Shown: piece by piece, positions 1-64,000 of the stretch
How positions within the stretch are numbered: position 1 is the stretch's first letter
How the letters are laid out: each line of letters starts with the position of its first letter
Assembly: GCF_963675975.1 (NCBI RefSeq)
Contig: NZ_OY780939.1
Span: 2,294,001-2,358,000 of the forward strand
DNA from: Halarcobacter sp.
Lineage (GTDB): Bacteria; Campylobacterota; Campylobacteria; Campylobacterales; Arcobacteraceae
DNA length: 64,000 nt
Direction: 5' to 3'
The notes under the pieces: model-generated
Told to the model about the DNA's origin: nothing
Database searches by the model: none
What the model saw: the letters and a program-made list of their open reading frames with translations, nothing else
Made by a program: the position numbers and the translations under genes

Positions 1-2
1 CA

Positions 3-455
3 GCGCACAGTGAAACTAAATATCTTTTAGAATTAGTAAATATTGGAATCTCTCATTTTATAACAAAACCTTTAATATATGATAGTTTTGTTCATGTTTT
101 ATATACAAAGTTAAAAGAATATTATGAGTCACATAATACAATACAAAAAGAGTTTTCACCTATCTTGAGAATAAATGAAAACCTTTCTTGGAATAAAGAA
201 TCAAATGAACTATTAAAAGAGAATGAGCCTGTTAAATTGACAAGAAAAGAATTACTACTTTTAGAAATACTATTTAAATATTGCGAAAAAACCCATACGG
301 TAGATGAAATATTAAATTTTATTTGGGCAGATGATTCAAATACTGCACCTGATATTTCAAACTTAAAAAACATAATTTCTAGATTAAGAAAAAAAATTCC
401 TGAGCTCGATATTGAAAATGTTTATGGTTTTGGATACAGAATTAACCTAAAATAA
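3..455 (+). CDS. Response regulator, OmpR-type winged-helix C-terminus (5' partial)
   Basis: The gene enters from the left edge, so its start is missing. The reading frame is open from base 3. The first ~25 codons read as the end of a receiver domain, ending in the conserved lysine-proline of the alpha4-beta5 region (…FITKPL…). A linker of about 25 residues follows, then a winged-helix DNA-binding domain of the Trans_reg_C type (recognition helix region around NLKNIISRLRKKI, C-terminal hairpin YGFGYRI). Family members are phosphorylated transcription regulators that bind direct repeats as dimers. An internal ATG at 165 could be mistaken for a start, but it would remove the receiver. The stop codon lies inside a direct-repeat array (456–493) ahead of the next receiver gene, a possible site for this regulator. 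Confidence 0.85.
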   Translation, partial: AHSETKYLLELVNIGISHFITKPLIYDSFVHVLYTKLKEYYESHNTIQKEFSPILRINENLSWNKESNELLKENEPVKLTRKELLLLEILFKYCEKTHTVDEILNFIWADDSNTAPDISNLKNIISRLRKKIPELDIENVYGFGYRINLK

Positions 456-493
456 TACTATTTCTTTAAAAATAATACTATTTTGATACTATT
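456..493. repeat. Phased direct repeats (TACTATT x3), possible regulator binding sites
   Basis: A 15-bp sequence, AAAATAATACTATTT, occurs at 449–463 and again, identically, at 469–483. The core TACTATT occurs at 456, 476 and 487, so the spacings are 20 and 11 bp, close to two and one turns of the helix. The copies lie upstream of a possible -10 (TAATAT, 508–513) and the AAGGAG ribosome site of the CheY-like gene at 528. Direct repeats with ~10–11 bp phasing are typical sites for OmpR-family regulators, and such a regulator is encoded just upstream. Assignment as an operator is inference. Confidence 0.45.
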
Positions 494-527
494 GCTTAAT
501 ATACTTCTAATATATAAGGAGTCTATT

Positions 528-896
528 ATGGATTTTAAAGATTTTACAGTCCTTTATGTAGAAGATGAAGGTGTTATTAGATCAAATGTAGAAAAATGTT
601 TAAACTATGTGTTTAATGTTTTAGTTGCAAAAGATGGACAAGAGGGATTAGAACTTTTTAACAACAATAAAGTTGATTTGATTATTACTGATGTATATAT
701 GCCAGAAAAAGATGGTATAACTATGTTATCAGATATTAAAGAGATCAACCCAAGTGTTCCTTGTATAGTTACATCAGCTTATGATCCTAAACTATTTGAT
801 CAATCTTGTGCATTTGAGTCGTGTGATTATATTAGTAAACCTTTTGATATAAAAGAGTTATTAAATAATTGTCTTAAGTCATTAGAGGTAATGTAG
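528..896 (+). CDS. Single-domain response regulator (CheY-like)
   Basis: A 122-residue stand-alone receiver with no output domain. All active-site residues are visible: E12/D13 acidic pair, phosphoacceptor D55 in TDVYMP, T82/S83 switch residues, and K104 followed by proline. The start is placed at the ATG at 528 because AAGGAG lies 7–8 bases upstream; the in-frame extension to 483 has no ribosome site. Such proteins act by docking to partners such as the flagellar motor, kinases or phosphorelays. The partner here cannot be named. It follows the OmpR-type regulator at 3–455 by 72 bp, with phased repeats between the two. Confidence 0.85.
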   Translation: MDFKDFTVLYVEDEGVIRSNVEKCLNYVFNVLVAKDGQEGLELFNNNKVDLIITDVYMPEKDGITMLSDIKEINPSVPCIVTSAYDPKLFDQSCAFESCDYISKPFDIKELLNNCLKSLEVM

Positions 897-907
897 AGGT
901 AAAAAAG

Positions 908-1078
908 ATGAAAAAGTCAATCTTATTTTCATTTATTAGTGTTATATTTTTTTGTGCTTGTAGCAATAATGAAATATCTAAAGAAGAATGTCTAAATAAA
1001 GGTATGACTTATAAATATAAGACTGTACTTAACTATAGAACAGGTGAATATGAAAATAAGTTTGTATGTACTAAATAA
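908..1078 (+). CDS. Small putative lipoprotein (56 aa)
   Basis: A short ORF 11 bases after the CheY-like gene, preceded by GAGGTAAAAAAG (ribosome-like AGAGG). The N-terminus MKKS plus a hydrophobic stretch ending in FFCAC looks like a lipoprotein signal peptide with Cys18 as the likely lipidated residue, although the -3 position (Phe) is not ideal. The mature part is about 39 residues and has two further cysteines (C28 and C54) that could form a disulphide. It contains a YKYKTVLNYRTGEYENKFVC segment of the kind seen in many small periplasmic proteins. Function unknown. It ends against a convergent carbonic anhydrase gene with a weak hairpin between them. Confidence 0.6.
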   Translation: MKKSILFSFISVIFFCACSNNEISKEECLNKGMTYKYKTVLNYRTGEYENKFVCTK

Positions 1079-1101
1079 GCACAAAGAAAATCTTTATGCT
1101 T
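1077..1101. terminator. Possible bidirectional hairpin between convergent genes
   Basis: An 11-bp inverted repeat, AAGCACAAAGA / TCTTTATGCTT with one mismatch and a 3-base loop, overlaps both stop codons of the converging genes at 908–1078 and 1100–1600. There is no clear U tract, so termination is only a suggestion. Confidence 0.35.
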
Positions 1102-1600
1102 AGGTATACTCATTTTTATATTCAACATAGTGTTGGGCATGTTTTATAAGTTTTTCTACATCCTCATCTGTTAATTGCTTAACAACTTTTGCAGGACTTC
1201 CCATAATTAAACTTTTAGGTGGAAATACTTTTCCTGAAGTAACAAGAGAATTAGCTCCCACAATTGAACCTTCACCAATAACAGCATTATCTAAAATAGT
1301 TGCACTCATTCCAATTAAACAATTATTTTCAATTTTACAGCCATGAAGCATAACCTTATGACCAATAGTAACATTATCCCCTATAATTGTCTGAGTATCA
1401 ACATCTGTGTGAATCATTGATAGGTCTTGAATGTTTGAATTTTTTCCAATTCTAACACTATTAACATCCGATCTTATAACACATTGAAACCATACTGATG
1501 AATTTTCTCCTATCTCTACATCACCTATAACATCAGCACTATGTGCAACCCAAGCAGTTGGATCAACTTTTGGGTAAAATTCTTTAAATTTCATTAACAT
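1100..1600 (-). CDS. Gamma-class carbonic anhydrase family protein (YrdA/PaaY-like)
   Basis: A 166-residue left-handed beta-helix protein of hexapeptide repeats (VIGDVEIGENSSVWF, VRIGKNSNI, IIGDNVTIGHKV and so on). The three zinc-ligand histidines of the gamma carbonic anhydrase family are in IHTD, IGHKV and LHGC. The start is set at the ATG at 1600 (MLMKFKEF), which has AGGAC 5 bases upstream. A longer reading from 1702 would overlap the next gene and add an unrelated hydrophobic N-terminus. Proteins of this group may hydrate CO2 or act as acyl/CoA-linked hydrolases, and activity varies between members. Same strand as, and downstream of, the peptidase/ATP-grasp cluster, with an ~80-bp gap. 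Confidence 0.85.
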   Translation of the reverse strand: MLMKFKEFYPKVDPTAWVAHSADVIGDVEIGENSSVWFQCVIRSDVNSVRIGKNSNIQDLSMIHTDVDTQTIIGDNVTIGHKVMLHGCKIENNCLIGMSATILDNAVIGEGSIVGANSLVTSGKVFPPKSLIMGSPAKVVKQLTDEDVEKLIKHAQHYVEYKNEYT

Positions 1601-1682
1601 TTTAAGTCCTATTGTTGATTTAAAAAAAATTATTATAGCTTTTGAAATTGAAAATTGCAAGGAGCAAAAAAAGAGTAAACTC

Positions 1683-4271
1683 TTAATTTGCTTTATATTC
1701 AATAATTACAGGTTCTGAGTAATTTGGTACTTCATCATAGGTAAATAATGCGTAATACTTATCTATATCTTTTGCTCCAAAATCATCAAAAGTGTAATTA
1801 TCCATTCCCGCATAAAGTTTTTGTCCATCGTGGGTAGAGTAGGGCTTTCTAAAGGCATTTTTTATAACTTTTACACCTTTTAGGTCTGAATTTTTTGGAT
1901 TATCCCAAGTAAGTTTTATTTTTCCATTCTCTTTTGTAAGTTTTGCATTTGTAACTTTTTCAATTGGGTATCTTCTTTTTGGAATATATTCAATAATTAA
2001 TTTTGGAGATAAATTTTGATTTTTTATCTCCCATGATACTTTTTTATTTTTTATAGATTTTTGAGAAGAGGTTGGTTTTAAAACAAATGCAATATCCGAT
2101 TTATCTTTTAGTTTTTCATTTAAATTTATTTCTGAATAACTATCGAAAGGAAAATATTGAGTTTGATTGTTTTTTAATTCAGCAGCACTAACATCAAATC
2201 CAATTGTTTGGATAATCTCTCTATTTGTAATACCATTATAATCTTTATCAATATTCTCATCAACAAACTCTAAATGAAATCTAATATCATCTTTAATATA
2301 GATATTTGTTGAGTTTAATTCAAAATAGGCTTTTGTAATCATCGTATAATCAAAAGTTGGAAGAGATGAAAGGTTAAATTCAAAAGTAGAATAGATCTTT
2401 TTACCTTCACTGTCAAAGCCAGCACTAACTTCATTTTCCACTACACTATCTTTTGATACTGTATAAACAGCTTTTGGGAAAAGTTCAATAATATTTGGTT
2501 TAACTGTGTATGTGATTTCTAATCTTGGTCTAAAAGGTAAACCATAACCAAATTTACCATAACCAATATCCCATTGCATCATTTGTCTTGTTCGACCAAT
2601 TATTAACTCTTTTGGACCTTCTACTCTAAAAACAACTTTTCCATATTTTTCAAATACATTTTGTAAAGCTTCGCACTCAATACCTGAAAATTCCCAGCTT
2701 CTCCATATACCTTGTGTTAGTTGGTGAGATTGAGTAGGTCTTCCTACATATTTAATAATCTCCATATTATCTACATCATCAAAGTTTGTAATATCTCCCA
2801 TTGTATCTTGATTTACAATACCAACATTCCATTCCCCATATTTTTCAATTGTTGTAGAAACTCTATTTATGGGATATAGATTAAATGATGCATTTTTTAT
2901 TATTGTATTTTCAGCTAAGGATTGTAAACTAACACTAACTACAGCATAAGATACACCTTTGTTTTCATCAACTCCAACAAACAATGAATTTACCCCAAAA
3001 TGTTTAGCATTGTCATTTAAATTTTCAGCCACATATCCTGTTTCTTTTGCCATTGCATAATAAGTTCTACTAAACTCATCATACTCTGGATCTGTTCTTA
3101 AACTAATTTGTGGATAAAATGGAGATTTTTCAAAGGTTTTTTTATTTACAACTCTAATATTATAAAAATAGTCTTTATTTGTTTCTAGATTAATATCTGT
3201 AAACTCTAAGGCTTGTGTTCTAGCAATCAAATTTGAGGTTTTACAAAAATATTTATTTCTTTTTGCTCTATATATTTCAAAAAATATATCTTCATGCTTT
3301 TCATAATCCCATTTTAACTTTACATGGTTTGATCCAATCTCTGTAATTTCAAAAGAGTTAACCCTTTTTACTGAATTGTTTTTAGAATAATTTGGAGCTT
3401 CCCTTAATGCAACCAATAAGGCTGGAATATGTTCTCTTATATTTTCATCCATATCATTCATATAATCAGATATATTTCTAGTTCCCACTTCAACAACAGT
3501 AGAGATAATATCTTTTGAATGGTAAAACTCTCTACCACTTCCTGAAATAAGTTTTGTAGGTGGTTTCCCTTGATGAATACCATATTCTCTTCCAGAAATT
3601 TTTCTTATCTCTTCTGCCATATTTGCACATAAAACATTCATATCTGTTGTATCAATAGTATCTTCATGCCTAAAATCGTGAGCTGGGAAAAATACATTAC
3701 CTTGAGAGTGATAATCCAAAGCAATAGTTATATTTTCATGGGCTTCGACAAAATCTCTTAAAGCTCTTGTTTCTGGTTCACTAAATGGCTCAGGTCCTCC
3801 GTAAACATTTGATGTGGTAGAGGTTGATTTTACATATCCTATTGGAAAGTTTCTGTTTAAATCTACTCCATATGAGCCATCAGCATTTACTCTTCTATTT
3901 TTTCTCCAAAAAGAAAAATGAGTTCTTGAATACTCATACCCATCAGGGTTGGCACAAGGAACCATATAAATAGTTGATTTTTTAAGATATTTTTGTAAAG
4001 TTGGATCATGTTCAATGTTATCTAAAATATATTTTGTAAACTCTATTGCCAACTCATGGCCAATCCACTCTCTAGCATGAATTGTTCCTGTATAAAATAA
4101 AGCAGGTTTTGAATCTGCATTTTTTATATCTCCTGAGATAGTGATAAGATTTATTTCTCTTTTTTCCCAAGTATGTCCAATAGATTCTATTTTTATATTG
4201 TTAGGATATTTTTCTTGATACTCTTTAAAAATATTAGTTGATTCTTCATATGAGCGATATAATTGCTTCAA
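1683..4271 (-). CDS. M14 zinc carboxypeptidase with FN3 and DNRLRE-like modules
   Basis: An 862-residue protein. Residues 1–300 are an M14 (carboxypeptidase A/T-like) domain. Zinc ligands are H65 and E68 (HAREW) and H188 (DYHSQGN), substrate-binding residues are R123 and N139/R140 (DLNRNFP), and the catalytic glutamate is E261 in VVEVGTRN. A fibronectin-III-like region follows (about 310–400), then two long beta-rich modules of the DNRLRE type (about 405–575 and 590–760), and a C-terminal FN3-like domain (about 770–862). No signal peptide is visible although most M14 enzymes of this architecture are secreted, so the product may be cytoplasmic or exported another way. It is the last gene of a same-strand run with two ATP-grasp genes and an M20 peptidase (4-base gap to the preceding gene), suggesting hydrolysis of a peptide made or tailored by those ligases. 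Substrate unknown. Confidence 0.85.
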   Translation of the reverse strand: MKQLYRSYEESTNIFKEYQEKYPNNIKIESIGHTWEKREINLITISGDIKNADSKPALFYTGTIHAREWIGHELAIEFTKYILDNIEHDPTLQKYLKKSTIYMVPCANPDGYEYSRTHFSFWRKNRRVNADGSYGVDLNRNFPIGYVKSTSTTSNVYGGPEPFSEPETRALRDFVEAHENITIALDYHSQGNVFFPAHDFRHEDTIDTTDMNVLCANMAEEIRKISGREYGIHQGKPPTKLISGSGREFYHSKDIISTVVEVGTRNISDYMNDMDENIREHIPALLVALREAPNYSKNNSVKRVNSFEITEIGSNHVKLKWDYEKHEDIFFEIYRAKRNKYFCKTSNLIARTQALEFTDINLETNKDYFYNIRVVNKKTFEKSPFYPQISLRTDPEYDEFSRTYYAMAKETGYVAENLNDNAKHFGVNSLFVGVDENKGVSYAVVSVSLQSLAENTIIKNASFNLYPINRVSTTIEKYGEWNVGIVNQDTMGDITNFDDVDNMEIIKYVGRPTQSHQLTQGIWRSWEFSGIECEALQNVFEKYGKVVFRVEGPKELIIGRTRQMMQWDIGYGKFGYGLPFRPRLEITYTVKPNIIELFPKAVYTVSKDSVVENEVSAGFDSEGKKIYSTFEFNLSSLPTFDYTMITKAYFELNSTNIYIKDDIRFHLEFVDENIDKDYNGITNREIIQTIGFDVSAAELKNNQTQYFPFDSYSEINLNEKLKDKSDIAFVLKPTSSQKSIKNKKVSWEIKNQNLSPKLIIEYIPKRRYPIEKVTNAKLTKENGKIKLTWDNPKNSDLKGVKVIKNAFRKPYSTHDGQKLYAGMDNYTFDDFGAKDIDKYYALFTYDEVPNYSEPVIIEYKAN

Positions 4272-4274
4272 ATG

Positions 4275-5777
4275 CTATTCTCCTACTTTTAGTCTCGATT
4301 TTAGTTGGGCAAGTTTATTTTTACCAATGCCTTCTATCTCTTTTAATTGATCAATAGATTTAAAACCTTTTACTTTTTCTCTATAGTCTAAAATAATTTT
4401 TGCAAGTTTAGCACCAATACCTTTTATCTTCTTTAAAACAGATTCATCAGCATCATTTACATCAACTCTCATATCATCAAGATTTTCATTCCAAATTTTT
4501 ATCATTTGTTCATCTATTGATTCTAACTCTAATAAGTCACTTGAGTCAGTAATAACATTTTCTTTTGTATATTCATGTATCTCTAAAGCAAGATTCTCTT
4601 CCATACCATGAAGTGTCATAATATCTGTTAATGATGCACTATTAAAGTTTATTTTTTCAATAATAAGCTCATTCTTTTTTGGTGTTTTATTTAAATCTTT
4701 TTTAATAGGTAACTTTTCAGGTGCAATTGAGTCAGGAACATCACTTGGATCACTTAACTCAGCTTTTTCCATATCAAAACTATCTTTTGGATCATTTAAA
4801 TACCAAGTTCCATCACAAGATGGTTTATATTTGCTAAATCCAATATGTCTCATAGTTCTTAATAGTGATGAATCGATTTTACCTAATTCTTCCCAAGAAA
4901 AAAGAGGTATATGAGGCAGAGGAAATCTTCCATTTGAGAAATCCCACATCAAATATTGACAAATCCAATCTCTAATATAAGGAAATGCTGCAAAAGCAGT
5001 TGCACATTCTAAAATATATGCTTTATCAGTTTTAGCATCTATTGCTATATCACAAGCCCAATACTCAGCCTTAGCAGCTTTACTTGCTTCTACAGCTAAT
5101 TCTAAAGCATTCATTGGGATATTATCATATGACATTGAACCACCTTGTGAAGTGTTTGTAATCCATTCACCTTCTCCTGAAAATCTCCAAAATGCACAAA
5201 CTGGTTTATGCCCAACTAGCATAACTCTAATATCACCTGAGTATTTTAAATCAATCGCATCTTGTGTATAGATTGGATTATATTTCTCTTTTTCTAGTAG
5301 TTTTTTTGCTTCTTTATAATTATCAGCTTTATGTACAAAATATCCACCATAATTTGAAGGACCATATGATCTTTTAATTATCTGAGGATATTTAGCTTTA
5401 TTTTTTAGATAATTAAAACCTTTTTCCTTATCATAAAAGATTTTTGTTTTTGGAATAGATAAACCATATTTTTTACAAAATAGGGTAACATTTTCTTTTG
5501 ATTTATTTGAAAATTGTGTTTCTAAAGATGGAACAAATCTAACATTAGGTAATTCTTTTGATATCTCAACAAATGTATCGTATGCTGTTGCAGGAATATT
5601 ACCAATTAAGATATCAATCTTTTTCTTTTTTACCTCTTTTATAAATCTATCTTTATCATTTTTCCAATGATAGGTTACAGATTCAATTTTGTCAGGCCAA
5701 CCTTTAAAATTAGAATGGTCAAAAAATCTTAAAACATAATCAAGATACAAAAAACCTAATTTTGGTAAATTCTTCAT
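4275..5777 (-). CDS. RimK-like ATP-grasp protein fused to ComEA-type helix-hairpin-helix repeats
   Basis: A 500-residue fusion. Residues ~80–300 match an ATP-grasp fold: a nucleotide-binding lysine region (QIIKRSYGPSNYGG), GDIRVMLVG, a TNTSQGGS loop comparable with the SNLHRGGS loop of RimK, and a metal-binding strand AYILECATA. The usual ExN metal ligand pair reads E-C-A here, so one Mg ligand seems lost. Residues ~300–370 form an uncharacterised linker. Residues ~375–500 hold two helix-hairpin-helix units; the second (VNDADESVLKKIKGIGAKLA…IEGIGKNKL) is a good ComEA-type HhH2 unit and the first is degenerate. ATP-grasp enzymes of this class join amino acids or peptides, while HhH2 domains usually bind DNA without sequence specificity. 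I know of no characterised protein with this combination. It lies 12 bases after the second ATP-grasp gene. Confidence 0.75.
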   Translation of the reverse strand: MKNLPKLGFLYLDYVLRFFDHSNFKGWPDKIESVTYHWKNDKDRFIKEVKKKKIDILIGNIPATAYDTFVEISKELPNVRFVPSLETQFSNKSKENVTLFCKKYGLSIPKTKIFYDKEKGFNYLKNKAKYPQIIKRSYGPSNYGGYFVHKADNYKEAKKLLEKEKYNPIYTQDAIDLKYSGDIRVMLVGHKPVCAFWRFSGEGEWITNTSQGGSMSYDNIPMNALELAVEASKAAKAEYWACDIAIDAKTDKAYILECATAFAAFPYIRDWICQYLMWDFSNGRFPLPHIPLFSWEELGKIDSSLLRTMRHIGFSKYKPSCDGTWYLNDPKDSFDMEKAELSDPSDVPDSIAPEKLPIKKDLNKTPKKNELIIEKINFNSASLTDIMTLHGMEENLALEIHEYTKENVITDSSDLLELESIDEQMIKIWNENLDDMRVDVNDADESVLKKIKGIGAKLAKIILDYREKVKGFKSIDQLKEIEGIGKNKLAQLKSRLKVGE

Positions 5778-5789
5778 ACAAATAGTCCT

Positions 5790-6695
5790 TTATTTTTTAT
5801 TTATTTTTCTATCTATTAAATCAACAATTAATTCAATTTTCTTATCATTATAATCTATACCAATTTTTTCTTGTTCTGGTGTTATAAATGCTGGAATACC
5901 ATTTACCTCAAGTACAATATATTCCTCTTTTTTTCTATCATAAATTATATCAACTCCACCAATATCAAGCCCTGTAACTTTAACAGCATTAAGTGCCAAT
6001 TTGATTACACTTTCAGGAATCTCTCTTTGAAAAACACTACCACCACTTGTAATATTGGTTCTCCAATCGTTTCCTCCAGCTTTTCTTCCATAGCCACCAA
6101 CAAACTTTCCATCTACAATATCAATTCTAAAATCAGTATTATCATAATCAATAAATTTTTCTACATAAAAATATCGTAAATCCATTTGATTTAAAAAAGG
6201 CAATAATACATCTAGTGTTTCTTCATTTTCAATTTTTGTTAATCCAACACCACCCCAACCATCAGTTGGTTTATATACCATTTTATCCCATTTTTTCATA
6301 ATTGCTTTTAATTGATGAGTATCATCTCTATGACATAATTTATAGTCTGCTGTTTGTATTTTATTTCTTCTTAGTAAAAATGATGTATGAAATTTATCTT
6401 CTGTAAGTTCAAATGATTCATAAGTATTTATCATAGGAATCACTTTATTTAGTGCTTTATACAAATACATTTGATATTGTGTTTGTTCCCCTGCATTGTA
6501 AGAAAAGAAAAGATCTAACTTATCTAATTTAATATCATTCCAAATTATATGACCATTTTTTGCTATTGCATCTCTTAAGTTGATATTTGGAATAACATCA
6601 ATACCTTTTTTATCCAATAAAGAGATCATTTTCTCTTGTATTATATCTCCTCCACCATTTTGGTATAACCACATACCAATCTTTTTTCTTCCCAT
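5790..6695 (-). CDS. RimK-like ATP-grasp ligase
   Basis: A 301-residue ATP-grasp protein. Seen: a pre-ATP-grasp domain (1–95), the ATP-binding segment MVYKPTDGWGGVGL (~140–153), DFRIDIVDGKFVGGYGR, the loop WRTNITSGGS and the metal-binding strand IVLEVNGIPAF, with the ExN pair intact. This matches the RimK/LysX/MptN group, which attach amino acids (often glutamate) to a carboxylate through an acyl phosphate. It sits between the ATP-grasp–HhH gene and an M20 peptidase gene (22-base gap), so it may build a peptide bond that the neighbouring peptidases trim or recycle. No small LysW-like carrier was found nearby. Specificity cannot be read from sequence. Confidence 0.8.
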   Translation of the reverse strand: MGRKKIGMWLYQNGGGDIIQEKMISLLDKKGIDVIPNINLRDAIAKNGHIIWNDIKLDKLDLFFSYNAGEQTQYQMYLYKALNKVIPMINTYESFELTEDKFHTSFLLRRNKIQTADYKLCHRDDTHQLKAIMKKWDKMVYKPTDGWGGVGLTKIENEETLDVLLPFLNQMDLRYFYVEKFIDYDNTDFRIDIVDGKFVGGYGRKAGGNDWRTNITSGGSVFQREIPESVIKLALNAVKVTGLDIGGVDIIYDRKKEEYIVLEVNGIPAFITPEQEKIGIDYNDKKIELIVDLIDRKINKK

Positions 6696-6717
6696 TTTAT
6701 CCCCTATATAAATTAGT

Positions 6718-7821
6718 TTAATTTTTTTGATAGTAGTCTAATATCTTTGTCATCATAGAAATACGTTGCTCAAAAGAACTTTTTAATGCTCTTTCATTTA
6801 CAGTATGATCCCCATCCCCATATGGACCAAATCCGTCTAAAGTTGTTGTTCCACAACTTGCAACAATATTTGCATCACTTACTCCACCTCTTTTCTCTCT
6901 TGATATACTCTGTTGTGTTAGTTCCTCAAAAAAGCTTATTAATTTTAATTGCTTATCATTTTCTTCCATAACTCCTCTTTGAATAATACCATCTGCATGA
7001 GATTTTGTACCTTCAACATAAGAAGTAGCTGTAATTCTTTCAACTTCTTTAACAACTCTTAACTCTTCCTCTTTTTTATCAAACCTAAACTCCATCATAA
7101 GTTCACAGTGTGGAGATACAGTATTTATTCCTATACCACCCTCCATTTTGCCAACATTCACAATAGTGCCTTCTTCAAAATCTATTAACTCATGATATTT
7201 TTGCAGTTTAATTGCACCCTCTAAATTAGCATTGATACCTTTTTTATAAGAAGTTCCTGCATGGCTGGCTTTTCCTTCAACTTTTATAATATATTTTCCT
7301 ACACCTTTTCTAGCTGTTACTAGCTCTAAATTAGCTCCAGCTGCTTCAAATACAAAACAATAATCATAATCTTTTGCTATTGAAGAGGTAACTTCTTTTG
7401 AATCATCACTTCCTGTTTCTTCATCTGAAACTAATAGAAAATCTATATTAAAAATCTTTTTGTTTTTTTCAAATATATTTCTTAAAGATTGTAAGGCAAC
7501 TATATTGCCACCTTTCATATCGCAAACACCAGGACCATAAACCCATTCTTCATCCTCTTTAAAGCTTTCAAAATAGCCTTGGGGAAATACTGTATCATTG
7601 TGTCCTAAAAGAAGTATTTTTGTTCCCTCTTTTTTGGCTGTTTTAAACAATAAATGATCACCAATTAGTTCTCTTTTAAAAACAGTTTTTTCAAAACCTA
7701 AAGGTTTTAACCATGAAGTCATAATATTTCCAACTTCATCAACACCATTTTTATTTTGAGTATATGAGTTTATATTGATTATTTTTTCTAAGTCTTTTAA
7801 GTAGTTCATAAAATTTTCCAT
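6718..7821 (-). CDS. M20 family metallopeptidase (carboxypeptidase G2/ArgE/DapE type)
   Basis: A 367-residue di-zinc peptidase. Metal and catalytic motifs in order: H and D in GHNDTVF (~74–80), the bridging aspartate in GPGVCDMKGG, the catalytic/ligand pair EE in SDEETGSD, the dimerisation-domain histidine in KASHAGTSY, and the last histidine in GDGDHTVNE. The overall pattern is closest to the glutamate carboxypeptidase subgroup. No signal peptide is seen, so it should act in the cytoplasm. It heads the same-strand run of peptidase and ATP-grasp genes. The first ATG (7821) lacks a good ribosome site; the ATG at 7809 has GGA 7–8 bases upstream and could be the true start. Exact substrate unknown. 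Confidence 0.85.
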   Translation of the reverse strand: MENFMNYLKDLEKIININSYTQNKNGVDEVGNIMTSWLKPLGFEKTVFKRELIGDHLLFKTAKKEGTKILLLGHNDTVFPQGYFESFKEDEEWVYGPGVCDMKGGNIVALQSLRNIFEKNKKIFNIDFLLVSDEETGSDDSKEVTSSIAKDYDYCFVFEAAGANLELVTARKGVGKYIIKVEGKASHAGTSYKKGINANLEGAIKLQKYHELIDFEEGTIVNVGKMEGGIGINTVSPHCELMMEFRFDKKEEELRVVKEVERITATSYVEGTKSHADGIIQRGVMEENDKQLKLISFFEELTQQSISREKRGGVSDANIVASCGTTTLDGFGPYGDGDHTVNERALKSSFEQRISMMTKILDYYQKN

Positions 7822-7924
7822 AACAATAGAATATAGAAATCTTATATTTAATAGAATTTGATAGCAAAAGCATTAATATATCGATTAAAGTTATTATACT
7901 AAGCTTTTGATACAAAATGGAGAC

Positions 7925-7953
7925 AGAAAATGGTCATTAAATAACCATTTTCT
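7925..7953 (-). terminator. Probable intrinsic terminator downstream of argG
   Basis: A perfect 10-bp inverted repeat, AGAAAATGGT / ACCATTTTCT, with a 9-base loop, 24 bases beyond the argG stop codon. The distal arm is T-rich when read on the minus strand. It separates argG from the M20/ATP-grasp genes, which are then expected to have their own promoter in 7822–7924. Confidence 0.5.
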
Positions 7954-7976
7954 ATAAAAATTATACAGAATGTAAT

Positions 7977-9212
7977 CTATTTTTGTTTTTGACCTGCAAT
8001 AATAAATCTTAAAGCATTTAATCTAATAAATCCTTCTGCATCTTTTTGATTGTATACTTCATCTTCTTCAAATGTTGAGTGAGCTTCAGAGTAAAGAGAT
8101 TTAGAAGATTCTCTTCCTACTACAGTAACATTTCCTTTATAAAGTTTTAATCTTACTGTACCTTCTACATTTTCTTGAGTTTGATCGATTGCAGCTTGAA
8201 GCATTTCTCTTTCAGGAGAGAACCAATATCCTTGATAAATCAGTTTTGCATATCTTGGCATTAATTCATCTTTTAAGTGTGCTTCTTCTCTGTCTAAACA
8301 AATAGATTCAATAGCTCTGTGAGCTTTTAACATAATTGTTCCACCTGGAGTTTCATAACAACCTCTAGCTTTCATACCAACATATCTGTTTTCAACAATA
8401 TCAACTCTACCTATACCATGTTTGTTCCCATAGTCATTAAGTTTTTTAAGAAGTGTTGCAGGTGATAATTCTTCACCATTAATTGAAATAGGGTCACCAT
8501 TTTTATATCCAATAGTGATATATTCAGCTTCATCTGGTGCTTCTTCTGGAGAATTTGTCCATAGCCACATAGACTCTTCTGGTTCATTATTTGGATTTTC
8601 TAAGTGTAACCCTTCATATGAAATATGTAAAAGATTCGCATCCATAGAATATGGGCTAATAGCTGGATTTCCATCTGCATCAAAGTGTTTTTTATCAATT
8701 TCAATACCATTTTTCTTAGCATACGCAAGTAATTTTTCTCTTGAATTTAAATCCCACTCTCTCCATGGAGCAATAACAGTAATATCAGGTTTTAATCCTA
8801 AATATCCAAGTTCAAATCTAACTTGGTCATTCCCTTTTCCTGTTGCACCGTGAGAAACAGCATCTGCACCCATTTTATTTGCAATTTCAATTTGTTTTTT
8901 TGCAATTAATGGTCTAGCAATTGAAGTTCCTAATAGGTATTCACCTTCATAAATTGCATTTGCTCTGAACATTGGGAATACATAATCTTTAACAAATTCT
9001 TCTCTAATATCTAGTATAAAAATATTTTCTGGTTTAATACCACAAGCTAAAGCTTTTTCACGTGCAGGTTCAACCTCTTCACCTTGTCCTAAATCAGCAG
9101 TGAATGTAATAACTTCTGCGTTATATTCATCTTGAAGCCATTTTAAAATAGTTGAAGTGTCAAGCCCACCACTATAAGCTAATACAACTTTTTTTACTTC
9201 TTTTTTACTCAT
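7977..9212 (-). CDS. argG: Argininosuccinate synthase
   Basis: 411 residues, the usual length. It joins citrulline and aspartate with ATP in arginine synthesis. The N-terminal ATP pyrophosphatase loop AYSGGLDTS, the segment [13 protein letters not shown] and the motif [16 protein letters not shown] are all present. The start is placed at the ATG at 9212 (MSKKEVKKV), which has AGGA 8 bases upstream; an upstream in-frame ATG would add 15 atypical residues. It is monocistronic here, with a terminator after it and a divergent S4-domain gene behind it. Its pathway partner argF lies at 24141–25067. Confidence 0.95.
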
Positions 9213-9343
9213 AATATAATTCCTATTATAATCGATTTTAAGCGGATATTTTATCAAAAATAAACTATTAAATGAATTAAATATAAATATTTTTTATTGT
9301 AAGTAATATTTTAATAACAAAAAAGTTTTTAATAAAAATTAGA

Positions 9344-9349
9344 TATAAT
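9344..9349 (+). promoter_or_regulatory. -10 box immediately before an apparently leaderless gene
   Basis: A perfect TATAAT ends 7 bases before the ATG at 9357. With the usual 6–8 base discriminator, transcription would start at or next to the initiation codon. No ribosome site is visible, which fits a leaderless message. Confidence 0.5.
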
Positions 9350-9356
9350 CTTGACT

Positions 9357-9602
9357 ATGAGAATAGATAAATTTTTAAATGCAGTAAATATTACAAAAAG
9401 AAGGGCTGTTGCTGAAGATATGTTAGAACACAAAGTTGTTTTTATAAATAATCTTCCAGTTAAAAAAGCAAAAGAGGTTAAAGTAGGGGATATTATTGAA
9501 ATTAAATATCTTGAAAAAACAGACAAATTTAAAGTTCTTCAAATACCTGTTACTAAATCTACACCTAAATCTAAAATGTCAGAATATGTTGAAATAATAT
9601 AA
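9357..9602 (+). CDS. S4 RNA-binding domain protein (Hsp15/RqcH-associated type)
   Basis: An 81-residue protein that is essentially one S4 domain: MRIDKFLNAVNITKRRAVAEDML… followed by VVFINNLPVKKAKEVKVGDIIEI. Small S4 proteins of this type (Hsp15, RqcP) bind ribosomal or tRNA-like RNA and help rescue stalled 50S subunits. The start chosen is the ATG at 9357; a TTG two codons earlier (9351) is also in frame. There is no Shine-Dalgarno sequence, and a -10 box lies just ahead. Followed after 9 bases by trpD. Confidence 0.85.
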   Translation: MRIDKFLNAVNITKRRAVAEDMLEHKVVFINNLPVKKAKEVKVGDIIEIKYLEKTDKFKVLQIPVTKSTPKSKMSEYVEII

Positions 9603-9611
9603 GGATAAAAA

Positions 9612-10595
9612 ATGTTTAATATGGCTAAATTAAAATTTGATGATATATTTGAAAACAAATTACCAAAAGAAGAGGTTAGGGAATATTTAATAGAATTATA
9701 TGAAAGAGGTGAAACAGCTGCTGAGATTGCTGCAGCTGCTAGTGCCATGAGAGATCATATGATTCCTTTACCTGTTCATTATGATTTAAAAACAAAAGCT
9801 ATTGATGTAGTAGGAACAGGTGGAGATAAAAGTTATAGTTTTAATATTTCAAGTACAGTATCAATTTTATTAGCTGCTGCTGGTTGTTATGTAGCAAAAC
9901 ACGGAAATAGAAGTATTACAAGTAAATCAGGAAGTGCTGATATGCTTGAAGCTTTAGGGATTAACTTAAATCTTTCTATTGAAAATTCAGTTACAATGCT
10001 TGAGGAAACTGGTTTTTGTTTTATGTTTGCTCAAAACCATCATCCAGCTATGAAATATATTATGCCTATTAGAAAATCAATTCCACATAGAACAATTTTT
10101 AATATTTTAGGTCCTTTATCAAATCCAGCATCAGTTTCTAAACAATTAATTGGTGTATTTGATAAAGCATACATAAATAGGATAGCTACAGCTTTAGATA
10201 TGCTAGAAGCTAAAAAGTCTATGGTTGTTTCATCAAATGACGGAATGGATGAAATATCTATATCAGATGTATCATTTGCAACATTACTTGATAATGGGAA
10301 AATTGAAGATTTTGTTATTGATCCACAAGAGTATGGATTAAAACTGGCTTCTAAAGATGAAATAGTTGGTGGTGATGGTAAAGAAAATGCAAAAATTACT
10401 TATGATATTTTAACAGGTGTAACAAAAGGTGCAAAACTTGATATTGTACTTTTAAATACGGCTGCTGCTTTAGTTGTTGATAATAAAGCTAGAGATATGA
10501 AAGAAGGAATCGAGATTGCTAAAGCTACAATTGATAGTAAAAAAGCAAAAGATAAACTTGAAGAATTAGTTAAAATATCATCACAATTGGTTTAA
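9612..10595 (+). CDS. trpD: Anthranilate phosphoribosyltransferase
   Basis: 327 residues, the normal TrpD length. It transfers phosphoribose from PRPP to anthranilate in tryptophan synthesis. The signature parts are present: VVGTGGDKSYSFNIS (PRPP/Mg loop), KHGNRSITSKSGSADMLEALG, NHHPAMKYIMPIRK and the GPLSNPA segment. AAGG lies 7 bases before the ATG at 9612; a second ATG at 9621 is possible. No other trp gene is nearby, so the pathway is dispersed. It shares a short operon with the S4 gene and with tsaE and lptB. Confidence 0.92.
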   Translation: MFNMAKLKFDDIFENKLPKEEVREYLIELYERGETAAEIAAAASAMRDHMIPLPVHYDLKTKAIDVVGTGGDKSYSFNISSTVSILLAAAGCYVAKHGNRSITSKSGSADMLEALGINLNLSIENSVTMLEETGFCFMFAQNHHPAMKYIMPIRKSIPHRTIFNILGPLSNPASVSKQLIGVFDKAYINRIATALDMLEAKKSMVVSSNDGMDEISISDVSFATLLDNGKIEDFVIDPQEYGLKLASKDEIVGGDGKENAKITYDILTGVTKGAKLDIVLLNTAAALVVDNKARDMKEGIEIAKATIDSKKAKDKLEELVKISSQLV

Positions 10596-10599
10596 AATT

Positions 10600-11016
10600 T
10601 TGACTTATTTATTAGAATTAAATGAAATTGAAAAAATTGTAAATAAATTAAAAGAAAAGCTAAATGCTTTAGATTTTAATTGTGTAGTAATTTTACGTGG
10701 AGATTTAGCTAGTGGTAAAACTACATTTGTTAAAAATTTTGTTAAATCACTTAATATAGATGAACTTGTAACATCCCCAACTTTTTCTTTACAATCTATA
10801 TATGGTGAGAATATATTTCATTATGATGTTTACAATAAAACACTAGAAGATTTTATATCATTAGGCTTACTTGAAGAGTTTGAAAAAGAGGGTATTCACT
10901 TTGTAGAGTGGGGTGATGAAAAACTTGAAGAGATATTAAACTCATATGGTTTTAATATCCTTGTTTTAAATATTGAAAAAAAAGATAATAAGAGGTTATA
11001 TACAATAAATGAGTAA
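10600..11016 (+). CDS. tsaE: tRNA threonylcarbamoyladenosine biosynthesis ATPase TsaE
   Basis: 138 residues, typical for TsaE (YjeE). The Walker A motif is [10 protein letters not shown] (~35–44), followed by TSPTFSL, HYDVYN and a C-terminal VEWGD motif, all characteristic. TsaE works with TsaB, TsaD and TsaC to form t6A37 on ANN-decoding tRNAs. No ATG is available near the N-terminus; the TTG at 10600, four bases after the trpD stop, gives the expected beginning. The 3' end overlaps lptB by 8 bases, indicating translational coupling. Confidence 0.9.
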
Positions 11017-11731
11017 ATTAAGAGTAGAAGATATTAAAAAAAGTATTAAAAAAACACAAATATTACATGGAATATCTTTAGAGGTTAATTCAGGGGAAAT
11101 TGTTGGATTATTAGGACCAAATGGTGCAGGTAAAACAACTACATTTTATACAGTTTGCGGACTAATTATTCCAAGTGCAGGAAAAATCTATTTTGATGAA
11201 GAGAACATCACTTCTTTACCTTTACATAAAAGGGCTTTAAAAGGAATAGGATATTTGCCCCAAGAATCATCTATTTTTAAAGACTTATCAGTTGAAGATA
11301 ATTTAATGCTAGCAGCTCAAATAGTTACTAAAGATAAAAAAGAGCAACACAAAAGAGTTGAAGAGTTACTTGAAGTTTTTAATATTGAACCGATTAGACA
11401 AAGAAAAGGTGTATCTTTATCTGGCGGGGAAAGAAGAAGAACAGAAATAGCAAGAGCTTTAGTTTCTAAACCAAAATTTTTACTTCTAGATGAACCTTTT
11501 GCAGGAGTTGATCCAATTGCTGTTAAAGATATTCAAGAGATTATACATGAATTAACAAAAATAGGAATAGGTGTTTTAATTACAGACCATAATGTTAGAG
11601 AAACTCTTGAAATTTGTGATAGGGCATATGTTATGAAAAATGGAGCTTTACTTGCATCTGGAAATGCTGATGAAATCAAAAGTGATGGAAGTGTAAGGGA
11701 ACACTATTTAGGGGAAAGTTTTAATTTTTAA
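11009..11731 (+). CDS. lptB: LPS export ABC transporter ATPase LptB
   Basis: 240 residues, full length. ABC ATPase with Walker [11 protein letters not shown]-loop LPQESSIF, signature [15 protein letters not shown], Walker [14 protein letters not shown] and H-loop ITDHN. The LptB-type pattern ([14 protein letters not shown]…[10 protein letters not shown]) separates it from other ABC ATPases. LptB powers extraction of lipopolysaccharide by LptFG. lptFG are not in this window. The gene ends tail-to-tail with the receiver/GGDEF gene, with a 4-base overlap of the two stop regions. Confidence 0.92.
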
Positions 11732-13044
11732 TTACAAATAATTTTATTTTTACCTTCCTCTTTTGCTTTTGCCAAAGCATCTTCAACTCGTTTTAAAATA
11801 GAGATATCATTATCTTCTTCTAGAAGTTTTGATATCCCAAAACTAGCTGTTATCTCTTCTAGAATATAAGGAAAATTATGTTCTTGGATATTTTCTAATA
11901 TTTTCTGTGCAACTCTACTTGCTCCAGTTACTTCTGTTTGTGGTAATAATATTAAAAACTCTTCTTCTGCCCATCTTACAACTATATCATGCTCTCTAAC
12001 ACTATTAATTACTATTTGAGCCACATCTTTAAGTAGATTATTGCAAACATCTCTACCTGATTTATCAATTATATTTGTAAAATTATCTATATTAAAAACT
12101 ATAATTGATAATGCATTGTCATATCTTTTATCTCTTTTTATCTCTTTTAGAAAAATATCATTAAATTTTTGTCTGTTAAATAATCCTGTTAATTGGTCAT
12201 GTGTTGCTTGATACTCTAAAAGATTTGATTTTTCTTTAAGTGTTGTTATATCTGTTAAAGAGATAACAAAGTGTTCTTTTTTATTTTCGTAATCATCAAT
12301 TGTAACAGTAAAAATTCTATCTTCACCATATTTATTTTCCATTTTAACAACTCTATCAGCTTCAGTTAGTTTTTGAATCTCTAGAATCCAGTGACTATCT
12401 GTGTCAACAATAGCTTTATTAAAAAATCTTTTATCCTCTTTAAATTGACTAACTATTGATTTTTTTGTTGCTAAAAACTCTTCATATGATGATACAGCAA
12501 AAAAATCTAAGAATTTTTTGTTTACTTCAACAATTTTTGATAAATTTGTTAAAAAAACTATATTAGCCTGTGCATCAAGTAAAAGCTTTGTTTGTTTTGT
12601 TACTTCTTCTACTTTATGTTCTAAGTTTTTTGTTATATTTTCTAATCTTTTCTTTAAGAAAATTGGTTCAACAGCTTTTATCATACTATCAATTAAATGG
12701 TATAAATCTATTGGTTTCATTGCATATGAACTTACATTTACATCAATAGCTTCTTTTAAAAAATTTGGGTCACTATGTGCACTTGTGATTACTATAGGGA
12801 TCTCTTTATCTTTCTCCCTAATAATATTACACATCTCAAGTCCACCCATTCTAGGCATATTAATATCTGTTAAGATAAGATTTAATTGATTATTTTCATA
12901 ATACTTTTCAAGTCCCTCTTTACCATCTTTGGCAACAACAACTTGATTTACAATACTACTTATAGTTTTACTTGTAAATTCACGAACTTCATCTTCATCT
13001 TCTACATATAAAACATTAATCTCTTTTAAAATTTCTTTATTCAT
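11728..13044 (-). CDS. Receiver–PAS–GGDEF protein with degenerate GGDEF motif
   Basis: 438 residues. The receiver domain (1–120) has E15/D16, phosphoacceptor D60 (TDINMP), S88 and K110. A coiled linker leads to a PAS-like domain (~155–270), then a GGDEF domain (~275–438) with normal lead-in ([22 protein letters not shown]). The active-site loop reads AEEEF (359–363) in place of GG(D/E)EF, losing both glycines, so cyclic-di-GMP synthesis is doubtful and the domain may instead bind GTP or act structurally. It is transcribed in the same direction as kdsB and the PAS kinase at 13831–15318, which could be its cognate kinase. Confidence 0.85.
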
Positions 13045-13096
13045 ACCAATAATATACCTTTAAAAAAATACAAGTTTTTATTGTATCATAAAAAAA

Positions 13097-13822
13097 TTAA
13101 TTTACAAATATTTTTAAAGCATTTCTTAAATCTTGCTCAGTATCTATACCAAATGATTTAGATTCAACCTTTACCATTGCTATTTTTTTCCCATTGTCCA
13201 AGGCTCTTAATTGTTCTAACTTTTCAATTTGTTCTAGTTTAGATGTAGATAATTTACAAAAATCGTTTAATGACTTCTTAGTAAATCCATAAATACCCAA
13301 ATGTCCACTATAATTTGAAGTTTCATAATGATCTCTATGATATGGTATTTTTGCCCTTGAAAAATATATTGCATTTGAGTGTTCATCTAAAATTACTTTT
13401 ACATGATTTGAATCATCTGCTAATTCAGAACTAATTGTCTTGTAACAGCTTACAATCATAATATCTTCATTATTATCTTTTACACTTTTAACTCTATTTA
13501 TTACTTTTTCAATTACACTTGTTTCTATAAAAGGTTCATCTGCTTGAACATTAATAATAACTTCATCTTCTGCTAAATTTAAAATATTTGCAGCTTCATT
13601 TATTCTATCTGTACCACTTTGGTGCTCACTAGAGGTTAATACAGCCTTAAATCCGTGTTCTTTTGCTAACTCGATAACATCTTTTGAATCTGTTGCAATA
13701 ACTACATCATCTAAACTACTAACTTGTTTAGCTGTTCTAATCACCATTGGTAAACCTAATATATCTACTAATATTTTATTTTCAAATCTACTAGAGTTAA
13801 GCCTTGCTGGTATAATAATCAT
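13097..13822 (-). CDS. kdsB: 3-deoxy-manno-octulosonate cytidylyltransferase (CMP-Kdo synthetase)
   Basis: 241 residues, normal length. Activates Kdo with CTP for lipopolysaccharide inner core synthesis. Motifs: IIPARLNSSRFENK at the N-terminus (nucleotide-binding), VIATDS, GTDRI, VQADEP and GIYGFTKKSL. AAGG lies upstream of the ATG at 13822. It sits between a PAS histidine kinase (8-base gap) and the receiver/GGDEF gene (52-base gap), so a housekeeping LPS gene is embedded in what looks like a signalling operon. Confidence 0.93.
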   Translation of the reverse strand: MIIIPARLNSSRFENKILVDILGLPMVIRTAKQVSSLDDVVIATDSKDVIELAKEHGFKAVLTSSEHQSGTDRINEAANILNLAEDEVIINVQADEPFIETSVIEKVINRVKSVKDNNEDIMIVSCYKTISSELADDSNHVKVILDEHSNAIYFSRAKIPYHRDHYETSNYSGHLGIYGFTKKSLNDFCKLSTSKLEQIEKLEQLRALDNGKKIAMVKVESKSFGIDTEQDLRNALKIFVN

Positions 13823-13830
13823 ATAAATCC

Positions 13831-15318
13831 TTAATTTGTGGGTATTGAAATTTTAACTAAAATTCCTTCATCTTTGTTAGTCATTGTAATAACACCTTGT
13901 AGTTGTAAATTAATAATTAATTTACTAATATATAAACCTAATCCTACTCCATGCTTTTTCTTTTTTGTAGAAAAGTATGGCTCAAAAACTTTATGTAAAA
14001 TATCTTCTGAGATACCACCTAGATTATCTTTTATTTCAAATACGATTTTATCTTCATTATGATATTGATAAATATCAATTTGTGCATCTTTTTTATTAGT
14101 TCTTTGATATTGTTCATTTGAATTAATCAGTATATTTGTTAAAACTTCGATTAATTCCTCTTCTAGTGTAGTGAATACAAACTCTTCATCTATATTTATA
14201 TTAACATTTATATTGTTATTTAAGTCAACTCTTCTTATTACAGCATCAATTATTTTTTTGATACTTGTATTAGATTCTTTTGAATTGTTTTTTATAAAAT
14301 GTTGAAAGCTTTCTATAGTTTTTGATAATTTATCTGCTTCATTTTTTATTTTATCTAGAGATTTAACAGCATCCTCTTCACTAGGTGTAATACCCATAGA
14401 ATAATCAAGTTCTAATTTTTGTGCTTGAACAGAAATTAGATTTAAAGGTTGTCTCCACTCATGGGATAATTTTTGCAAAGTTTCTGTAATAATAAGCATT
14501 TTAGATTGATTTTTTAAAAGATTGTTTTTTTCAACAATCTCTTTTTTTGCATTATCAATCTCTTCTTCTAATATTGTAGATTCCTCTTTTAAATCAAGTT
14601 GATTTGAAATATCAAATATTAAAGAGGTATAACCAATAACATCCCCATATTTGTTGTACATTGGTTTAATTTTTATATTAATAAAAAATAAATAATTATT
14701 GTTTTTTACTGCTTTTATTTTTCCACTAAATTCTTGTTGAGCCTCTAAGGTTTTATCAATATTTTCAAATATGATTTTATTTGTATTTTCATCAAAAAGT
14801 TTCTTATAGGGTGTATTTATAATATCATCTTTTTTATATTCAAACAGTTTTAAAAAGGCATTACTAACTTTTGTAATATATCCATGAAGGTCAATATGCA
14901 TTGAAGCGACATAATCATCTAAAATTTCATCATCCGATACTTGAGAAGTGATATCTTTTGTATTTATTACAAATAAAGATTTATTTAACATTGTTGATAT
15001 AGTAATTTTAAGATAAACCTTTTCTTTGTCTTTTCTAATACATACTAAATCAATTTCTGCTTTGTATTTTTTATTTTCACTTGTTTCAATATTTAATAGT
15101 TCTAAAAAATGATTTATATATTCACTTTTCATATAATTTATTAGTTTTGTATTTATCAACTCATCTTTATTAAATCCAAGTATTGGCATAAAGGCATTAT
15201 TAACATAAATCAATTTTGTTGATTTATCAATTATTCCTATACCATCCCACGAATTATTGATGATTTCTTGTAACTCTTTGTTATTTCTTTTTAATTTTTC
15301 TATATCTTCTAAAGACAA
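13831..15318 (-). CDS. Cytoplasmic PAS sensor histidine kinase
   Basis: 495 residues, with no transmembrane segment. Two PAS domains (~10–125 and ~130–245) precede a coiled coil (245–275). The H-box is KLSHEWRQPLN, with phospho-acceptor H286. The ATPase domain follows, with an N-box (NILINSNEQ), G1 (DNLGGIS), F-box (FEPYFSTK) and G2 (GVGLGLYIS). The HEWRQPLN/HxWRQPL form of the H-box is common in kinases of this phylum. The start appears to be TTG at 15318 with AAGG about 8 bases upstream; no better ATG exists before the first PAS domain. A likely partner is the receiver/GGDEF protein two genes downstream. Confidence 0.85.
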   Translation of the reverse strand: MSLEDIEKLKRNNKELQEIINNSWDGIGIIDKSTKLIYVNNAFMPILGFNKDELINTKLINYMKSEYINHFLELLNIETSENKKYKAEIDLVCIRKDKEKVYLKITISTMLNKSLFVINTKDITSQVSDDEILDDYVASMHIDLHGYITKVSNAFLKLFEYKKDDIINTPYKKLFDENTNKIIFENIDKTLEAQQEFSGKIKAVKNNNYLFFINIKIKPMYNKYGDVIGYTSLIFDISNQLDLKEESTILEEEIDNAKKEIVEKNNLLKNQSKMLIITETLQKLSHEWRQPLNLISVQAQKLELDYSMGITPSEEDAVKSLDKIKNEADKLSKTIESFQHFIKNNSKESNTSIKKIIDAVIRRVDLNNNINVNINIDEEFVFTTLEEELIEVLTNILINSNEQYQRTNKKDAQIDIYQYHNEDKIVFEIKDNLGGISEDILHKVFEPYFSTKKKKHGVGLGLYISKLIINLQLQGVITMTNKDEGILVKISIPTN

Positions 15319-15390
15319 TACAAAACCTTGTTTTTAAGTGATATTATTATATTATAAAATCTTTAAACAACGATATGAAAGAAGATATTA

Positions 15391-18078
15391 ATGAAAAAAA
15401 CTATTACAATTATTGATACTTTTGGCTTTTTATTTAGAAGTTATTTTGCTTTACCACCATTAAAATCTAAGAGTGGATTCCCTACAGGACTTTTAACAGG
15501 ATTTATGAATTTTGTCTCAAATATAGGAAAAGATTTTCAAACAGATTACTTAGTTTTTGCACTTGATGCTAAAGGAAATACCTTTAGAAATGAGATTTAT
15601 GATCAGTACAAAGCTCACAGACCAGATGTTCCAGAAGATTTATTAAAACAATTACCAGTAGCAATTGAATGGATTGAAAAAATGGGATTTCAAACAGCTA
15701 TGAAAACAGGTTTTGAAGCCGATGATATTATCGCTTCAATAGCCCATGATGCAAGAGAAAAAGATTTAGAAGTAAGAATTGTATCCCATGATAAAGATTT
15801 ATATCAATTGATTGATGATAATAAAATCTATCTATTTGATCCAATTAAAAAAAGTATAGTCAATGAAGATAAATGTTTTGAAAAATATGGGGTAAGACCT
15901 TCACAGTTTATTGATTATCAATCACTTTTAGGAGATAGTGCCGATAATGTTCCTGGAGTAAAGGGAGTTGGTGCCAAAACAGCCGAAGCTTTGATTAAAG
16001 AATATGGATCATTAGATAAAATTTATGAAAATCTTGAAAATATAGAAAAAACTAGATGGAAAAACCTTTTAACTGAAGGTAAAGAGATGGCTTATATCTC
16101 TAAACAATTAGTTACTTTAAATACAGATTGTCACTGTATTGATGAGATAGAAACATATCAATTACCAAAAGAAAACCCTATACTAAAAATTGCTGATATT
16201 TTAATGGAGTATGATTTAAATAGAATTATTGATAGAGTTAATAAAGAGGGCTTAAATTATAAAACAGATATTCCTATAAAAATTGAGAAAAAAGTAGAAA
16301 ATTATGAATATATACTTTTAGATGATGAGAAAAAACTATTTGAAGTTATAGATTCTATTTCTGAAGATACTATTGTGGCTTTTGATACAGAAACAACAGA
16401 TATAGATACAAAAAATGCTTCACTGGTTGGTTTCTCTTTTTGTTTTGAAGAAAACAAAGCATATTATGTTCCAATAAATCACCAATATTTAGGTGCTCCT
16501 GAACAAATATCCTTAGATATTGTTTCTAAAGCGATAAATAAACTAAATACAAAAAAATTAGTTTTACAGAACTTCAAATATGATTTTTCAATTATTAAAA
16601 ATGAACTAAATATAGAACTAAAACTATATGCAGATACAATGATTTTAGCTTGGTTATTAAATAGTAGTGAAAGAGTAGGGCTTGATGCTTTAGCTTCAAG
16701 ATATTTTGATCATACTATGATAGCTTTTAAAGATGTTGTAAAAAAAGGTGAAAACTTTTCTAATGTAGATATAAATGAAGCTTGTAATTATGCAGCTGAA
16801 GATGCACTTTTTACTTTTAAAATATATTTTAAACTATTAGAAGAGTTTAAAGAGATTCAAGCAGAAAACCTAGTAAAAATAGCACACAACTATGAGTTTG
16901 ACTTTATTTATGTTTTAGAAAACATGGAAGAAAATGGAATAAAACTTGATATTGAAAAATTAAAAGAATTAAAACAAAAAAGTAATATATATATTCAAGA
17001 ATTAACATCAAATATTTATGAAAAAGCAGGAAGAGAGTTTAATATTAATTCACCTAAACAATTAGGTACATTACTTTTTGATGAGTTAAAACTTCCTCCA
17101 TCAAAGAAAACAAAAAGTGGCTACAGTACAAATGAGGTTGTTCTTCAAAAATTAAAAGATGAACATGAAATTATCCCTTTATTATTAGATTATAGAGAAT
17201 CTTATAAATTACAATCTACATATATTGAGCCTTTATTAAATTTAGCAATAAAAGATGATAAAAATCGAATCTATACATCTTTTTTACAAACAGGAACTGC
17301 AACGGGTAGATTAAGTTCAAAAAATCCAAACTTACAAAATATTCCTGTTAGAAGTGAAGCTGGTGGATTAATTAGAAGTGCTTTTATACCTAAAGATGGT
17401 TATAAATTAGTAGGTATAGATTATTCACAAATAGAATTAAGACTTTTAGCTCATTTTTCTAAAGATAAAGCTTTAGTTGAAGCCTTTAAAGAGAATAAAG
17501 ATATTCATAGGCAAACAGCAGTTAAAATCTTTGGAGAAGAGTTAGCAGATTCTAAAAGATCAATTGCAAAGTCTATAAATTTTGGGTTACTTTATGGAAT
17601 GGGAAGTAGAAAACTTGGAGATACATTAGGAATTCCAGCAAAAGAAGCAAAACAATATATTGATGCCTATTTTGAAAACTTTGTTAGTGTTAAAGAGTAT
17701 TTAAAATCTATAGAAGATAAAGCATTAGAAAATGGTTTTGTAGAAACATTGATTGGAAGAAGAAGAGTTTTTGATTTTGATTCTGCAAATGCTATGATGA
17801 AGGCAGCTTTTTTAAGAGAATCAGTTAATACACTTTTCCAAGGAAGTGCAGCTGATTTAATAAAACTTGCAATGATAAAAATATATAAAAAATATAAAAA
17901 CGACCATAAAATCAATATGTTATTGCAAATTCATGATGAATTAATATTTGAAATAGAAGAATCAGAAGTAGATAAAATAACGAAAGATATAGTAGATATT
18001 ATGGAAAATATATATGAATTGAATGTACCTCTAAGGGTCTCAAAGAGTATAGGAATGTCTTGGCAAGAACTTAAATAA
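15391..18078 (+). CDS. polA: DNA polymerase I
   Basis: 895 residues with all three activities. The 5' nuclease domain (1–~290) has DTFGFLFRSYFALPPL and the aspartate-rich GFEADDIIAS and GDSADNVPGVKGVGAKTA motifs. The 3'–5' proofreading domain (~305–490) keeps exo I FDTET, exo II NFKYDF and exo III YAAEDA, so proofreading should be active. The polymerase domain (~500–895) has motif A DYSQIELRLLAHF, motif B RSIAKSINFGLLYG and motif C QIHDELIFE. It acts in Okazaki fragment processing and repair. Divergent from the PAS kinase with a 72-base gap, and followed by the promoter of an atypical response regulator gene. Confidence 0.96.
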   Translation: MKKTITIIDTFGFLFRSYFALPPLKSKSGFPTGLLTGFMNFVSNIGKDFQTDYLVFALDAKGNTFRNEIYDQYKAHRPDVPEDLLKQLPVAIEWIEKMGFQTAMKTGFEADDIIASIAHDAREKDLEVRIVSHDKDLYQLIDDNKIYLFDPIKKSIVNEDKCFEKYGVRPSQFIDYQSLLGDSADNVPGVKGVGAKTAEALIKEYGSLDKIYENLENIEKTRWKNLLTEGKEMAYISKQLVTLNTDCHCIDEIETYQLPKENPILKIADILMEYDLNRIIDRVNKEGLNYKTDIPIKIEKKVENYEYILLDDEKKLFEVIDSISEDTIVAFDTETTDIDTKNASLVGFSFCFEENKAYYVPINHQYLGAPEQISLDIVSKAINKLNTKKLVLQNFKYDFSIIKNELNIELKLYADTMILAWLLNSSERVGLDALASRYFDHTMIAFKDVVKKGENFSNVDINEACNYAAEDALFTFKIYFKLLEEFKEIQAENLVKIAHNYEFDFIYVLENMEENGIKLDIEKLKELKQKSNIYIQELTSNIYEKAGREFNINSPKQLGTLLFDELKLPPSKKTKSGYSTNEVVLQKLKDEHEIIPLLLDYRESYKLQSTYIEPLLNLAIKDDKNRIYTSFLQTGTATGRLSSKNPNLQNIPVRSEAGGLIRSAFIPKDGYKLVGIDYSQIELRLLAHFSKDKALVEAFKENKDIHRQTAVKIFGEELADSKRSIAKSINFGLLYGMGSRKLGDTLGIPAKEAKQYIDAYFENFVSVKEYLKSIEDKALENGFVETLIGRRRVFDFDSANAMMKAAFLRESVNTLFQGSAADLIKLAMIKIYKKYKNDHKINMLLQIHDELIFEIEESEVDKITKDIVDIMENIYELNVPLRVSKSIGMSWQELK

Positions 18079-18121
18079 AATGAAAATATTTACTTTTTTT
18101 TTATTTTTTAATAATTTTCTT

Positions 18122-18150
18122 TTGACATTTGAATTCAATTTTGTTAAAAT
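18122..18150 (+). promoter_or_regulatory. Sigma-70 type promoter for the response regulator at 18183
   Basis: TTGACA at 18122–18127 and TAAAAT at 18145–18150, separated by 17 bp. Predicted start near 18157, giving a leader of about 26 bases before the ATG at 18183. Confidence 0.6.
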
Positions 18151-18182
18151 AAGTTTTTAAAATATTTACAAAAGAGTCAAAC

Positions 18183-18884
18183 ATGATAAAAACATTGAAA
18201 AACATTAGAAAATTGTACAATGCAAAATTACTATTTGTAAGTAATGACAGCTCATTAAGTACAACGATAGAAAATGAATTTGATGAATACTTCAAAGAAC
18301 TATCTTTAGTAGAAAGCTCAGATGAAGCAATTGAAAAGCTAGAAGAAACAAATTTTGATATGATTATAATTGATACTGATGTTTCTGCTAAAGATTTTGA
18401 AGAAGCATGCTCTGCAATATCAAATGCAGCTCCATCATTACCAAAAATTATAATTTCAAATAATGATAATAATGAAGATATTGTTACAGCAATCAATAGC
18501 AGTGCATATACTTTTTTAACTAAACCTTTAAAATCAAAAGATATTAAACTAGCAGTTATAATGTGTTTAAATCAAACTAAAAGAGGAGATAAAATAGAGT
18601 TCCAAGATGGAATCTATTTTGATGAATATAGAGATCAATTCTTTAAGCCTGGTGGAGTACTTATTGATTTCACAAGACTTGAAAAAGGTTTTATGAAACT
18701 TCTTATCAGTAAAAAAGGTGATATTGTAGATTATGATACAATTAAGAATGTAGTTTGGAAAGGTAAGAATATGTCAATTTATACAATGAGAAATATTGTA
18801 AATAAAATTAGACAAAAAACTTATTATGAAATAATAAAAAATCATTCAAACAAAGGCTATACAATTGATAGCCCAAAAAAATAA
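18183..18884 (+). CDS. Atypical OmpR-family response regulator
   Basis: 233 residues: a receiver-like domain (1–~125) and a winged-helix DNA-binding domain (~135–233, ending in NHSNKGYTI). The acidic pocket is reduced: the usual E/D-D pair reads N21/D22. A phosphoacceptor-like D64 (IIDTD), S92 and K114 remain. Phosphorylation is therefore uncertain, and this may be a constitutive or redox-tuned regulator, as known for some atypical receivers in this phylum. A strong promoter precedes it. No kinase is adjacent; two small conserved genes and a receiver–PAS gene follow on the same strand. Confidence 0.8.
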   Translation: MIKTLKNIRKLYNAKLLFVSNDSSLSTTIENEFDEYFKELSLVESSDEAIEKLEETNFDMIIIDTDVSAKDFEEACSAISNAAPSLPKIIISNNDNNEDIVTAINSSAYTFLTKPLKSKDIKLAVIMCLNQTKRGDKIEFQDGIYFDEYRDQFFKPGGVLIDFTRLEKGFMKLLISKKGDIVDYDTIKNVVWKGKNMSIYTMRNIVNKIRQKTYYEIIKNHSNKGYTIDSPKK

Positions 18885-18915
18885 TCAATTGCAAATTTAA
18901 TATTAACGAAAACTA

Positions 18916-19110
18916 ATGGAAGAAAAAATTGTGTCAAAAGAGGAACTTATTCAACTTTTCGAGGATCAAAAATTACTTGATACTGGGAAGGGTTGGATGA
19001 TGGGTGACCGTGAAGTTCAAATTATTGCACTGCATGAGGTTGATCCAAAATTTTTACAAGATATAACAAATGCAAAGTTCTACAAGTTAACACCAAAAGA
19101 GGGGAAATAA
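18916..19110 (+). CDS. Small conserved hypothetical protein (64 aa)
   Basis: An acidic, soluble 64-residue protein without signal peptide or membrane segment. Visible features are an N-terminal helix (SKEELIQLFEDQKLL), a central GKGWMMGDREVQIIAL stretch and a charged tail. No known motif is recognised. It is 31 bases after the atypical regulator and 3 bases before the zinc-ribbon gene at 19114, so it belongs to that small gene group. A GTG at 18931 is an alternative start. Function unknown. Confidence 0.65.
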   Translation: MEEKIVSKEELIQLFEDQKLLDTGKGWMMGDREVQIIALHEVDPKFLQDITNAKFYKLTPKEGK

Positions 19111-19113
19111 ATA

Positions 19114-19374
19114 ATGTCACACTGTCCATACTGTGGAAAAAAAATAGCTATGAGTAAAGCGTTTTGCTCACGTAGTTGCAAAGAAAATTATTTTCAATTA
19201 ATTGCAATACAAGTTCCAAAACCATTTCTAAAAAGAATATTTATATTTAGTACTCCTGAAGAAAGAGAAAAAGAGATAGAAAACTTTGCAAATAGACATG
19301 GTTGGAGAATTGATTTACTGCAAAAAAAGATAGATGAATTAGCAGTAGAGTATGGATTCATTGAAACAAAATAG
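19114..19374 (+). CDS. Small zinc-ribbon protein (86 aa)
   Basis: The N-terminus has a CxxC…CxxxC arrangement (CPYCGK then FCSRSCKENYF), a treble-clef or zinc-ribbon type metal site. The remaining ~60 residues are charged and probably helical (STPEEREKEIENF…IDLLQKKIDELAVEYGF). A very similar cysteine half (YFCSKECLQNK) ends the small membrane protein at 32243–32458. Likely a zinc-binding accessory protein; no specific role can be assigned. It overlaps the start of the following receiver–PAS gene by 23 bases, which suggests coupled expression. Confidence 0.7.
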   Translation: MSHCPYCGKKIAMSKAFCSRSCKENYFQLIAIQVPKPFLKRIFIFSTPEEREKEIENFANRHGWRIDLLQKKIDELAVEYGFIETK

Positions 19375-20644
19375 CACAAATAGTGAATTTGATAATAGTA
19401 TATTAAATCAATCACAAATTTTATATGTTGAAGATGATGAGCTTATCAGAAATGAAACATTTTCAATATTAAAAAAATTCTTCAAAAAAGTATTCATAGC
19501 CGAAAATGGTAAAGAAGCACTTGATATTTATCATGAAAACAAATCAGATATTGATTTAATCCTTACAGATATAAATATGCCTGTAATGGATGGTATAGAA
19601 TTTATTTCTGAAGTTAGAAAAGAAGACAATGAAACGCCTATTCTTGTTGTAACTGCATTTAATGATGTCTCATTACTAATCAAAGTTATTAAACTTAATG
19701 TATCTGACTATATTGTTAAACCGATGCAAATGAATTCTACTTTAAAAGTATTAAATAGAATACTAACTAATAAACATAATCAAAAAATGGTTATGAAACA
19801 AAAAAATGAACTTCAAATCTATAAAGATATTCTAGATAAAGAGAATTTAGTTAGTGAAACAGACCTAAATGGCATAATAACTTATGCAAATGATATTTTC
19901 TGTGAAGTTTCAGGATATACAAAAGAAGAGTTAATTGGTGTTAACCATAATATAGTTAGACACCCTGATGTTTCTCCTAAAATATATGAAAATATGTGGA
20001 ATATAATCCAAAATAAAAAAGTTTGGAAAGGAAAAATTAAAAATAAAGCAAAAGATGGCACTGCTTATTATGTAAAAGCTACAGTTTTTCCTATACTTGA
20101 TGAAGATGGAAATATTGAAAAATATGTTGCAAGTAGATTTCTAATAACTGAAGATGAAGAAGAAAAACATAAATTAAAAAAATATATTATGCATCAAAAA
20201 TCTCAACAAGTAAAACATGAAAAACAACTCCAAGATGAATTTGATGATGCTCTACATTATGCAAAAATGCAAAAAGATCAACAAGTAGCAAAATTTATTC
20301 ATGAGTTAAATGAACAAATTAAAATGTTAAGAGGAAAAAATGCAGATGAAAAGGGCAGAGTATTAGGTTTAGAAAAAAATTTAAAAAATGCACTTGATAA
20401 AAATGATGAATTACAAAAAGCTTATCAAACAAGAATAGAAAAACTTCATTCAACAGCAATTACTGCGGCAGAAGAGTATCAAAAAATCAAAAAGAGAGAT
20501 GATATAATTACGGAAAAACTTCAAAAATCACAAGAAGCTATAAAAACATTACAAGGTTATATTGATGAATATAGAAAGAAAATAAGTGATTTAGAAGATG
20601 TAATTGCTGCTTATGAAAAAGAACATGGAAAAATTACTATTTAG
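19352..20644 (+). CDS. Receiver–PAS–coiled-coil signalling protein without an output domain
   Basis: 430 residues. Receiver domain (~20–135) with E27–D29 acidic residues, phosphoacceptor D73 (TDINMP), T101 and K123. An Aer-like PAS domain follows (~150–265; GIITYANDIFCEVSGYT…NIVRHPDV), a type that often binds FAD or haem and senses redox or oxygen. The remainder (~270–425) is a long coiled coil with heptad spacing and no kinase, GGDEF or DNA-binding domain. It may act as a scaffold or relay protein. Its PAS closely resembles that of the kinase at 28836–30044. The start at 19352 lies within the zinc-ribbon gene. Confidence 0.8.
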   Translation: MDSLKQNSTNSEFDNSILNQSQILYVEDDELIRNETFSILKKFFKKVFIAENGKEALDIYHENKSDIDLILTDINMPVMDGIEFISEVRKEDNETPILVVTAFNDVSLLIKVIKLNVSDYIVKPMQMNSTLKVLNRILTNKHNQKMVMKQKNELQIYKDILDKENLVSETDLNGIITYANDIFCEVSGYTKEELIGVNHNIVRHPDVSPKIYENMWNIIQNKKVWKGKIKNKAKDGTAYYVKATVFPILDEDGNIEKYVASRFLITEDEEEKHKLKKYIMHQKSQQVKHEKQLQDEFDDALHYAKMQKDQQVAKFIHELNEQIKMLRGKNADEKGRVLGLEKNLKNALDKNDELQKAYQTRIEKLHSTAITAAEEYQKIKKRDDIITEKLQKSQEAIKTLQGYIDEYRKKISDLEDVIAAYEKEHGKITI

Positions 20645-21455
20645 ATATTTTTTTCTTTTTTATAAATAACAGGACTGCAAAACATAAAATAGCAAATATT
20701 CCAGAGATTAACATTCCCATAGTTAACCATCCCCCATATAAAAATCCAAGTTGTACATCTGGTTGTCTATAAAACTCTGCAATTATCCTAGCTATAGAGT
20801 AAAGAATCCCATACATAATTGCTAATTGACCATCAAAACTTTTTCTTTTTCTATATATAAAAAGTATTGCAAAAATTAAAATACCTTCTAAAAACCCTTC
20901 ATATAATTGAGATGGATGTCTTAAAACTCCATCTACATATATTCCCCAAGGTACATCAGTAGCACGGCCTACTAATTCTTGATTGAAAAAATTACCAATT
21001 CTTCCAAATACATAAGCGCCCGAGATACCTAAAACAGAAATATCTGTAATAAACCAAAAAGAGACTTTATGTTTTTTACAAAAAAGCAATGATGCAATTA
21101 AAAAGCCTATAAAAGCCCCATGATAACTCATTCCTGATATACCAGTATATTCGCCATTTATAAAAGGATTAAAGATTTGCCAAGGATGTGTTAAATAGTA
21201 TATTGTGTTAGGGTCATAAAAAAGTACATATCCTAACCTAGCACCTAATATAACACCAATTTCAGCCCACCAAATATAAGAGTCAAAAAGGTCATTAGTA
21301 ATTGGTAATTTATCGTGTTTAATAAACCATTTAGCAATAAATATTGCAGAGATTAGGGCTAAGGCATACATTATTCCATACCAGTGTACGGCAATAGAGC
21401 CAATATTAAAAGCTACTGGATCAAAATTAGAATAAATGTTTTGCCAAAACTCCAT
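20637..21455 (-). CDS. lgt: Phosphatidylglycerol–prolipoprotein diacylglyceryl transferase
   Basis: 272 residues, multi-pass inner membrane protein. It attaches diacylglycerol to the lipobox cysteine of prolipoproteins, the first step of lipoprotein maturation; several predicted lipoproteins in this window are its clients. The Lgt signature GRIGNFFNQELVGR with VPWG and HPSQLYEG is present, and the N-terminal HWYGIMYALAL segment is conserved. Its 3' end overlaps the convergent receiver–PAS gene by 8 bases. Upstream on the same strand is the Fe-S oxidoreductase gene, 7 bases away. Confidence 0.95.
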   Translation of the reverse strand: MEFWQNIYSNFDPVAFNIGSIAVHWYGIMYALALISAIFIAKWFIKHDKLPITNDLFDSYIWWAEIGVILGARLGYVLFYDPNTIYYLTHPWQIFNPFINGEYTGISGMSYHGAFIGFLIASLLFCKKHKVSFWFITDISVLGISGAYVFGRIGNFFNQELVGRATDVPWGIYVDGVLRHPSQLYEGFLEGILIFAILFIYRKRKSFDGQLAIMYGILYSIARIIAEFYRQPDVQLGFLYGGWLTMGMLISGIFAILCFAVLLFIKKKKISK

Positions 21456-21462
21456 AGTTTTC

Positions 21463-22764
21463 CTAATCTAAAGCTTCTGCTATAAGTTCAATAGGGTTTT
21501 TAAATTTTACATCTACATCAGCTTGGTGTAATGAGTTAGTTATTTGCATTCTACATGCAGAACATTCAGCACTTACAACTTGTGCTTTTGTTTCTTTAAT
21601 CATTGCAGCTTTTGGTGTTCCAGCAGCTTTTGCAAAATGATATTTTTCTGTTTGCATTGTAACCCCACCAAATCCACAACATCTATTTGGATCACTCATC
21701 TCATTGATTACATAGTTTTGTTTAAGAAGTTCTCTTGGTTCTTGCCAAACATTTTGCATTTTTCTTGCATGACATGGGTCATGGTATGTAATTACATCAG
21801 TAACTTGTTTATTAGATTTTGCTAATTTTTCTTTTAATACTGTTGAGTTTTCAAGCCATTTTGTAGCTAATAAAACTTTTTTAGAGATTTTTGCTGCTCT
21901 TTCTTTCCATTCTGGTTGATTATGTAAATAATGTTCCCAATCTTGATTAATCATTGCACTACAGGTAGCTTCAGGGATAATTATTGCATCAACATCATCT
22001 ATCCATGTTTCAAAATACTCGATATTTTTCTTAACCAGATAATCAACTGTATCAAAATCTCCTGTAAAATATGCAGGAGCTCCACAACAAAGTTGTTTTT
22101 TAGGTATAAAAATATTAACATCTAGTTTTTGTAATACTTCAACTAATGCATCACCAATATTTGTATATGAATAATTTCCCATACAACCTATAAATATTGC
22201 AACTTTATTTTTTCTACCATCATTTAATTCAACTTGATTTTTTGCAGGAATATTTTCAGGATACTTTTTTAAAAATGTTGTTTTATCTGCAAAAGGTAGG
22301 GCTCTATCTTTTTTTACTATTGGTAAAGAGAATCTAGGTAAGGCACTCTCTTTAGCTTTATCTATTTTTAAAGCACATGTTTGAAATACCCAACCAAGTT
22401 TAGCAAGAAAATCCATAGTTTTTCTATGTCTTAAAAGATAAAAGAATGCTCTTTTATACCAAGCAATTCCATATTTTTTTGCAATATCTGATCTTACTTG
22501 TTCAATAATCATATCTGTTGGTAAATCATTTGGACAAACATCTACACAGTTTGTACAAAGAAAACATGATTCAAAAATATCTTTTGCATTTTTATCTAAT
22601 TCTAATTCATCTCTTTTATAAGCACCAAGTAGGTCAATAAAACCCCTTGGACTTGTAGTTTCATCTTGATTTATATTAAAAATTGTACAAACAGGCTTAC
22701 ATTTACCACATTTAACACAATCATCACTTATATTTGTATAATCAAATTTTTGAATTTCACTCAT
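21463..22764 (-). CDS. (Fe-S)-binding oxidoreductase subunit (GlcF/HdrD-like)
   Basis: 433 residues. Two [4Fe-4S] ferredoxin motifs lie at the N-terminus (CVKCGKCKPVC and CFLCTNCVDVCP). Two cysteine-rich CCG domains follow (CMGNYSY…CCGAPAYF; DPCHARKMQ…CCGFGG), as in glycolate oxidase subunit GlcF, lactate-utilisation LutA and heterodisulfide reductase D. It probably passes electrons from a dehydrogenase partner to the quinone pool; no flavoprotein partner is adjacent, so the substrate is open. The gene directly follows hemN with a one-base TAATG overlap, an arrangement I recall from Campylobacter, which may indicate a link with anaerobic haem synthesis. Confidence 0.85.
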   Translation of the reverse strand: MSEIQKFDYTNISDDCVKCGKCKPVCTIFNINQDETTSPRGFIDLLGAYKRDELELDKNAKDIFESCFLCTNCVDVCPNDLPTDMIIEQVRSDIAKKYGIAWYKRAFFYLLRHRKTMDFLAKLGWVFQTCALKIDKAKESALPRFSLPIVKKDRALPFADKTTFLKKYPENIPAKNQVELNDGRKNKVAIFIGCMGNYSYTNIGDALVEVLQKLDVNIFIPKKQLCCGAPAYFTGDFDTVDYLVKKNIEYFETWIDDVDAIIIPEATCSAMINQDWEHYLHNQPEWKERAAKISKKVLLATKWLENSTVLKEKLAKSNKQVTDVITYHDPCHARKMQNVWQEPRELLKQNYVINEMSDPNRCCGFGGVTMQTEKYHFAKAAGTPKAAMIKETKAQVVSAECSACRMQITNSLHQADVDVKFKNPIELIAEALD

Positions 22765-24131
22765 TATATCGTTTTACTAAACCTTCTTTTATTTTCTGGT
22801 ACTCTTTTTAAGTATGCATCAAATGGCATACAAATATTTCTAATTAACATTGTTCCTGTTGGAGAAACTTGTATCTTATCATCAGCAATAGAAACTAAAT
22901 CAGCTTCTATAAACTCTGTTAACATTTCTAAATCTTCATTAAAGTAATCATAAAAGTTAATATTAAATTTCTCTTCTACTCTTTTAATATTTAAACTAAA
23001 ATTACTCATAAGTTCCATAATTACATATTGTCTTAGAATATCATCTTCACTTAGCTTATAACCTTTAAATGTTGGTAATTTACCTTCATCTAAAGAGGCT
23101 TCGTATTGTTTTAAATCTTTGAAATTTTGTGCATAATAATCAACACCATTTCCAATAGATGTAACACCAATACCTATTAAATCAGCACCACCTTTAGTTG
23201 TATAACCTTGGAAGTTTCTATGTAACTCACCTTTTTCTATTGCTTTAAAAAGTTCATCTTCAGGTTTTGCAAAGTGATCCATTCCAACCATTTTATAACC
23301 GTTTGTTGTAAAAAAGTCAATAGTATCTTTTAAAATCTCTAATTTTTCTGTAGGTGGAGCAAATGTTGATTCATCAAATTTTCTCATTGTTTTCATAAGC
23401 CATGGTACGTGGGCATAATTAAATACTGCTAATCTATCAGGATTTAATTTAATAATTTGTTCAATTGTTTCATGGAATGTTTTTTTATTTTGATGTGGAA
23501 GACCATATATTAAATCTATATTTATAGAATGAATTCCAGCATCTCTTGCTATATTCATTACATTTTGTGTAGTTTCATAAGGTTGAATTCTATGAATTGT
23601 TTTTTGAACCTCTTCATTTAAATCTTGAACTCCAAAACTTAATCTATTACATCCACCTTTTTTTAATACTGCCATATGTTCTTTAGTAAAATATCTAGGA
23701 TCAACTTCACATGATATCTCAGCATCTTCACTAAAGTTTGGGAAAGTCTCTTTTAACATAGTTATAACTTCATCTAATTGCTCAGGTGAAAAATAAGTAG
23801 GTGTTCCACCACCAAAGTGCATTTGAGTTACAGTTCTATTTGTATTTAAAGAGTTTTTTAATAAATTTAATTCTTTTTTTAAATACTCAATGTATTTAAC
23901 TTTTTTATCCTCTTTAGAAGTAAAAATTACATTACATCCGCAGAAGTAACAGGCACTTCTACAGAAAGGTAAATGTATATAAAGTGATAAATTTCTATCA
24001 TCACTTTGATTTTTATAGTATTCTTTTAAATCTTGTTCAGTAAATTCTTCAGAAAACTCTGGTGCCGTAGGATACGAAGTATATCTAGGTCCAGGTTTTG
24101 AATACTTTTCAAATTTTTTAAAGTCAATCAT
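22764..24131 (-). CDS. hemN: Oxygen-independent coproporphyrinogen III dehydrogenase
   Basis: 455 residues, true HemN length. Radical SAM enzyme that converts coproporphyrinogen III to protoporphyrinogen IX without oxygen. The N-terminal PRYTSYPTAPEF segment is typical of genuine HemN rather than HemW, and the cluster motif is CRSACYFCGC. Also seen: HFGGGTPT, the GVQDLNEEVQ segment and the C-terminal HemN domain with GYTTKGGADLIGIG. It is translated with the Fe-S oxidoreductase gene, and argF lies 10 bases upstream. hemB is encoded at 30053. Confidence 0.95.
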   Translation of the reverse strand: MIDFKKFEKYSKPGPRYTSYPTAPEFSEEFTEQDLKEYYKNQSDDRNLSLYIHLPFCRSACYFCGCNVIFTSKEDKKVKYIEYLKKELNLLKNSLNTNRTVTQMHFGGGTPTYFSPEQLDEVITMLKETFPNFSEDAEISCEVDPRYFTKEHMAVLKKGGCNRLSFGVQDLNEEVQKTIHRIQPYETTQNVMNIARDAGIHSINIDLIYGLPHQNKKTFHETIEQIIKLNPDRLAVFNYAHVPWLMKTMRKFDESTFAPPTEKLEILKDTIDFFTTNGYKMVGMDHFAKPEDELFKAIEKGELHRNFQGYTTKGGADLIGIGVTSIGNGVDYYAQNFKDLKQYEASLDEGKLPTFKGYKLSEDDILRQYVIMELMSNFSLNIKRVEEKFNINFYDYFNEDLEMLTEFIEADLVSIADDKIQVSPTGTMLIRNICMPFDAYLKRVPENKRRFSKTI

Positions 24132-24140
24132 TATATCTTC

Positions 24141-25067
24141 TTATTTTGTATTTTGTCTATCTAACCAAACCATTACACCTTTTTGTGCATGTAGTCTGTT
24201 TTCAGCCTCTTCAAAAATTAAACTTTGATCTCCCTCAATAACACTTTCACTAACTTCATATCCTCTGTAAGCTGGTAAACAGTGTAAGAATATTGCATCA
24301 GATGTTCCTAATTTCATCATCTCATCATCAACAATATAACCATCAAAGTCTTTTACTCTTTTCTCTTTTTCATCCTCTTGTCCCATTGAAACCCAAGTAT
24401 CAGTTGTAATAACACTTGCACCTTTAACAGCTTCTTTAGGATCATTAGTGATAATAATTTTTGCACCTGATTCTTTTGCAAAAGAGTATGCATCATCTAA
24501 AATATTTTTATCTACTTCATAACCTTTTGGAGTAGCAATTCTTAACTCAAATCCAAGTTTTGATGCAAGCATAAGCCAAGAGTGTGCCATATTATTACCA
24601 TCACCAACATAAGCAGCTACAAGATTTTTATCTAAACCTTTTTCTTGAATAGTTAAAAAATCAGCCATAAGTTGTACAGGATGATACTCATTTGTTAAAC
24701 CATTTATCACAGGAACTTTTGAATATTTAGCAAACTCTTCTAATTTGCTTTGTTCAAATGTTCTAATCATAACCATATCAACCATTCTAGAAATAACTCT
24801 AGCTGTATCACTCATAGGTTCACCACGTCCAAGCTGAATATCATTTGATGATAAGAAAAGTCCTATTCCACCCAATTGATAAATACCTGTTTCAAAACTA
24901 ACTCTAGTTCTAGTACTACTTTTCTCAAATATCATACCTAAAGTATATCTTGGTAAATAATCTTTGTAAACTCTATTTTTAGTTTCTCTCTTGATTTTTG
25001 CTGCTAAGTCTAAAATTTCTAAAATTTCTTCTTTTGTATAGTCTTTTAGTGTTAAAAAGTGTCTCAT
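24141..25067 (-). CDS. argF: Ornithine carbamoyltransferase
   Basis: 308 residues. It forms citrulline from ornithine and carbamoyl phosphate in arginine synthesis. Diagnostic motifs are STRTRVSFE (carbamoyl phosphate site), HPVQLMADF, the ornithine-binding DTWVSMG and HCLPAYRG. It is the first gene of the argF–hemN–Fe-S–lgt run on the minus strand and is divergent from nrdD, with 197 bases of shared upstream DNA. Confidence 0.95.
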
Positions 25068-25190
25068 GATTTAACCTTTCATTTTAAAAAAGAATCAATT
25101 TTAACCAAAAACCTTTTACTATTAACTTAAAAATTATGAATTATCTTTCAAAAGGAGCATAAAAAATTATTATTATCGATATAGAGCCCA

Positions 25191-25210
25191 TTTAGTGACA
25201 CTTTAGTGAC
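25191..25210. promoter_or_regulatory. Tandem direct repeat TTTAGTGAC in the nrdD promoter region
   Basis: Two identical 9-bp copies of TTTAGTGAC at 25191–25199 and 25202–25210, 11 bp apart start to start, so on the same face of the helix. They sit just upstream of a possible -10 (TATATT, 25215–25220), covering the -35 zone of nrdD. This does not resemble the NrdR box or an FNR palindrome. OmpR-family regulators bind such repeats, and one is encoded just downstream at 28150–28839. The regulatory role is inferred. Confidence 0.5.
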
Positions 25211-25270
25211 TTTTTATATTATTATTTTTTAAGATGAATACTCCTATCATACACTTTTAAAAGGATGAAT

Positions 25271-27382
25271 ATGATAGAAAATATACTCAAAAGAGATGGC
25301 ACTTATGAAAAATTTCAAGCTTATAAAATAAAAGATGTAATAAAAAAGGCATTTAAAAGCGTACACACCACTTATGATGCAGCTGTTTATTTAAATGTAA
25401 TTGAAGAATTAAATAAAAAAAGAGTGTTTGCAGTTGAAGATGTACAAGATTTAATTGAAAATGAATTATATAAAGCAAGATATTTTGAAGTAATGAAATC
25501 TTTTATGCTTTATAGACATATGCATAAGATGCAAAGAGAACAAATATTAGGATTAAATGAAGATACAACATATATAAACTCTACACAAACTATAGAAGAG
25601 TATATAAATGGTACAGATTGGAGAATAAATGCAAATTCTAATACAGGTTATTCCCATGCAGGATTAATCAATAATAGTGCAGGGAAAATTATTGCTAATT
25701 ATTGGCTAGATAAGATTTATTCAAAAGAGGAGGGCTATGCCCATAGAAATGCTGATTATCATATTCATGATTTAGATTGTTTAAGTGGATATTGTGCTGG
25801 TTGGAGCTTAAGAGTATTACTTGATGAGGGTTTTAATGGTGTAAGAGGTAGAGTTGAGAGTACTGCACCAAACCATTTTAGAGAAGCTTTAGGTCAGATG
25901 GCAAACTTTTTAGGAATATTACAAAGTGAATGGGCAGGAGCTCAAGCTTTTTCTTCATTTGATACATATTTAGCACCTTATGTTTTTAAAGATGGTTTAT
26001 CTTTTAATGAGATAAAAAAGAATATAAGAAGTTTTATTTATAATTTAAATGTCCCAGCAAGATGGGGTCAAAGTCCTTTTACAAATATTACTATAGATTG
26101 GACCGTACCTAGTGATTTAAAAAATCAAATGCCAACAAAAAATCAAAAACATCTATTTACTAATATAGATAATGAAAAACTACTGCAAGAAGCAAAAGAG
26201 AGAGGTTTTGATACTTTAGTTAATATGACTTATAAAGCTTTTCAAAAAGAGATGAATATGATTAATAAAGCTTATTATGAGGTTATGACTGAAGGTGATA
26301 AAACCGGACAACCTTTTACTTTTCCAATTCCTACAGTTAATATAACTGAAGATTTTGATTGGTATGGAGAGAATACAGACTTACTTTTTGAAAACACTGC
26401 AAAAATAGGTTCATCATATTTCCAAAACTTTATTGGTAGCCAATATATAAAAGATAAAAATGGAAAACTAATACCAAATAGTGAAGCATATAAACCAGGT
26501 CATGTAAGATCAATGTGTTGTAGATTGCAATTAGATTTAAGAGAGCTATTAAAAAGAGGTGGTGGCTTATTTGGTAGTGCTGAGATGACTGGAAGTATTG
26601 GTGTTGTTACTATAAATATGGCAAGACTAGGATATTTATATAAAGATGATAAAGAGGCTCTTTTAAATAGACTTGAAGAGCTTATGGATTTAGCACAATC
26701 AACTTTAGAGAAAAAAAGAGTTTTTATAAATGATTTATATGAAAGAGGATTGTTTCCATATACTAAAAGGTATCTTCCAAGCTTTAATAATCATTTTTCA
26801 ACAATAGGTGTAAATGGTATAAATGAAATGATTATTAATTTTACAGAGAAAAGATACGACATTTCAAAAGATGAAGGTATATCTTTAGCAATAGAAGTTT
26901 TAGATTTTATGAGAAATAAAATGATTAAATATCAAGAAGAAACAGGGAATCTATACAATCTTGAAGCAACACCAGCTGAAGGTACTACATATAGATTTGC
27001 AAAAGAAGATAAAAAAAGATATTCAGATATTTTCCAAGCAGGTTTTGGAAATAATATTTTTTATACAAACTCATCTCAGCTACCAGTTGATTATACAGAT
27101 GATATCTTTGAAGCATTAAACCTACAAGATGAACTTCAAGGTAAATATACAGGAGGAACTGTATTGCATCTTTATATGAGAGAAAGAATAAGTTCAGTAG
27201 AAGCTTGTAGAAAATTGATTAAAAATGTTATATCAAATTATACTTTACCTTATATAACAATCAGTCCTGTATTTTCTATTTGTCCAAAACATGGATATAT
27301 AGATGGGGAATATGAATATTGTCCTAAATGTGATGAAGAAATTTTAGAAGAGGAGTTAAATAATGAAAAGCTTAGAGCCTAG
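25271..27382 (+). CDS. nrdD: Anaerobic ribonucleoside-triphosphate reductase, large subunit lacking the glycyl-radical end
   Basis: 703 residues. An ATP-cone regulatory domain (1–~95: ILKRDGTYEKFQAYKIKDVI) precedes the class III reductase barrel. Substrate-site features include SMCCRLQLDLRELL (candidate thiyl-radical cysteine) and GGGLFGSAEMTGSIG. Near the C-terminus is the zinc site with the pairs C-PKH and CPKC, but the protein then stops; the expected RV-x-GY glycyl-radical segment is not in this frame. That segment is encoded by the next, overlapping ORF (27363–27521). The ATG at 25271 is preferred over 25265 because AGG lies 6 bases before it. The enzyme makes dNTPs without oxygen and needs activation by NrdG. 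Confidence 0.9.
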   Translation: MIENILKRDGTYEKFQAYKIKDVIKKAFKSVHTTYDAAVYLNVIEELNKKRVFAVEDVQDLIENELYKARYFEVMKSFMLYRHMHKMQREQILGLNEDTTYINSTQTIEEYINGTDWRINANSNTGYSHAGLINNSAGKIIANYWLDKIYSKEEGYAHRNADYHIHDLDCLSGYCAGWSLRVLLDEGFNGVRGRVESTAPNHFREALGQMANFLGILQSEWAGAQAFSSFDTYLAPYVFKDGLSFNEIKKNIRSFIYNLNVPARWGQSPFTNITIDWTVPSDLKNQMPTKNQKHLFTNIDNEKLLQEAKERGFDTLVNMTYKAFQKEMNMINKAYYEVMTEGDKTGQPFTFPIPTVNITEDFDWYGENTDLLFENTAKIGSSYFQNFIGSQYIKDKNGKLIPNSEAYKPGHVRSMCCRLQLDLRELLKRGGGLFGSAEMTGSIGVVTINMARLGYLYKDDKEALLNRLEELMDLAQSTLEKKRVFINDLYERGLFPYTKRYLPSFNNHFSTIGVNGINEMIINFTEKRYDISKDEGISLAIEVLDFMRNKMIKYQEETGNLYNLEATPAEGTTYRFAKEDKKRYSDIFQAGFGNNIFYTNSSQLPVDYTDDIFEALNLQDELQGKYTGGTVLHLYMRERISSVEACRKLIKNVISNYTLPYITISPVFSICPKHGYIDGEYEYCPKCDEEILEEELNNEKLRA

Positions 27383-27521
27383 CAAGTTAAAAGAAAAAAG
27401 AACAAGATGTATAGTTTATACAAGAGTTATGGGTTATCATCGTCCAGTTGAAAGTTTTAATATTGGTAAAAAAGGTGAACATAGTCAAAGGGTAAAATTT
27501 ATTGAAAAAAATAATCTATAA
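27363..27521 (+). CDS. Separate glycyl-radical domain of anaerobic ribonucleotide reductase (52 aa)
   Basis: A 52-residue ORF starting 20 bases before the nrdD stop, in the +1 frame. Residues 13–44 read RTRCIVYTRVMGYHRPVES…, the glycyl-radical segment of class III reductases, with the radical site at G24 within RVMGY. It is followed by the usual FN-x-GK-x-GE pattern. The N-terminal dozen residues are charged linker. Either NrdD is naturally made as two polypeptides, with this piece docking to the large subunit, or a +1 frameshift joins them. No slippery site was obvious, and the ATG at 27363 is well placed for coupled re-initiation, so I favour two proteins. The end overlaps nrdG by 20 bases. 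Confidence 0.75.
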   Translation: MKSLEPSKLKEKRTRCIVYTRVMGYHRPVESFNIGKKGEHSQRVKFIEKNNL

Positions 27522-28173
27522 TATAACACCTTTTACAACTGTTGATTTTAAAGATCATTTATCTTGTATTGCATGGTTTATATCGTGCAATATGAGATGT
27601 AAATATTGCTATAATCCTGATATTGTAAATTCAAAAAGTGGTGAATATACTGTTGAGGATTTAATAGATTTTTTAAAAAGAAGAGTAGGGCTATTAGATT
27701 CAGTTGTATTAAGTGGAGGGGAAGCAACACTTCATGATTTAGAAAATATTTGTACTAAAATTAAAGACTTAGGCTTTAAAATAAAATTAGATACAAATGG
27801 TTCAAATCCTAAATTGCTAAACACCCTTATAAAAAATAAATTATTAGATTTTGTTGCTTTAGATTTTAAATCAAATGAAAAAAATTTTAATAAGATTACC
27901 AAATCTTACTTTTACGATAAATTTATACAAAGTTTGGATGTTTTACTTAATTCAAATATAAAATATGAAGTTAGAACAACACTTCATCAAGATTTATTAA
28001 ATGAAAACGATATAAATGAGATGCAAGAAACCTTACAAGAAATTGGATATAAAAATGACTATTTTATTCAAAATTTTTTAGAAGTTGAAAACTTAACTAA
28101 TATGAAAAAATCTATAAATATTTTTGATAAGGCTAAAGTAAATAATAATTTAAATATTATCTACCGAAATTAA
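27502..28173 (+). CDS. nrdG: Anaerobic ribonucleotide reductase activating radical SAM protein
   Basis: 223 residues. Radical SAM motif CNMRCKYCYNPD (CxxxCxxC, ~29–40), followed by the SAM-binding SGGEATLH and the KLDTNGSNP segment. It matches the NrdG2-type activase, which generates the glycyl radical on NrdD from S-adenosylmethionine. The start is TTG at 27502, inside the glycyl-radical ORF, so the three genes are translationally chained. Its 3' end overlaps the convergent response regulator gene by 24 bases. Confidence 0.88.
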   Translation: MKKIIYNITPFTTVDFKDHLSCIAWFISCNMRCKYCYNPDIVNSKSGEYTVEDLIDFLKRRVGLLDSVVLSGGEATLHDLENICTKIKDLGFKIKLDTNGSNPKLLNTLIKNKLLDFVALDFKSNEKNFNKITKSYFYDKFIQSLDVLLNSNIKYEVRTTLHQDLLNENDINEMQETLQEIGYKNDYFIQNFLEVENLTNMKKSINIFDKAKVNNNLNIIYRN

Positions 28174-28839
28174 ATAACCTTGTCCTGAAATATTTTTAAT
28201 CAATTCTTTTGAAGTTTTTTTTCTTAATCTTTTTATAAAAGTTCTAACTCTTTCATCTGTTACCTCTTCATTTTCCCAAAGGGTTTCCTTTAACTCATCA
28301 GAACTTGTAATATTGTTTTTATTTTTTATTAATAAATTGATAAAACTTTTTTCTCTTTTTGTTATATTAATTAATTGTTCATCTTCAAAAAGATTGTTTG
28401 TATTATTATCAAAAGTAAAGTGCTTATTTAAACAAATAATTCTACTTTTATTTAGTTTAGATGCAATTGTAACTAGATATTCCAATAATTCATCAGGGTC
28501 AAAAGGTTTTATAAAATATTTTGTTATACCAATATCAATAGCTTTTAATAGTTTTTCTTTATCAGAAAAAGCACTAAGAACTATAATTGGGATAGTCTCA
28601 TTTTCTTTTCTTATCTCTTTTGTCATATCTAAACCATCTAATTTAGGCATCATTATATCTGTTATAATAAAATCAGGATTGATTTTTTTATACTTTTCTA
28701 AACCCTCTTCACCATTATTTGCTATAGTAAAAGAGAAAAAATAGTCCGAAATGGCATCTTTTAGCAGCTTAGAGATATTTACCTCATCCTCAACAAATAA
28801 AACTTTTAATTCTTTTAATATATTTTCATTATTTTTCAA
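28150..28839 (-). CDS. OmpR-family response regulator
   Basis: 229 residues. Complete receiver (1–~125) with E17/D18, phosphoacceptor D61 (TDIMMP), S89 and K111. A winged-helix domain follows (~140–229, ending SGQGYLISV). It overlaps the upstream kinase gene by four bases (ATGA), so the two are a cognate pair. The pair lies between nrdDG and hemB, a place where I recall Campylobacter having argF next to hemB. Regulation of nrdDG through the direct repeat at 25191–25210 is plausible but unproven. Confidence 0.88.
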   Translation of the reverse strand: MKNNENILKELKVLFVEDEVNISKLLKDAISDYFFSFTIANNGEEGLEKYKKINPDFIITDIMMPKLDGLDMTKEIRKENETIPIIVLSAFSDKEKLLKAIDIGITKYFIKPFDPDELLEYLVTIASKLNKSRIICLNKHFTFDNNTNNLFEDEQLINITKREKSFINLLIKNKNNITSSDELKETLWENEEVTDERVRTFIKRLRKKTSKELIKNISGQGYLISVDNI

Positions 28840-30044
28840 ACTACACTTCCTATAGGAATTCTTATTACAAATACTAAGCCATTATCTTCATTTTTGGCTT
28901 CTATTGTTCCATCTAAACTTTTTTCGATAATCATTTTTGACATAAACAACCCTAAACCTGTACCATTACTTTGATGTTTAGTTGTAAAATAAGGTTCAAA
29001 AACTTTTTCTAGATTTTTATTACTGACACCACCTGCATTATCTTTAAATATAAGAGTTACACCAGTGTTATCTTTTAAACTTTTTATTAAAATTTTTCTA
29101 TTTTTTATATTATTTATTTTAAAAGCTTCACTTGAATTCTGAATTAAGTTAATTAAAACTTGTGATAATTCATTTAAAACACCAAAAAGTTCTATTTTCT
29201 CAAACTCTTTATCTATAACAATATTCTCTTTTTGTAAAAGCTTTTTAGTAATCATTAGTGCTTCTTCAATAGAATCACACAATAAAAACTTCTCTTTTGG
29301 TTTATTAGGATTAAAAAAGTTTGAAAAATCTTCAATAGTTTGAGACATATTATCAATTATCTCCATTGAATCTTTGTAGTATTCATTTAATTTTTCTAGA
29401 TTTGAAGTTTTTGCACTTTTTTTTATATTAAACATTGTTAAACTTAACTCAGTTAATGGTTGTCTCCACTGATGAGCAATATTTGCTAACATTTGTCCTA
29501 AACTTGCCATTCTAGATTGCCAAAACAACATTTTTTGTTTCTCTTCATTTTTTGCAATCTCTTCTTCAACTCTTTGTTCCAAAGTTTGATTTAGTTCAAT
29601 TAACTGTGCAGTTTGTTCTAAAACTCTTTGTTCAAGGGTTTTATTTAAAACTTCCAACTCTTCCTCTTTTTTTTGAAGAGTTTTCTTTAGTTCTACTTCT
29701 TTTGTCACATCATATCTAATAGCTATAAACTCTTTAATTTCATTGTTTTTATCCAAAATAGGAGTTATTGTTGTATTTAAATATACAGTAGAACCATCTT
29801 TACACATATTTTTTACAGTAGTTTTAAAGGGTTTCTTTTCAAGAATTGTGTCCCAAAGTAAAGTGAAGTTTTCTTTGGGAACATCAGGGTGTCTAACTAT
29901 ATTATGGTCACTACCAAGAAGTTCATCTTTACTATAACCCGAAATTTTACAAAACTCATCATTTACAAAAGTTATAACTCCATTTGTATCTGTTTTTGAA
30001 ACAATATTAGAATTTTCAATTGCTTCTTGGTAGGTTTGTCCCAT
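28836..30044 (-). CDS. PAS sensor histidine kinase (cytoplasmic)
   Basis: 402 residues, no membrane segment. An Aer-like PAS domain (~8–118; GVITFVNDEFCKISGY…NIVRHPDV) suggests redox or oxygen sensing through a bound cofactor. A coiled coil (~118–178) contains a repeated LNxTLEQRV unit. The H-box is ANIAHQWRQPLTEL, with H191 phosphorylated. The ATPase domain has the N-box NLIQNSSEA, G1 DNAGGVS, F-box FEPYFTTK and G2 GTGLGLFMS. It is paired with the response regulator at 28150–28839. hemB lies 8 bases upstream, on the same strand. Confidence 0.88.
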   Translation of the reverse strand: MGQTYQEAIENSNIVSKTDTNGVITFVNDEFCKISGYSKDELLGSDHNIVRHPDVPKENFTLLWDTILEKKPFKTTVKNMCKDGSTVYLNTTITPILDKNNEIKEFIAIRYDVTKEVELKKTLQKKEEELEVLNKTLEQRVLEQTAQLIELNQTLEQRVEEEIAKNEEKQKMLFWQSRMASLGQMLANIAHQWRQPLTELSLTMFNIKKSAKTSNLEKLNEYYKDSMEIIDNMSQTIEDFSNFFNPNKPKEKFLLCDSIEEALMITKKLLQKENIVIDKEFEKIELFGVLNELSQVLINLIQNSSEAFKINNIKNRKILIKSLKDNTGVTLIFKDNAGGVSNKNLEKVFEPYFTTKHQSNGTGLGLFMSKMIIEKSLDGTIEAKNEDNGLVFVIRIPIGSVV

Positions 30045-30052
30045 AATAAAAT

Positions 30053-31027
30053 CTACTTTTTATCTAATAATTCACAAGCCTCTTTTGCATGATATGTAAT
30101 TATTAAATCAGCCCCAGCTCTTTTAAATCCAATTAATGTTTCCATCATAACTCTTTCATAATCTATAAGTCCAGCTGCACCTGCATGTTTAATCATTGCA
30201 TATTCACCACTTACATTATATGCACAAACTGGAAGGTTTGTATTATTTCTTAAATCTCTAATTACATCCATAAATGCTAATGCAGGTTTAACCATAAGTA
30301 TATCTGCACCTTGTCTTTCATCTTCTAATGACTCTTCTAATGCTTCTAATCTATTTGAAGGATCCATTTGATAAGTTCTTCTATCACCAAATGATGGTGT
30401 AGATTCAGCTACATCTCTAAAAGGTCCATAATAAGCACTTGCAAATTTAGTTGAATATGCCATTATTGGCAGATCTTTAAAACCATTTGTATCTAATGCA
30501 GTTCTTAGTGTTTCTATAATACCGTCCATCATTCCACTAGGAGCAATCATATCTGCACCAGCACGTGCGTGAACTATTGCTTGTTGAGCTGATATTTCTA
30601 AAGTTTTGTCATTATCAACAGTTTGAGTTTTTGGATCTAATATTCCACAATGACCATGATCAGTATATTCACAAAAACATAAATCAGTAACAATAAACAT
30701 ATCTGGAAATTTTGCTTTTATGGCTTTTATTGTTCTAGCTATAATACTCTCTTCACATAAACATTCACTACCAACTGAATCTTTTACATCAGGAATACCA
30801 AATAAAATAATAGATTTTAATCCAATAGTTCTAATATATTCACACTCTTTTAATATCTCATCAATACTCATTTGAAATACACCTGGCATAGATTCTACTT
30901 CAATCTTAATATTTTCTCCCTCTTTTACAAATAGAGGATATATAAAATCATTTTTTGTTAATGTTGTTTCTTGTACCAAATTTCTTAGAGTCTCATTAAT
31001 TCTTAATCTTCTAAATCTTTTAAACAT
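30053..31027 (-). CDS. hemB: Delta-aminolevulinic acid dehydratase (porphobilinogen synthase)
   Basis: 324 residues, normal length. It condenses two 5-aminolevulinate molecules to porphobilinogen. The zinc-binding cysteines are in CFCEYTDHGHC, and both Schiff-base lysines are visible (YSTKFASAYYGPFR and MVKPALAF). It is divergent from ribA with a 59-base shared promoter region. The kinase/regulator pair follows on the same strand, so it may be co-transcribed with hemB. Confidence 0.96.
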   Translation of the reverse strand: MFKRFRRLRINETLRNLVQETTLTKNDFIYPLFVKEGENIKIEVESMPGVFQMSIDEILKECEYIRTIGLKSIILFGIPDVKDSVGSECLCEESIIARTIKAIKAKFPDMFIVTDLCFCEYTDHGHCGILDPKTQTVDNDKTLEISAQQAIVHARAGADMIAPSGMMDGIIETLRTALDTNGFKDLPIMAYSTKFASAYYGPFRDVAESTPSFGDRRTYQMDPSNRLEALEESLEDERQGADILMVKPALAFMDVIRDLRNNTNLPVCAYNVSGEYAMIKHAGAAGLIDYERVMMETLIGFKRAGADLIITYHAKEACELLDKK

Positions 31028-31043
31028 AAAATTTACCTTTGTT

Positions 31044-31052
31044 TGCTATAAT
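31044..31052 (+). promoter_or_regulatory. Extended -10 element for ribA
   Basis: TGCTATAAT, an extended -10 (TGn directly before a perfect TATAAT at 31047–31052), 35 bases ahead of the ribA ATG in the hemB–ribA divergent gap. No good -35 is seen, as is common for promoters of this phylum. Confidence 0.5.
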
Positions 31053-31086
31053 CTCGACATTTTAACAATTTAAGGTTTAAAAGGAT

Positions 31087-31662
31087 ATGAATATAGAAAA
31101 ATCAAATATTGCTAACTTACCTACAAAATATGGAAAATTTAAAATAAGAGCTTATAAACAAAATAATCAAGAACATTTAGCAATCATGAGTCAAAATTTC
31201 GAAGAATTAGAGGCTCCATTTGTAAGAGTACATTCAGAATGTCTTACAGGAGATACACTAGGAAGTTTAAAATGTGATTGCCAAAATCAATTAGATTTGG
31301 CATTAAAATTTATAGCACAACATGGTGGATTAGTAATTTATCACAGACAAGAAGGAAGAAATATTGGACTTCTTAATAAAGTAAATGCGTATGCGTTGCA
31401 AGACCAAGGTAGAAATACAATTGAAGCAAATTTAGAACTTGGTTTTGGAGAAGATGATAGAGATTATAGTGTAGTTGAAGAGATATTAAAAGATTTAAAT
31501 ATTAAAAAATTAAAATTAATAACAAATAATCCTAAAAAAATAGAGTATATAAAATCACTTGGTGTTGATATTGTAGAAAGAATACCAGCTATTACAAAAT
31601 CAAATAAATTTAATGAACATTATATTAATACAAAAAAAGAACAGATGGGACATATGTTTTAA
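31087..31662 (+). CDS. ribA: GTP cyclohydrolase II
   Basis: 191 residues, typical stand-alone RibA. It opens GTP to the first riboflavin precursor. The three zinc cysteines are in HSECLTGDTLGSLKCDCQNQ. The catalytic segment RQEGRNIGLLNKVNAY and the YSVVEEIL and LITNNPKK elements follow. It overlaps rsmG by one base. This active copy explains why the cyclohydrolase-like half of the RibB protein at 38681 can be degenerate. Confidence 0.95.
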   Translation: MNIEKSNIANLPTKYGKFKIRAYKQNNQEHLAIMSQNFEELEAPFVRVHSECLTGDTLGSLKCDCQNQLDLALKFIAQHGGLVIYHRQEGRNIGLLNKVNAYALQDQGRNTIEANLELGFGEDDRDYSVVEEILKDLNIKKLKLITNNPKKIEYIKSLGVDIVERIPAITKSNKFNEHYINTKKEQMGHMF

Positions 31663-32243
31663 TGGCATTAAAAGAACTTTTAAAAGATATAAATATAGAT
31701 AATGAGTTTGAACAAAGATGTGAAACTTTTATTTCATTGTTGCAACAATGGGGTAAAGTTCACAATCTTAGTGGAAGACTGGAAACAGAAGATATAATTG
31801 AAAACATTGAAGATTCTATTTATCCACTAAAATTTATTGAAAACTATGAAAGCTTTGCTGATATTGGAACAGGAGCAGGTTATCCTGGACTTATATTAGC
31901 TATGGCTAATGCAAATGCAAAGGCATATTTAATTGAACCTCGTTTAAAAAGAGTTTCTTTTTTAAATTTTGTAAAAAATACTTTAGGTCTTAATAATGTT
32001 GAAGTGATTGCAAATAGAGTAGAAAAAATCGATAATATAAAAGTTGATTTAATAACTTCAAGGGCAGTAACTAACACAAAACTTCTTTTAGATTTAACCA
32101 CAAATATTAAAAAAGATGAAAGTGCTTATCTTTTTTATAAAGGAACTTTATTAGAAGATGAGATTCAACAAGTTAAAATAAACAATTATGATGTTGTGAA
32201 TAGAAAAGATAGAAATTATCTTTATATTAAAAAAGGAAATTAA
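31662..32243 (+). CDS. rsmG: 16S rRNA (guanine527-N7)-methyltransferase
   Basis: 193 residues. SAM-dependent methyltransferase (formerly GidB) that modifies G527 of 16S rRNA; its loss gives low-level streptomycin resistance in other bacteria. Seen are KVHNLSGR near the N-terminus, the SAM motif FADIGTGAGYPGL, LIEPRLKRVSFL and the catalytic ITSRAV. The gene is joined by single-base overlaps to ribA before it and to a small membrane protein gene after it. Confidence 0.93.
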   Translation: MALKELLKDINIDNEFEQRCETFISLLQQWGKVHNLSGRLETEDIIENIEDSIYPLKFIENYESFADIGTGAGYPGLILAMANANAKAYLIEPRLKRVSFLNFVKNTLGLNNVEVIANRVEKIDNIKVDLITSRAVTNTKLLLDLTTNIKKDESAYLFYKGTLLEDEIQQVKINNYDVVNRKDRNYLYIKKGN

Positions 32244-32458
32244 TGATTTTTAAAATACTTGCAGTTGCAGTAGTTTTATTTCTTGTATATTTAGTTTTTT
32301 TTAAAAAGAACAGAGAAGTAAATGTAAAAGGAAAAGAAGAAAAAATTGAAGATGAAATGGTAGAGTGTCCTACTTGTGGAACTTTTGTTTCTAAAAAAGA
32401 AGGCATTTTAAGCAATGGACACTATTTTTGTTCAAAAGAGTGTCTTCAAAATAAATAG
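32243..32458 (+). CDS. Small membrane-anchored zinc-finger protein (PP0621-like)
   Basis: 71 residues. One N-terminal transmembrane helix (about 3–20), a charged linker of about 25 residues, and a C-terminal metal site with CPTCG and FCSKEC, a CxxC…CxxxC arrangement. This layout matches the PP0621 family of unknown function. The cytoplasmic zinc module resembles that of the protein at 19114–19374. It overlaps the start region of the next small gene and is co-transcribed with rsmG. Confidence 0.75.
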   Translation: MIFKILAVAVVLFLVYLVFFKKNREVNVKGKEEKIEDEMVECPTCGTFVSKKEGILSNGHYFCSKECLQNK

Positions 32459-32469
32459 TGGAGTCTAAA

Positions 32470-32844
32470 ATGATTTTAATCGGAGATAATTTAATACCAC
32501 ACAAAGCTTGCTTTTTTATAGATTCAATAATGGATATTGAACATACAGAACCAAACTCTACACTTATATTTAATTATGATGAAAATTTACTTTTATATTG
32601 TAGAAAAAATCATATAAGTTGTGCTGTAGTTGTAACAAGTATCAAAGAAGCAATATACTGTAATGCATTAAATTCTAAATATATTATTTGCGATAAAAAA
32701 ATTGCAAAGAGTATACAAAAGATAGCTGAAAACTATATGTTTGATTCAAAAATTTTAGCAATAATTGAATCAGATGATGAAATTGAAAAAATTGCACTTA
32801 GTGAAATTGATGGTGCAATCTATTCTCACTTACTTAATAAATAG
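32470..32844 (+). CDS. Conserved hypothetical protein (124 aa)
   Basis: A small alpha/beta soluble protein with no signal peptide. The ATG at 32470 is chosen because GGAG lies 6 bases before it; a GTG at 32458 is in frame but lacks such a site. Strand-helix alternation (LIFNYDENLLLYCRKNHISCAVVVTS; AIYCNALNSKYIICDKKIA) suggests a Rossmann-like or receiver-like half fold. It contains five cysteines and no catalytic motif I recognise. It ends the ribA operon just before the cytochrome bd-like genes. Confidence 0.65.
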   Translation: MILIGDNLIPHKACFFIDSIMDIEHTEPNSTLIFNYDENLLLYCRKNHISCAVVVTSIKEAIYCNALNSKYIICDKKIAKSIQKIAENYMFDSKILAIIESDDEIEKIALSEIDGAIYSHLLNK

Positions 32845-32921
32845 TAAACAAAATAACTGTTTGCTATTTACTTAAAATATATTTAAAAAATAAAACTAAC
32901 ATAATATTAACATATAACTTT

Positions 32922-32951
32922 TATAATTTCTCCTAATTTTTATTAAGGAGG
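32922..32951 (+). promoter_or_regulatory. Promoter -10 and strong ribosome site for the bd-like oxidase operon
   Basis: A perfect TATAAT at 32922–32927, and AAGGAGG at 32945–32951, 4 bases before the ATG at 32956. No clear -35 element is visible in the 111-base gap. The second gene of the operon has an equally strong AAGGAGG, which points to high, balanced expression of both subunits. Confidence 0.5.
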
Positions 32952-32955
32952 CTTT

Positions 32956-34293
32956 ATGGACATAATAGGGCAATTTCCATTGTTTTATTTTCCTGAGTAC
33001 GGAAGTGCTTGGATGATGGGTGTTACAGGTACAATACATATACTTGCTTCACACACTTCTGTTGGAGCTGCGATGCTTTTTGCATTTTTAGCTTTTAAAG
33101 CATATAAAGAAAATAGATCAGATTTGTATCCGTATATGAAAAAATACGGAATGTTTCTTCTAATTTTCTCTTATGTAATTGGTTCAATAACTGGACCTGG
33201 AATCTGGTATACAGCAACTGCTGCAAGCCCAAGAGGGATTAGTGCACTTATACATAACTTTGTTTGGGTTTGGGCTACAGAATGGGTATTTTTTGTATAT
33301 GAAGTAATAGGTGTATTTGTTTTAGTCTATTTTATAGATAGAATTGATAGAAAATCCCATTTAAAACTAACATATACTTTTGCATTAGCTTCAGTTGGTA
33401 CTTTAGCATTAATTATTGGTATTATAAGTTTTATGATGTGGCCTGGGACTAATGCTTATTATGAAACTGGAAGTGCTAGTGATGCCTTTTTCGGGATTAA
33501 TACCTTTCCACATATGTTCTTAAGAATCGGTTTTATGATAATGATGTCAGGGGTAATTGGTTTAGTTATATCTAGTGCCATGAAAAAAGAGAATCCTGAA
33601 GTTTCAGCTGAACTTACTAAAAAAATGGGACTTGTGAGTCTTGGTGGTGGTTTTATTACCATGTTTTTCTTTATGTGGTATATGGGTACACTTCCTGATA
33701 ATGCCCATGCAGTTTTCCAAGTAAGTAAAGATTCTGTTATTCAAAATAGAATTATACTTTCAATTCTTTTTTCAGTTTATTTCTTAGTTGCAATTTTTAA
33801 ACCAAAAATTATAAATACACCACTTGCATCAATTATGATTGCAGTTGTTTTAATAGCTGGATTATGGCCAGGGGAAAAACTTAGAGAATCTATGAGAAAA
33901 CCTTATGTTGCAGGGCAATATATATATTCAAATCAAATTATTAGTAGAGATGTACCTGGCAAAAATATAAAAAGTGAACTTCCAATTATTGCCCAAAATG
34001 GTTTATTAAAAGTAAACCCTTTTATACCTGAAAATCTAAGAGAGATTACAGATGAAAATAAACTTCAGGTTGGAGAATTACTTACAAAGATGTCATGCTC
34101 AAATTGTCACTCTTTGGAAAAAACAGGTGTATTTAGACCCTTAAAAGATAGATTAACAGGTATGGATAAAGAGGGTGTAAAAGCTATACTTTATGCAATA
34201 GGTGACGGAGGCTTTCCTTATATGCCAAAACTTAAGCTTCCAGATGAAGAATATGATGCAATTGCTGAATATATTGCATCTTTGAACTATTAA
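32956..34293 (+). CDS. bd-type oxygen reductase subunit I (CydA-like) with C-terminal cytochrome c domain
   Basis: 445 residues. About eight or nine transmembrane helices in the CydA pattern: helix I with H28 (spaced nine residues from G37 as in E. coli H19–G28), GPGIWYTATAASP, and the ATEWVFFVYE segment with E109 and E116 comparable with the proton-channel glutamates of CydA. The long quinol-binding Q-loop of E. coli CydA seems absent. The C-terminus (~370–445) is a monohaem cytochrome c: CSNCH at 381–385 and a distal ligand M423 in YMPKL. Electrons may thus come from a c-type donor rather than directly from quinol; that is inference. It is followed after 9 bases by a homologous membrane subunit. 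Confidence 0.85.
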   Translation: MDIIGQFPLFYFPEYGSAWMMGVTGTIHILASHTSVGAAMLFAFLAFKAYKENRSDLYPYMKKYGMFLLIFSYVIGSITGPGIWYTATAASPRGISALIHNFVWVWATEWVFFVYEVIGVFVLVYFIDRIDRKSHLKLTYTFALASVGTLALIIGIISFMMWPGTNAYYETGSASDAFFGINTFPHMFLRIGFMIMMSGVIGLVISSAMKKENPEVSAELTKKMGLVSLGGGFITMFFFMWYMGTLPDNAHAVFQVSKDSVIQNRIILSILFSVYFLVAIFKPKIINTPLASIMIAVVLIAGLWPGEKLRESMRKPYVAGQYIYSNQIISRDVPGKNIKSELPIIAQNGLLKVNPFIPENLREITDENKLQVGELLTKMSCSNCHSLEKTGVFRPLKDRLTGMDKEGVKAILYAIGDGGFPYMPKLKLPDEEYDAIAEYIASLNY

Positions 34294-34302
34294 GGAGGTT
34301 TC

Positions 34303-35496
34303 ATGGACGCATCTGTATTATTAGCTCTTAGAGATCCTGCAGGTATACCTTTTTATCCTGTTGTATTTCAAGCGCTTTATGTTTTAACTTGGGCATTACA
34401 TGCCGCTTTTGTTTTATTAGCATTAGGTTCAATGGGATTATCACTATATGGTACTTTTTATCAAAAAAATGATTCTTCTTGGAAAATTTTAACACCACAT
34501 TTAATTCAAACAGGAAAAATAAGTGTTTCTATACTTATAGTATTAGGGGTTGCACCTTTACTATTTACACAAGTAATTTATGATCCAAATTGGTATGTGG
34601 CGAATACACTTTCTGGTATGTGGGTATTTATTTTTATTTATACCTTACTTGTAGGTTATACATTATACTACTGGTACTATTATGCAAACAAAGCAAAAGA
34701 GGGTGGAGGAAAACTTATTGGTACACTTTCCTTTTTAATTTTAGTTTTTGCTAGTATTTTAATGCATAATTTTGCAGTTACTTCTATTATGCCAAATGAT
34801 TGGATGAATATGTATGCTCCAAATGGCATAGTTGATAACAGTGGATGGACATTTAATATGGATATGGCAAGGTTAGTATTCTTAGTTAGTTTAGCTATTC
34901 CTGTTGTTGGTATCTTTCTTCAAAATTATAGTAGGTTTTTAAGTACTAGAGAGGATTTTTCTAAAGAGTTTATCTCTTACACCTCTATTTTAGGTACGAA
35001 ACTAGCTGTAGTTGGTCTAATTATTAGTGCTATTACCTTTGTAATTTGGATGCTAAAAGTTGAATATTTATTACATCCTTTGACTTTAATTACAATTTTA
35101 GGTGTTTTAGTACTATTATATCTTTCATATAAAAATAGTAATAGTTATATTACAACTGGAGTATTAGTAGTTGTAGCTCTTTTAGTATCTGCTATTAGAG
35201 AATTAATTAGGTTTGATTTGATGACAGACTTAGGATACAATATTTATGATTACCCTGTTAACTTAGAATTACCATCAATTGTTATGTTTTTATTAACATT
35301 TGTAATTATGGGATTTATAGGAGTAGCTTATTTATTAACTATGGCTTGGAAAGTTGGAAAAATTCAAGGTGTATTTGATGGAACAAAAGACAAAGCAGTT
35401 ACAAAACTTGGTAACTATACACTTTATATTATGATTATTTGGATGGCAATATATTTTGGATGGGGTATGGTTACTTTATTCAAAAATATTCTTTAA
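34303..35496 (+). CDS. bd-type oxidase second subunit, CydA'-like membrane protein
   Basis: 397 residues with about nine to ten transmembrane helices and no soluble domain. It does not read like a standard CydB. Instead its first half can be lined up with the preceding CydA-like subunit: helix I has H33 spaced nine residues from G42 (as H28/G37), helices III–IV align around MWVFIFIY versus EWVFFVYE, and the next periplasmic loop is also similar. The two glutamates are absent (M106, Y113), so it probably does not hold the oxygen-reducing centre. A CydA/CydA' pair like this is known for some archaeal bd-like enzymes. Strong AAGGAGG site before the ATG; a terminator follows. Confidence 0.7.
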   Translation: MDASVLLALRDPAGIPFYPVVFQALYVLTWALHAAFVLLALGSMGLSLYGTFYQKNDSSWKILTPHLIQTGKISVSILIVLGVAPLLFTQVIYDPNWYVANTLSGMWVFIFIYTLLVGYTLYYWYYYANKAKEGGGKLIGTLSFLILVFASILMHNFAVTSIMPNDWMNMYAPNGIVDNSGWTFNMDMARLVFLVSLAIPVVGIFLQNYSRFLSTREDFSKEFISYTSILGTKLAVVGLIISAITFVIWMLKVEYLLHPLTLITILGVLVLLYLSYKNSNSYITTGVLVVVALLVSAIRELIRFDLMTDLGYNIYDYPVNLELPSIVMFLLTFVIMGFIGVAYLLTMAWKVGKIQGVFDGTKDKAVTKLGNYTLYIMIIWMAIYFGWGMVTLFKNIL

Positions 35497-35518
35497 ATAC
35501 TATTTTTTCAAATCTTTA

Positions 35519-35552
35519 AAAAGCCTCAAAGTATTTGCTTTGGGGCTTTTCT
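35519..35552 (+). terminator. Intrinsic terminator after the bd-like oxidase operon
   Basis: A 13-bp stem, AAAAGCCTCAAAG / CTTTGGGGCTTTT (one G-U pair), a 6-base loop and a T-rich end. It lies 22 bases after the stop codon of the second subunit. Confidence 0.85.
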
Positions 35553-35639
35553 AATCCTTTTATCTAAAAACCACTAATCTAAAAATAAGCAAAAATTCGA
35601 TAATATAATTACCTTTTATAATAAATATTTAGGATAAAT

Positions 35640-35798
35640 GTGAAAGAAATTTTAGATGTAATTGTACTCATTTTATTTGTTTTTATGATATTTATGTTTA
35701 TTAAAGGCTTTAATAAACAACAAATAGATAAACATACAAAAAAAATGGAAGAAATAGAAGAAAAGAAGAACTCTGATAAGGATAAGATTAATGAATAA
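35640..35798 (+). CDS. Small single-pass membrane protein (52 aa)
   Basis: GTG start at 35640 with AGGA 5 bases upstream. One transmembrane helix (about residues 5–22, VIVLILFVFMIFMFI) is followed by a highly charged, lysine/glutamate-rich tail likely to be helical. The end overlaps glyS by eight bases (its stop lies after the glyS ATG), so the two are translationally coupled. Tiny proteins of this kind are often found next to glyS in related bacteria by my recollection; the function is unknown. Confidence 0.6.
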   Translation: MKEILDVIVLILFVFMIFMFIKGFNKQQIDKHTKKMEEIEEKKNSDKDKINE

Positions 35799-37806
35799 AC
35801 CACTATTAATAGAGATTGGTGTTGAAGAACTACCAGCTATACCATTTTTAAAAGAACTTCCAAATATTGAAAAAAAATGGGCTGAAATATTAGAAAAAAA
35901 TAGATTATTGTGTGAATTTGAATTTTTTTATACACCAAGAAGATTAGTATTATGGCATAGAGAGTTCCAAATTAAACAAGAAGATTCTGTACAAGAGATG
36001 TTTGGTGCGCCTGTTAAAATAGCTTTTAAAGATGGTGAACCAACTGGAGCTGCAATTGGTTTTGCTAAAAAATGTGGTGTTAGTGTTGATGAACTTGAAA
36101 AAATTGACCAAGGAAGAGGGGAAGTTTTATATTTTAAAAAAGAAGTTATTGGAACACAATCTAATCTTTTATTAAATGAAATGATTAATGAGTTTATTAA
36201 CTCACTAAACTTTGGTAAATCAATGAGATGGGCAAACAGAAGTGATAGTTTTATTAGACCTATTAGAAATCTTGCAATTTTATTAGGAGAAGATAAAGTT
36301 GACGCAGAACTTTTTGGAGTAAAGTCATCAAATAATTCTTATCCTCATAGAATGGTTTCTTACGAACCATTTACTTTTGATTTTGCAGGAGACTATTTTT
36401 GCAAATTAGATAAAAACGGTGTAATCCTTTATCCAGATGAAAGAAGAAAAGCTATTCTTTCTCAAATGAAAGAGATAGAAGATACAAATAATATTAAAAT
36501 TGAGATTGATGAAGACTTATTAGAAGAAGTAGTTGCTATTACAGAGTTTCCTACTGCACTAATTGGAACTTTTGATGAAGAGTTCTTAGAATTACCAGAA
36601 GAGGTAATTGTAACATCAATGAAAGAACATCAAAGATATTTTGCAGTATATAAAGATGGAAAATTATCTAATAACTTTATTGTTGTATCTAATTCAAAAA
36701 CTGATGATTTCTCACAAATTATTGCTGGTAATGAAAAAGTATTAAGACCTAGACTTGCAGATGCAATGTTTTTCTGGAAAAATGATATAAAAAATGGTTT
36801 ATCAAATGAAGGACTAAAAAAACTTGTATTTGTTGAAGGTTTAGGTTCAATGTATGATAAATGTGAAAGGGAAGCTGTTATTGCTAACTATTTAGCAGAT
36901 ATCTTTAATATAAAAGAAAAAGATCTTATTAAAAGAGCTGTAATGTTAAGTAAAGCAGACTTGATGTCTGAAATGGTTTATGAATTTACAGAACTTCAAG
37001 GACTTATGGGATATTACTATGCAAGTATTGCAAAAGAGGATACTTTAGTTTGTACTGCACTTAAAGAACAATATCTTCCTGATGGTGAAGATTCTGATTT
37101 ACCATCTAATGTTTTCTCAGCAATTATAGCTTTATCATATAAACTTGATAATCTATTAGGATTATTTAGTGTAGGTAAAATTCCTAGTGGTTCAAAAGAC
37201 CCATTTGGACTAAGACGTGCTGCAGCAGGTATTGTTAAAATAGCGATTGAACATAAATTACCTATAAATCTTGAAAACATTATTGATTCATTATCTAATA
37301 ATTATGAGGGTCTAAAAAAAGAACAAATTCTTGAATTCTTTAATGAAAGATTATTTAAAATCTTTGATGTAAACCCATCTGTATTAAAAGCAGTATTAGG
37401 AAGTAAAGAGGGTGATATATATAAAATATCTCAAAAACTTTGTGCTTTAAACCCTATTGTTCTTAGTGATAACTTTAAAGAATATACTGCAACGTTTAAA
37501 AGAGTTGCGAATATTATAAAAGATATTGATGTAGAACAGGAATTAATTATTGATAATAATCTATTAGAAGATAAAGAGGAAAAAGAGCTTGTAGATAATT
37601 TCAATGATGTTATCTCAAAAAATTATTCAACTTATGATGAAGAGTTGGAAGCATTATTTGCTTTAAAACCAAGTCTTGATGCATTTTTTGATAATGTCTT
37701 TGTAAATCATGATAATGTTTTAATTAAAACTAATAGAAAGAATATTATAGGTAAAGTATACCAAGCATTTAAAAAAATTGCTGATATAAAAGAGATTACA
37801 ATATAA
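35791..37806 (+). CDS. glyS: Glycine–tRNA ligase beta subunit
   Basis: 671 residues, usual for the beta chain of the tetrameric bacterial glycyl-tRNA synthetase. The N-terminus LLIEIGVEELPA is diagnostic. Also seen are FYTPRRLVL, EHQRYFAV, the LADAMFFWKND segment and KDPFGLRRAAAGI before the C-terminal anticodon-binding (DALR-like) region. The alpha chain gene glyQ is not in this window. A small lipoprotein gene follows after 9 bases. Confidence 0.95.
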   Translation: MNKPLLIEIGVEELPAIPFLKELPNIEKKWAEILEKNRLLCEFEFFYTPRRLVLWHREFQIKQEDSVQEMFGAPVKIAFKDGEPTGAAIGFAKKCGVSVDELEKIDQGRGEVLYFKKEVIGTQSNLLLNEMINEFINSLNFGKSMRWANRSDSFIRPIRNLAILLGEDKVDAELFGVKSSNNSYPHRMVSYEPFTFDFAGDYFCKLDKNGVILYPDERRKAILSQMKEIEDTNNIKIEIDEDLLEEVVAITEFPTALIGTFDEEFLELPEEVIVTSMKEHQRYFAVYKDGKLSNNFIVVSNSKTDDFSQIIAGNEKVLRPRLADAMFFWKNDIKNGLSNEGLKKLVFVEGLGSMYDKCEREAVIANYLADIFNIKEKDLIKRAVMLSKADLMSEMVYEFTELQGLMGYYYASIAKEDTLVCTALKEQYLPDGEDSDLPSNVFSAIIALSYKLDNLLGLFSVGKIPSGSKDPFGLRRAAAGIVKIAIEHKLPINLENIIDSLSNNYEGLKKEQILEFFNERLFKIFDVNPSVLKAVLGSKEGDIYKISQKLCALNPIVLSDNFKEYTATFKRVANIIKDIDVEQELIIDNNLLEDKEEKELVDNFNDVISKNYSTYDEELEALFALKPSLDAFFDNVFVNHDNVLIKTNRKNIIGKVYQAFKKIADIKEITI

Positions 37807-37815
37807 GGATATAAA

Positions 37816-38016
37816 ATGAAATATTTATTTTCTTTTACTATTATAATATTTATATTAAGTGGTTGTGCAACATGGAAGGGTGCTAAAAAGGACTCTTCTG
37901 ATGCATGGAAAGCAACTAAAAAAACTAGTAAAAAAGTTTGGAAAAAAACAAAAGAGACTTCTAAAGAAGTGTATGAAGACACTAAAGAAGCAATACACGA
38001 AGCAACAAGTGATTAA
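37816..38016 (+). CDS. Small lipoprotein with lysine-rich repeated helix (66 aa)
   Basis: Signal peptide with lipobox LSGC; Cys17 is the expected acylated residue. The mature chain is about 50 residues, very rich in Lys, Thr, Ser, Glu, and built of a repeating unit (KATKKTSKK, VWKKTKETSK, VYEDTKEAIHEAT) with an aromatic every ~11 residues, predicting one long amphipathic helix. It may lie along the membrane or bind peptidoglycan, as other short helical lipoproteins do. The overlapping ORF in another frame is a shadow. AAGGATATAAA precedes the ATG. Function unknown. Confidence 0.7.
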   Translation: MKYLFSFTIIIFILSGCATWKGAKKDSSDAWKATKKTSKKVWKKTKETSKEVYEDTKEAIHEATSD

Positions 38017-38024
38017 TTATTACA

Positions 38025-38099
38025 AAGTAGAAACAGAATATAAAGCAATTTAGATTTATTCAATTAAATAAAAGTTCGTTTTTATTCAGGTTTCTGCTT
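38025..38099. terminator. Possible long imperfect hairpin between glyS operon and tRNA array
   Basis: The segment at 38025–38040 (AAGTAGAAACAGAATA) can pair with 38083–38099 (TATTCAGGTTTCTGCTT), with one mismatch/bulge and one G-U pair. A smaller AAATAAAA/TTTTATT hairpin sits inside the loop. It could separate the convergent glyS and tRNA transcripts. The long loop makes this uncertain. Confidence 0.3.
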
Positions 38100-38129
38100 C
38101 AACTTTGGTTCTCGCAAATGAGCTTAAAA

Positions 38130-38206
38130 TGGAGCTGGTGAAGGGAGTCGAACCCCCGACCTGCTGATTACAAATCAGCTGCTCTAGCCAACTGAGCTAC
38201 ACCAGC
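38130..38206 (-). tRNA. tRNA-Thr (anticodon TGT)
   Basis: 77 nt including an encoded CCA. Acceptor GCTGGTG/CACCAGC, D-arm GCTCAGTTGGCTAGAGC, anticodon stem GCTGA/TCAGC with loop TTTGTAA (anticodon TGT), and T-arm with GGTTCGACTCC. Discriminator base is T. Last of four tRNA genes transcribed from the promoter at 38586–38614. Confidence 0.93.
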
Positions 38207-38301
38207 ATATTCTCTTCATTTAAGTAGATTTTATTTCATCTAACAATCAAAAGAAGATAAGGAAAATGATGTCTATCCATCTGACGATTTCAGATTTTTT
38301 A

Positions 38302-38378
38302 TGGTGTCAAGAGAGAGACTTGAACTCTCGACCTCCGGCTTATGAGACCAGCGCTCTAGCCAGCTGAGCTACCTTGAC
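38302..38378 (-). tRNA. tRNA with anticodon CAT (elongator Met, or Ile2)
   Basis: 77 nt with encoded CCA. Acceptor GTCAAGG pairs with TCTTGAC (one G-U), discriminator A, D-arm GCTCAGCTGGCTAGAGC, anticodon loop CTCATAA, T-arm AGAGTTCAAGTCTCT. It lacks initiator features. Elongator Met is the likelier identity, but tRNA-Ile2 (lysidine-modified CAT) cannot be excluded by eye. Confidence 0.88.
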
Positions 38379-38400
38379 ATAAGACATCATATTAATGATT

Positions 38401-38477
<77 letters not shown>

Positions 38478-38493
38478 ACTTAACTTAAAAAAG

Positions 38494-38568
38494 TGGATGG
38501 GGTAGCAGGACTCGAACCTGCGAATGACGATACCAAAAACCGTTGCCTTACCACTTGGCGATACCCCA
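38494..38568 (-). tRNA. tRNA-Gln (anticodon TTG)
   Basis: 75 nt with encoded CCA. Acceptor TGGGGTA/TACCCCA, the ATCGCCAAGTGGTAAGGCA D-arm typical of tRNA-Gln, and anticodon TTG in the loop TTTTGGT. Discriminator is T, where E. coli has G. In this phylum Gln-tRNA is normally made by charging with Glu and transamidation by GatCAB. It is the first gene of the tRNA transcript. Confidence 0.93.
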
Positions 38569-38585
38569 ACTTTTTAAGTGCCGAA

Positions 38586-38614
38586 ATTATAGTAAAAATC
38601 TATTCTTTTGTCAA
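38586..38614 (-). promoter_or_regulatory. Consensus sigma-70 promoter of the tRNA operon
   Basis: On the minus strand, TTGACA (38609–38614) and TATAAT (38586–38591) are both perfect and exactly 17 bp apart. The predicted start is about 38579, some 11 bases before the mature 5' end of tRNA-Gln. A full-consensus pair is unusual in this phylum, where -35 elements are normally weak, and fits a stable-RNA operon. Confidence 0.85.
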
Positions 38615-38645
38615 GAGTTTTTAGATTAAATTTTGAAATTTTTGA

Positions 38646-38651
38646 TATAAT
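38646..38651 (+). promoter_or_regulatory. -10 box for ribB
   Basis: A perfect TATAAT, about 30 bases before the ribB ATG at 38681. It is divergent from, and about 30 bp away from, the tRNA promoter. Confidence 0.5.
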
Positions 38652-38680
38652 TTTTAAAATAAAATATTAAAGAAGAATTT

Positions 38681-39712
38681 ATGAATGCAATACAAAGAGT
38701 AAAAGAAGCAATTGAAGAGATTCAAAAAGGTAATATGGTTATTATGCTTGACGATGAAGATAGGGAAAATGAAGGTGATTTAGTTTATGCTGCACCTTTA
38801 AGTTCTCCTGAAAAAGTTAACTTTATGGCTACACATGCAAAAGGATTAATTTGTGTATCTGTTACAAAAGAAACTGCAAACAGATTAGAATTAAACCCTA
38901 TGGTAGCATCTAATACATCATCTTATGAAACAGCATTTACTGTATCAGTAGATGCAGCAGATGCTGCAACAGGGATTAGTGCAGGGGAGAGAGATGATAC
39001 AATTAAGATATTAGCTAATCCTATCTCACAAGCAGAAAAACTTGTAAGACCTGGTCATATATTTCCACTTATAGCAAAAGATGGTGGAGTTTTAGTTAGA
39101 ACAGGTCATACAGAAGGTTCTGTAGATTTATGTAAGCTTGCAGGTCTTAATGGTGAAGCCGTTATCTGTGAGATCATGAAAGAAGATGGAACAATGGCAA
39201 GACGTGATGATTTAGATATATTTGCTGATAAACATGGTTTAAAACAAATTTATATCTCTGATTTAGTTGAATATAGATTATCTCATGAAAAACTTGTAGA
39301 AGAGGTATCTTCTGTTGAAACAAAGTTTTTTAATACAGATGTGATAAAAAAAGAGTTTAAAGATCATATAGGACAAATTCATACAGCTATTCAATTTGGA
39401 GACTTAAAAGATTTAACTCATGTTAAGTTTCACACAATTATACCTGATATTGAACTTTTCCTAAATGATGAGAAACTACATTCTATGCTTAAAACAATTA
39501 ATTTTTTACAAGCAAAAAATGGATTATTAGTTTTTTTAAATGATGATACAGCACACAAAGAATCACAAAAAGATTATGGAATAGGGGCACAAATACTAAA
39601 TTGCCTTGATGTAAAGAAAATCAAACTAATGACTAGTGGAGGAAAACACTCTTTTGTTGGTCTAAATGGTTTTGGTTTAGAGATTGTAGAAGAGATTCAA
39701 ATAGAGTGTTAA
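38681..39712 (+). CDS. ribB: 3,4-dihydroxy-2-butanone 4-phosphate synthase with degenerate RibA-like domain
   Basis: 343 residues. The N-terminal ~200 residues are a complete DHBP synthase: MVIMLDDEDRENEGDLVYAA, THAKGLICV, GISAGERDDTI, RPGHIFPL and HTEGSVDLCKLAG. The C-terminal half (~210–343) has the GTP cyclohydrolase II fold outline, but the zinc cysteines and the RQEGRG-type catalytic segment are missing, so it should not hydrolyse GTP. A true RibA is encoded at 31087. The C-domain may be structural or regulatory. It makes the four-carbon unit of riboflavin. Confidence 0.92.
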   Translation: MNAIQRVKEAIEEIQKGNMVIMLDDEDRENEGDLVYAAPLSSPEKVNFMATHAKGLICVSVTKETANRLELNPMVASNTSSYETAFTVSVDAADAATGISAGERDDTIKILANPISQAEKLVRPGHIFPLIAKDGGVLVRTGHTEGSVDLCKLAGLNGEAVICEIMKEDGTMARRDDLDIFADKHGLKQIYISDLVEYRLSHEKLVEEVSSVETKFFNTDVIKKEFKDHIGQIHTAIQFGDLKDLTHVKFHTIIPDIELFLNDEKLHSMLKTINFLQAKNGLLVFLNDDTAHKESQKDYGIGAQILNCLDVKKIKLMTSGGKHSFVGLNGFGLEIVEEIQIEC

Positions 39713-39722
39713 AAGTAGTAGG

Positions 39723-40217
39723 TTATAAGCCTACTGCTCGTTTAACTAAATCTATATCTTTTTTTAAACTATTAATCTCTCTTAAATCTAAAACCTCTAA
39801 ATTATTTTTATAATACTCAGATTCTTCAATCACTTTAATTTTATCTTCAACTCTAGAGATTGCACCATTTCTCATTTCAGAATCTTCAATGGCTAAATAT
39901 TTTTTAGGATCTTGATTTATAACTCTTTTCAATCTATACTTATAAAGATATTTATTATCAGGATTTTCATTTAGATACTTACATAAAGATACAAAAACTT
40001 CATTATTAGATGATTCATATTTATTATAAATAACATTTGCATAATCATTTAAATATTTATCATAATTGTTATAATCAATAAAGAAATTAACAATTTTAAA
40101 ACGCTCAATTTCATCTTTTTCTATATTAAATTGTTTTTTTAACATATGAGAAGCACATAAATAAACAATTTCACTAGTATTGTTTTTTAAATCATCTAGG
40201 AAATTTAAAATAAACAT
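39723..40217 (-). CDS. Hypothetical protein (164 aa)
   Basis: A soluble, mostly helical, lysine- and asparagine-rich protein of unknown family. Features include FLDDLKNNTSEIVYLCASHML at the N-terminus and a charged C-terminus (DLREINSLKKDIDLVKRAV). The ATG at 40217 is chosen: AAGG lies 9–10 bases upstream, and a longer reading to 40262 would translate the pckA terminator hairpin. It lies downstream of pckA on the same strand and converges with ribB. No signal peptide or metal motif. Confidence 0.7.
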   Translation of the reverse strand: MFILNFLDDLKNNTSEIVYLCASHMLKKQFNIEKDEIERFKIVNFFIDYNNYDKYLNDYANVIYNKYESSNNEVFVSLCKYLNENPDNKYLYKYRLKRVINQDPKKYLAIEDSEMRNGAISRVEDKIKVIEESEYYKNNLEVLDLREINSLKKDIDLVKRAVGL

Positions 40218-40238
40218 AAATAAAACCTTTATAAAATA

Positions 40239-40271
40239 AAAAAGGGAGTGAAATTGATTCACTCCCTTTTT
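40239..40271 (-). terminator. Strong intrinsic terminator of pckA
   Basis: A perfect 14-bp stem, AAAAAGGGAGTGAA / TTCACTCCCTTTTT, with a 5-base loop, 22 bases past the pckA stop, continuing into T-rich sequence on the minus strand. The A/T flanks make it usable in both directions. Confidence 0.9.
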
Positions 40272-40292
40272 AGATAATTTTTTAACTAAGTA

Positions 40293-41873
40293 TTAGATTT
40301 TAGGACCTGCGGCTGTAAAGTCATAATCACTTTCTAAAGTTAAATATTTTTTAGAATAGTTTTCAATATACATACCAGCAAGTTTTATTGCAGTTTCATC
40401 ATAAGACTCTTTATCTTCCCAAGTATTTCTTGGATTTAAAACTTTTGTTTCAACTCCATTCAATGTTTTTGGAATTTCTAAATTAAAAATAGGTAATGTC
40501 TCAAATTCTGAATTATTAATAGAACCATCTAAAATTCCATTAATACAAGCTCTTGTATTTTTAATACTCATTCTTGAACCAATACCATAAGGACCACCAG
40601 TCCATCCAGTATTTACTAAATAAACATTTACATTGTGTTTATCTATTTTTTCTCCAAGAAGTTCAGCATAAACAGTTGGGTTAAGAGGTAAGAAAGCTTC
40701 ACCAAAACAAGAACTAAACGTAGCTACAGGCTCTGTAATTCCCCTTTCAGTTCCTGCAACTTTTGCAGTATATCCACTTAAGAAATAATACATAGCTTGT
40801 CTTTTGTCAAGTTTTGCTACAGGAGGTAATACACCAAATGCATCTGCACATAAGAAAATAATATTTTGAGGATGTCCACCTCTCATATCTTTTTTATGAT
40901 TTGGAATATGATTAATTGGATATGAAACTCTTGTATTTTCTGTTTTTGAACCATCAGTATAATCTACAACACCATTTTCATCAGCAACAACATTTTCTAA
41001 TATTGCACCTTTTTTAATAGCATTATAAATATCTGGCTCAGACTCTGCATCAAGATTGATAACTTTTGCGTAACAACCACCTTCGAAGTTAAATACACCT
41101 TCATCATCCCATCCATGCTCATCATCACCAATTAAAGCTCTATTTGGATCAGTAGATAAAGTAGTTTTCCCTGTACCACTTAATCCAAAGAATAGGGCAG
41201 TATCACCATCTTTACCAATATTAGCTGAGCAGTGCATTGATAGTTTACCCTCTAATGGTAACCAGTAATTCATCATAGAGAAAACACCTTTTTTCATCTC
41301 TCCAGCATACCAAGTCCCACCAATAAGTGCAGTATTTTCTTCTACATTAAATACTACAAAAACTTCAGAATTTAAACCATGACTAGCATATGCCATATCC
41401 ATAGTTTTGCATGAATTATAAATTGTAAATTCAGGCTCAAAATTTTCTAATTCCTCTTTTGGAGGAACAATAAACATATTTTGAATAAAGTGTGCTTGCC
41501 AAGCTACTTCAGTAATAAATCTAACAGACTTTCTACTATCTAAAGAAGAACCACAATATACATCAGTAACATATAAATCTTTGTTACTTAATTGTTTTTT
41601 AGAAATTACTTCCAAAGCTTCATAAACATCTTTTGATACTTTAAAATTTATATCACCCCAAGCAATATATTTGTTTGATGGATCTTGATTAACAAAAAAT
41701 TTATCTCTTGGACTTCTACCAGTAAATATACCAGTATCTATCATTAAAGCACCAGTTGAAGAGACCTTAGCCCCTTCATTCTCAACAGCATGTTGAATTA
41801 ATGTATCAACATCAAGATTTCTATACACTGTTCCTACGTTTTCTAGTCCAAGTGTATCTTTGATTTCTGACAT
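40293..41873 (-). CDS. pckA: Phosphoenolpyruvate carboxykinase (ATP)
   Basis: 526 residues, the usual length of the ATP-dependent enzyme. It converts oxaloacetate to phosphoenolpyruvate, the entry to gluconeogenesis. Motifs: [11 protein letters not shown], the PEPCK signature [10 protein letters not shown]-loop [13 protein letters not shown], and the GWTGGPYG segment. It lies directly downstream of the oxaloacetate decarboxylase genes with a 21-base gap, so the locus controls the PEP–pyruvate–oxaloacetate node. AGGGA precedes the ATG. Confidence 0.96.
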
Positions 41874-41894
41874 TTTTTTCCCTATTTTTCTTTT

Positions 41895-43226
41895 TTATTT
41901 AAAAATTGATAAAAGTACACCAGCAGCAACGGCAGAACCGATAACACCAGCTACATTAGGACCCATAGCATGCATTAATAATACATTTGATCTATCATAC
42001 TCTTGTCCAACTTTACTTACAACTCTTGCGGCCATTGGTACAGCTGATACTCCAGCAGCTCCAATAAGTGGATTAACTTTTGATTCTTCAGATGAGAATT
42101 TATTCATAATTTTTGCCATTAATACACCAGCTGCAGTACCTGCTGCAAATGCGATAAGACCAATTACCATAATTCCTAAAGTTTCTAAAACTAAAAACTT
42201 ATCTGCTGCAAGTTTAGAACCAACTCCAAGTCCTAAGAATATTGTAACAATATTTATCAATGAATTTTGCATTGTATCAGAAAGTCTCTCAACAACTCCT
42301 GATTGTTTTAAGAAATTTCCAAATGCAAATGCTCCAATAAGTGGAGTAGACTCCGGTAAAAACATTATTGCAAGGAATAAAATTAAAATTGGTAAGAAAA
42401 GATTTTCTAGTTTATGAACTTTTCTTAACTTAGGCATTTTAATTTTTCTTTCTGCTTCAGTTGTTAACGCTTTCATAATTGGAGGTTGAATTACAGGAAC
42501 TAAGGCCATATAAGAATATGCCGCCACTGCAATTGCTCCAAGCATTTCTGGTGCTAGTCTATTTGCAATAAAAATAGATGTTGGTCCATCAGCTCCACCA
42601 ATAATTGAAATAGCAGAAGCTGTTTGTAAATCAAATCCTAATGCAACTGCACCAACAAGTGAACCAAAAATACCAAATTGTGCTGCACCACCTAAGATTG
42701 CTGCTTTTGGATTTGCTAATAATGGACTAAAGTCTGTCATAGCCCCAACTCCCATAAAAATAAGAAGAGGGAAGAACTCATTTGCAATACCCATGTTATA
42801 GATAATTCCTAACATTCCATGAGGTCCACCCATATTTGCTAATGGGATATTTGCAAGTAATCCACCAAAGGCAATAGGTAATAATAGTAATGGTTCAAAT
42901 CCTTTTGCAATTGCTAAATAAAATAATATAATTACAATACCAAACATGATGATTCTTCCCCATGTTTGCTCAAATGTAGTCATAATTCTAGCATCAGCTG
43001 GATTTGGCTCAGATGTCATAACATCATCACTAGGGTTTAAAATAGCATTTATACCTGTAGTTTCATAAAATGATGCCATTAAATCTGTAATTGATTTTGG
43101 CTTGTATTCATGTTTTACTTCTGTAGCACTATCTTCAGTAACAACATGTGTATCACTAGCAAAAAGACTAGTTGAGAAAATAGTAAAAAGAATCAAAAAC
43201 ATTGACGCCATAATTTTTTTATTCAT
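41895..43226 (-). CDS. oadB: Na+-translocating oxaloacetate decarboxylase beta subunit
   Basis: 443 residues with about ten membrane segments. The core is the OadB/GcdB/MmdB family: [39 protein letters not shown], and a C-terminal [14 protein letters not shown] with [18 protein letters not shown]. It couples decarboxylation to sodium export. An N-terminal signal-like helix plus an extended acidic region (~25–95) precedes the core, longer than in E. coli-type subunits. GGAG lies 7 bases before the ATG. Part of the oadG–oadA–oadB–pckA run. Confidence 0.93.
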
Positions 43227-43260
43227 TAAAATACTCCAATTTCAATAGTTGTTCAAACAA

Positions 43261-45075
43261 TTAGCTAATAGTAGCTATTGCTTGACCTTCTTCTACTGGA
43301 TCACTTGGATTTGCTAAAATAGCAGATATAGTTCCATCACAAGGAGCTTCTACATCAATCTCCATTTTCATTGCTTCAAGAATTGCTACAACATCACCTT
43401 TTTTAACCGTATCACCAACTTTAATGTTCATTTTCCAAACATTTCCAGCTACAGTTGCAGGAATTTCAGTTCCTCCTGCTGGTGCAGGTGTACTTGATGC
43501 TGCTGCTGGCGCTTCAGCTGCAGGTGTTACTTGAATATCAGCATTTCCTTCTGCTACAGTTACATTAAATTTTTGTCCATCTACTACTACAGTATAATTT
43601 CCAGTTGCGTTACTCATACCTTTATTTTCTCCTACTACACATTCTTTATCGTTTTCACATGTTGAATCATCATTTTTTCTTACACTTAATGGACCATTTC
43701 CTTTTAAGAAAGCAATCCCTTTTTCGTCACAAGCAGCAGCAATAAAAATATTTTCTTCTGTTGCTTCAATACTTTCTTCTTTTAGCCTATTTTCCCAATA
43801 AGCAAAAGTTTTCTTTTCATCTCTATCTGCAATATCTAAAGGATTTTCAGATGTTGGTTCAAGTTTTAATTTTTCAGATGCAAGTTTAACAATCTCTGCA
43901 TCAGGTTTTACTGGAGTTTTACCAAAATAACCTAATACCATTTTTCCATAACCAGGAGCTATTTGTTTCCAAGGTCCAAACATTACATTTGCATAAGCTT
44001 GTTGCCAATAAAATTGAGAAACAGGAGTTACAGAAGTTCCATAACCACCTTTTTCAACAACTTCTCTCATAGCTTTAATTACTTCTGGAAATTTATCCAA
44101 TGTGCCATTATCTCTCATCATTTGAGTATTTGCTGTTAAAGCACCACCTGGCATTGGTGAAAATGGAATTAATGGTGAAACTTGAGTAGCTTCAGGAGGC
44201 ATAAAATAATCTTTTAAACAATCATTTAAAACCTCTTGATATTTTAATACTTTATCAAGCTCTAAACCACCTAAATCATAATCTTTACCTTTAACAGCAT
44301 GCATCATTGTTAGAATATCTGGTTGTGAAGTTCCACCAGATACAGGAGATGCAGCTAAATCAATACCATCTGCACCAGCTTCTAATGCTGCTAAATAACA
44401 AGCAACAGATACACCAGCAGTTTCATGAGTATGAAGTCTAATGTGAGTATCTTCACCAACTAATTTTCTAGCCATTTTAATTGTATCAAAAACTTTTTGT
44501 GGAGATGAAGTACCTGATGCATCTTTAAAACAGATTGAATCATAAGGTACACCAGCATCAAGAATGTTTCTTAATGTTTTTTCATAAAAAGGTACATCAT
44601 GCGCACCTTCACAACCTGGAGGTAAATCCATTAAAGTTATTACAACTTCGTGATTTAAACCATATTTTTTAATACACTCAGCAGAATATTCTAAATTTTG
44701 TACATCATTTAATGCATCAAAATTTCTAATAGTTGATACACCATGTTTTGCAAACATTTTTGCATGCATCTCAACCAATTCTCTTGAACCAGTATCTAAC
44801 ATAACAGTATTGATACCTCTTGCAAGAGTTTGTAAGTTAGCTTCTGGACCAACAATCTCTCTGAACTTATCCATCATTTCGAAAGCATTCTCTTGTAAAT
44901 AAAAGAATAAAGATTGAAATCTAGCTCCCCCACCAAATTCGAAATGTGTAATACCAGCATCTTTCGCAGCTTCTACTGCTGGAAAGAAATCATTCATTAA
45001 AACTCTACCTCCAAAGACAGATTGAAATCCATCTCTAAATGTAGTATCCATGACGTCAATATATTTTTTAGCCAT
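43261..45075 (-). CDS. oadA: Oxaloacetate decarboxylase alpha subunit (biotin carboxyltransferase)
   Basis: 604 residues. The carboxyltransferase TIM barrel (1–~450) has the DTTFRDGFQS metal motif, RNFDALND, the catalytic-lysine region ICFKDASGT and the HTHETAG zinc site. A spacer (~465–530) includes a cysteine pair (CENDKEC) and an alanine/proline-rich linker. The C-terminal biotinyl domain has the biotinylation site EAMKMEI. It transfers CO2 from oxaloacetate to biotin for the OadB pump. The same family includes pyruvate carboxylase subunit B, but the adjacent oadG and oadB favour the decarboxylase. The gene sits 5 bases after oadG. Confidence 0.93.
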   Translation of the reverse strand: MAKKYIDVMDTTFRDGFQSVFGGRVLMNDFFPAVEAAKDAGITHFEFGGGARFQSLFFYLQENAFEMMDKFREIVGPEANLQTLARGINTVMLDTGSRELVEMHAKMFAKHGVSTIRNFDALNDVQNLEYSAECIKKYGLNHEVVITLMDLPPGCEGAHDVPFYEKTLRNILDAGVPYDSICFKDASGTSSPQKVFDTIKMARKLVGEDTHIRLHTHETAGVSVACYLAALEAGADGIDLAASPVSGGTSQPDILTMMHAVKGKDYDLGGLELDKVLKYQEVLNDCLKDYFMPPEATQVSPLIPFSPMPGGALTANTQMMRDNGTLDKFPEVIKAMREVVEKGGYGTSVTPVSQFYWQQAYANVMFGPWKQIAPGYGKMVLGYFGKTPVKPDAEIVKLASEKLKLEPTSENPLDIADRDEKKTFAYWENRLKEESIEATEENIFIAAACDEKGIAFLKGNGPLSVRKNDDSTCENDKECVVGENKGMSNATGNYTVVVDGQKFNVTVAEGNADIQVTPAAEAPAAASSTPAPAGGTEIPATVAGNVWKMNIKVGDTVKKGDVVAILEAMKMEIDVEAPCDGTISAILANPSDPVEEGQAIATIS

Positions 45076-45080
45076 ATAAA

Positions 45081-45326
45081 TTAACCTTTTAGATTTTTGT
45101 GATGTTGTACAGCAGCTACAATAGCGGCCATTTTTGCAGTGTTGTTGTTAGTTGAAGTTGTTGTAGTTTGTGGTTTTTTTGGTTCTACTTTCTTTTCAGG
45201 AAAATACTTTCCGATTATCTTAGCTTGTAATTTAAGAGCGTAGACCATGACTATAAGAAAAGTGAATACAATTCCCATACCTAAGACCATAAACTTGAAT
45301 GCTTCAGCAATTAAGTTTGTTTCCAT
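45081..45326 (-). CDS. oadG: Oxaloacetate decarboxylase gamma subunit
   Basis: 81 residues. One N-terminal membrane helix (about 10–30: AFKFMVLGMGIVFTFLIVMVY) and a soluble Pro/Thr/Asn-rich tail ending in a His-containing segment, as in OadG, which anchors the complex and binds zinc. The ATG at 45326 is taken as start because GGGGAG lies 4 bases before it; a GTG at 45347 would extend it by 7 residues across that site. First gene of the oad–pckA run. Confidence 0.85.
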   Translation of the reverse strand: METNLIAEAFKFMVLGMGIVFTFLIVMVYALKLQAKIIGKYFPEKKVEPKKPQTTTTSTNNNTAKMAAIVAAVQHHKNLKG

Positions 45327-45465
45327 ATTACTCCCCGTGGTTACCACCGTGAATTTGTAATCGTATTGTATATTAAATAAGCTTTAGTAAAATTTATATG
45401 TTAATTAATTTTCAGTAAATTTAATAATTTAATGTAAAAATAATGTCAAAATAATAATTATAATA

Positions 45466-45489
45466 TTTTGTTACCACATAATAACAAAA
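45466..45489. promoter_or_regulatory. Perfect 8-bp inverted repeat upstream of the oad operon
   Basis: TTTTGTTA – 8 bases – TAACAAAA. It lies next to a possible minus-strand -10 (TATAAT, 45457–45462), in its -35 zone, where a regulator could control oadGAB–pckA. It does not match the other palindrome in this gap, so a different regulator is expected. A hairpin in RNA is an alternative. Confidence 0.4.
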
Positions 45490-45624
45490 AGTTATCCATT
45501 TTATACAAAATTTTCATTAAACCATTTGCTGCTTTTTCAATTTTTTGTGACATTTTTAGTTCCTTATAACTAATTTTTGAAAATTTTATACTTTTTTTTA
45601 AAAACTATTGAAAAATATTGCAAA

Positions 45625-45641
45625 TTGTAATATAATTACAA
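45625..45641 (+). promoter_or_regulatory. Palindromic operator overlapping the repressor -10 box
   Basis: TTGTAAT–ATA–ATTACAA, a perfect 7-bp inverted repeat with a 3-base centre. It contains TATAAT at 45631–45636, 18 bases before the ATG at 45654, and is followed by AAGGAG. A dimeric repressor bound here would block its own promoter. Confidence 0.55.
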
Positions 45642-45653
45642 AAAGGAGATAAA

Positions 45654-46310
45654 ATGCTTGTTGTAAATGAAATAATTGAGAAGCTAAAAGATATTTTAAG
45701 TAAAGATGGCAAATTAGGAAAAGTTTTTGATAAAGATGTTGCCACTGCATTAGATTTAAGTCAAGTGAATTTCGCAACTATGAAAAACAGAGGCAAGATT
45801 CCTTATTCAAATATTTTAGATTTCTGTGCAAAAAAGAAAATATCAATTAATTGGCTGCTGTATAATCAAAATCCTGGTTCACTTGTTGATTCAACTGATA
45901 AATATTGGATTAGATATTATCCAGAAGTTAATGTTAGTGCAGGTGGGGGTGCTTATGAAGCTGAAGATTCATATGAAAGTTTAGAAGTACCACCATATTT
46001 TATAAATATGTTAGGTGGAAAAGAAAATCTTAAAAACATAGATGCTATTAATGTTGTTGGAGATTCTATGGAGCCCACATTAAATAGTGATAATATAATA
46101 TTTATTGATAAAACTAAAAATGACTTAGCAAGAGATGGAATCTATGCCTTTACAACAACACACGGATTATTTGTAAAAAGAATTCAAAGAAGAATAGATG
46201 GAAAATATGATGTAATATCTGATAATAGAGATTACCCAATACAAATATTAGATAAAAATGAAATTTATGTAGTGGGTAAAGTTGTTAGCTCTTTTGGTAT
46301 GATTTATTAA
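45654..46310 (+). CDS. CI/LexA-like repressor with S24 peptidase domain
   Basis: 218 residues. The N-terminal ~75 residues form a Bac-CI/HTH-type DNA-binding domain (KDVATALDLSQVNFATMKNRGKIP…ISINWLL). A linker with an Ala-Gly cleavage-type site (SAGGGAYEAED, ~105–115) leads to an S24 autoprotease fold: catalytic serine in VGDSMEPTL and lysine in GLFVKRI. LexA/CI-type repressors cleave themselves when RecA filaments form. No prophage genes surround it, so it appears to be a chromosomal stress regulator. AAGGAG precedes the ATG, and a palindrome overlaps its promoter. Confidence 0.85.
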   Translation: MLVVNEIIEKLKDILSKDGKLGKVFDKDVATALDLSQVNFATMKNRGKIPYSNILDFCAKKKISINWLLYNQNPGSLVDSTDKYWIRYYPEVNVSAGGGAYEAEDSYESLEVPPYFINMLGGKENLKNIDAINVVGDSMEPTLNSDNIIFIDKTKNDLARDGIYAFTTTHGLFVKRIQRRIDGKYDVISDNRDYPIQILDKNEIYVVGKVVSSFGMIY

Positions 46311-46316
46311 AAGTCT

Positions 46317-47312
46317 TTATATTAAAGAGGGTTCAATATTTTGTTTAGATACTTGGTCATTTAGTTCATCATAACTTACACCAATAAAATATACAGCATT
46401 AAATGAAACCTTCTTTAAATACTCTTTAATCTCATCTAATGAATTAATAAAAGTGTAATCAATATCTTTATTATCATCAATCTCATTTGTTGTAAGGTAT
46501 AAAATTTTTGCATATTTATATTTGTTTTTTAAATACTTAACCTCTTTTTCAATTAGCTCTTCATTGTCTTGAGCAATTAAAAACTTATCTGTTCTACCAT
46601 AATCTGTATGATTAATCAATTTATCAACAAAAATTGGTTTTAAGCAATTAAATTTTTTTAATTTGTTTAAATCCCCGTCAAATCCTAAAAAACTATATAC
46701 GTCTAAAAACTCTTTTATATATAAGCTTGAGAGTTTTACTTTTGAAAAATATCTTTCTTTGTAACTAAAAGTTGTTTCAAAAATTGAATGTTCTATTAAG
46801 TTGTTAATCTCATAATCTTTTGTATTAAATTTAAAATTTACAGGATATATATCCTCTAAGGTTTTTTGACTTGAACATATTAATGTATCATTTTCTTCTA
46901 AGTCATCTAATATTTTAAAAAACTTTGATAAATTTTTTGGTACTAATTTTATATTAGTATGTACTGTTGGTTTTTTAAGTATTTTAAATAACTCAAAAGA
47001 TACATCATTACAATAAAAGGCAGTAAGCCTTTTTGTTGAAAGTTGATATCTTATTAGTTTTTTTATAGTATCTTCTATAGATTTAACTTGAATCCAAGCT
47101 ATTTCATTATCTATAATCTCATATTCTTCATCAACGATTATTGCAAATGCACCATTTTTTACAGCAAATGTGATGTCCTCATCATTTTGTACAATAAAAA
47201 GGTCTCCCTCTTTTACTTTTTTTGCATTAGTCTTGATAGAATAAATAAATGAGATTGATGGTCGATTTAATAATCTCCCATCAATAATATCAATAATAGA
47301 TGAAATTTGCAC
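46317..47312 (-). CDS. Hypothetical protein resembling a Mur ligase N-terminal region
   Basis: 331 residues. The first ~75 residues resemble the UDP-binding domain of MurE/MurF ligases (GRLLN…SIKTNAKKVKEGDLFIVQ…AVKNGAFAIIVDEE). The expected ATP-binding GTNGKT P-loop and later catalytic motifs do not appear; the rest is alpha/beta sequence with no recognised motif. I infer a non-catalytic Mur-like protein, possibly linked to peptidoglycan synthesis. It overlaps the metG end by one base, and I recall a hypothetical gene at this place in Campylobacter. Confidence in function is low. Confidence 0.65.
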   Translation of the reverse strand: MQISSIIDIIDGRLLNRPSISFIYSIKTNAKKVKEGDLFIVQNDEDITFAVKNGAFAIIVDEEYEIIDNEIAWIQVKSIEDTIKKLIRYQLSTKRLTAFYCNDVSFELFKILKKPTVHTNIKLVPKNLSKFFKILDDLEENDTLICSSQKTLEDIYPVNFKFNTKDYEINNLIEHSIFETTFSYKERYFSKVKLSSLYIKEFLDVYSFLGFDGDLNKLKKFNCLKPIFVDKLINHTDYGRTDKFLIAQDNEELIEKEVKYLKNKYKYAKILYLTTNEIDDNKDIDYTFINSLDEIKEYLKKVSFNAVYFIGVSYDELNDQVSKQNIEPSLI

Positions 47313-49267
47313 TAGCTTATTTTTGTTCCAGATTTTTTCGATTTTTCTGGTCTAATTAAACATAAACCATCTTCATCTTTTGCAGCCATTAACATACCTT
47401 CACTAAGCATTCCCATTAGTTTTGCAGGTTTTAAGTTTGCTACAACACAAGCTTGTGTTCCTATTAAATCTTCAGGAGAATAAAACTCTTTTATACCTGC
47501 TAATATTTGTCTATTTCTTTCTTCACCTAAATCAACTTGTAGTTTTAGAAGTTTTTTTGATTTTGGTACTTCTTCTGCTTCAACTATAGTTCCAACTTTT
47601 AGTGTTGTTTCGAAAAATTGATCAATAGTAATTAGATTATCAGGCTCTTCCTCTTTTTCAACTTTTTTAGAAGATTTAGTTTCTGCTTCGGTTTTTGAAA
47701 CATCAGTAGGTTTAGCTTGCTCTAATAATATATCTTCAATTCTTGGGAACAATTGCTCAACTTTTGTAATAACTGTTTCAGAGATTAACTCTTTATTTAA
47801 AATAAGTTTATTATATGTTTGAGTATCAATATTTATTCCAAGAGAATTTGCAATTTTTCCTATTTTTTCTGGCATAACTGAATCTAAAAGTAGGGCAACT
47901 TTAGCCATAATATTAGTGATTAAAGCAACTAATGCCATAGCTTCATCTTCTTTACCTTCTTTCATTTTTGCCCAAGGCTCATAATCACCAATAGCTTTAT
48001 TTGCAATTGTTAAAACTTTCCAAATATCTTCTAAATATCTATTTAATTGCATATTGTAAATATATTTTTCTACATCAGCTAATATTTCATTAACTTCATC
48101 AAGTTCTTTTTTATGGAATTTTTCTACATCTTTAGAATCTATTTTATAATCAAAATATTTTCCACTCATTCCTGAAATTCTATTAAGTAAGTTACCTAAA
48201 TCATTTCCAAGGTCTGAGTTTATTCTATCTATAAGAGCTTTTTGAGAAAAGTCACCATCTTGTCCAAATGGAACCTCTCTTAACATAAAGTATCTAAATG
48301 CATCTAAACCATAAGCATCTGCAACCTCTTTAGGATTAACAACATTTCCTTTTGATTTAGACATCTTTTCACCATCTCTTGTCCACCAACCGTGAGCTGC
48401 AATATGTTGTGGTAAAGGTAAATCTAAAGACATTAAAAACGCTGGCCAATAAATAGAGTGGAATCTTAAAATATCTTTTCCAACTAACTGAATTTTTGCA
48501 GGCCAAAACTCCATATTCTCTTCATCTTTTCCATAACCAAGAGCTGTGATATAGTTTAATAAAGCATCAAGCCAAACATACATTACATGGTTTGGTTCAT
48601 TAATAGAATCTGGTAATTTTACACCCCAGTCAAAAGATGTTCTAGATATAGATAAATCTCTTAGTCCACCTTTTACAAAATTAACTATCTCATTTTTCTT
48701 TGATCTTGGTAATATACAGTCTTCGTTCTCTTCATACCATTTTAAAAGTTTATCTTCATAAGCTGATAATTTAAAAAAGAAACTCTCTTCTTTTACAATA
48801 TTAGTTGGTTTACCACAGTCTGGGCAAAACTCTTCATCAACTAATTGTTTTTCAGTAAAAAAAGTCTCACAAGATACACAATAATACCCTTCATATTCAC
48901 CTTTATAAATATCACCTTTGTTGTACATAGTTTCAAATGCTTTTTGAACACCTAATTTATGTTCTTCATCTGTAGTTCTAATAAATTTATCATAAGTAAT
49001 ATCAAAATCATCCCAAAGCTGTCTAAACTTACCTGAAACTTCATCTGCATACTCTTTAGCAGTTTTTCCTCTAGCTTCAGCACTTTGTGCAATCTTTTGA
49101 CCATGTTCATCAGTACCTGTTAAAAAAAATGTTTTCTCTCCTGTTAGTCTTGAATATCTAGCTAACATATCAGCAATAATCGTTGTATAAGCGTGCCCAA
49201 TATGTGCAACATCATTTACATAATAAATTGGAGTTGTGATATAAACATTTTTAGAACTATTTTCCAT
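47312..49267 (-). CDS. metG: Methionine–tRNA ligase with C-terminal tRNA-binding domain
   Basis: 651 residues. Class I synthetase with HIGH (AHIGHAY), zinc-knuckle cysteines CVSC and CPDC, and KMSKS (GEKMSKSKGNVV). After the helical anticodon domain and a charged linker (~515–545) there is a C-terminal Trbp111/EMAP-like OB-fold (LKVGTIVEAEEVP…VANLKPAKLMG) that dimerises and helps bind tRNA. AAAGG precedes the ATG. Confidence 0.97.
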   Translation of the reverse strand: MENSSKNVYITTPIYYVNDVAHIGHAYTTIIADMLARYSRLTGEKTFFLTGTDEHGQKIAQSAEARGKTAKEYADEVSGKFRQLWDDFDITYDKFIRTTDEEHKLGVQKAFETMYNKGDIYKGEYEGYYCVSCETFFTEKQLVDEEFCPDCGKPTNIVKEESFFFKLSAYEDKLLKWYEENEDCILPRSKKNEIVNFVKGGLRDLSISRTSFDWGVKLPDSINEPNHVMYVWLDALLNYITALGYGKDEENMEFWPAKIQLVGKDILRFHSIYWPAFLMSLDLPLPQHIAAHGWWTRDGEKMSKSKGNVVNPKEVADAYGLDAFRYFMLREVPFGQDGDFSQKALIDRINSDLGNDLGNLLNRISGMSGKYFDYKIDSKDVEKFHKKELDEVNEILADVEKYIYNMQLNRYLEDIWKVLTIANKAIGDYEPWAKMKEGKEDEAMALVALITNIMAKVALLLDSVMPEKIGKIANSLGINIDTQTYNKLILNKELISETVITKVEQLFPRIEDILLEQAKPTDVSKTEAETKSSKKVEKEEEPDNLITIDQFFETTLKVGTIVEAEEVPKSKKLLKLQVDLGEERNRQILAGIKEFYSPEDLIGTQACVVANLKPAKLMGMLSEGMLMAAKDEDGLCLIRPEKSKKSGTKIS

Positions 49268-49282
49268 ATAATTACCTTTTAA

Positions 49283-49483
49283 TTAAAATTCAAATCCACC
49301 GCCAGAACCTTTGTTCATAGATTCATAAACGGCTAAAATATATTTTTTTCTAAGTTCACATTCAAAAAACTTTTCGCATGGAGTGCATGAACTTAAACTA
49401 TTTGATTGTTGACACCCTTTTAACTCTTCAAGAACAACTTCTAATTTTTGTTCCCATTCATCTAATTCTTGATTAGTTTGCAT
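49283..49483 (-). CDS. Small cysteine-rich hypothetical protein (66 aa)
   Basis: A soluble 66-residue protein. An N-terminal acidic helix ([19 protein letters not shown]) is followed by four cysteines (C-x9-C-x2-C-x5-C: GCQQS, SSCTPC, FEC) and a helical [14 protein letters not shown] segment with a glycine-rich end. The cysteine pattern could bind zinc or an Fe-S cluster. Its ATG overlaps the fbp 3' end by 11 bases, so it is in the mobB–fbp–metG run. Function unknown. Confidence 0.7.
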
Positions 49484-50321
49484 ATTCTTTATATACTTCT
49501 TCTACTTTTGTAATCTCTTCTTTTGAACCAAAGAAACAAGGTGTTGTATCATGAATATGTGAAGTTTTAACTTCTAAAACTCTTTTAAAACCATCAGTAG
49601 CAGCTCCACCTGCGAATTCGTATGTTAAAGCAAAAGGGAAAACTTCAAAAAGTTGTCTTAATTTTCCATTTGGTTTATCTGTAGTTCCAGGATAAGAGAA
49701 AAGTCCACCACCTTTTAATAAAATTTGATGTAAGTCTGGAACCATACCACCTGAGTATCTTAAATAATATCCTTCATCAAACATATCATTTAATAGTTTT
49801 CTATGATGACTAGGCCAACACATTTGTGTAGAACCTGTAGCATTTAATGTTCCTTTTTCATTTAATGTTATATCTTGAATATATTTAAACTCACCATCAT
49901 GTAGTCTGTACATTTTAACGCAATTATCTGCTGCAACAACCATCTCAATTCTAGGTCCAAATACAACATAAACTGCTGCAATGATATTTTGTGCATTAAA
50001 TTCATTTTTATAAATACCATAAATTGAGCCAACTGAAAGGTTAACATCTACTAAAGAAGAACCATCTAAAGGATCATAAGCTATTAAATATTCACCATTT
50101 TTATGTAAAGAAACAATAGATTCTTGTTCTTCACTTACAATCTCTTTTATTGTAGGGATTTCTGAAAATATCTTTTCTATAATAACATCACTAGCAATAT
50201 CAAGCTTTAACTGAGTGTCACCAGTTGAATTTTCATTTTCACTTTTACTTGTGTCACCTTTATCAATAACTTTTTTTATCTCAATACTAGCTGTTTTAAT
50301 TGCTTCTAAAATCTCTTTCAT
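49473..50321 (-). CDS. fbp: Fructose-1,6-bisphosphatase, class I
   Basis: 282 residues. Gluconeogenic phosphatase. Class I metal site [12 protein letters not shown] with upstream SEEQES, and the C-terminal LYEF-like segment [17 protein letters not shown]. Shorter than the E. coli enzyme but collinear with the catalytic core. It overlaps mobB by one base. With PckA it supports growth on organic acids. Confidence 0.94.
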
Positions 50322-50824
50322 TATACTCTCTTTGCATTATTTTCAATCCAAGTAATGATCTCTTCTGGATTATTTAAGTTTAATTTATCAATATTTGATG
50401 GTATTTGGTTCTCATCAATTGTTTCATCAAATGCAATAGCATTTGTAACAGAAAAATAGTTTTCATCTAATTGATTTCTAAATACAGAAATTCGAGGAAG
50501 TGGTAGATTTTTTAACCCTTCAACAAGTAAATAATCAAATTCTCCTAAAAGCTCAATTATTTCATCAATAGAAGAACTATCTTGCTTAAATAGTGTTGTT
50601 CTTGTAGGACTTACTATTGCAACATCTGCACCAGTTTTAGAAAACTTATCACTATCTTTTCCTGGTACATCAAAAGTTGCTTTATCTTTTGGGTCATGTT
50701 TAACAATAGATACCTTAAATCCACTTTTTTGTAAAATTTCCGATACTTTTACTACTAAAGTTGTTTTTCCACTATTAGATGGTCCACTAAATGCAATTGC
50801 TAACTTTTTATATTCCTTCTTCAT
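50321..50824 (-). CDS. mobB: Molybdopterin-guanine dinucleotide biosynthesis protein MobB
   Basis: 167 residues. GTP-binding P-loop [16 protein letters not shown], then KHDPKD, the PGKDSDKF segment and [16 protein letters not shown], all typical of MobB, which assists MobA in attaching GMP to molybdopterin. The ATG at 50824 is chosen; an in-frame TTG six codons earlier (50842) is the alternative, and neither has a strong ribosome site. Divergent from a lipoprotein gene. Confidence 0.9.
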
Positions 50825-50902
50825 AAGGGTGATTTTATCCAAACCATGGTTAAAGTAACTTTAGTGTAGAATTTCATTTATCAATTATTTGGAGTCATTA
50901 TA

Positions 50903-51391
50903 ATGAATAAATATTATTTACTTTTACCTGTTTTTTTATTAATAATATTATCAGGTTGTAGTGAAAAAACATCCCTTGAATATTTTACAGAAAATCCAGA
51001 AAATGCATTATCTGTACAATATACAAAAAAAAGAGATATTCTCCACAAAAACGAAGTAAAAGCAATGATATTTGCTACATACTTAAATAAAATATCTGCA
51101 AAATATAAAAGTGAAAAACTAAATAGTTTTATTATTGGAATTCATTATGCAGATGTTGATAATAATGATTTAATAGAAAATCGTTTTTTACTTACATTAA
51201 ACGAAAAGAGACCATTAAGTTTAGTTAAACTAAAAAAAGATTCTGAATTTTTAGAATATATATCTTTAAAAAATAGATGGGCATCTTATTATCTAGTACA
51301 TTTTAAAAATATTGAAGATAAAACAAAAAAATTAAATTTAAAATTAACCCATCCAGTGTGGGGAAGTACAACTATAAAGTTTCTAAAATAG
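50903..51391 (+). CDS. Lipoprotein of unknown function (162 aa)
   Basis: Signal peptide (MNKYYLLLPVFLLIILSGC) with a clean lipobox LSGC; Cys19 would be acylated. The mature domain (~140 residues) is mixed alpha/beta with segments such as ALSVQYTKKRDILHKNEVKAMIFATYL and SFIIGIHYADVDNNDL, suggesting a small periplasmic fold. GGAG lies 8 bases before the ATG. Its end overlaps the convergent slt gene by 20 bases. I recall a lipoprotein at the same place, between mobB and slt, in Campylobacter. No function assigned. Confidence 0.8.
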   Translation: MNKYYLLLPVFLLIILSGCSEKTSLEYFTENPENALSVQYTKKRDILHKNEVKAMIFATYLNKISAKYKSEKLNSFIIGIHYADVDNNDLIENRFLLTLNEKRPLSLVKLKKDSEFLEYISLKNRWASYYLVHFKNIEDKTKKLNLKLTHPVWGSTTIKFLK

Positions 51392-52826
51392 TATTTATAG
51401 TTACTTTCTTTTTTTCTTCTGATAGTTTATTATAATATAGCACATACCAAAGAATAAAACTCTCTTTATTTTTTATATCCAATAGTTCAAAATTTAGATA
51501 AGAACTCAAAGGATGATTTAAATTGTAAGATTTAATTTTAGCTACTTGATCATTCATATTATTATAAGTAAGGAAACTTTTGAATATTTTATCCTTATCA
51601 AAATTTAAACTATCTAGATATATATTCATATAATCAATATTTTTTTCTAGTGTAAAAAAACTATTAATATCATAAGATAAACTGTTTTGTATAGTAATCT
51701 TTTTAATTAAATCTGGATTTAATTGAAATATTCCAACATCATATTGCTTTGAAATTTTATCTTCATCAAAGTTTGATTCAACTTTTGCAAAGGTATAAAG
51801 TAGGGCTATTCTTTCAAGTGAATATTTACTTTTAAGCTTATCAAATTGATCAATTTTTATAATATCTAAAGTTGAAAAATCTATTTCATTTTTAAGTAAT
51901 TCATTTGAATAATATGAATAAAAATTAAAATCCTTACTTATTGATAAATTTTTTAATATATTTTTATCTTTTGTAATTAGATATATCCAAAAATCTATTT
52001 TATCAATAAAAAATTTAATTTCTGTTTTAGCTCTAGCCTTTAAAAGATATTCATAAGCCTTATTATAATCTTTTAAAACAATTGAGTTAAATGCAAAATA
52101 AAACAATGACTCATTATCTAACCTATCAATATCTTCTAAATCATTAAATGTTGTTTGTAAAAAATTTAAATTTGGATTTGTTAATGAAATTTTTATTAAC
52201 TCTTTAAATTTAGTATTCTTATCTATTTTTTTCAATGTTCTTTTTGGTATTTTATAATTAAAATAATTTTCTCTAAATTTAGTATCAACACCTAAAAATA
52301 TATCATAAAAAAGGTTTTCATTTTGTACAATCAACTTAGTAAAAGGGATTGGAGAAGCTAACACTTTAATTTTTTTTGTAAATAGTGGATATTTATCTTC
52401 TACTTTTTTAATAACTGTATTAAGCTCTAAAGAGTTAAGTTTTGATGCTTTTTCTAGTGTTAAACCATTTACTATACAATCAGAATAACTATCTACAAGT
52501 AACTTGTAATCCATTTTCATACATTGGGCAACAGCCCTTGTCTCATCATGATTAAATTTATCAGAAAAATTAAAAAATAATTTATTATTCATATTATCAA
52601 TTAAACTCAATACCCCAAAAGCTTCATTACTAGAAATATCAGTTTTTAAATACTCATTAATATAAAAATCTCTTTTTAAACCTTTTTTCATATTAGATAT
52701 ATAATTAAAACTTAATTCGTTAGTTGGAAGCTCATTAATAGCTGTTTCTTGTAAAGATGAAGGTTGAGTAACATCATTAGCACATAAAAAATGTGCTAAA
52801 AATAATGATAATAGAGTTTTTTTCAT
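51372..52826 (-). CDS. Soluble lytic murein transglycosylase-like protein
   Basis: 484 residues with an N-terminal signal peptide (KKTLLSLFLAHFLCA, cleavage near residue 17). Residues ~30–320 are helical and resemble the superhelical ring of Slt70. The C-terminal SLT domain has the catalytic glutamate in FAKVESNFD and the segment VGIFQLNP in place of the usual GLMQ motif. It cleaves peptidoglycan to 1,6-anhydro products during growth. The downstream end overlaps the lipoprotein gene at 50903. It follows yggT on the same strand. Confidence 0.85.
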   Translation of the reverse strand: MKKTLLSLFLAHFLCANDVTQPSSLQETAINELPTNELSFNYISNMKKGLKRDFYINEYLKTDISSNEAFGVLSLIDNMNNKLFFNFSDKFNHDETRAVAQCMKMDYKLLVDSYSDCIVNGLTLEKASKLNSLELNTVIKKVEDKYPLFTKKIKVLASPIPFTKLIVQNENLFYDIFLGVDTKFRENYFNYKIPKRTLKKIDKNTKFKELIKISLTNPNLNFLQTTFNDLEDIDRLDNESLFYFAFNSIVLKDYNKAYEYLLKARAKTEIKFFIDKIDFWIYLITKDKNILKNLSISKDFNFYSYYSNELLKNEIDFSTLDIIKIDQFDKLKSKYSLERIALLYTFAKVESNFDEDKISKQYDVGIFQLNPDLIKKITIQNSLSYDINSFFTLEKNIDYMNIYLDSLNFDKDKIFKSFLTYNNMNDQVAKIKSYNLNHPLSSYLNFELLDIKNKESFILWYVLYYNKLSEEKKKVTINTILETL

Positions 52827-52838
52827 TTTTTAAACTAA

Positions 52839-53117
52839 TTACATTCCCATAAAAAGTCTTCCTAAAAATGTTTCTAGGAAAATTAATGCAAAAATAACTA
52901 TTAAAGGTGCTAAATCCATTCCTCCAACAACTGTAGGAATAAATCTTCTCACAAAAGCATATGCTGGTTCTGTTAATCTATATAACATTTGAACAATTGG
53001 ATTATAAGGATCTGGTCTAACCCAAGATAATAAAGCTGAAATAATAATCACCCACTTGTAAAGTGAGATTACAGCTAAAATAACTGTAAAAACCGAACCT
53101 AAAAATGCATCTATCAT
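52839..53117 (-). CDS. YggT family membrane protein
   Basis: 92 residues, two transmembrane segments and the YggT signature (SALLSWVRPDPYNPIVQMLYRLTEP…RRFIP). YggT proteins are linked to osmotic response, cell division or cytochrome placement in different organisms; the role is not settled. The ATG overlaps the stop of the GltX-like gene by four bases. Confidence 0.9.
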   Translation of the reverse strand: MIDAFLGSVFTVILAVISLYKWVIIISALLSWVRPDPYNPIVQMLYRLTEPAYAFVRRFIPTVVGGMDLAPLIVIFALIFLETFLGRLFMGM

Positions 53118-54379
53118 TTTACGATTTCTCCTAAATAATTTTTTATTAATGGATAAATATCAGAAATATCTGGTCCATTTTCTCTTCCTGTTAAAATATA
53201 TATTAATGGATTAATATATTCATCTTTTGATAAATTAGTTTCTTGAGATATATAAGCTTCAAAAGAATCTAAAGTATCAAAATAAGGGGCTTTTTTAATA
53301 CAAGCTTTTAATTTATCAAACTTCTCTTGATTTTTGTCATATGTAGTTTTAGATGAAAATATTTTTTCGATATTTGTTTTAATCTCATTTATTGTACTTA
53401 CTTCTGATAAAAAAAGTTTAGCAAGTTTACCAATATCTGTATCTGCAAAACCTAATATTTTTGAAAGTCTCATCTCATCTATAAGTTCAAGATGTTTTTT
53501 ATTTAAAAGCTTTAATTCTTCTAAATCAAAAGTAACACTTTGTGTTGGAAAAGTATTTATACCAAACCACTCTAAAGCCTCTTCTAACTCAAATACCTCT
53601 TTTGAAGGCTTAGTTCCAAGAGATAAAAGATAATTTGCTATTGCACTTGGTAAAAAACCATCTGCAATCAAATCTTTTACTAAAACATCATTTTCAATTT
53701 TTGGTAGATGTATATATTTAATCTCTTTATCATAATTTAAAGATTCTCTTAAATATATTTGTCTTGGTGTATCAGGGACAAATTTTTCATCTCTTATAAT
53801 TGTAGAGATATCATAAAGCATATCATCAATGGCACAAGCATAATTATATGTAGGCATTTTGTCATGTGTTAAAATTCTAAAATAATCTACTTCAAAAGGT
53901 TTAAATTTGATTTCACCCTTTAATTCATCATTAAAACTTATACTCTCTTCTGGTTTTTTAATTCTAACGGTAAAAGCAGCATTACAATTTAATACTGTTT
54001 CGTCAGATAAAGTTTCACAAAACCCATCATAACTGTATATTTTACCTTTCTCTTTTGCTTTTTGTTTTAATTCTTCTATTTTTTCATCTGAACAAAAACA
54101 TGCAAAAGCTTTTTTTTGAGACATTAATTGCATTGCAAGTTTCTGATAATATTTCAAATTTTCACTTTGATAAATTATACTTGCATATTCAATTGAAAAA
54201 AGATTGATTAAATCAATAAGCTCTTTATCTTTCCCTTCAATACTATTTTCTTTATCAATATCTTCAATTCTAAGAATCAGCTCTTCACCAGTTTTTTTTG
54301 ATAACATATAGTTGTATAAAGCAATTCTTAGGTTAGAAACACTTAAATCTTTTGTTGTACTTACAGCAAATCTTAACAA
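53114..54379 (-). CDS. GltX-like protein lacking the class I synthetase signatures
   Basis: 421 residues, collinear with bacterial glutamyl-tRNA synthetase. The N-terminus has LRFAVSTTKDLSVSNLRIALYNY where GltX has RFAPSPTG–HIGN–R-AL; the HIG triad reads SVS (13–15). Later GltX landmarks are kept: ILRIEDIDKENS, YDGFCETLS, PTYNYACAIDDM and FLPSAIANYLLSLG. The RGEDH-type motif reads RDEKF (196–200), and the whole KMSKR loop is missing between LPKIEN and LIADGF (~226–238). The ORF is intact (TTG start, AAGGA 6 bases upstream) and coupled to yggT, so it is probably expressed. Adenylate formation looks impossible or altered; a functional GltX would be needed elsewhere. A tRNA-binding or regulatory role is possible. 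Confidence 0.75.
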   Translation of the reverse strand: MLRFAVSTTKDLSVSNLRIALYNYMLSKKTGEELILRIEDIDKENSIEGKDKELIDLINLFSIEYASIIYQSENLKYYQKLAMQLMSQKKAFACFCSDEKIEELKQKAKEKGKIYSYDGFCETLSDETVLNCNAAFTVRIKKPEESISFNDELKGEIKFKPFEVDYFRILTHDKMPTYNYACAIDDMLYDISTIIRDEKFVPDTPRQIYLRESLNYDKEIKYIHLPKIENDVLVKDLIADGFLPSAIANYLLSLGTKPSKEVFELEEALEWFGINTFPTQSVTFDLEELKLLNKKHLELIDEMRLSKILGFADTDIGKLAKLFLSEVSTINEIKTNIEKIFSSKTTYDKNQEKFDKLKACIKKAPYFDTLDSFEAYISQETNLSKDEYINPLIYILTGRENGPDISDIYPLIKNYLGEIVK

Positions 54380-54380
54380 T

Positions 54381-55676
54381 CTATTTCCTTACTATCGAGA
54401 ATGATAATTTATTTATCTCTTTATGCGATTTAATATATGTATTTAAATCTTCTAATTTAAGTTTTTCAATCTTTTCCAACTCTTTTTTATTATGGTTTTG
54501 ATCTAAGCCTTTATAAAAAAGTGTAAAAGCTCTATTTAGTCTTTGAGAAAGAGTTTCTGTTCTTAAAGGTTCACTACCTAATAAAAACTTTTTAGCAGAA
54601 TCTAACTCTTCTTGCGTTACACCATTTTTAACAAACTCTTCAACTAAAGATTGAACTAAATTTTTTGCTTCATCTGCACTTTCAAGTTTTGTTTGTAAGT
54701 ATCCAGTAAAATAAGAATAAGATTTATTAATAGAAACATAACCATAAGCAGAATAAGCTAATCCTCTTTTTACTCTAATCTCTTCCATTAGTCTAGACCC
54801 AAAACCACTTCCACCTAATATAAAAGATGCAACTTTTGCCATATAAGTATCTTTATCTTTTACATTAACCTCAAAAGGGCTACCAAAATAGATATATGCT
54901 TGTTGAGTGTCTTTTAGAATCTCTTTTGTAAGAGGTTTTGCTGAAGTTTTAATCTCAATATCTTTATTTTTATTTTCAGCATTTAAAACTTTAATACTTT
55001 TTTTGATTTTTGCAATAATCTCTTCATATTCAAAATCACCACCAACTACAATTATTAGATTATTTAAATCTAAATTGCTTTTTAGTTGCTTTTTAACATC
55101 TTCAAGTTTTATTTTTGAAATAGTCTCAATAGTACCAGAAGAAGGGTTTTCTAAAGGTGTGTTTTTAAATATAATTTTATTTAAATTGTTAGATGCAACA
55201 TAATCAAAATCATTTTCTTTTCTTTTTAATGAACCTGTTTGAATAGTTTTAATCTTTTCTAAAACATCATTACTATAATTTGGATCTTTTAATAAATCAC
55301 TTAATAGATTTAAACCTTTTTCGTGTACATCTTTTAAAGAAGATAACTCAATAACAAATGTCTCAAAACCATTACTCGTATGTAAAGAGATTGCAGAATT
55401 TTCCAATTTTTCTGCAAATTTAATACTTCCTAATTTTTTTGTACCTTCATTAAGTAGTTTTGCACTAATTGAAGTAAGTCCACTATGTTTTTTATCTTGC
55501 ATATACCCTGAGTTTGTAAAAACTAATTGTAAATTTAATATTGGTAATGATTTTTCTTGTTCAAAAACAACAGGAACATCAATACCTTTTATATTTATAT
55601 GCTTTATTATAGCACCCATCATAATTCCTTGTAAAAATAAAAGTATTAGTATTAGTTTAGAGATTCTATTTTTCAT
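54381..55676 (-). CDS. M16 family peptidase-like protein (non-catalytic subunit type)
   Basis: 431 residues with an N-terminal signal/anchor helix (about 5–22). It has the M16 two-lobe pattern: a first lobe with SGLTSISAKLLNEGTKKLG, and a second with GGSGFGSRLMEEIRVKRGLAYSAYG, matching the R/Y substrate motif of M16 proteins. The zinc-binding HxxEH motif expected in the first lobe is absent, so this is likely the non-catalytic partner of a paired protease, as known for PqqE/YmxG pairs in Helicobacter. It lies between mqnC (7-base gap) and the GltX-like gene. Confidence 0.82.
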   Translation of the reverse strand: MKNRISKLILILLFLQGIMMGAIIKHINIKGIDVPVVFEQEKSLPILNLQLVFTNSGYMQDKKHSGLTSISAKLLNEGTKKLGSIKFAEKLENSAISLHTSNGFETFVIELSSLKDVHEKGLNLLSDLLKDPNYSNDVLEKIKTIQTGSLKRKENDFDYVASNNLNKIIFKNTPLENPSSGTIETISKIKLEDVKKQLKSNLDLNNLIIVVGGDFEYEEIIAKIKKSIKVLNAENKNKDIEIKTSAKPLTKEILKDTQQAYIYFGSPFEVNVKDKDTYMAKVASFILGGSGFGSRLMEEIRVKRGLAYSAYGYVSINKSYSYFTGYLQTKLESADEAKNLVQSLVEEFVKNGVTQEELDSAKKFLLGSEPLRTETLSQRLNRAFTLFYKGLDQNHNKKELEKIEKLKLEDLNTYIKSHKEINKLSFSIVRK

Positions 55677-55683
55677 GAGAAAA

Positions 55684-56754
55684 TTAGAACCTCTCTAAGA
55701 TTTCATAAGCAGTATTTCTTTTTGCAGGATTTTCATCTACATCTTTAATCAATTGTATCATCTCATCTTGATTCATACAATTAGTTGCGCCAGCTGCTGC
55801 TACAACATTCTCTTCCATCATTGTACTTCCTAAATCGTTTGCACCAAATTTAAGTGCCATTTGACCAATATAACTTCCTTGAGTCACCCAAGAACTTTGT
55901 ATATTAGGAAAATTATCTAAATATAATCTTGATACTGCAAGCAATCTTAAATATCTATTTGAAGATTGTGGTTTTAAATCTGGAATCTCTTCTTTTAGTT
56001 TTGTGTTTGCACTTTGAAATGACCACATAATAAAGGCTCTAAATCCACCTGTTTCATCTTGTAGTTTTCTTATTCTTTCCCAATGTTCAACTATCTCTTC
56101 ATCAGTTTCAACTGTACCAAACATCATTGTTGCAGTTGTTTTCATTCCAATTGAATGAGCTAATTTATGAACCTCAATCCATTCATCACTATCAATTTTT
56201 CTTGGTGCAATTACATCTCTTACTCTATCAGATAAAATTTCAGCTCCAGCTCCTGGAATTGAACTTAAACCTTTTGCTTGTAATCTTTGTAAAACTTCAA
56301 GTTTAGAGATTTTTGAAACTTTTGCAATATAACAAATCTCAATTGCAGAAAAAGAGTGTAGGGTGATTTGTGGAAATTTAGTGTGAATATGTTCAACTAA
56401 ATCTTCATAATAGTCTATTTTAAGTTTTGGATGAACTCCACCTTGCATAAGAATTTGAGTTCCACCTATTGCAAGAAGTTCTTCTATTTTTTTATCAATC
56501 TCTTCATAAGTTAATACATAAGCATCACCATCTTTTCCATGACGATAAAATGCACAAAACTTACAATCAACCCAACATACATTTGTATAATTGATATTTC
56601 TATCTACAACGAACGTTGTTACACCTTTTGGATGCAACTGTTTTTTCTTCGCAGTTGCATATTTACCTAACTCAACTAAAGAAGCATTTTTGATTAAATC
56701 AAGGGCTTCTTCATTTGTTATTCTTCTATTAACTATATCTATTTTTTTTACCAT
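55684..56754 (-). CDS. mqnC: Cyclic dehypoxanthinyl futalosine synthase
   Basis: 356 residues. Radical SAM enzyme of the futalosine menaquinone pathway, converting dehypoxanthine futalosine to its cyclic form. The cluster motif is CWVDCKFCAFYR; also seen are VTFVVDRNINYTN-like lead-in, GGVHPKL, SIPGAGAEIL and a C-terminal GANDLGSTMMEENVV. Its start overlaps the bamA stop by one base. Other mqn genes are not in this window. Confidence 0.95.
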   Translation of the reverse strand: MVKKIDIVNRRITNEEALDLIKNASLVELGKYATAKKKQLHPKGVTTFVVDRNINYTNVCWVDCKFCAFYRHGKDGDAYVLTYEEIDKKIEELLAIGGTQILMQGGVHPKLKIDYYEDLVEHIHTKFPQITLHSFSAIEICYIAKVSKISKLEVLQRLQAKGLSSIPGAGAEILSDRVRDVIAPRKIDSDEWIEVHKLAHSIGMKTTATMMFGTVETDEEIVEHWERIRKLQDETGGFRAFIMWSFQSANTKLKEEIPDLKPQSSNRYLRLLAVSRLYLDNFPNIQSSWVTQGSYIGQMALKFGANDLGSTMMEENVVAAAGATNCMNQDEMIQLIKDVDENPAKRNTAYEILERF

Positions 56755-59006
56755 TAGAAAGTTGACCCCAATGCAAATTCAAATGATGAAGTATCATCAC
56801 CTGGTTCATCATCAATTGGTTGAGCAAAAATTAACTGTAAAGGACCAAAAGGAGAAACCCATTCAAATAGTGCTCCTGTACTTGATCTTTTTATATCAGT
56901 AAAACTGTCTTCACCAATCATACCATAATCATAAAACAATCCCCATCTCATGTTTGCGTCAGGGATTAAAGGCATACTAAATTCAACTGAAGTTGCTGCC
57001 ATTCTTTTATAAGGTTCCTCTGCTATACCATTATCATTATCTGGACCAAATGCATATGATTTAAATCCTCTTAATGATTTTGTACCACCTAAATATAAAG
57101 AGTCACCTTGATTTATTTGACCATTATCTACTAATAAGTTTACTTGTGCTTTATATCTTAATACAACATCCCAATTAAATCTATCTTCAAGAGAATAGAA
57201 ATATTTAAAAGATGATGAACTCTTAATATATTCTGAATCCCCACCAAGTCCAGCAATCTCAAGTGATGTATTTGCTCTAAAACCAGAAGTAGGGAAATAG
57301 TAGTCATTTGTATTATCAAAACTCAAGTAAGGTGTAATAGAACTTGTAACATAATCTGTATCTTTATATCTTTGACTTACAGGTATATGGTTATATAAAT
57401 AAGAATATTCATAATTCTCTTTAATAAAATCTAATCTATATCTTGCACCAACTTTTAAGTTTCTAATTACCTCTTTACCTAAACCAATAGAGAAACCTTT
57501 TACATCTTTATCCAAGTCATAAGCATCATTATTAATCTCATCTGTTTTATTATGAATATCGATATCACCATTATACTCACTATCTCTAATTGCTGGATTT
57601 ATTAACTTAACAGCTAAATCTGATTCTTTATCTGATAATTCAGCTGAAATAGATAATCCTAATCCTGAACCAAAAATATTTCTTTCATTTAAAGATGCAT
57701 TAATCATTATTCCATCGTAAGAACCATATCCCCCACCTAAAATAATATTTCCTGTAGGAGCTTCTTTTACTTTTACAACTAAATCCATTTGATCTTTTGA
57801 AACTCTTTTTTGTTCAATCCTAACATCTTCAAAATAACCAACTCTTTTTAGTTTATTTTGAGTATCAGTAAAATCTGTTTGAGAAAAAAGATCCCCTGGA
57901 GCTAAATATACATTTCTTCTAATAACTCTATCTAAAGTTCTACTATTTCCTGTAATTTTAACATCCCTAACATATACTTTTTCACCAGGAACAACATTAA
58001 AAACAATATCAACAGTACCATTTTTTTCATCTTTTTTTACATCATAATTAATTTTTGCAAAAGCATAACCTAAGTCTGCAATTTTAGTTCGTATAAAATC
58101 TGAGTCTCTTCTAAGTTTTTTTATATTAAAAACTCTATCTTCTTTTAATTTTAAATCTGAATATAAAAATTTTGCTTTTACTATGTCAGATTTAATATAT
58201 ATCTTAATCTTATTAACAGTATATTGTATACCTTCATCAATATAAAAATCTAAATCTGCTTGATTTGAAGCAAAATCTACTTCTAAAAAAGGATCTTCAA
58301 CTTTTGCATCAATATACCCATTTTCTAAATATAATTCTTGAATTCTTTTTCCATCATATTGTAATTGATCTGCTTTTAACTCACCATCATTTTGAGTAAA
58401 AAACCATGAAGCGAACTCTTCTTCTTTATTTGCAGTTACTTTTTCAAACTTTCCTGTACTTAAACTTTTTGCACCAAAATAGTTAACTTTTTTTATAACT
58501 ATTTCATCACCTTTATTTACATTAAAAGTTATAGAAACAGCATTTTCATTTAAATTTTCAATTTCAACTTCTACTACAGAGTTGATATAACCTTCTTTTT
58601 CTAACTCTCTTAACAACTCTTCTTTAGCTTTTTTAATTTTTTCAGTCGAATACATCGTACCTTTACTAAGGCCAATTTGTTTTTTTAAAATTTCAAGATC
58701 AGTTTCTCTTGACTTGTATCCAAAAATATCAACATTTGCTACAGAAGGTTTTTCTTTAAAAAAAAACTTTAATACACCATTATCATTACTTACTGAAATA
58801 TCTTCAAAATATCCATATTTATAAAAATCTTTTACAGCTTGATTTATTTTTGCTAAACTAATCTCTTCATCTTCGTTAAGATTAAAAGTTTCTTTTGCAA
58901 CAGTAGGAGATATCTTTGTTAAATTAATATACTCTACAGACTTAATTCCTTCAGCATTCAAAATTGTTGCGAAGGCTATTGATAATAAGATACTCTTCTT
59001 TTTCAC
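56754..59006 (-). CDS. bamA: Outer membrane protein assembly factor BamA
   Basis: 750 residues with a signal peptide (residues 1–~18, LLSIAFATILNAEG). Five POTRA domains span about 20–415, followed by a 16-stranded beta-barrel. The barrel keeps the conserved loop motif region (GLFYDYGMIGED) and ends in phenylalanine (EFALGSTF), the outer membrane insertion signal. It folds beta-barrel proteins into the outer membrane. Head of the bamA–mqnC–M16–GltX-like–yggT–slt run; divergent from tyrA. Confidence 0.95.
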   Translation of the reverse strand: MKKKSILLSIAFATILNAEGIKSVEYINLTKISPTVAKETFNLNEDEEISLAKINQAVKDFYKYGYFEDISVSNDNGVLKFFFKEKPSVANVDIFGYKSRETDLEILKKQIGLSKGTMYSTEKIKKAKEELLRELEKEGYINSVVEVEIENLNENAVSITFNVNKGDEIVIKKVNYFGAKSLSTGKFEKVTANKEEEFASWFFTQNDGELKADQLQYDGKRIQELYLENGYIDAKVEDPFLEVDFASNQADLDFYIDEGIQYTVNKIKIYIKSDIVKAKFLYSDLKLKEDRVFNIKKLRRDSDFIRTKIADLGYAFAKINYDVKKDEKNGTVDIVFNVVPGEKVYVRDVKITGNSRTLDRVIRRNVYLAPGDLFSQTDFTDTQNKLKRVGYFEDVRIEQKRVSKDQMDLVVKVKEAPTGNIILGGGYGSYDGIMINASLNERNIFGSGLGLSISAELSDKESDLAVKLINPAIRDSEYNGDIDIHNKTDEINNDAYDLDKDVKGFSIGLGKEVIRNLKVGARYRLDFIKENYEYSYLYNHIPVSQRYKDTDYVTSSITPYLSFDNTNDYYFPTSGFRANTSLEIAGLGGDSEYIKSSSSFKYFYSLEDRFNWDVVLRYKAQVNLLVDNGQINQGDSLYLGGTKSLRGFKSYAFGPDNDNGIAEEPYKRMAATSVEFSMPLIPDANMRWGLFYDYGMIGEDSFTDIKRSSTGALFEWVSPFGPLQLIFAQPIDDEPGDDTSSFEFALGSTF

Positions 59007-59073
59007 AGTAATCCTTAAACTTATTATTTCAAACGTAGAATATATCTAAATAAACTTTATAGGATGGTTAAGA

Positions 59074-59079
59074 TATAAT
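59074..59079 (+). promoter_or_regulatory. -10 box for tyrA
   Basis: A perfect TATAAT in the 107-base bamA–tyrA divergent gap, 34 bases before the tyrA TTG. No convincing -35. Confidence 0.45.
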
Positions 59080-59113
59080 CACCTTTCAAAACAAAATTGT
59101 AAAGGTTATAAAA

Positions 59114-59944
59114 TTGAATATAGGTATTATTGGATTAGGTCTAATGGGAGGTTCATTAGCAAAAGCATTAAAAAAATATTTTATTGCAAAAAAAATCTAT
59201 GGTTATGCAAGAAGTGAAAAATCAAAAAAAGAGATTGAAGAATTAAATTTAGTAGATGAATTAGTAGATATAAAAACATTAAAAGAAAAGTGTGATTTGA
59301 TTATTTTAGCAATTCCAGTAGATAATATAATCTCTGTTCTTCCTGAATTAGAGGATATAAACAAAAATACAACTATTATGGATTTAGGCTCAACTAAAGA
59401 GTTTATTATTGAAAATATCCCTGCATCTATTAGAAAAAATTTTATTGCAGCACACCCTATGACAGGAACTGAAAAATCTGGACCAAAAGCAGCCATTGAT
59501 GATTTATATGAGGGTAAAACTGTTGTTCTTTGTAACTTAGAAGATAATGAAAATCTTCATGTAAATAGAGCATTTAGAATATTCCAAGAAATTGGTATGA
59601 GAATTGTAGTAATGGATGCAAATGAACATGATATTCATGCTTGTTATATGTCTCACTTACCCCATGCAATATCTTTTTCTTTGGCAAATACAGTAATGAA
59701 CTCTGAAGATCCAAAATCTATTATTGCTCTTGCAGCTGGGGGATTTAAAGATATGAGTAGGGTGGCTAAATCAAGTCCTGATATGTGGACAGATATTTTT
59801 AAACAAAATAAAAAGAATCTTTTAGATTCAATGGATGAGTTTGCAGCACAAATGAAAAAAGTTAGAGATATGATAGAAGAAGATAATTACTCAGATATGA
59901 AAGAGTGGATGAAAAAAGCAAATAGCTTACATGAGATACTTTAA
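59114..59944 (+). CDS. tyrA: Prephenate dehydrogenase
   Basis: 276 residues, a stand-alone TyrA without chorismate mutase. The NAD-binding loop is GIIGLGLMGGSLAKAL, followed by DLGSTKEFI, AHPMTGTEKSGP (the catalytic histidine region) and HDIHACYMSHLPHAIS. It oxidises prephenate to 4-hydroxyphenylpyruvate in tyrosine synthesis. The start is TTG at 59114 with AAAGG 8 bases before it. Ends 8 bases from the convergent folP. Confidence 0.93.
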   Translation: MNIGIIGLGLMGGSLAKALKKYFIAKKIYGYARSEKSKKEIEELNLVDELVDIKTLKEKCDLIILAIPVDNIISVLPELEDINKNTTIMDLGSTKEFIIENIPASIRKNFIAAHPMTGTEKSGPKAAIDDLYEGKTVVLCNLEDNENLHVNRAFRIFQEIGMRIVVMDANEHDIHACYMSHLPHAISFSLANTVMNSEDPKSIIALAAGGFKDMSRVAKSSPDMWTDIFKQNKKNLLDSMDEFAAQMKKVRDMIEEDNYSDMKEWMKKANSLHEIL

Positions 59945-59952
59945 AGTATCTC

Positions 59953-60759
59953 TTAGCTATTTATATTTTTTATAGCTTCTTGAACTTTTATTGCTTGATA
60001 ATGCTCTTTTACATCATGACACCTGATAATTGAAGCACCATTAGTAATAGATTCTGAATGAATAGCTAAAGTCCCAGGTAATCTTTCTTCTATAGTTGAA
60101 GAAACAACCATATCAATCATAGATTTTCTACTAGCTCCAATTAGTAACTCATAGCCAAAATGTTTAAAATATTCTAAGTTTTTTAATAAAAGTAGGTTGT
60201 GTTCAAGGTTTTTACCAAAACCAATTCCAACGTCTAAAACAATATCATCAATACCAAAGCTTTTTGCTTTTTCTACTCTTTGTTTAAAAAAAGAATCTAC
60301 TTCTTTAACAACATCTTCATAAGTAGGATTTAGCTGCATATCTTGTGGGTTACTTTGCATATGCATTATCACAACTTGGGCATTATATTCGGCACTTACT
60401 TTACAAACTTCGTCATTTGCTAAACCTGTAATATCATTTACAATTTTAAAACCACAATCTAATGCGTATCTTAAAACTTCTGGTTCATAAGAATCTAAAG
60501 AAAAAGTTGCTTTTTCAAAAAGTTTTTGTTGATAGATTAAATCTAAAATCGGTTTTAATCGTCTTAATTCCTCTTCTACACTTACAGCTTCACTTCCAGG
60601 CCTGCTTGAAACACCGCCTAAATCAATAATGTCAGCACCATCATTAATAAGTTTTTCTATATGTTCAATTGCACTTTTGTCTTGAAATCTACTTTTATAA
60701 AAAAATGAGTCTTCATTTGCATTTACAACACCCATAATTTTTGTTTTAAAAGTCTGCAT
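59953..60759 (-). CDS. folP: Dihydropteroate synthase
   Basis: 268 residues. Folate synthesis enzyme and the sulfonamide target. The N-terminal motif reads MGVVNANEDSFF where most have MGVLNVTPDSFSDGG, a noticeable variant of the first DHPS loop also seen in this phylum by my recollection. Other motifs are normal: DLGGVSSRPGSEAVS, NDITG, MHMQSNP, DVGIGFGK and GASRKSMI. It is followed by nothing on its strand and preceded by holB with no gap. Confidence 0.92.
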   Translation of the reverse strand: MQTFKTKIMGVVNANEDSFFYKSRFQDKSAIEHIEKLINDGADIIDLGGVSSRPGSEAVSVEEELRRLKPILDLIYQQKLFEKATFSLDSYEPEVLRYALDCGFKIVNDITGLANDEVCKVSAEYNAQVVIMHMQSNPQDMQLNPTYEDVVKEVDSFFKQRVEKAKSFGIDDIVLDVGIGFGKNLEHNLLLLKNLEYFKHFGYELLIGASRKSMIDMVVSSTIEERLPGTLAIHSESITNGASIIRCHDVKEHYQAIKVQEAIKNINS

Positions 60760-61392
60760 CTATAACCTTTTTTTCCTGTTTAACAACATTAATAGTATTG
60801 AAGTTAAGATGTTAATTGGTCTAGAGTTTAATTCTAATAGTTTTATTGATTTTGAAAAAAGTTCAAGCTCTTTATGATTTAATTCAATCTTTTTTGAGTT
60901 TATTTTAAACATTATTGATTCAATTAAGATTTTAGCATCATTTTTAGTAATTCTTTGATTCTCTTTTAAGAAACTATATACATCTTTTAAATCAAGATTA
61001 ACAATATCTAAATCTATCTCACTTCTAGTAGATTTTGATTTATAAAACTTATGAGGAATTCTTGAAAAGATTGTTGGCAAGATTGAAGATTTAGAATTAG
61101 TAATTATAATAAATACAATATTTCTTGGTGGTTCTTCTAAAACTTTTAATAATGAATTTTGTGCTTCACTTCTAAATGTTTTTCCAACTAAAAAAATATA
61201 TTTTTTTTCATTAGATGAGATATAAGCCTCTTTTACTGCTGTATGAGCCTGAGCTAAAAGAAATTCATCTTTTTGTTCATTTCTAATTATTCTAACATTA
61301 TGCTTGGAATAGTGAGGTAAAAGAGTATTTAAAGTTTCATCTAAATCACTAACTACTAAAATTTGAGAGGCTTCGATCTTTTTATCAATCAT
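60760..61392 (-). CDS. holB: DNA polymerase III delta' subunit (short, HolB-like)
   Basis: 210 residues, shorter than the ~330-residue enterobacterial protein, as is usual in Campylobacterota. Central region with TFRSEAQNSLLKVLEEPPRNIVFI, the SRC-like sensor stretch of clamp-loader subunits (ILPTIFSRIPHKFY). The Walker A motif is absent, consistent with delta' not binding ATP. It is placed between hobA and folP, an order I recall from Campylobacter, so replication genes are grouped here. Confidence 0.88.
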   Translation of the reverse strand: MIDKKIEASQILVVSDLDETLNTLLPHYSKHNVRIIRNEQKDEFLLAQAHTAVKEAYISSNEKKYIFLVGKTFRSEAQNSLLKVLEEPPRNIVFIIITNSKSSILPTIFSRIPHKFYKSKSTRSEIDLDIVNLDLKDVYSFLKENQRITKNDAKILIESIMFKINSKKIELNHKELELFSKSIKLLELNSRPINILTSILLMLLNRKKRL

Positions 61393-61411
61393 AAAATAGT
61401 TCTTTTACTTT

Positions 61412-61963
61412 TTAATTTTCAACATTGATTTCTGCAAATAGTGCTGCACTTAAAGTTTTATCATAAAGTCTATACATTTGCAAAAGTTTCATATCAAGAG
61501 CTTCATCTTTTGTTCTTAAATTAAAGGCATCTTGAATCTCTTCATCAAACATCCAAAGAAAAGAGTTTTTTGTGAATTTAGGCAATGTTGCTCTTACATC
61601 ATTACTTTTTCCTATATACCAAAAACAATACCCATTAGGAAAAGAGATATTTAACATATCTTTTATAAAACTAATATCATCTTCAGTTTTTAAATCATCT
61701 AAATCTTTATAAAAAGATTTAAAATTATAAAATGGCAAAAAAGGTCTATTTTGCTTATTAGAATTTAAATTAGTCAAAATATATTTTAAAAACCAATCTC
61801 TCTCACTATCAGTTATAATTAATACTGAACAACCTTTTTCAAAAATATTAATTATTGATTTAGAAACTAAAGGTACCCATTCATATTTTTTTTCTTCAAG
61901 CCAAGGGGAGATAAGTCTATCTTCCCTTATAGTATCAACAGTCCAGTTTAAAAACTCTTGCAC
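61412..61963 (-). CDS. hobA: DnaA-binding replication initiation factor HobA
   Basis: 183 residues. HobA is a DiaA-like partner of DnaA found only in Campylobacterota; it binds DnaA domain I as a tetramer and promotes orisome assembly. The sequence fits: the N-terminal FLNWTVDTIREDRLISPWLEE, a SIS-like middle (GCSVLIITDSERDWFLKYIL) and the LPFYNFKSF segment. The start is GTG at 61963, 10 bases after the lysC stop. Neighbours lysC and holB are as expected for the phylum. Confidence 0.9.
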   Translation of the reverse strand: MQEFLNWTVDTIREDRLISPWLEEKKYEWVPLVSKSIINIFEKGCSVLIITDSERDWFLKYILTNLNSNKQNRPFLPFYNFKSFYKDLDDLKTEDDISFIKDMLNISFPNGYCFWYIGKSNDVRATLPKFTKNSFLWMFDEEIQDAFNLRTKDEALDMKLLQMYRLYDKTLSAALFAEINVEN

Positions 61964-61972
61964 TAGGGATAC

Positions 61973-63184
61973 CTACTTATCTAGATTATATGCATCGTGA
62001 AGAGATCTAACTGCTAACTCTGCATACTTTTCTTCTATAATCATAGAGATTTTTATTTCACTAGTTGAGATTATTCTTATATTGATGTTTTCTTTAGCTA
62101 AAGCACTAAAAGCTTTTGAAGCAACACCAGTATGAGACTTCATTCCAACACCAACAATTGAAACTTTACAAATAGTATCATTGTAATCTATTTTTTCAGC
62201 TTCTTCTTTAAAAGTAGCCATTACATCTTTACAAATTTCCCAATCTGTTCTAGGGATTGTGAAGTCTAAATCTGTTTTTCCATCTGCACCTCTTGTTTGC
62301 ACAATCATGTCAACATTTATATTTGCATCTGCAAGGGCAGTAAAAATTGTTGAAGCAATTCCTGGTCTATCAATAACTCCATACATTCCAACTCTAATTT
62401 GGTTTCTATCTAATGCAATACCACTTACAACTGGTTTTTCCATAATATTCTCTTCCTTAGTTATTAGCGTACCTTCAACTTCTGGCGTAAAGCTGCTTCT
62501 TGATACTAAATTTACATTTAATTTTTTCGCCATTTCAACAGATCTGTTTTGTAAAACTTTTGCACCTAAACTAGCAAGTTCTAACATCTCATCATATGAA
62601 ATTTTATCAAGTTTTTTTGCTTTTGGTTCAATTCTTGGATCTGTAGTATAAATACCGTCAACATCTGTATATATTTCACAAACATCAGCTTCTATTGCTC
62701 CTGCAATTGCAACTGCTGTTAGATCAGAACCACCTCTACCTAATGTTGAAACTCTATTTGTATTTTCTGTCACACCTTGAAAACCTGCAACAATAATAAT
62801 TTTACCTTCAGCTATTGCATTTTTCATGTTTGTAGTATCTATTAATTCAATTCTTGCTTTTGTGTGTGCACTATCAGTTACTATTCCAGCTTCTCTTCCA
62901 CTCATTGAAGTAGCTTTATAACCTTGTTCATTTAAAGCAATAGAAAGTAAAGCAGATGTAACTCTCTCACCTGAACTTAATAACATATCTATTTCACATG
63001 GTTTTGGATTTTTTGAAAAACTCTCTGCATATTCTATAAGTTTGTTTGTTTCACCACTCATAGCAGAAACAACTGCAATTACATCATGTCCTTCATTTTT
63101 TATTTTTTTAATGATTTCCGCAACATTTTGTATTCTTTCAAGTGTACCAACACTTGTTCCTCCAAATTTTAAAACTTTTAACAT
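61973..63184 (-). CDS. lysC: Aspartokinase
   Basis: 403 residues. First enzyme of lysine, threonine and methionine synthesis. Catalytic domain with KFGGTSVGTLERI, the GFQGVTENTNRVSTLGRGGSDLTA motif and EIYTDVDGIYTTDPRI. Two ACT domains follow (~265–400: GVIDRPGIASTIFTALADANINVDMIVQ and VGVGMKSHTGVASKAFSALAKENINI), which give feedback control by lysine/threonine. An internal start for a beta subunit is possible. Four bases after rppH. Confidence 0.95.
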   Translation of the reverse strand: MLKVLKFGGTSVGTLERIQNVAEIIKKIKNEGHDVIAVVSAMSGETNKLIEYAESFSKNPKPCEIDMLLSSGERVTSALLSIALNEQGYKATSMSGREAGIVTDSAHTKARIELIDTTNMKNAIAEGKIIIVAGFQGVTENTNRVSTLGRGGSDLTAVAIAGAIEADVCEIYTDVDGIYTTDPRIEPKAKKLDKISYDEMLELASLGAKVLQNRSVEMAKKLNVNLVSRSSFTPEVEGTLITKEENIMEKPVVSGIALDRNQIRVGMYGVIDRPGIASTIFTALADANINVDMIVQTRGADGKTDLDFTIPRTDWEICKDVMATFKEEAEKIDYNDTICKVSIVGVGMKSHTGVASKAFSALAKENINIRIISTSEIKISMIIEEKYAELAVRSLHDAYNLDK

Positions 63185-63188
63185 TTTC

Positions 63189-63686
63189 TTAAATATAACC
63201 TTCTTTTTTAAAATATTTTAATACCTGTTTATATACTGTTCTTTTAAAAAAAGTAATATAATCATATATCTTGTTAGTTGGAACAAATTTATATTCACTA
63301 AATTCAGGTATTTCAGTGTTAATATTTATCTTTGCACCTTTTTTTAACTTAACCAAATAATACTTTTGTATCTGTCCATCAAATGGATACATTTTTTTTG
63401 CAATAGATGGAGGAAAGTCATAACTAACCCATTTAGGATATTCAGCAATAATCTCTATCTCTCTAGTTCCAATCTCTTCTTCTAATTCTCTAAAAAGAGC
63501 TTGTCTAGAGTTTTCTCCTTCATCTATTCCACCTTGTGGAAATTGCCAAGCATTTTCCACATCAGTTCTTGATGCAATAAAAACTTCACATTTTTCAGGA
63601 TATTTAGCTGATAATACAATTGCTGCAACATTTGGTCGATAATTCTTCTTATCTTTTTCTAGTTCTTCATTTTTTTTATCAGTCAT
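63189..63686 (-). CDS. rppH: RNA pyrophosphohydrolase (Nudix)
   Basis: 165 residues. Removes pyrophosphate from the 5' end of mRNA to trigger decay. Nudix box GGIDEGENSRQALFRELEEEIG is complete, preceded by NAWQFPQ and with the WVSYDFP segment typical of RppH. Listed in related genomes as diadenosine polyphosphate hydrolase. AAGGG lies about 10 bases before the ATG. Confidence 0.93.
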   Translation of the reverse strand: MTDKKNEELEKDKKNYRPNVAAIVLSAKYPEKCEVFIASRTDVENAWQFPQGGIDEGENSRQALFRELEEEIGTREIEIIAEYPKWVSYDFPPSIAKKMYPFDGQIQKYYLVKLKKGAKININTEIPEFSEYKFVPTNKIYDYITFFKRTVYKQVLKYFKKEGYI

Positions 63687-63741
63687 AAATAATAATTCCC
63701 TTATAATTAGCCAAAAATTATAATAAAATTAGGATTAAAAA

Positions 63742-64000
63742 TTGCTTTTATATATACATATTCCATTTTGTGATAGTAAATGCCATTATTGCGCATTTAA
63801 CTCATATACAGATAGATTTCATTTAAAAAAAGAGTATATGAATGCATTAAAAAAACAATTAAAATTTGAATTAAATCAAAAATTAAACAATAATGAAAAA
63901 CTAGAAACCATATTTATTGGAGGTGGAACTCCAAGCACAGTAAAAGTAGAAGAGTATGTAGATGTTTTTCAAATATTAGAAAAATTTATAGATAAAAATA
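63742..64000 (+). CDS. hemW: HemW-like radical SAM protein (3' partial)
   Basis: TTG start at 63742 with AGGA 7 bases before it. The first 86 codons show the radical SAM motif CDSKCHYCAFNSY (CxxxCxxC) and IFIGGGTPSTV. The immediate start LLYIHIPFC with no N-terminal extension is the mark of HemW rather than HemN. HemW is a haem chaperone that loads haem into respiratory proteins. The gene runs off the right edge. Divergent from rppH, 55 bases apart. Confidence 0.88.
   Translation, partial: MLLYIHIPFCDSKCHYCAFNSYTDRFHLKKEYMNALKKQLKFELNQKLNNNEKLETIFIGGGTPSTVKVEEYVDVFQILEKFIDKN

Follow-up and report, generated by a model that had tools for sequence, protein, structure and literature searches.

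The window analysed here (64,000 nucleotides of a Halarcobacter sp. genome, contig NZ_OY780939.1, positions 2,294,001 to 2,358,000) carries on its reverse strand, at 53114..54379, a gene that is the orthologue of gltX2. This gene encodes the GluRS2 of the Campylobacterota, a tRNA-Gln-specific, misacylating glutamyl-tRNA synthetase. In our view, the protein of the window is a non-catalytic descendant of GluRS2, maintained by selection and released by the glutaminyl-tRNA synthetase GlnRS, a reading to which we assign a probability of about 0.78. Descent from GluRS2 is supported by the locus, by the yggT, slt and M16 context and by the gene tree.

The gene has 421 codons and a TTG start, preceded by a likely ribosome-binding site, AAGGAA (54385..54390), read from the sequence; this and all other features described for the window lie on the reverse strand. 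Compared with intact orthologues, PSPTG/HIGN is replaced by STTK/SVSN, with residues 5-16 (54332..54367) reading AVSTTKDLSVSN where the intact proteins have APSPTGDMHIGN; RGEDH is replaced by RDEKF (residues 196-200, 53780..53794), and the KMSKR loop is absent, the deletion junction falling at about N230/D231 (53687..53692). The class I motif test, which asks for HIGH and KMSKS, is consequently not met, SVS standing in the place of HIG. A sequencing error as the cause of the motif loss can be excluded, because the sister genome G015, with 86% identity, has the same lesions, and because dozens of genomes that were assembled separately show such a loss too. Among the retained features are two probable zinc-ligand pairs, Cys94-Phe-Cys96 (54092..54100), assigned by alignment, and Tyr117...Cys121 (54017..54031), invariant in our alignment A1; the DDM motif of D185, D186 and M187 (53819..53827; D194/D195 in T. 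thermophilus), kept despite the loss of the active site; and the helical segment MRLSKILGFADTDIGKLAKLFLSEVSTINEIKTNI (residues 303-337, 53369..53473), which is among the best-conserved stretches of the copies that have lost their motifs (hereafter dead copies).

The AlphaFold2 model of the protein has a mean pLDDT of 93.9 and a confident GluRS fold, with a query-normalised TM of 0.85 against the T. thermophilus GluRS structure 1j09. The class I Glu/Gln catalytic domain is the sole Pfam match, and the score on TIGR00464 (gltX_bact, NCBIfam) is 302.3 bits, above the cut-off of 289.95, so that an automatic pipeline would name the protein glutamate--tRNA ligase, the label that annotation pipelines give to the dead GluRS2 proteins. 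An identity as GluQ-RS (YadB) was rejected, since the protein reaches 131 bits on the YadB model, for which the cut-off is 276.7, and has a full-length C-terminal domain. No RNA element was found in the region at the gathering threshold.

The upstream neighbour is an M16-type protease gene (54381..55676), conserved in the family, and downstream lie yggT (52839..53117) and a conserved slt-like lytic transglycosylase gene (51372..52826). The gltX2 stop and the yggT start codon share 4 nt (ATGA), which makes translational coupling possible. By estimate, such an overlap is present at 59 orthologous loci with a dead gltX2 and at 36 with an intact one, which is most loci, and the YggT protein is 100% identical between the window genome (G000) and G015. 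The comparison with intact orthologues thus confirms the losses of HIG, PSPTG, RGEDH and the KMSKR loop that had been read from the letters in a first-pass annotation of this DNA, and the open frame, a likely ribosome site and possible coupling to a neighbour, which it also described, were likewise found.

The genome, a single contig of 3.27 Mb, has three genes with the Glu/Gln synthetase domain, namely the window gene, a canonical gltX1 (C1:846284), in which HIGG and KLSKR are present, and a GlnRS-YqeY fusion gene, glnS-YqeY (C1:2838359, 752 aa), in which PHIGH and MSKRK are intact. A second, canonical gltX, for which the first-pass annotation advised looking, therefore exists, which rules out that the window gene represents the loss of a sole gltX. 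The same annotation had placed a gltX at this position in Campylobacter; the ancestor of the window gene is gltX2, encoding the tRNA-Gln-specific GluRS2, and not the housekeeping gltX1. The gatB gene is also found in the window genome, and across the phylum it was detected in 79 of the 80 genomes searched, none of which yielded asnS; GatCAB is therefore presumably kept for making Asn-tRNA. We could not tie the retention of gltX2 to GatCAB or to asnS, as gatB is present and asnS absent also where gltX2 is missing. Five genomes of a single genus of family f2 (G118, G120, G150, G218 and G222) have gatB and no match for glnS or gltX2, so that these organisms may rely on gltX1 for the charging of both tRNAs, or may use another route.

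All 104 genomes of the family match the window protein, nearly all of them at gltX2 and not at gltX1 alone, with open frames and, in nearly all genomes, a single gltX2 orthologue; across the phylum, gltX2 proteins are about 40-50% identical to the window protein. We scored 174 orthologues of the phylum for the three catalytic motifs and searched the same genomes for glnS. Of the 89 genomes without glnS, 88 have all three motifs, the sole exception (G076) being a 74%-complete assembly, and of the 85 genomes with glnS, 80 have lost at least two of the three (78 are without any motif, two have HIGH only). The motif loss is thus not private to the window genome, a point that the first-pass annotation had left to a comparison of Arcobacteraceae orthologues, and follows glnS across the phylum. 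To give examples, gltX2 is dead in Poseidonibacter lekithochrous A1R12 and Arcobacter sp. CECT 8985 and intact in Arcobacter vandammei R-73987. Five glnS-bearing genomes have an active-looking gltX2 with all three motifs; glnS is broken or partial in two of them (15 stops in G060, a fragment in G066), the assemblies of two others are fragmented and 3-7% contaminated, and G271 is a clean exception, whose glnS may be a recent acquisition. In G060 the glnS match with its 15 in-frame stops (G060:C171:7988-9214) coexists with an intact gltX2, and this glnS has possibly decayed, that is, the replacement may have run in the reverse direction.

The association between glnS and motif loss has a Fisher p of 3e-42, a value that takes no account of relatedness. 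An rpoB tree of 78 genomes gave 17 independent pairs differing in glnS, of which 15-16 were concordant and none opposite (p ~3e-5), and on a gltX2 tree built without the catalytic columns 12-13 of 16 pairs were concordant and none discordant. If inactivation is irreversible, the rpoB tree implies 19-27 such events and the gltX2 tree 15-23, the low ends being obtained by pooling weak branches; both trees are quick searches and include long-branch rows. Separate events are also favoured by the loop between two fixed points, whose length varies widely in dead copies, at 18-30 residues, but is 29-30 in intact copies. The counts could be lower if some lineages regained an intact copy through gene transfer, but the gltX2 tree places the intact Aliarcobacter copies among dead relatives.

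In about 17 genomes glnS lies within a few kb of a dead gltX2, in at least three arrangements and more often than random placement predicts. It stands directly upstream of gltX2 on the same strand at loci L277, L279, L280 and L283, is divergent from it at L278, L282 and L284, and follows yggT at L281. This proximity suggests repeated insertion at the locus, or transfer together with the locus. The adjacency also hints at a link to glutaminylation, although the insertion site alone may explain it.

The catalytic residues, each essentially 100% conserved in intact copies, are retained in only part of the dead ones: the glycine of PSPTG in 25%, the histidine and glycine of HIGH in 19% and 31%, and the lysine and arginine of KMSKR in 9% and 0%. 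Every intact copy has the RGEDH glycine, which is missing from all 69 dead copies of the main set; this glycine and the KMSKR arginine were lost in each dead copy examined. Erosion also affects the positions equivalent to T. thermophilus Thr43, Asp44 and Arg47, which we take to lie near the tRNA 3' end, and to Arg435, presumably involved in anticodon recognition; the T. thermophilus sequence was aligned for residue numbering only. The zinc pattern CxC...Y...C is kept in 95% of dead copies (for the Cys94-Phe-Cys96 pair, 95% of the dead copies aligned compared with 100% of the intact ones), D185 and D186 in 99% each, and much of the helical body is preserved, including SKILGFADxDIGKLAK. The residues apparently gained by dead copies were rejected as new-function residues, as they mostly reflect the genera sampled.

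The gltX2 genes of G000 and G015 carry the same lesions, and their differences therefore most likely post-date inactivation. For this pair dN/dS is 0.174 (bootstrap 0.119-0.249) and low in every segment; between the same two genomes gltX1 has a value of 0.051, the M16 gene one of 0.099 and slt one of 0.266. A simple Nei-Gojobori count gives about 0.1-0.4 for other dead pairs and about 0.03-0.18 for intact ones, so that the constraint is weaker than on a live enzyme, yet clear. The weaker constraint, and the loss or truncation of the gene in some lineages, would also be expected if GluRS2 were useless beside GlnRS and its genes were slowly on their way to loss, with frames that are open merely because they are young. 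We nevertheless consider such a decay improbable, as it predicts a dN/dS near 1, which the lesion-sharing pair does not approach even at its upper bound, and as about 80 dead copies, many of them mutually only 50-60% identical, are almost all full length and free of stops, with about 85 near-invariant positions over the 55 dead copies of the family. The window gene likewise fails the test for a pseudogene (stops, frameshifts, dN/dS near 1), and the dN/dS measurement that the first-pass annotation proposed, far below 1, bears out its opinion that a decaying pseudogene is unlikely.

The overlap with yggT, kept at most dead loci, and the identity of YggT between G000 and G015 would fit an open reading frame that is read through only for ribosomes to reach the yggT start, the protein itself being inert. 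Coupling, however, preserves the frame and not the amino acids, and should leave dN/dS near 1, whereas it is low along the whole protein, in which the zinc pattern and D185/D186 are moreover retained; we give this possibility very little credence. Equally hard to sustain is an enzyme with an altered mechanism, an option left by the first-pass annotation, which would use a different chemistry, or a different substrate, in activating or transferring an amino acid. It could draw on Arg3, the glutamate-binding equivalent, and Glu39, found in 96% and 74% of dead copies, but no replacement catalytic residues have become fixed, the HIGH, RGEDH and KMSKR positions have drifted to many different residues in different dead lineages, and the length of the KMSKR loop varies widely. 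The pseudo-synthetase that the same annotation also envisaged is the reading that gains support, with the ATP/adenylate site gone, the frame and fold kept and dN/dS far below 1.

For such a selected, non-catalytic descendant of GluRS2 we propose the following course. The lineage carries a GlnRS-YqeY, as the co-occurrence shows, the horizontal origin being taken from the literature; Gln-tRNA-Gln can then form directly, and GlnRS would, by inference, relieve GluRS2 of its reaction. The adenylation site of GluRS2 is lost, repeatedly, where GlnRS is present, a step shown by the distribution of the motifs, and purifying selection, as seen in dN/dS, still maintains the protein, in which the fold, the zinc pattern and the helical body are preserved. 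Since the dead protein is still preserved by selection, it probably has another role. We infer that it may be kept for a non-catalytic job already done by the active GluRS2, because separate lineages would otherwise not all keep the protein, and a hidden non-catalytic function of GluRS2 is thus predicted. The likeliest jobs, which are a guess in the absence of binding, expression or knockout data, are the binding of tRNA-Gln or a partnership with GlnRS or GatCAB. That the specific job is as a tRNA-Gln/GlnRS partner is a tentative guess, and the erosion of the Arg435 equivalent weakens a tRNA-Gln-binding role. Similarly tentative is the wider proposal in which direct glutaminylation has in dead GluRS2 a dedicated non-catalytic partner that holds tRNA-Gln or GlnRS, or keeps GatCAB away; this would be a bacterial counterpart of SLIMP with at least 15 separate origins, and, if true, active GluRS2 enzymes share the same second function. 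The recurrent losses amount to a replicated natural experiment, in which a replaced enzyme is stripped of catalysis yet kept.

A survey from 2014 (PMC3927822) remarked on epsilonproteobacteria in which GlnRS and GluRS2 occur together, a combination that it found remarkable, and considered their GlnRS possibly non-functional; it also lists two Mesorhizobium with both enzymes, and infers horizontal transfer of the epsilonproteobacterial GlnRS-YqeY, which groups next to that of Deinococcus-Thermus. Our results indicate, as far as sequence comparison can tell, the opposite of that guess, namely that GluRS2 and not GlnRS is the inactive member of the pair, and the puzzle of their joint presence in some epsilonproteobacteria is thereby resolved. 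The window protein resembles the H. pylori-type GluRS2 (PMC3927822) in orthology, in its neighbours in relatives, in fold and in zinc pattern; in contrast to it, it lacks the catalytic motifs, occurs alongside GlnRS and cannot plausibly charge tRNA-Gln. The closest functional analogy, without common descent, is SLIMP, a SerRS paralogue of animal mitochondria with an ablated active site and a proven subunit of a heterodimeric SerRS (PMC10570016), in which an ablated synthetase fold is likewise kept while an active synthetase catalyses; the window protein too has an ablated site in a selected fold, but no partner has been shown for it, and its ablation is recurrent and tracks another enzyme. GluQ-RS is also GluRS-derived with a changed role, but is active and without an anticodon domain, whereas the window protein has its full length and looks inactive. 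The second GluRS of T. maritima is reported to lack aminoacylation activity with both tRNAs (as cited in PMC3927822), but its group has HIGH, arose by duplication and has no link to GlnRS. In the literature searched, which was limited to open-licence papers, we found no description of a motif-less GluRS2 in Campylobacterota, and such a GluRS2 goes unmentioned in a review of duplicated synthetases.

A strict necessity of the dead protein is contradicted by four glnS-bearing genomes in which gltX2 was unmatched (G147, G196, G205 and G290) and by a few copies that are truncated, as in G161, or lack the zinc subdomain. The latter are two dead copies of about 380 aa (L274 and L275, in G273 and G291), in which the helix segment GFADSDIGKLAKLYLEKVST is kept and may mark a retained functional surface.
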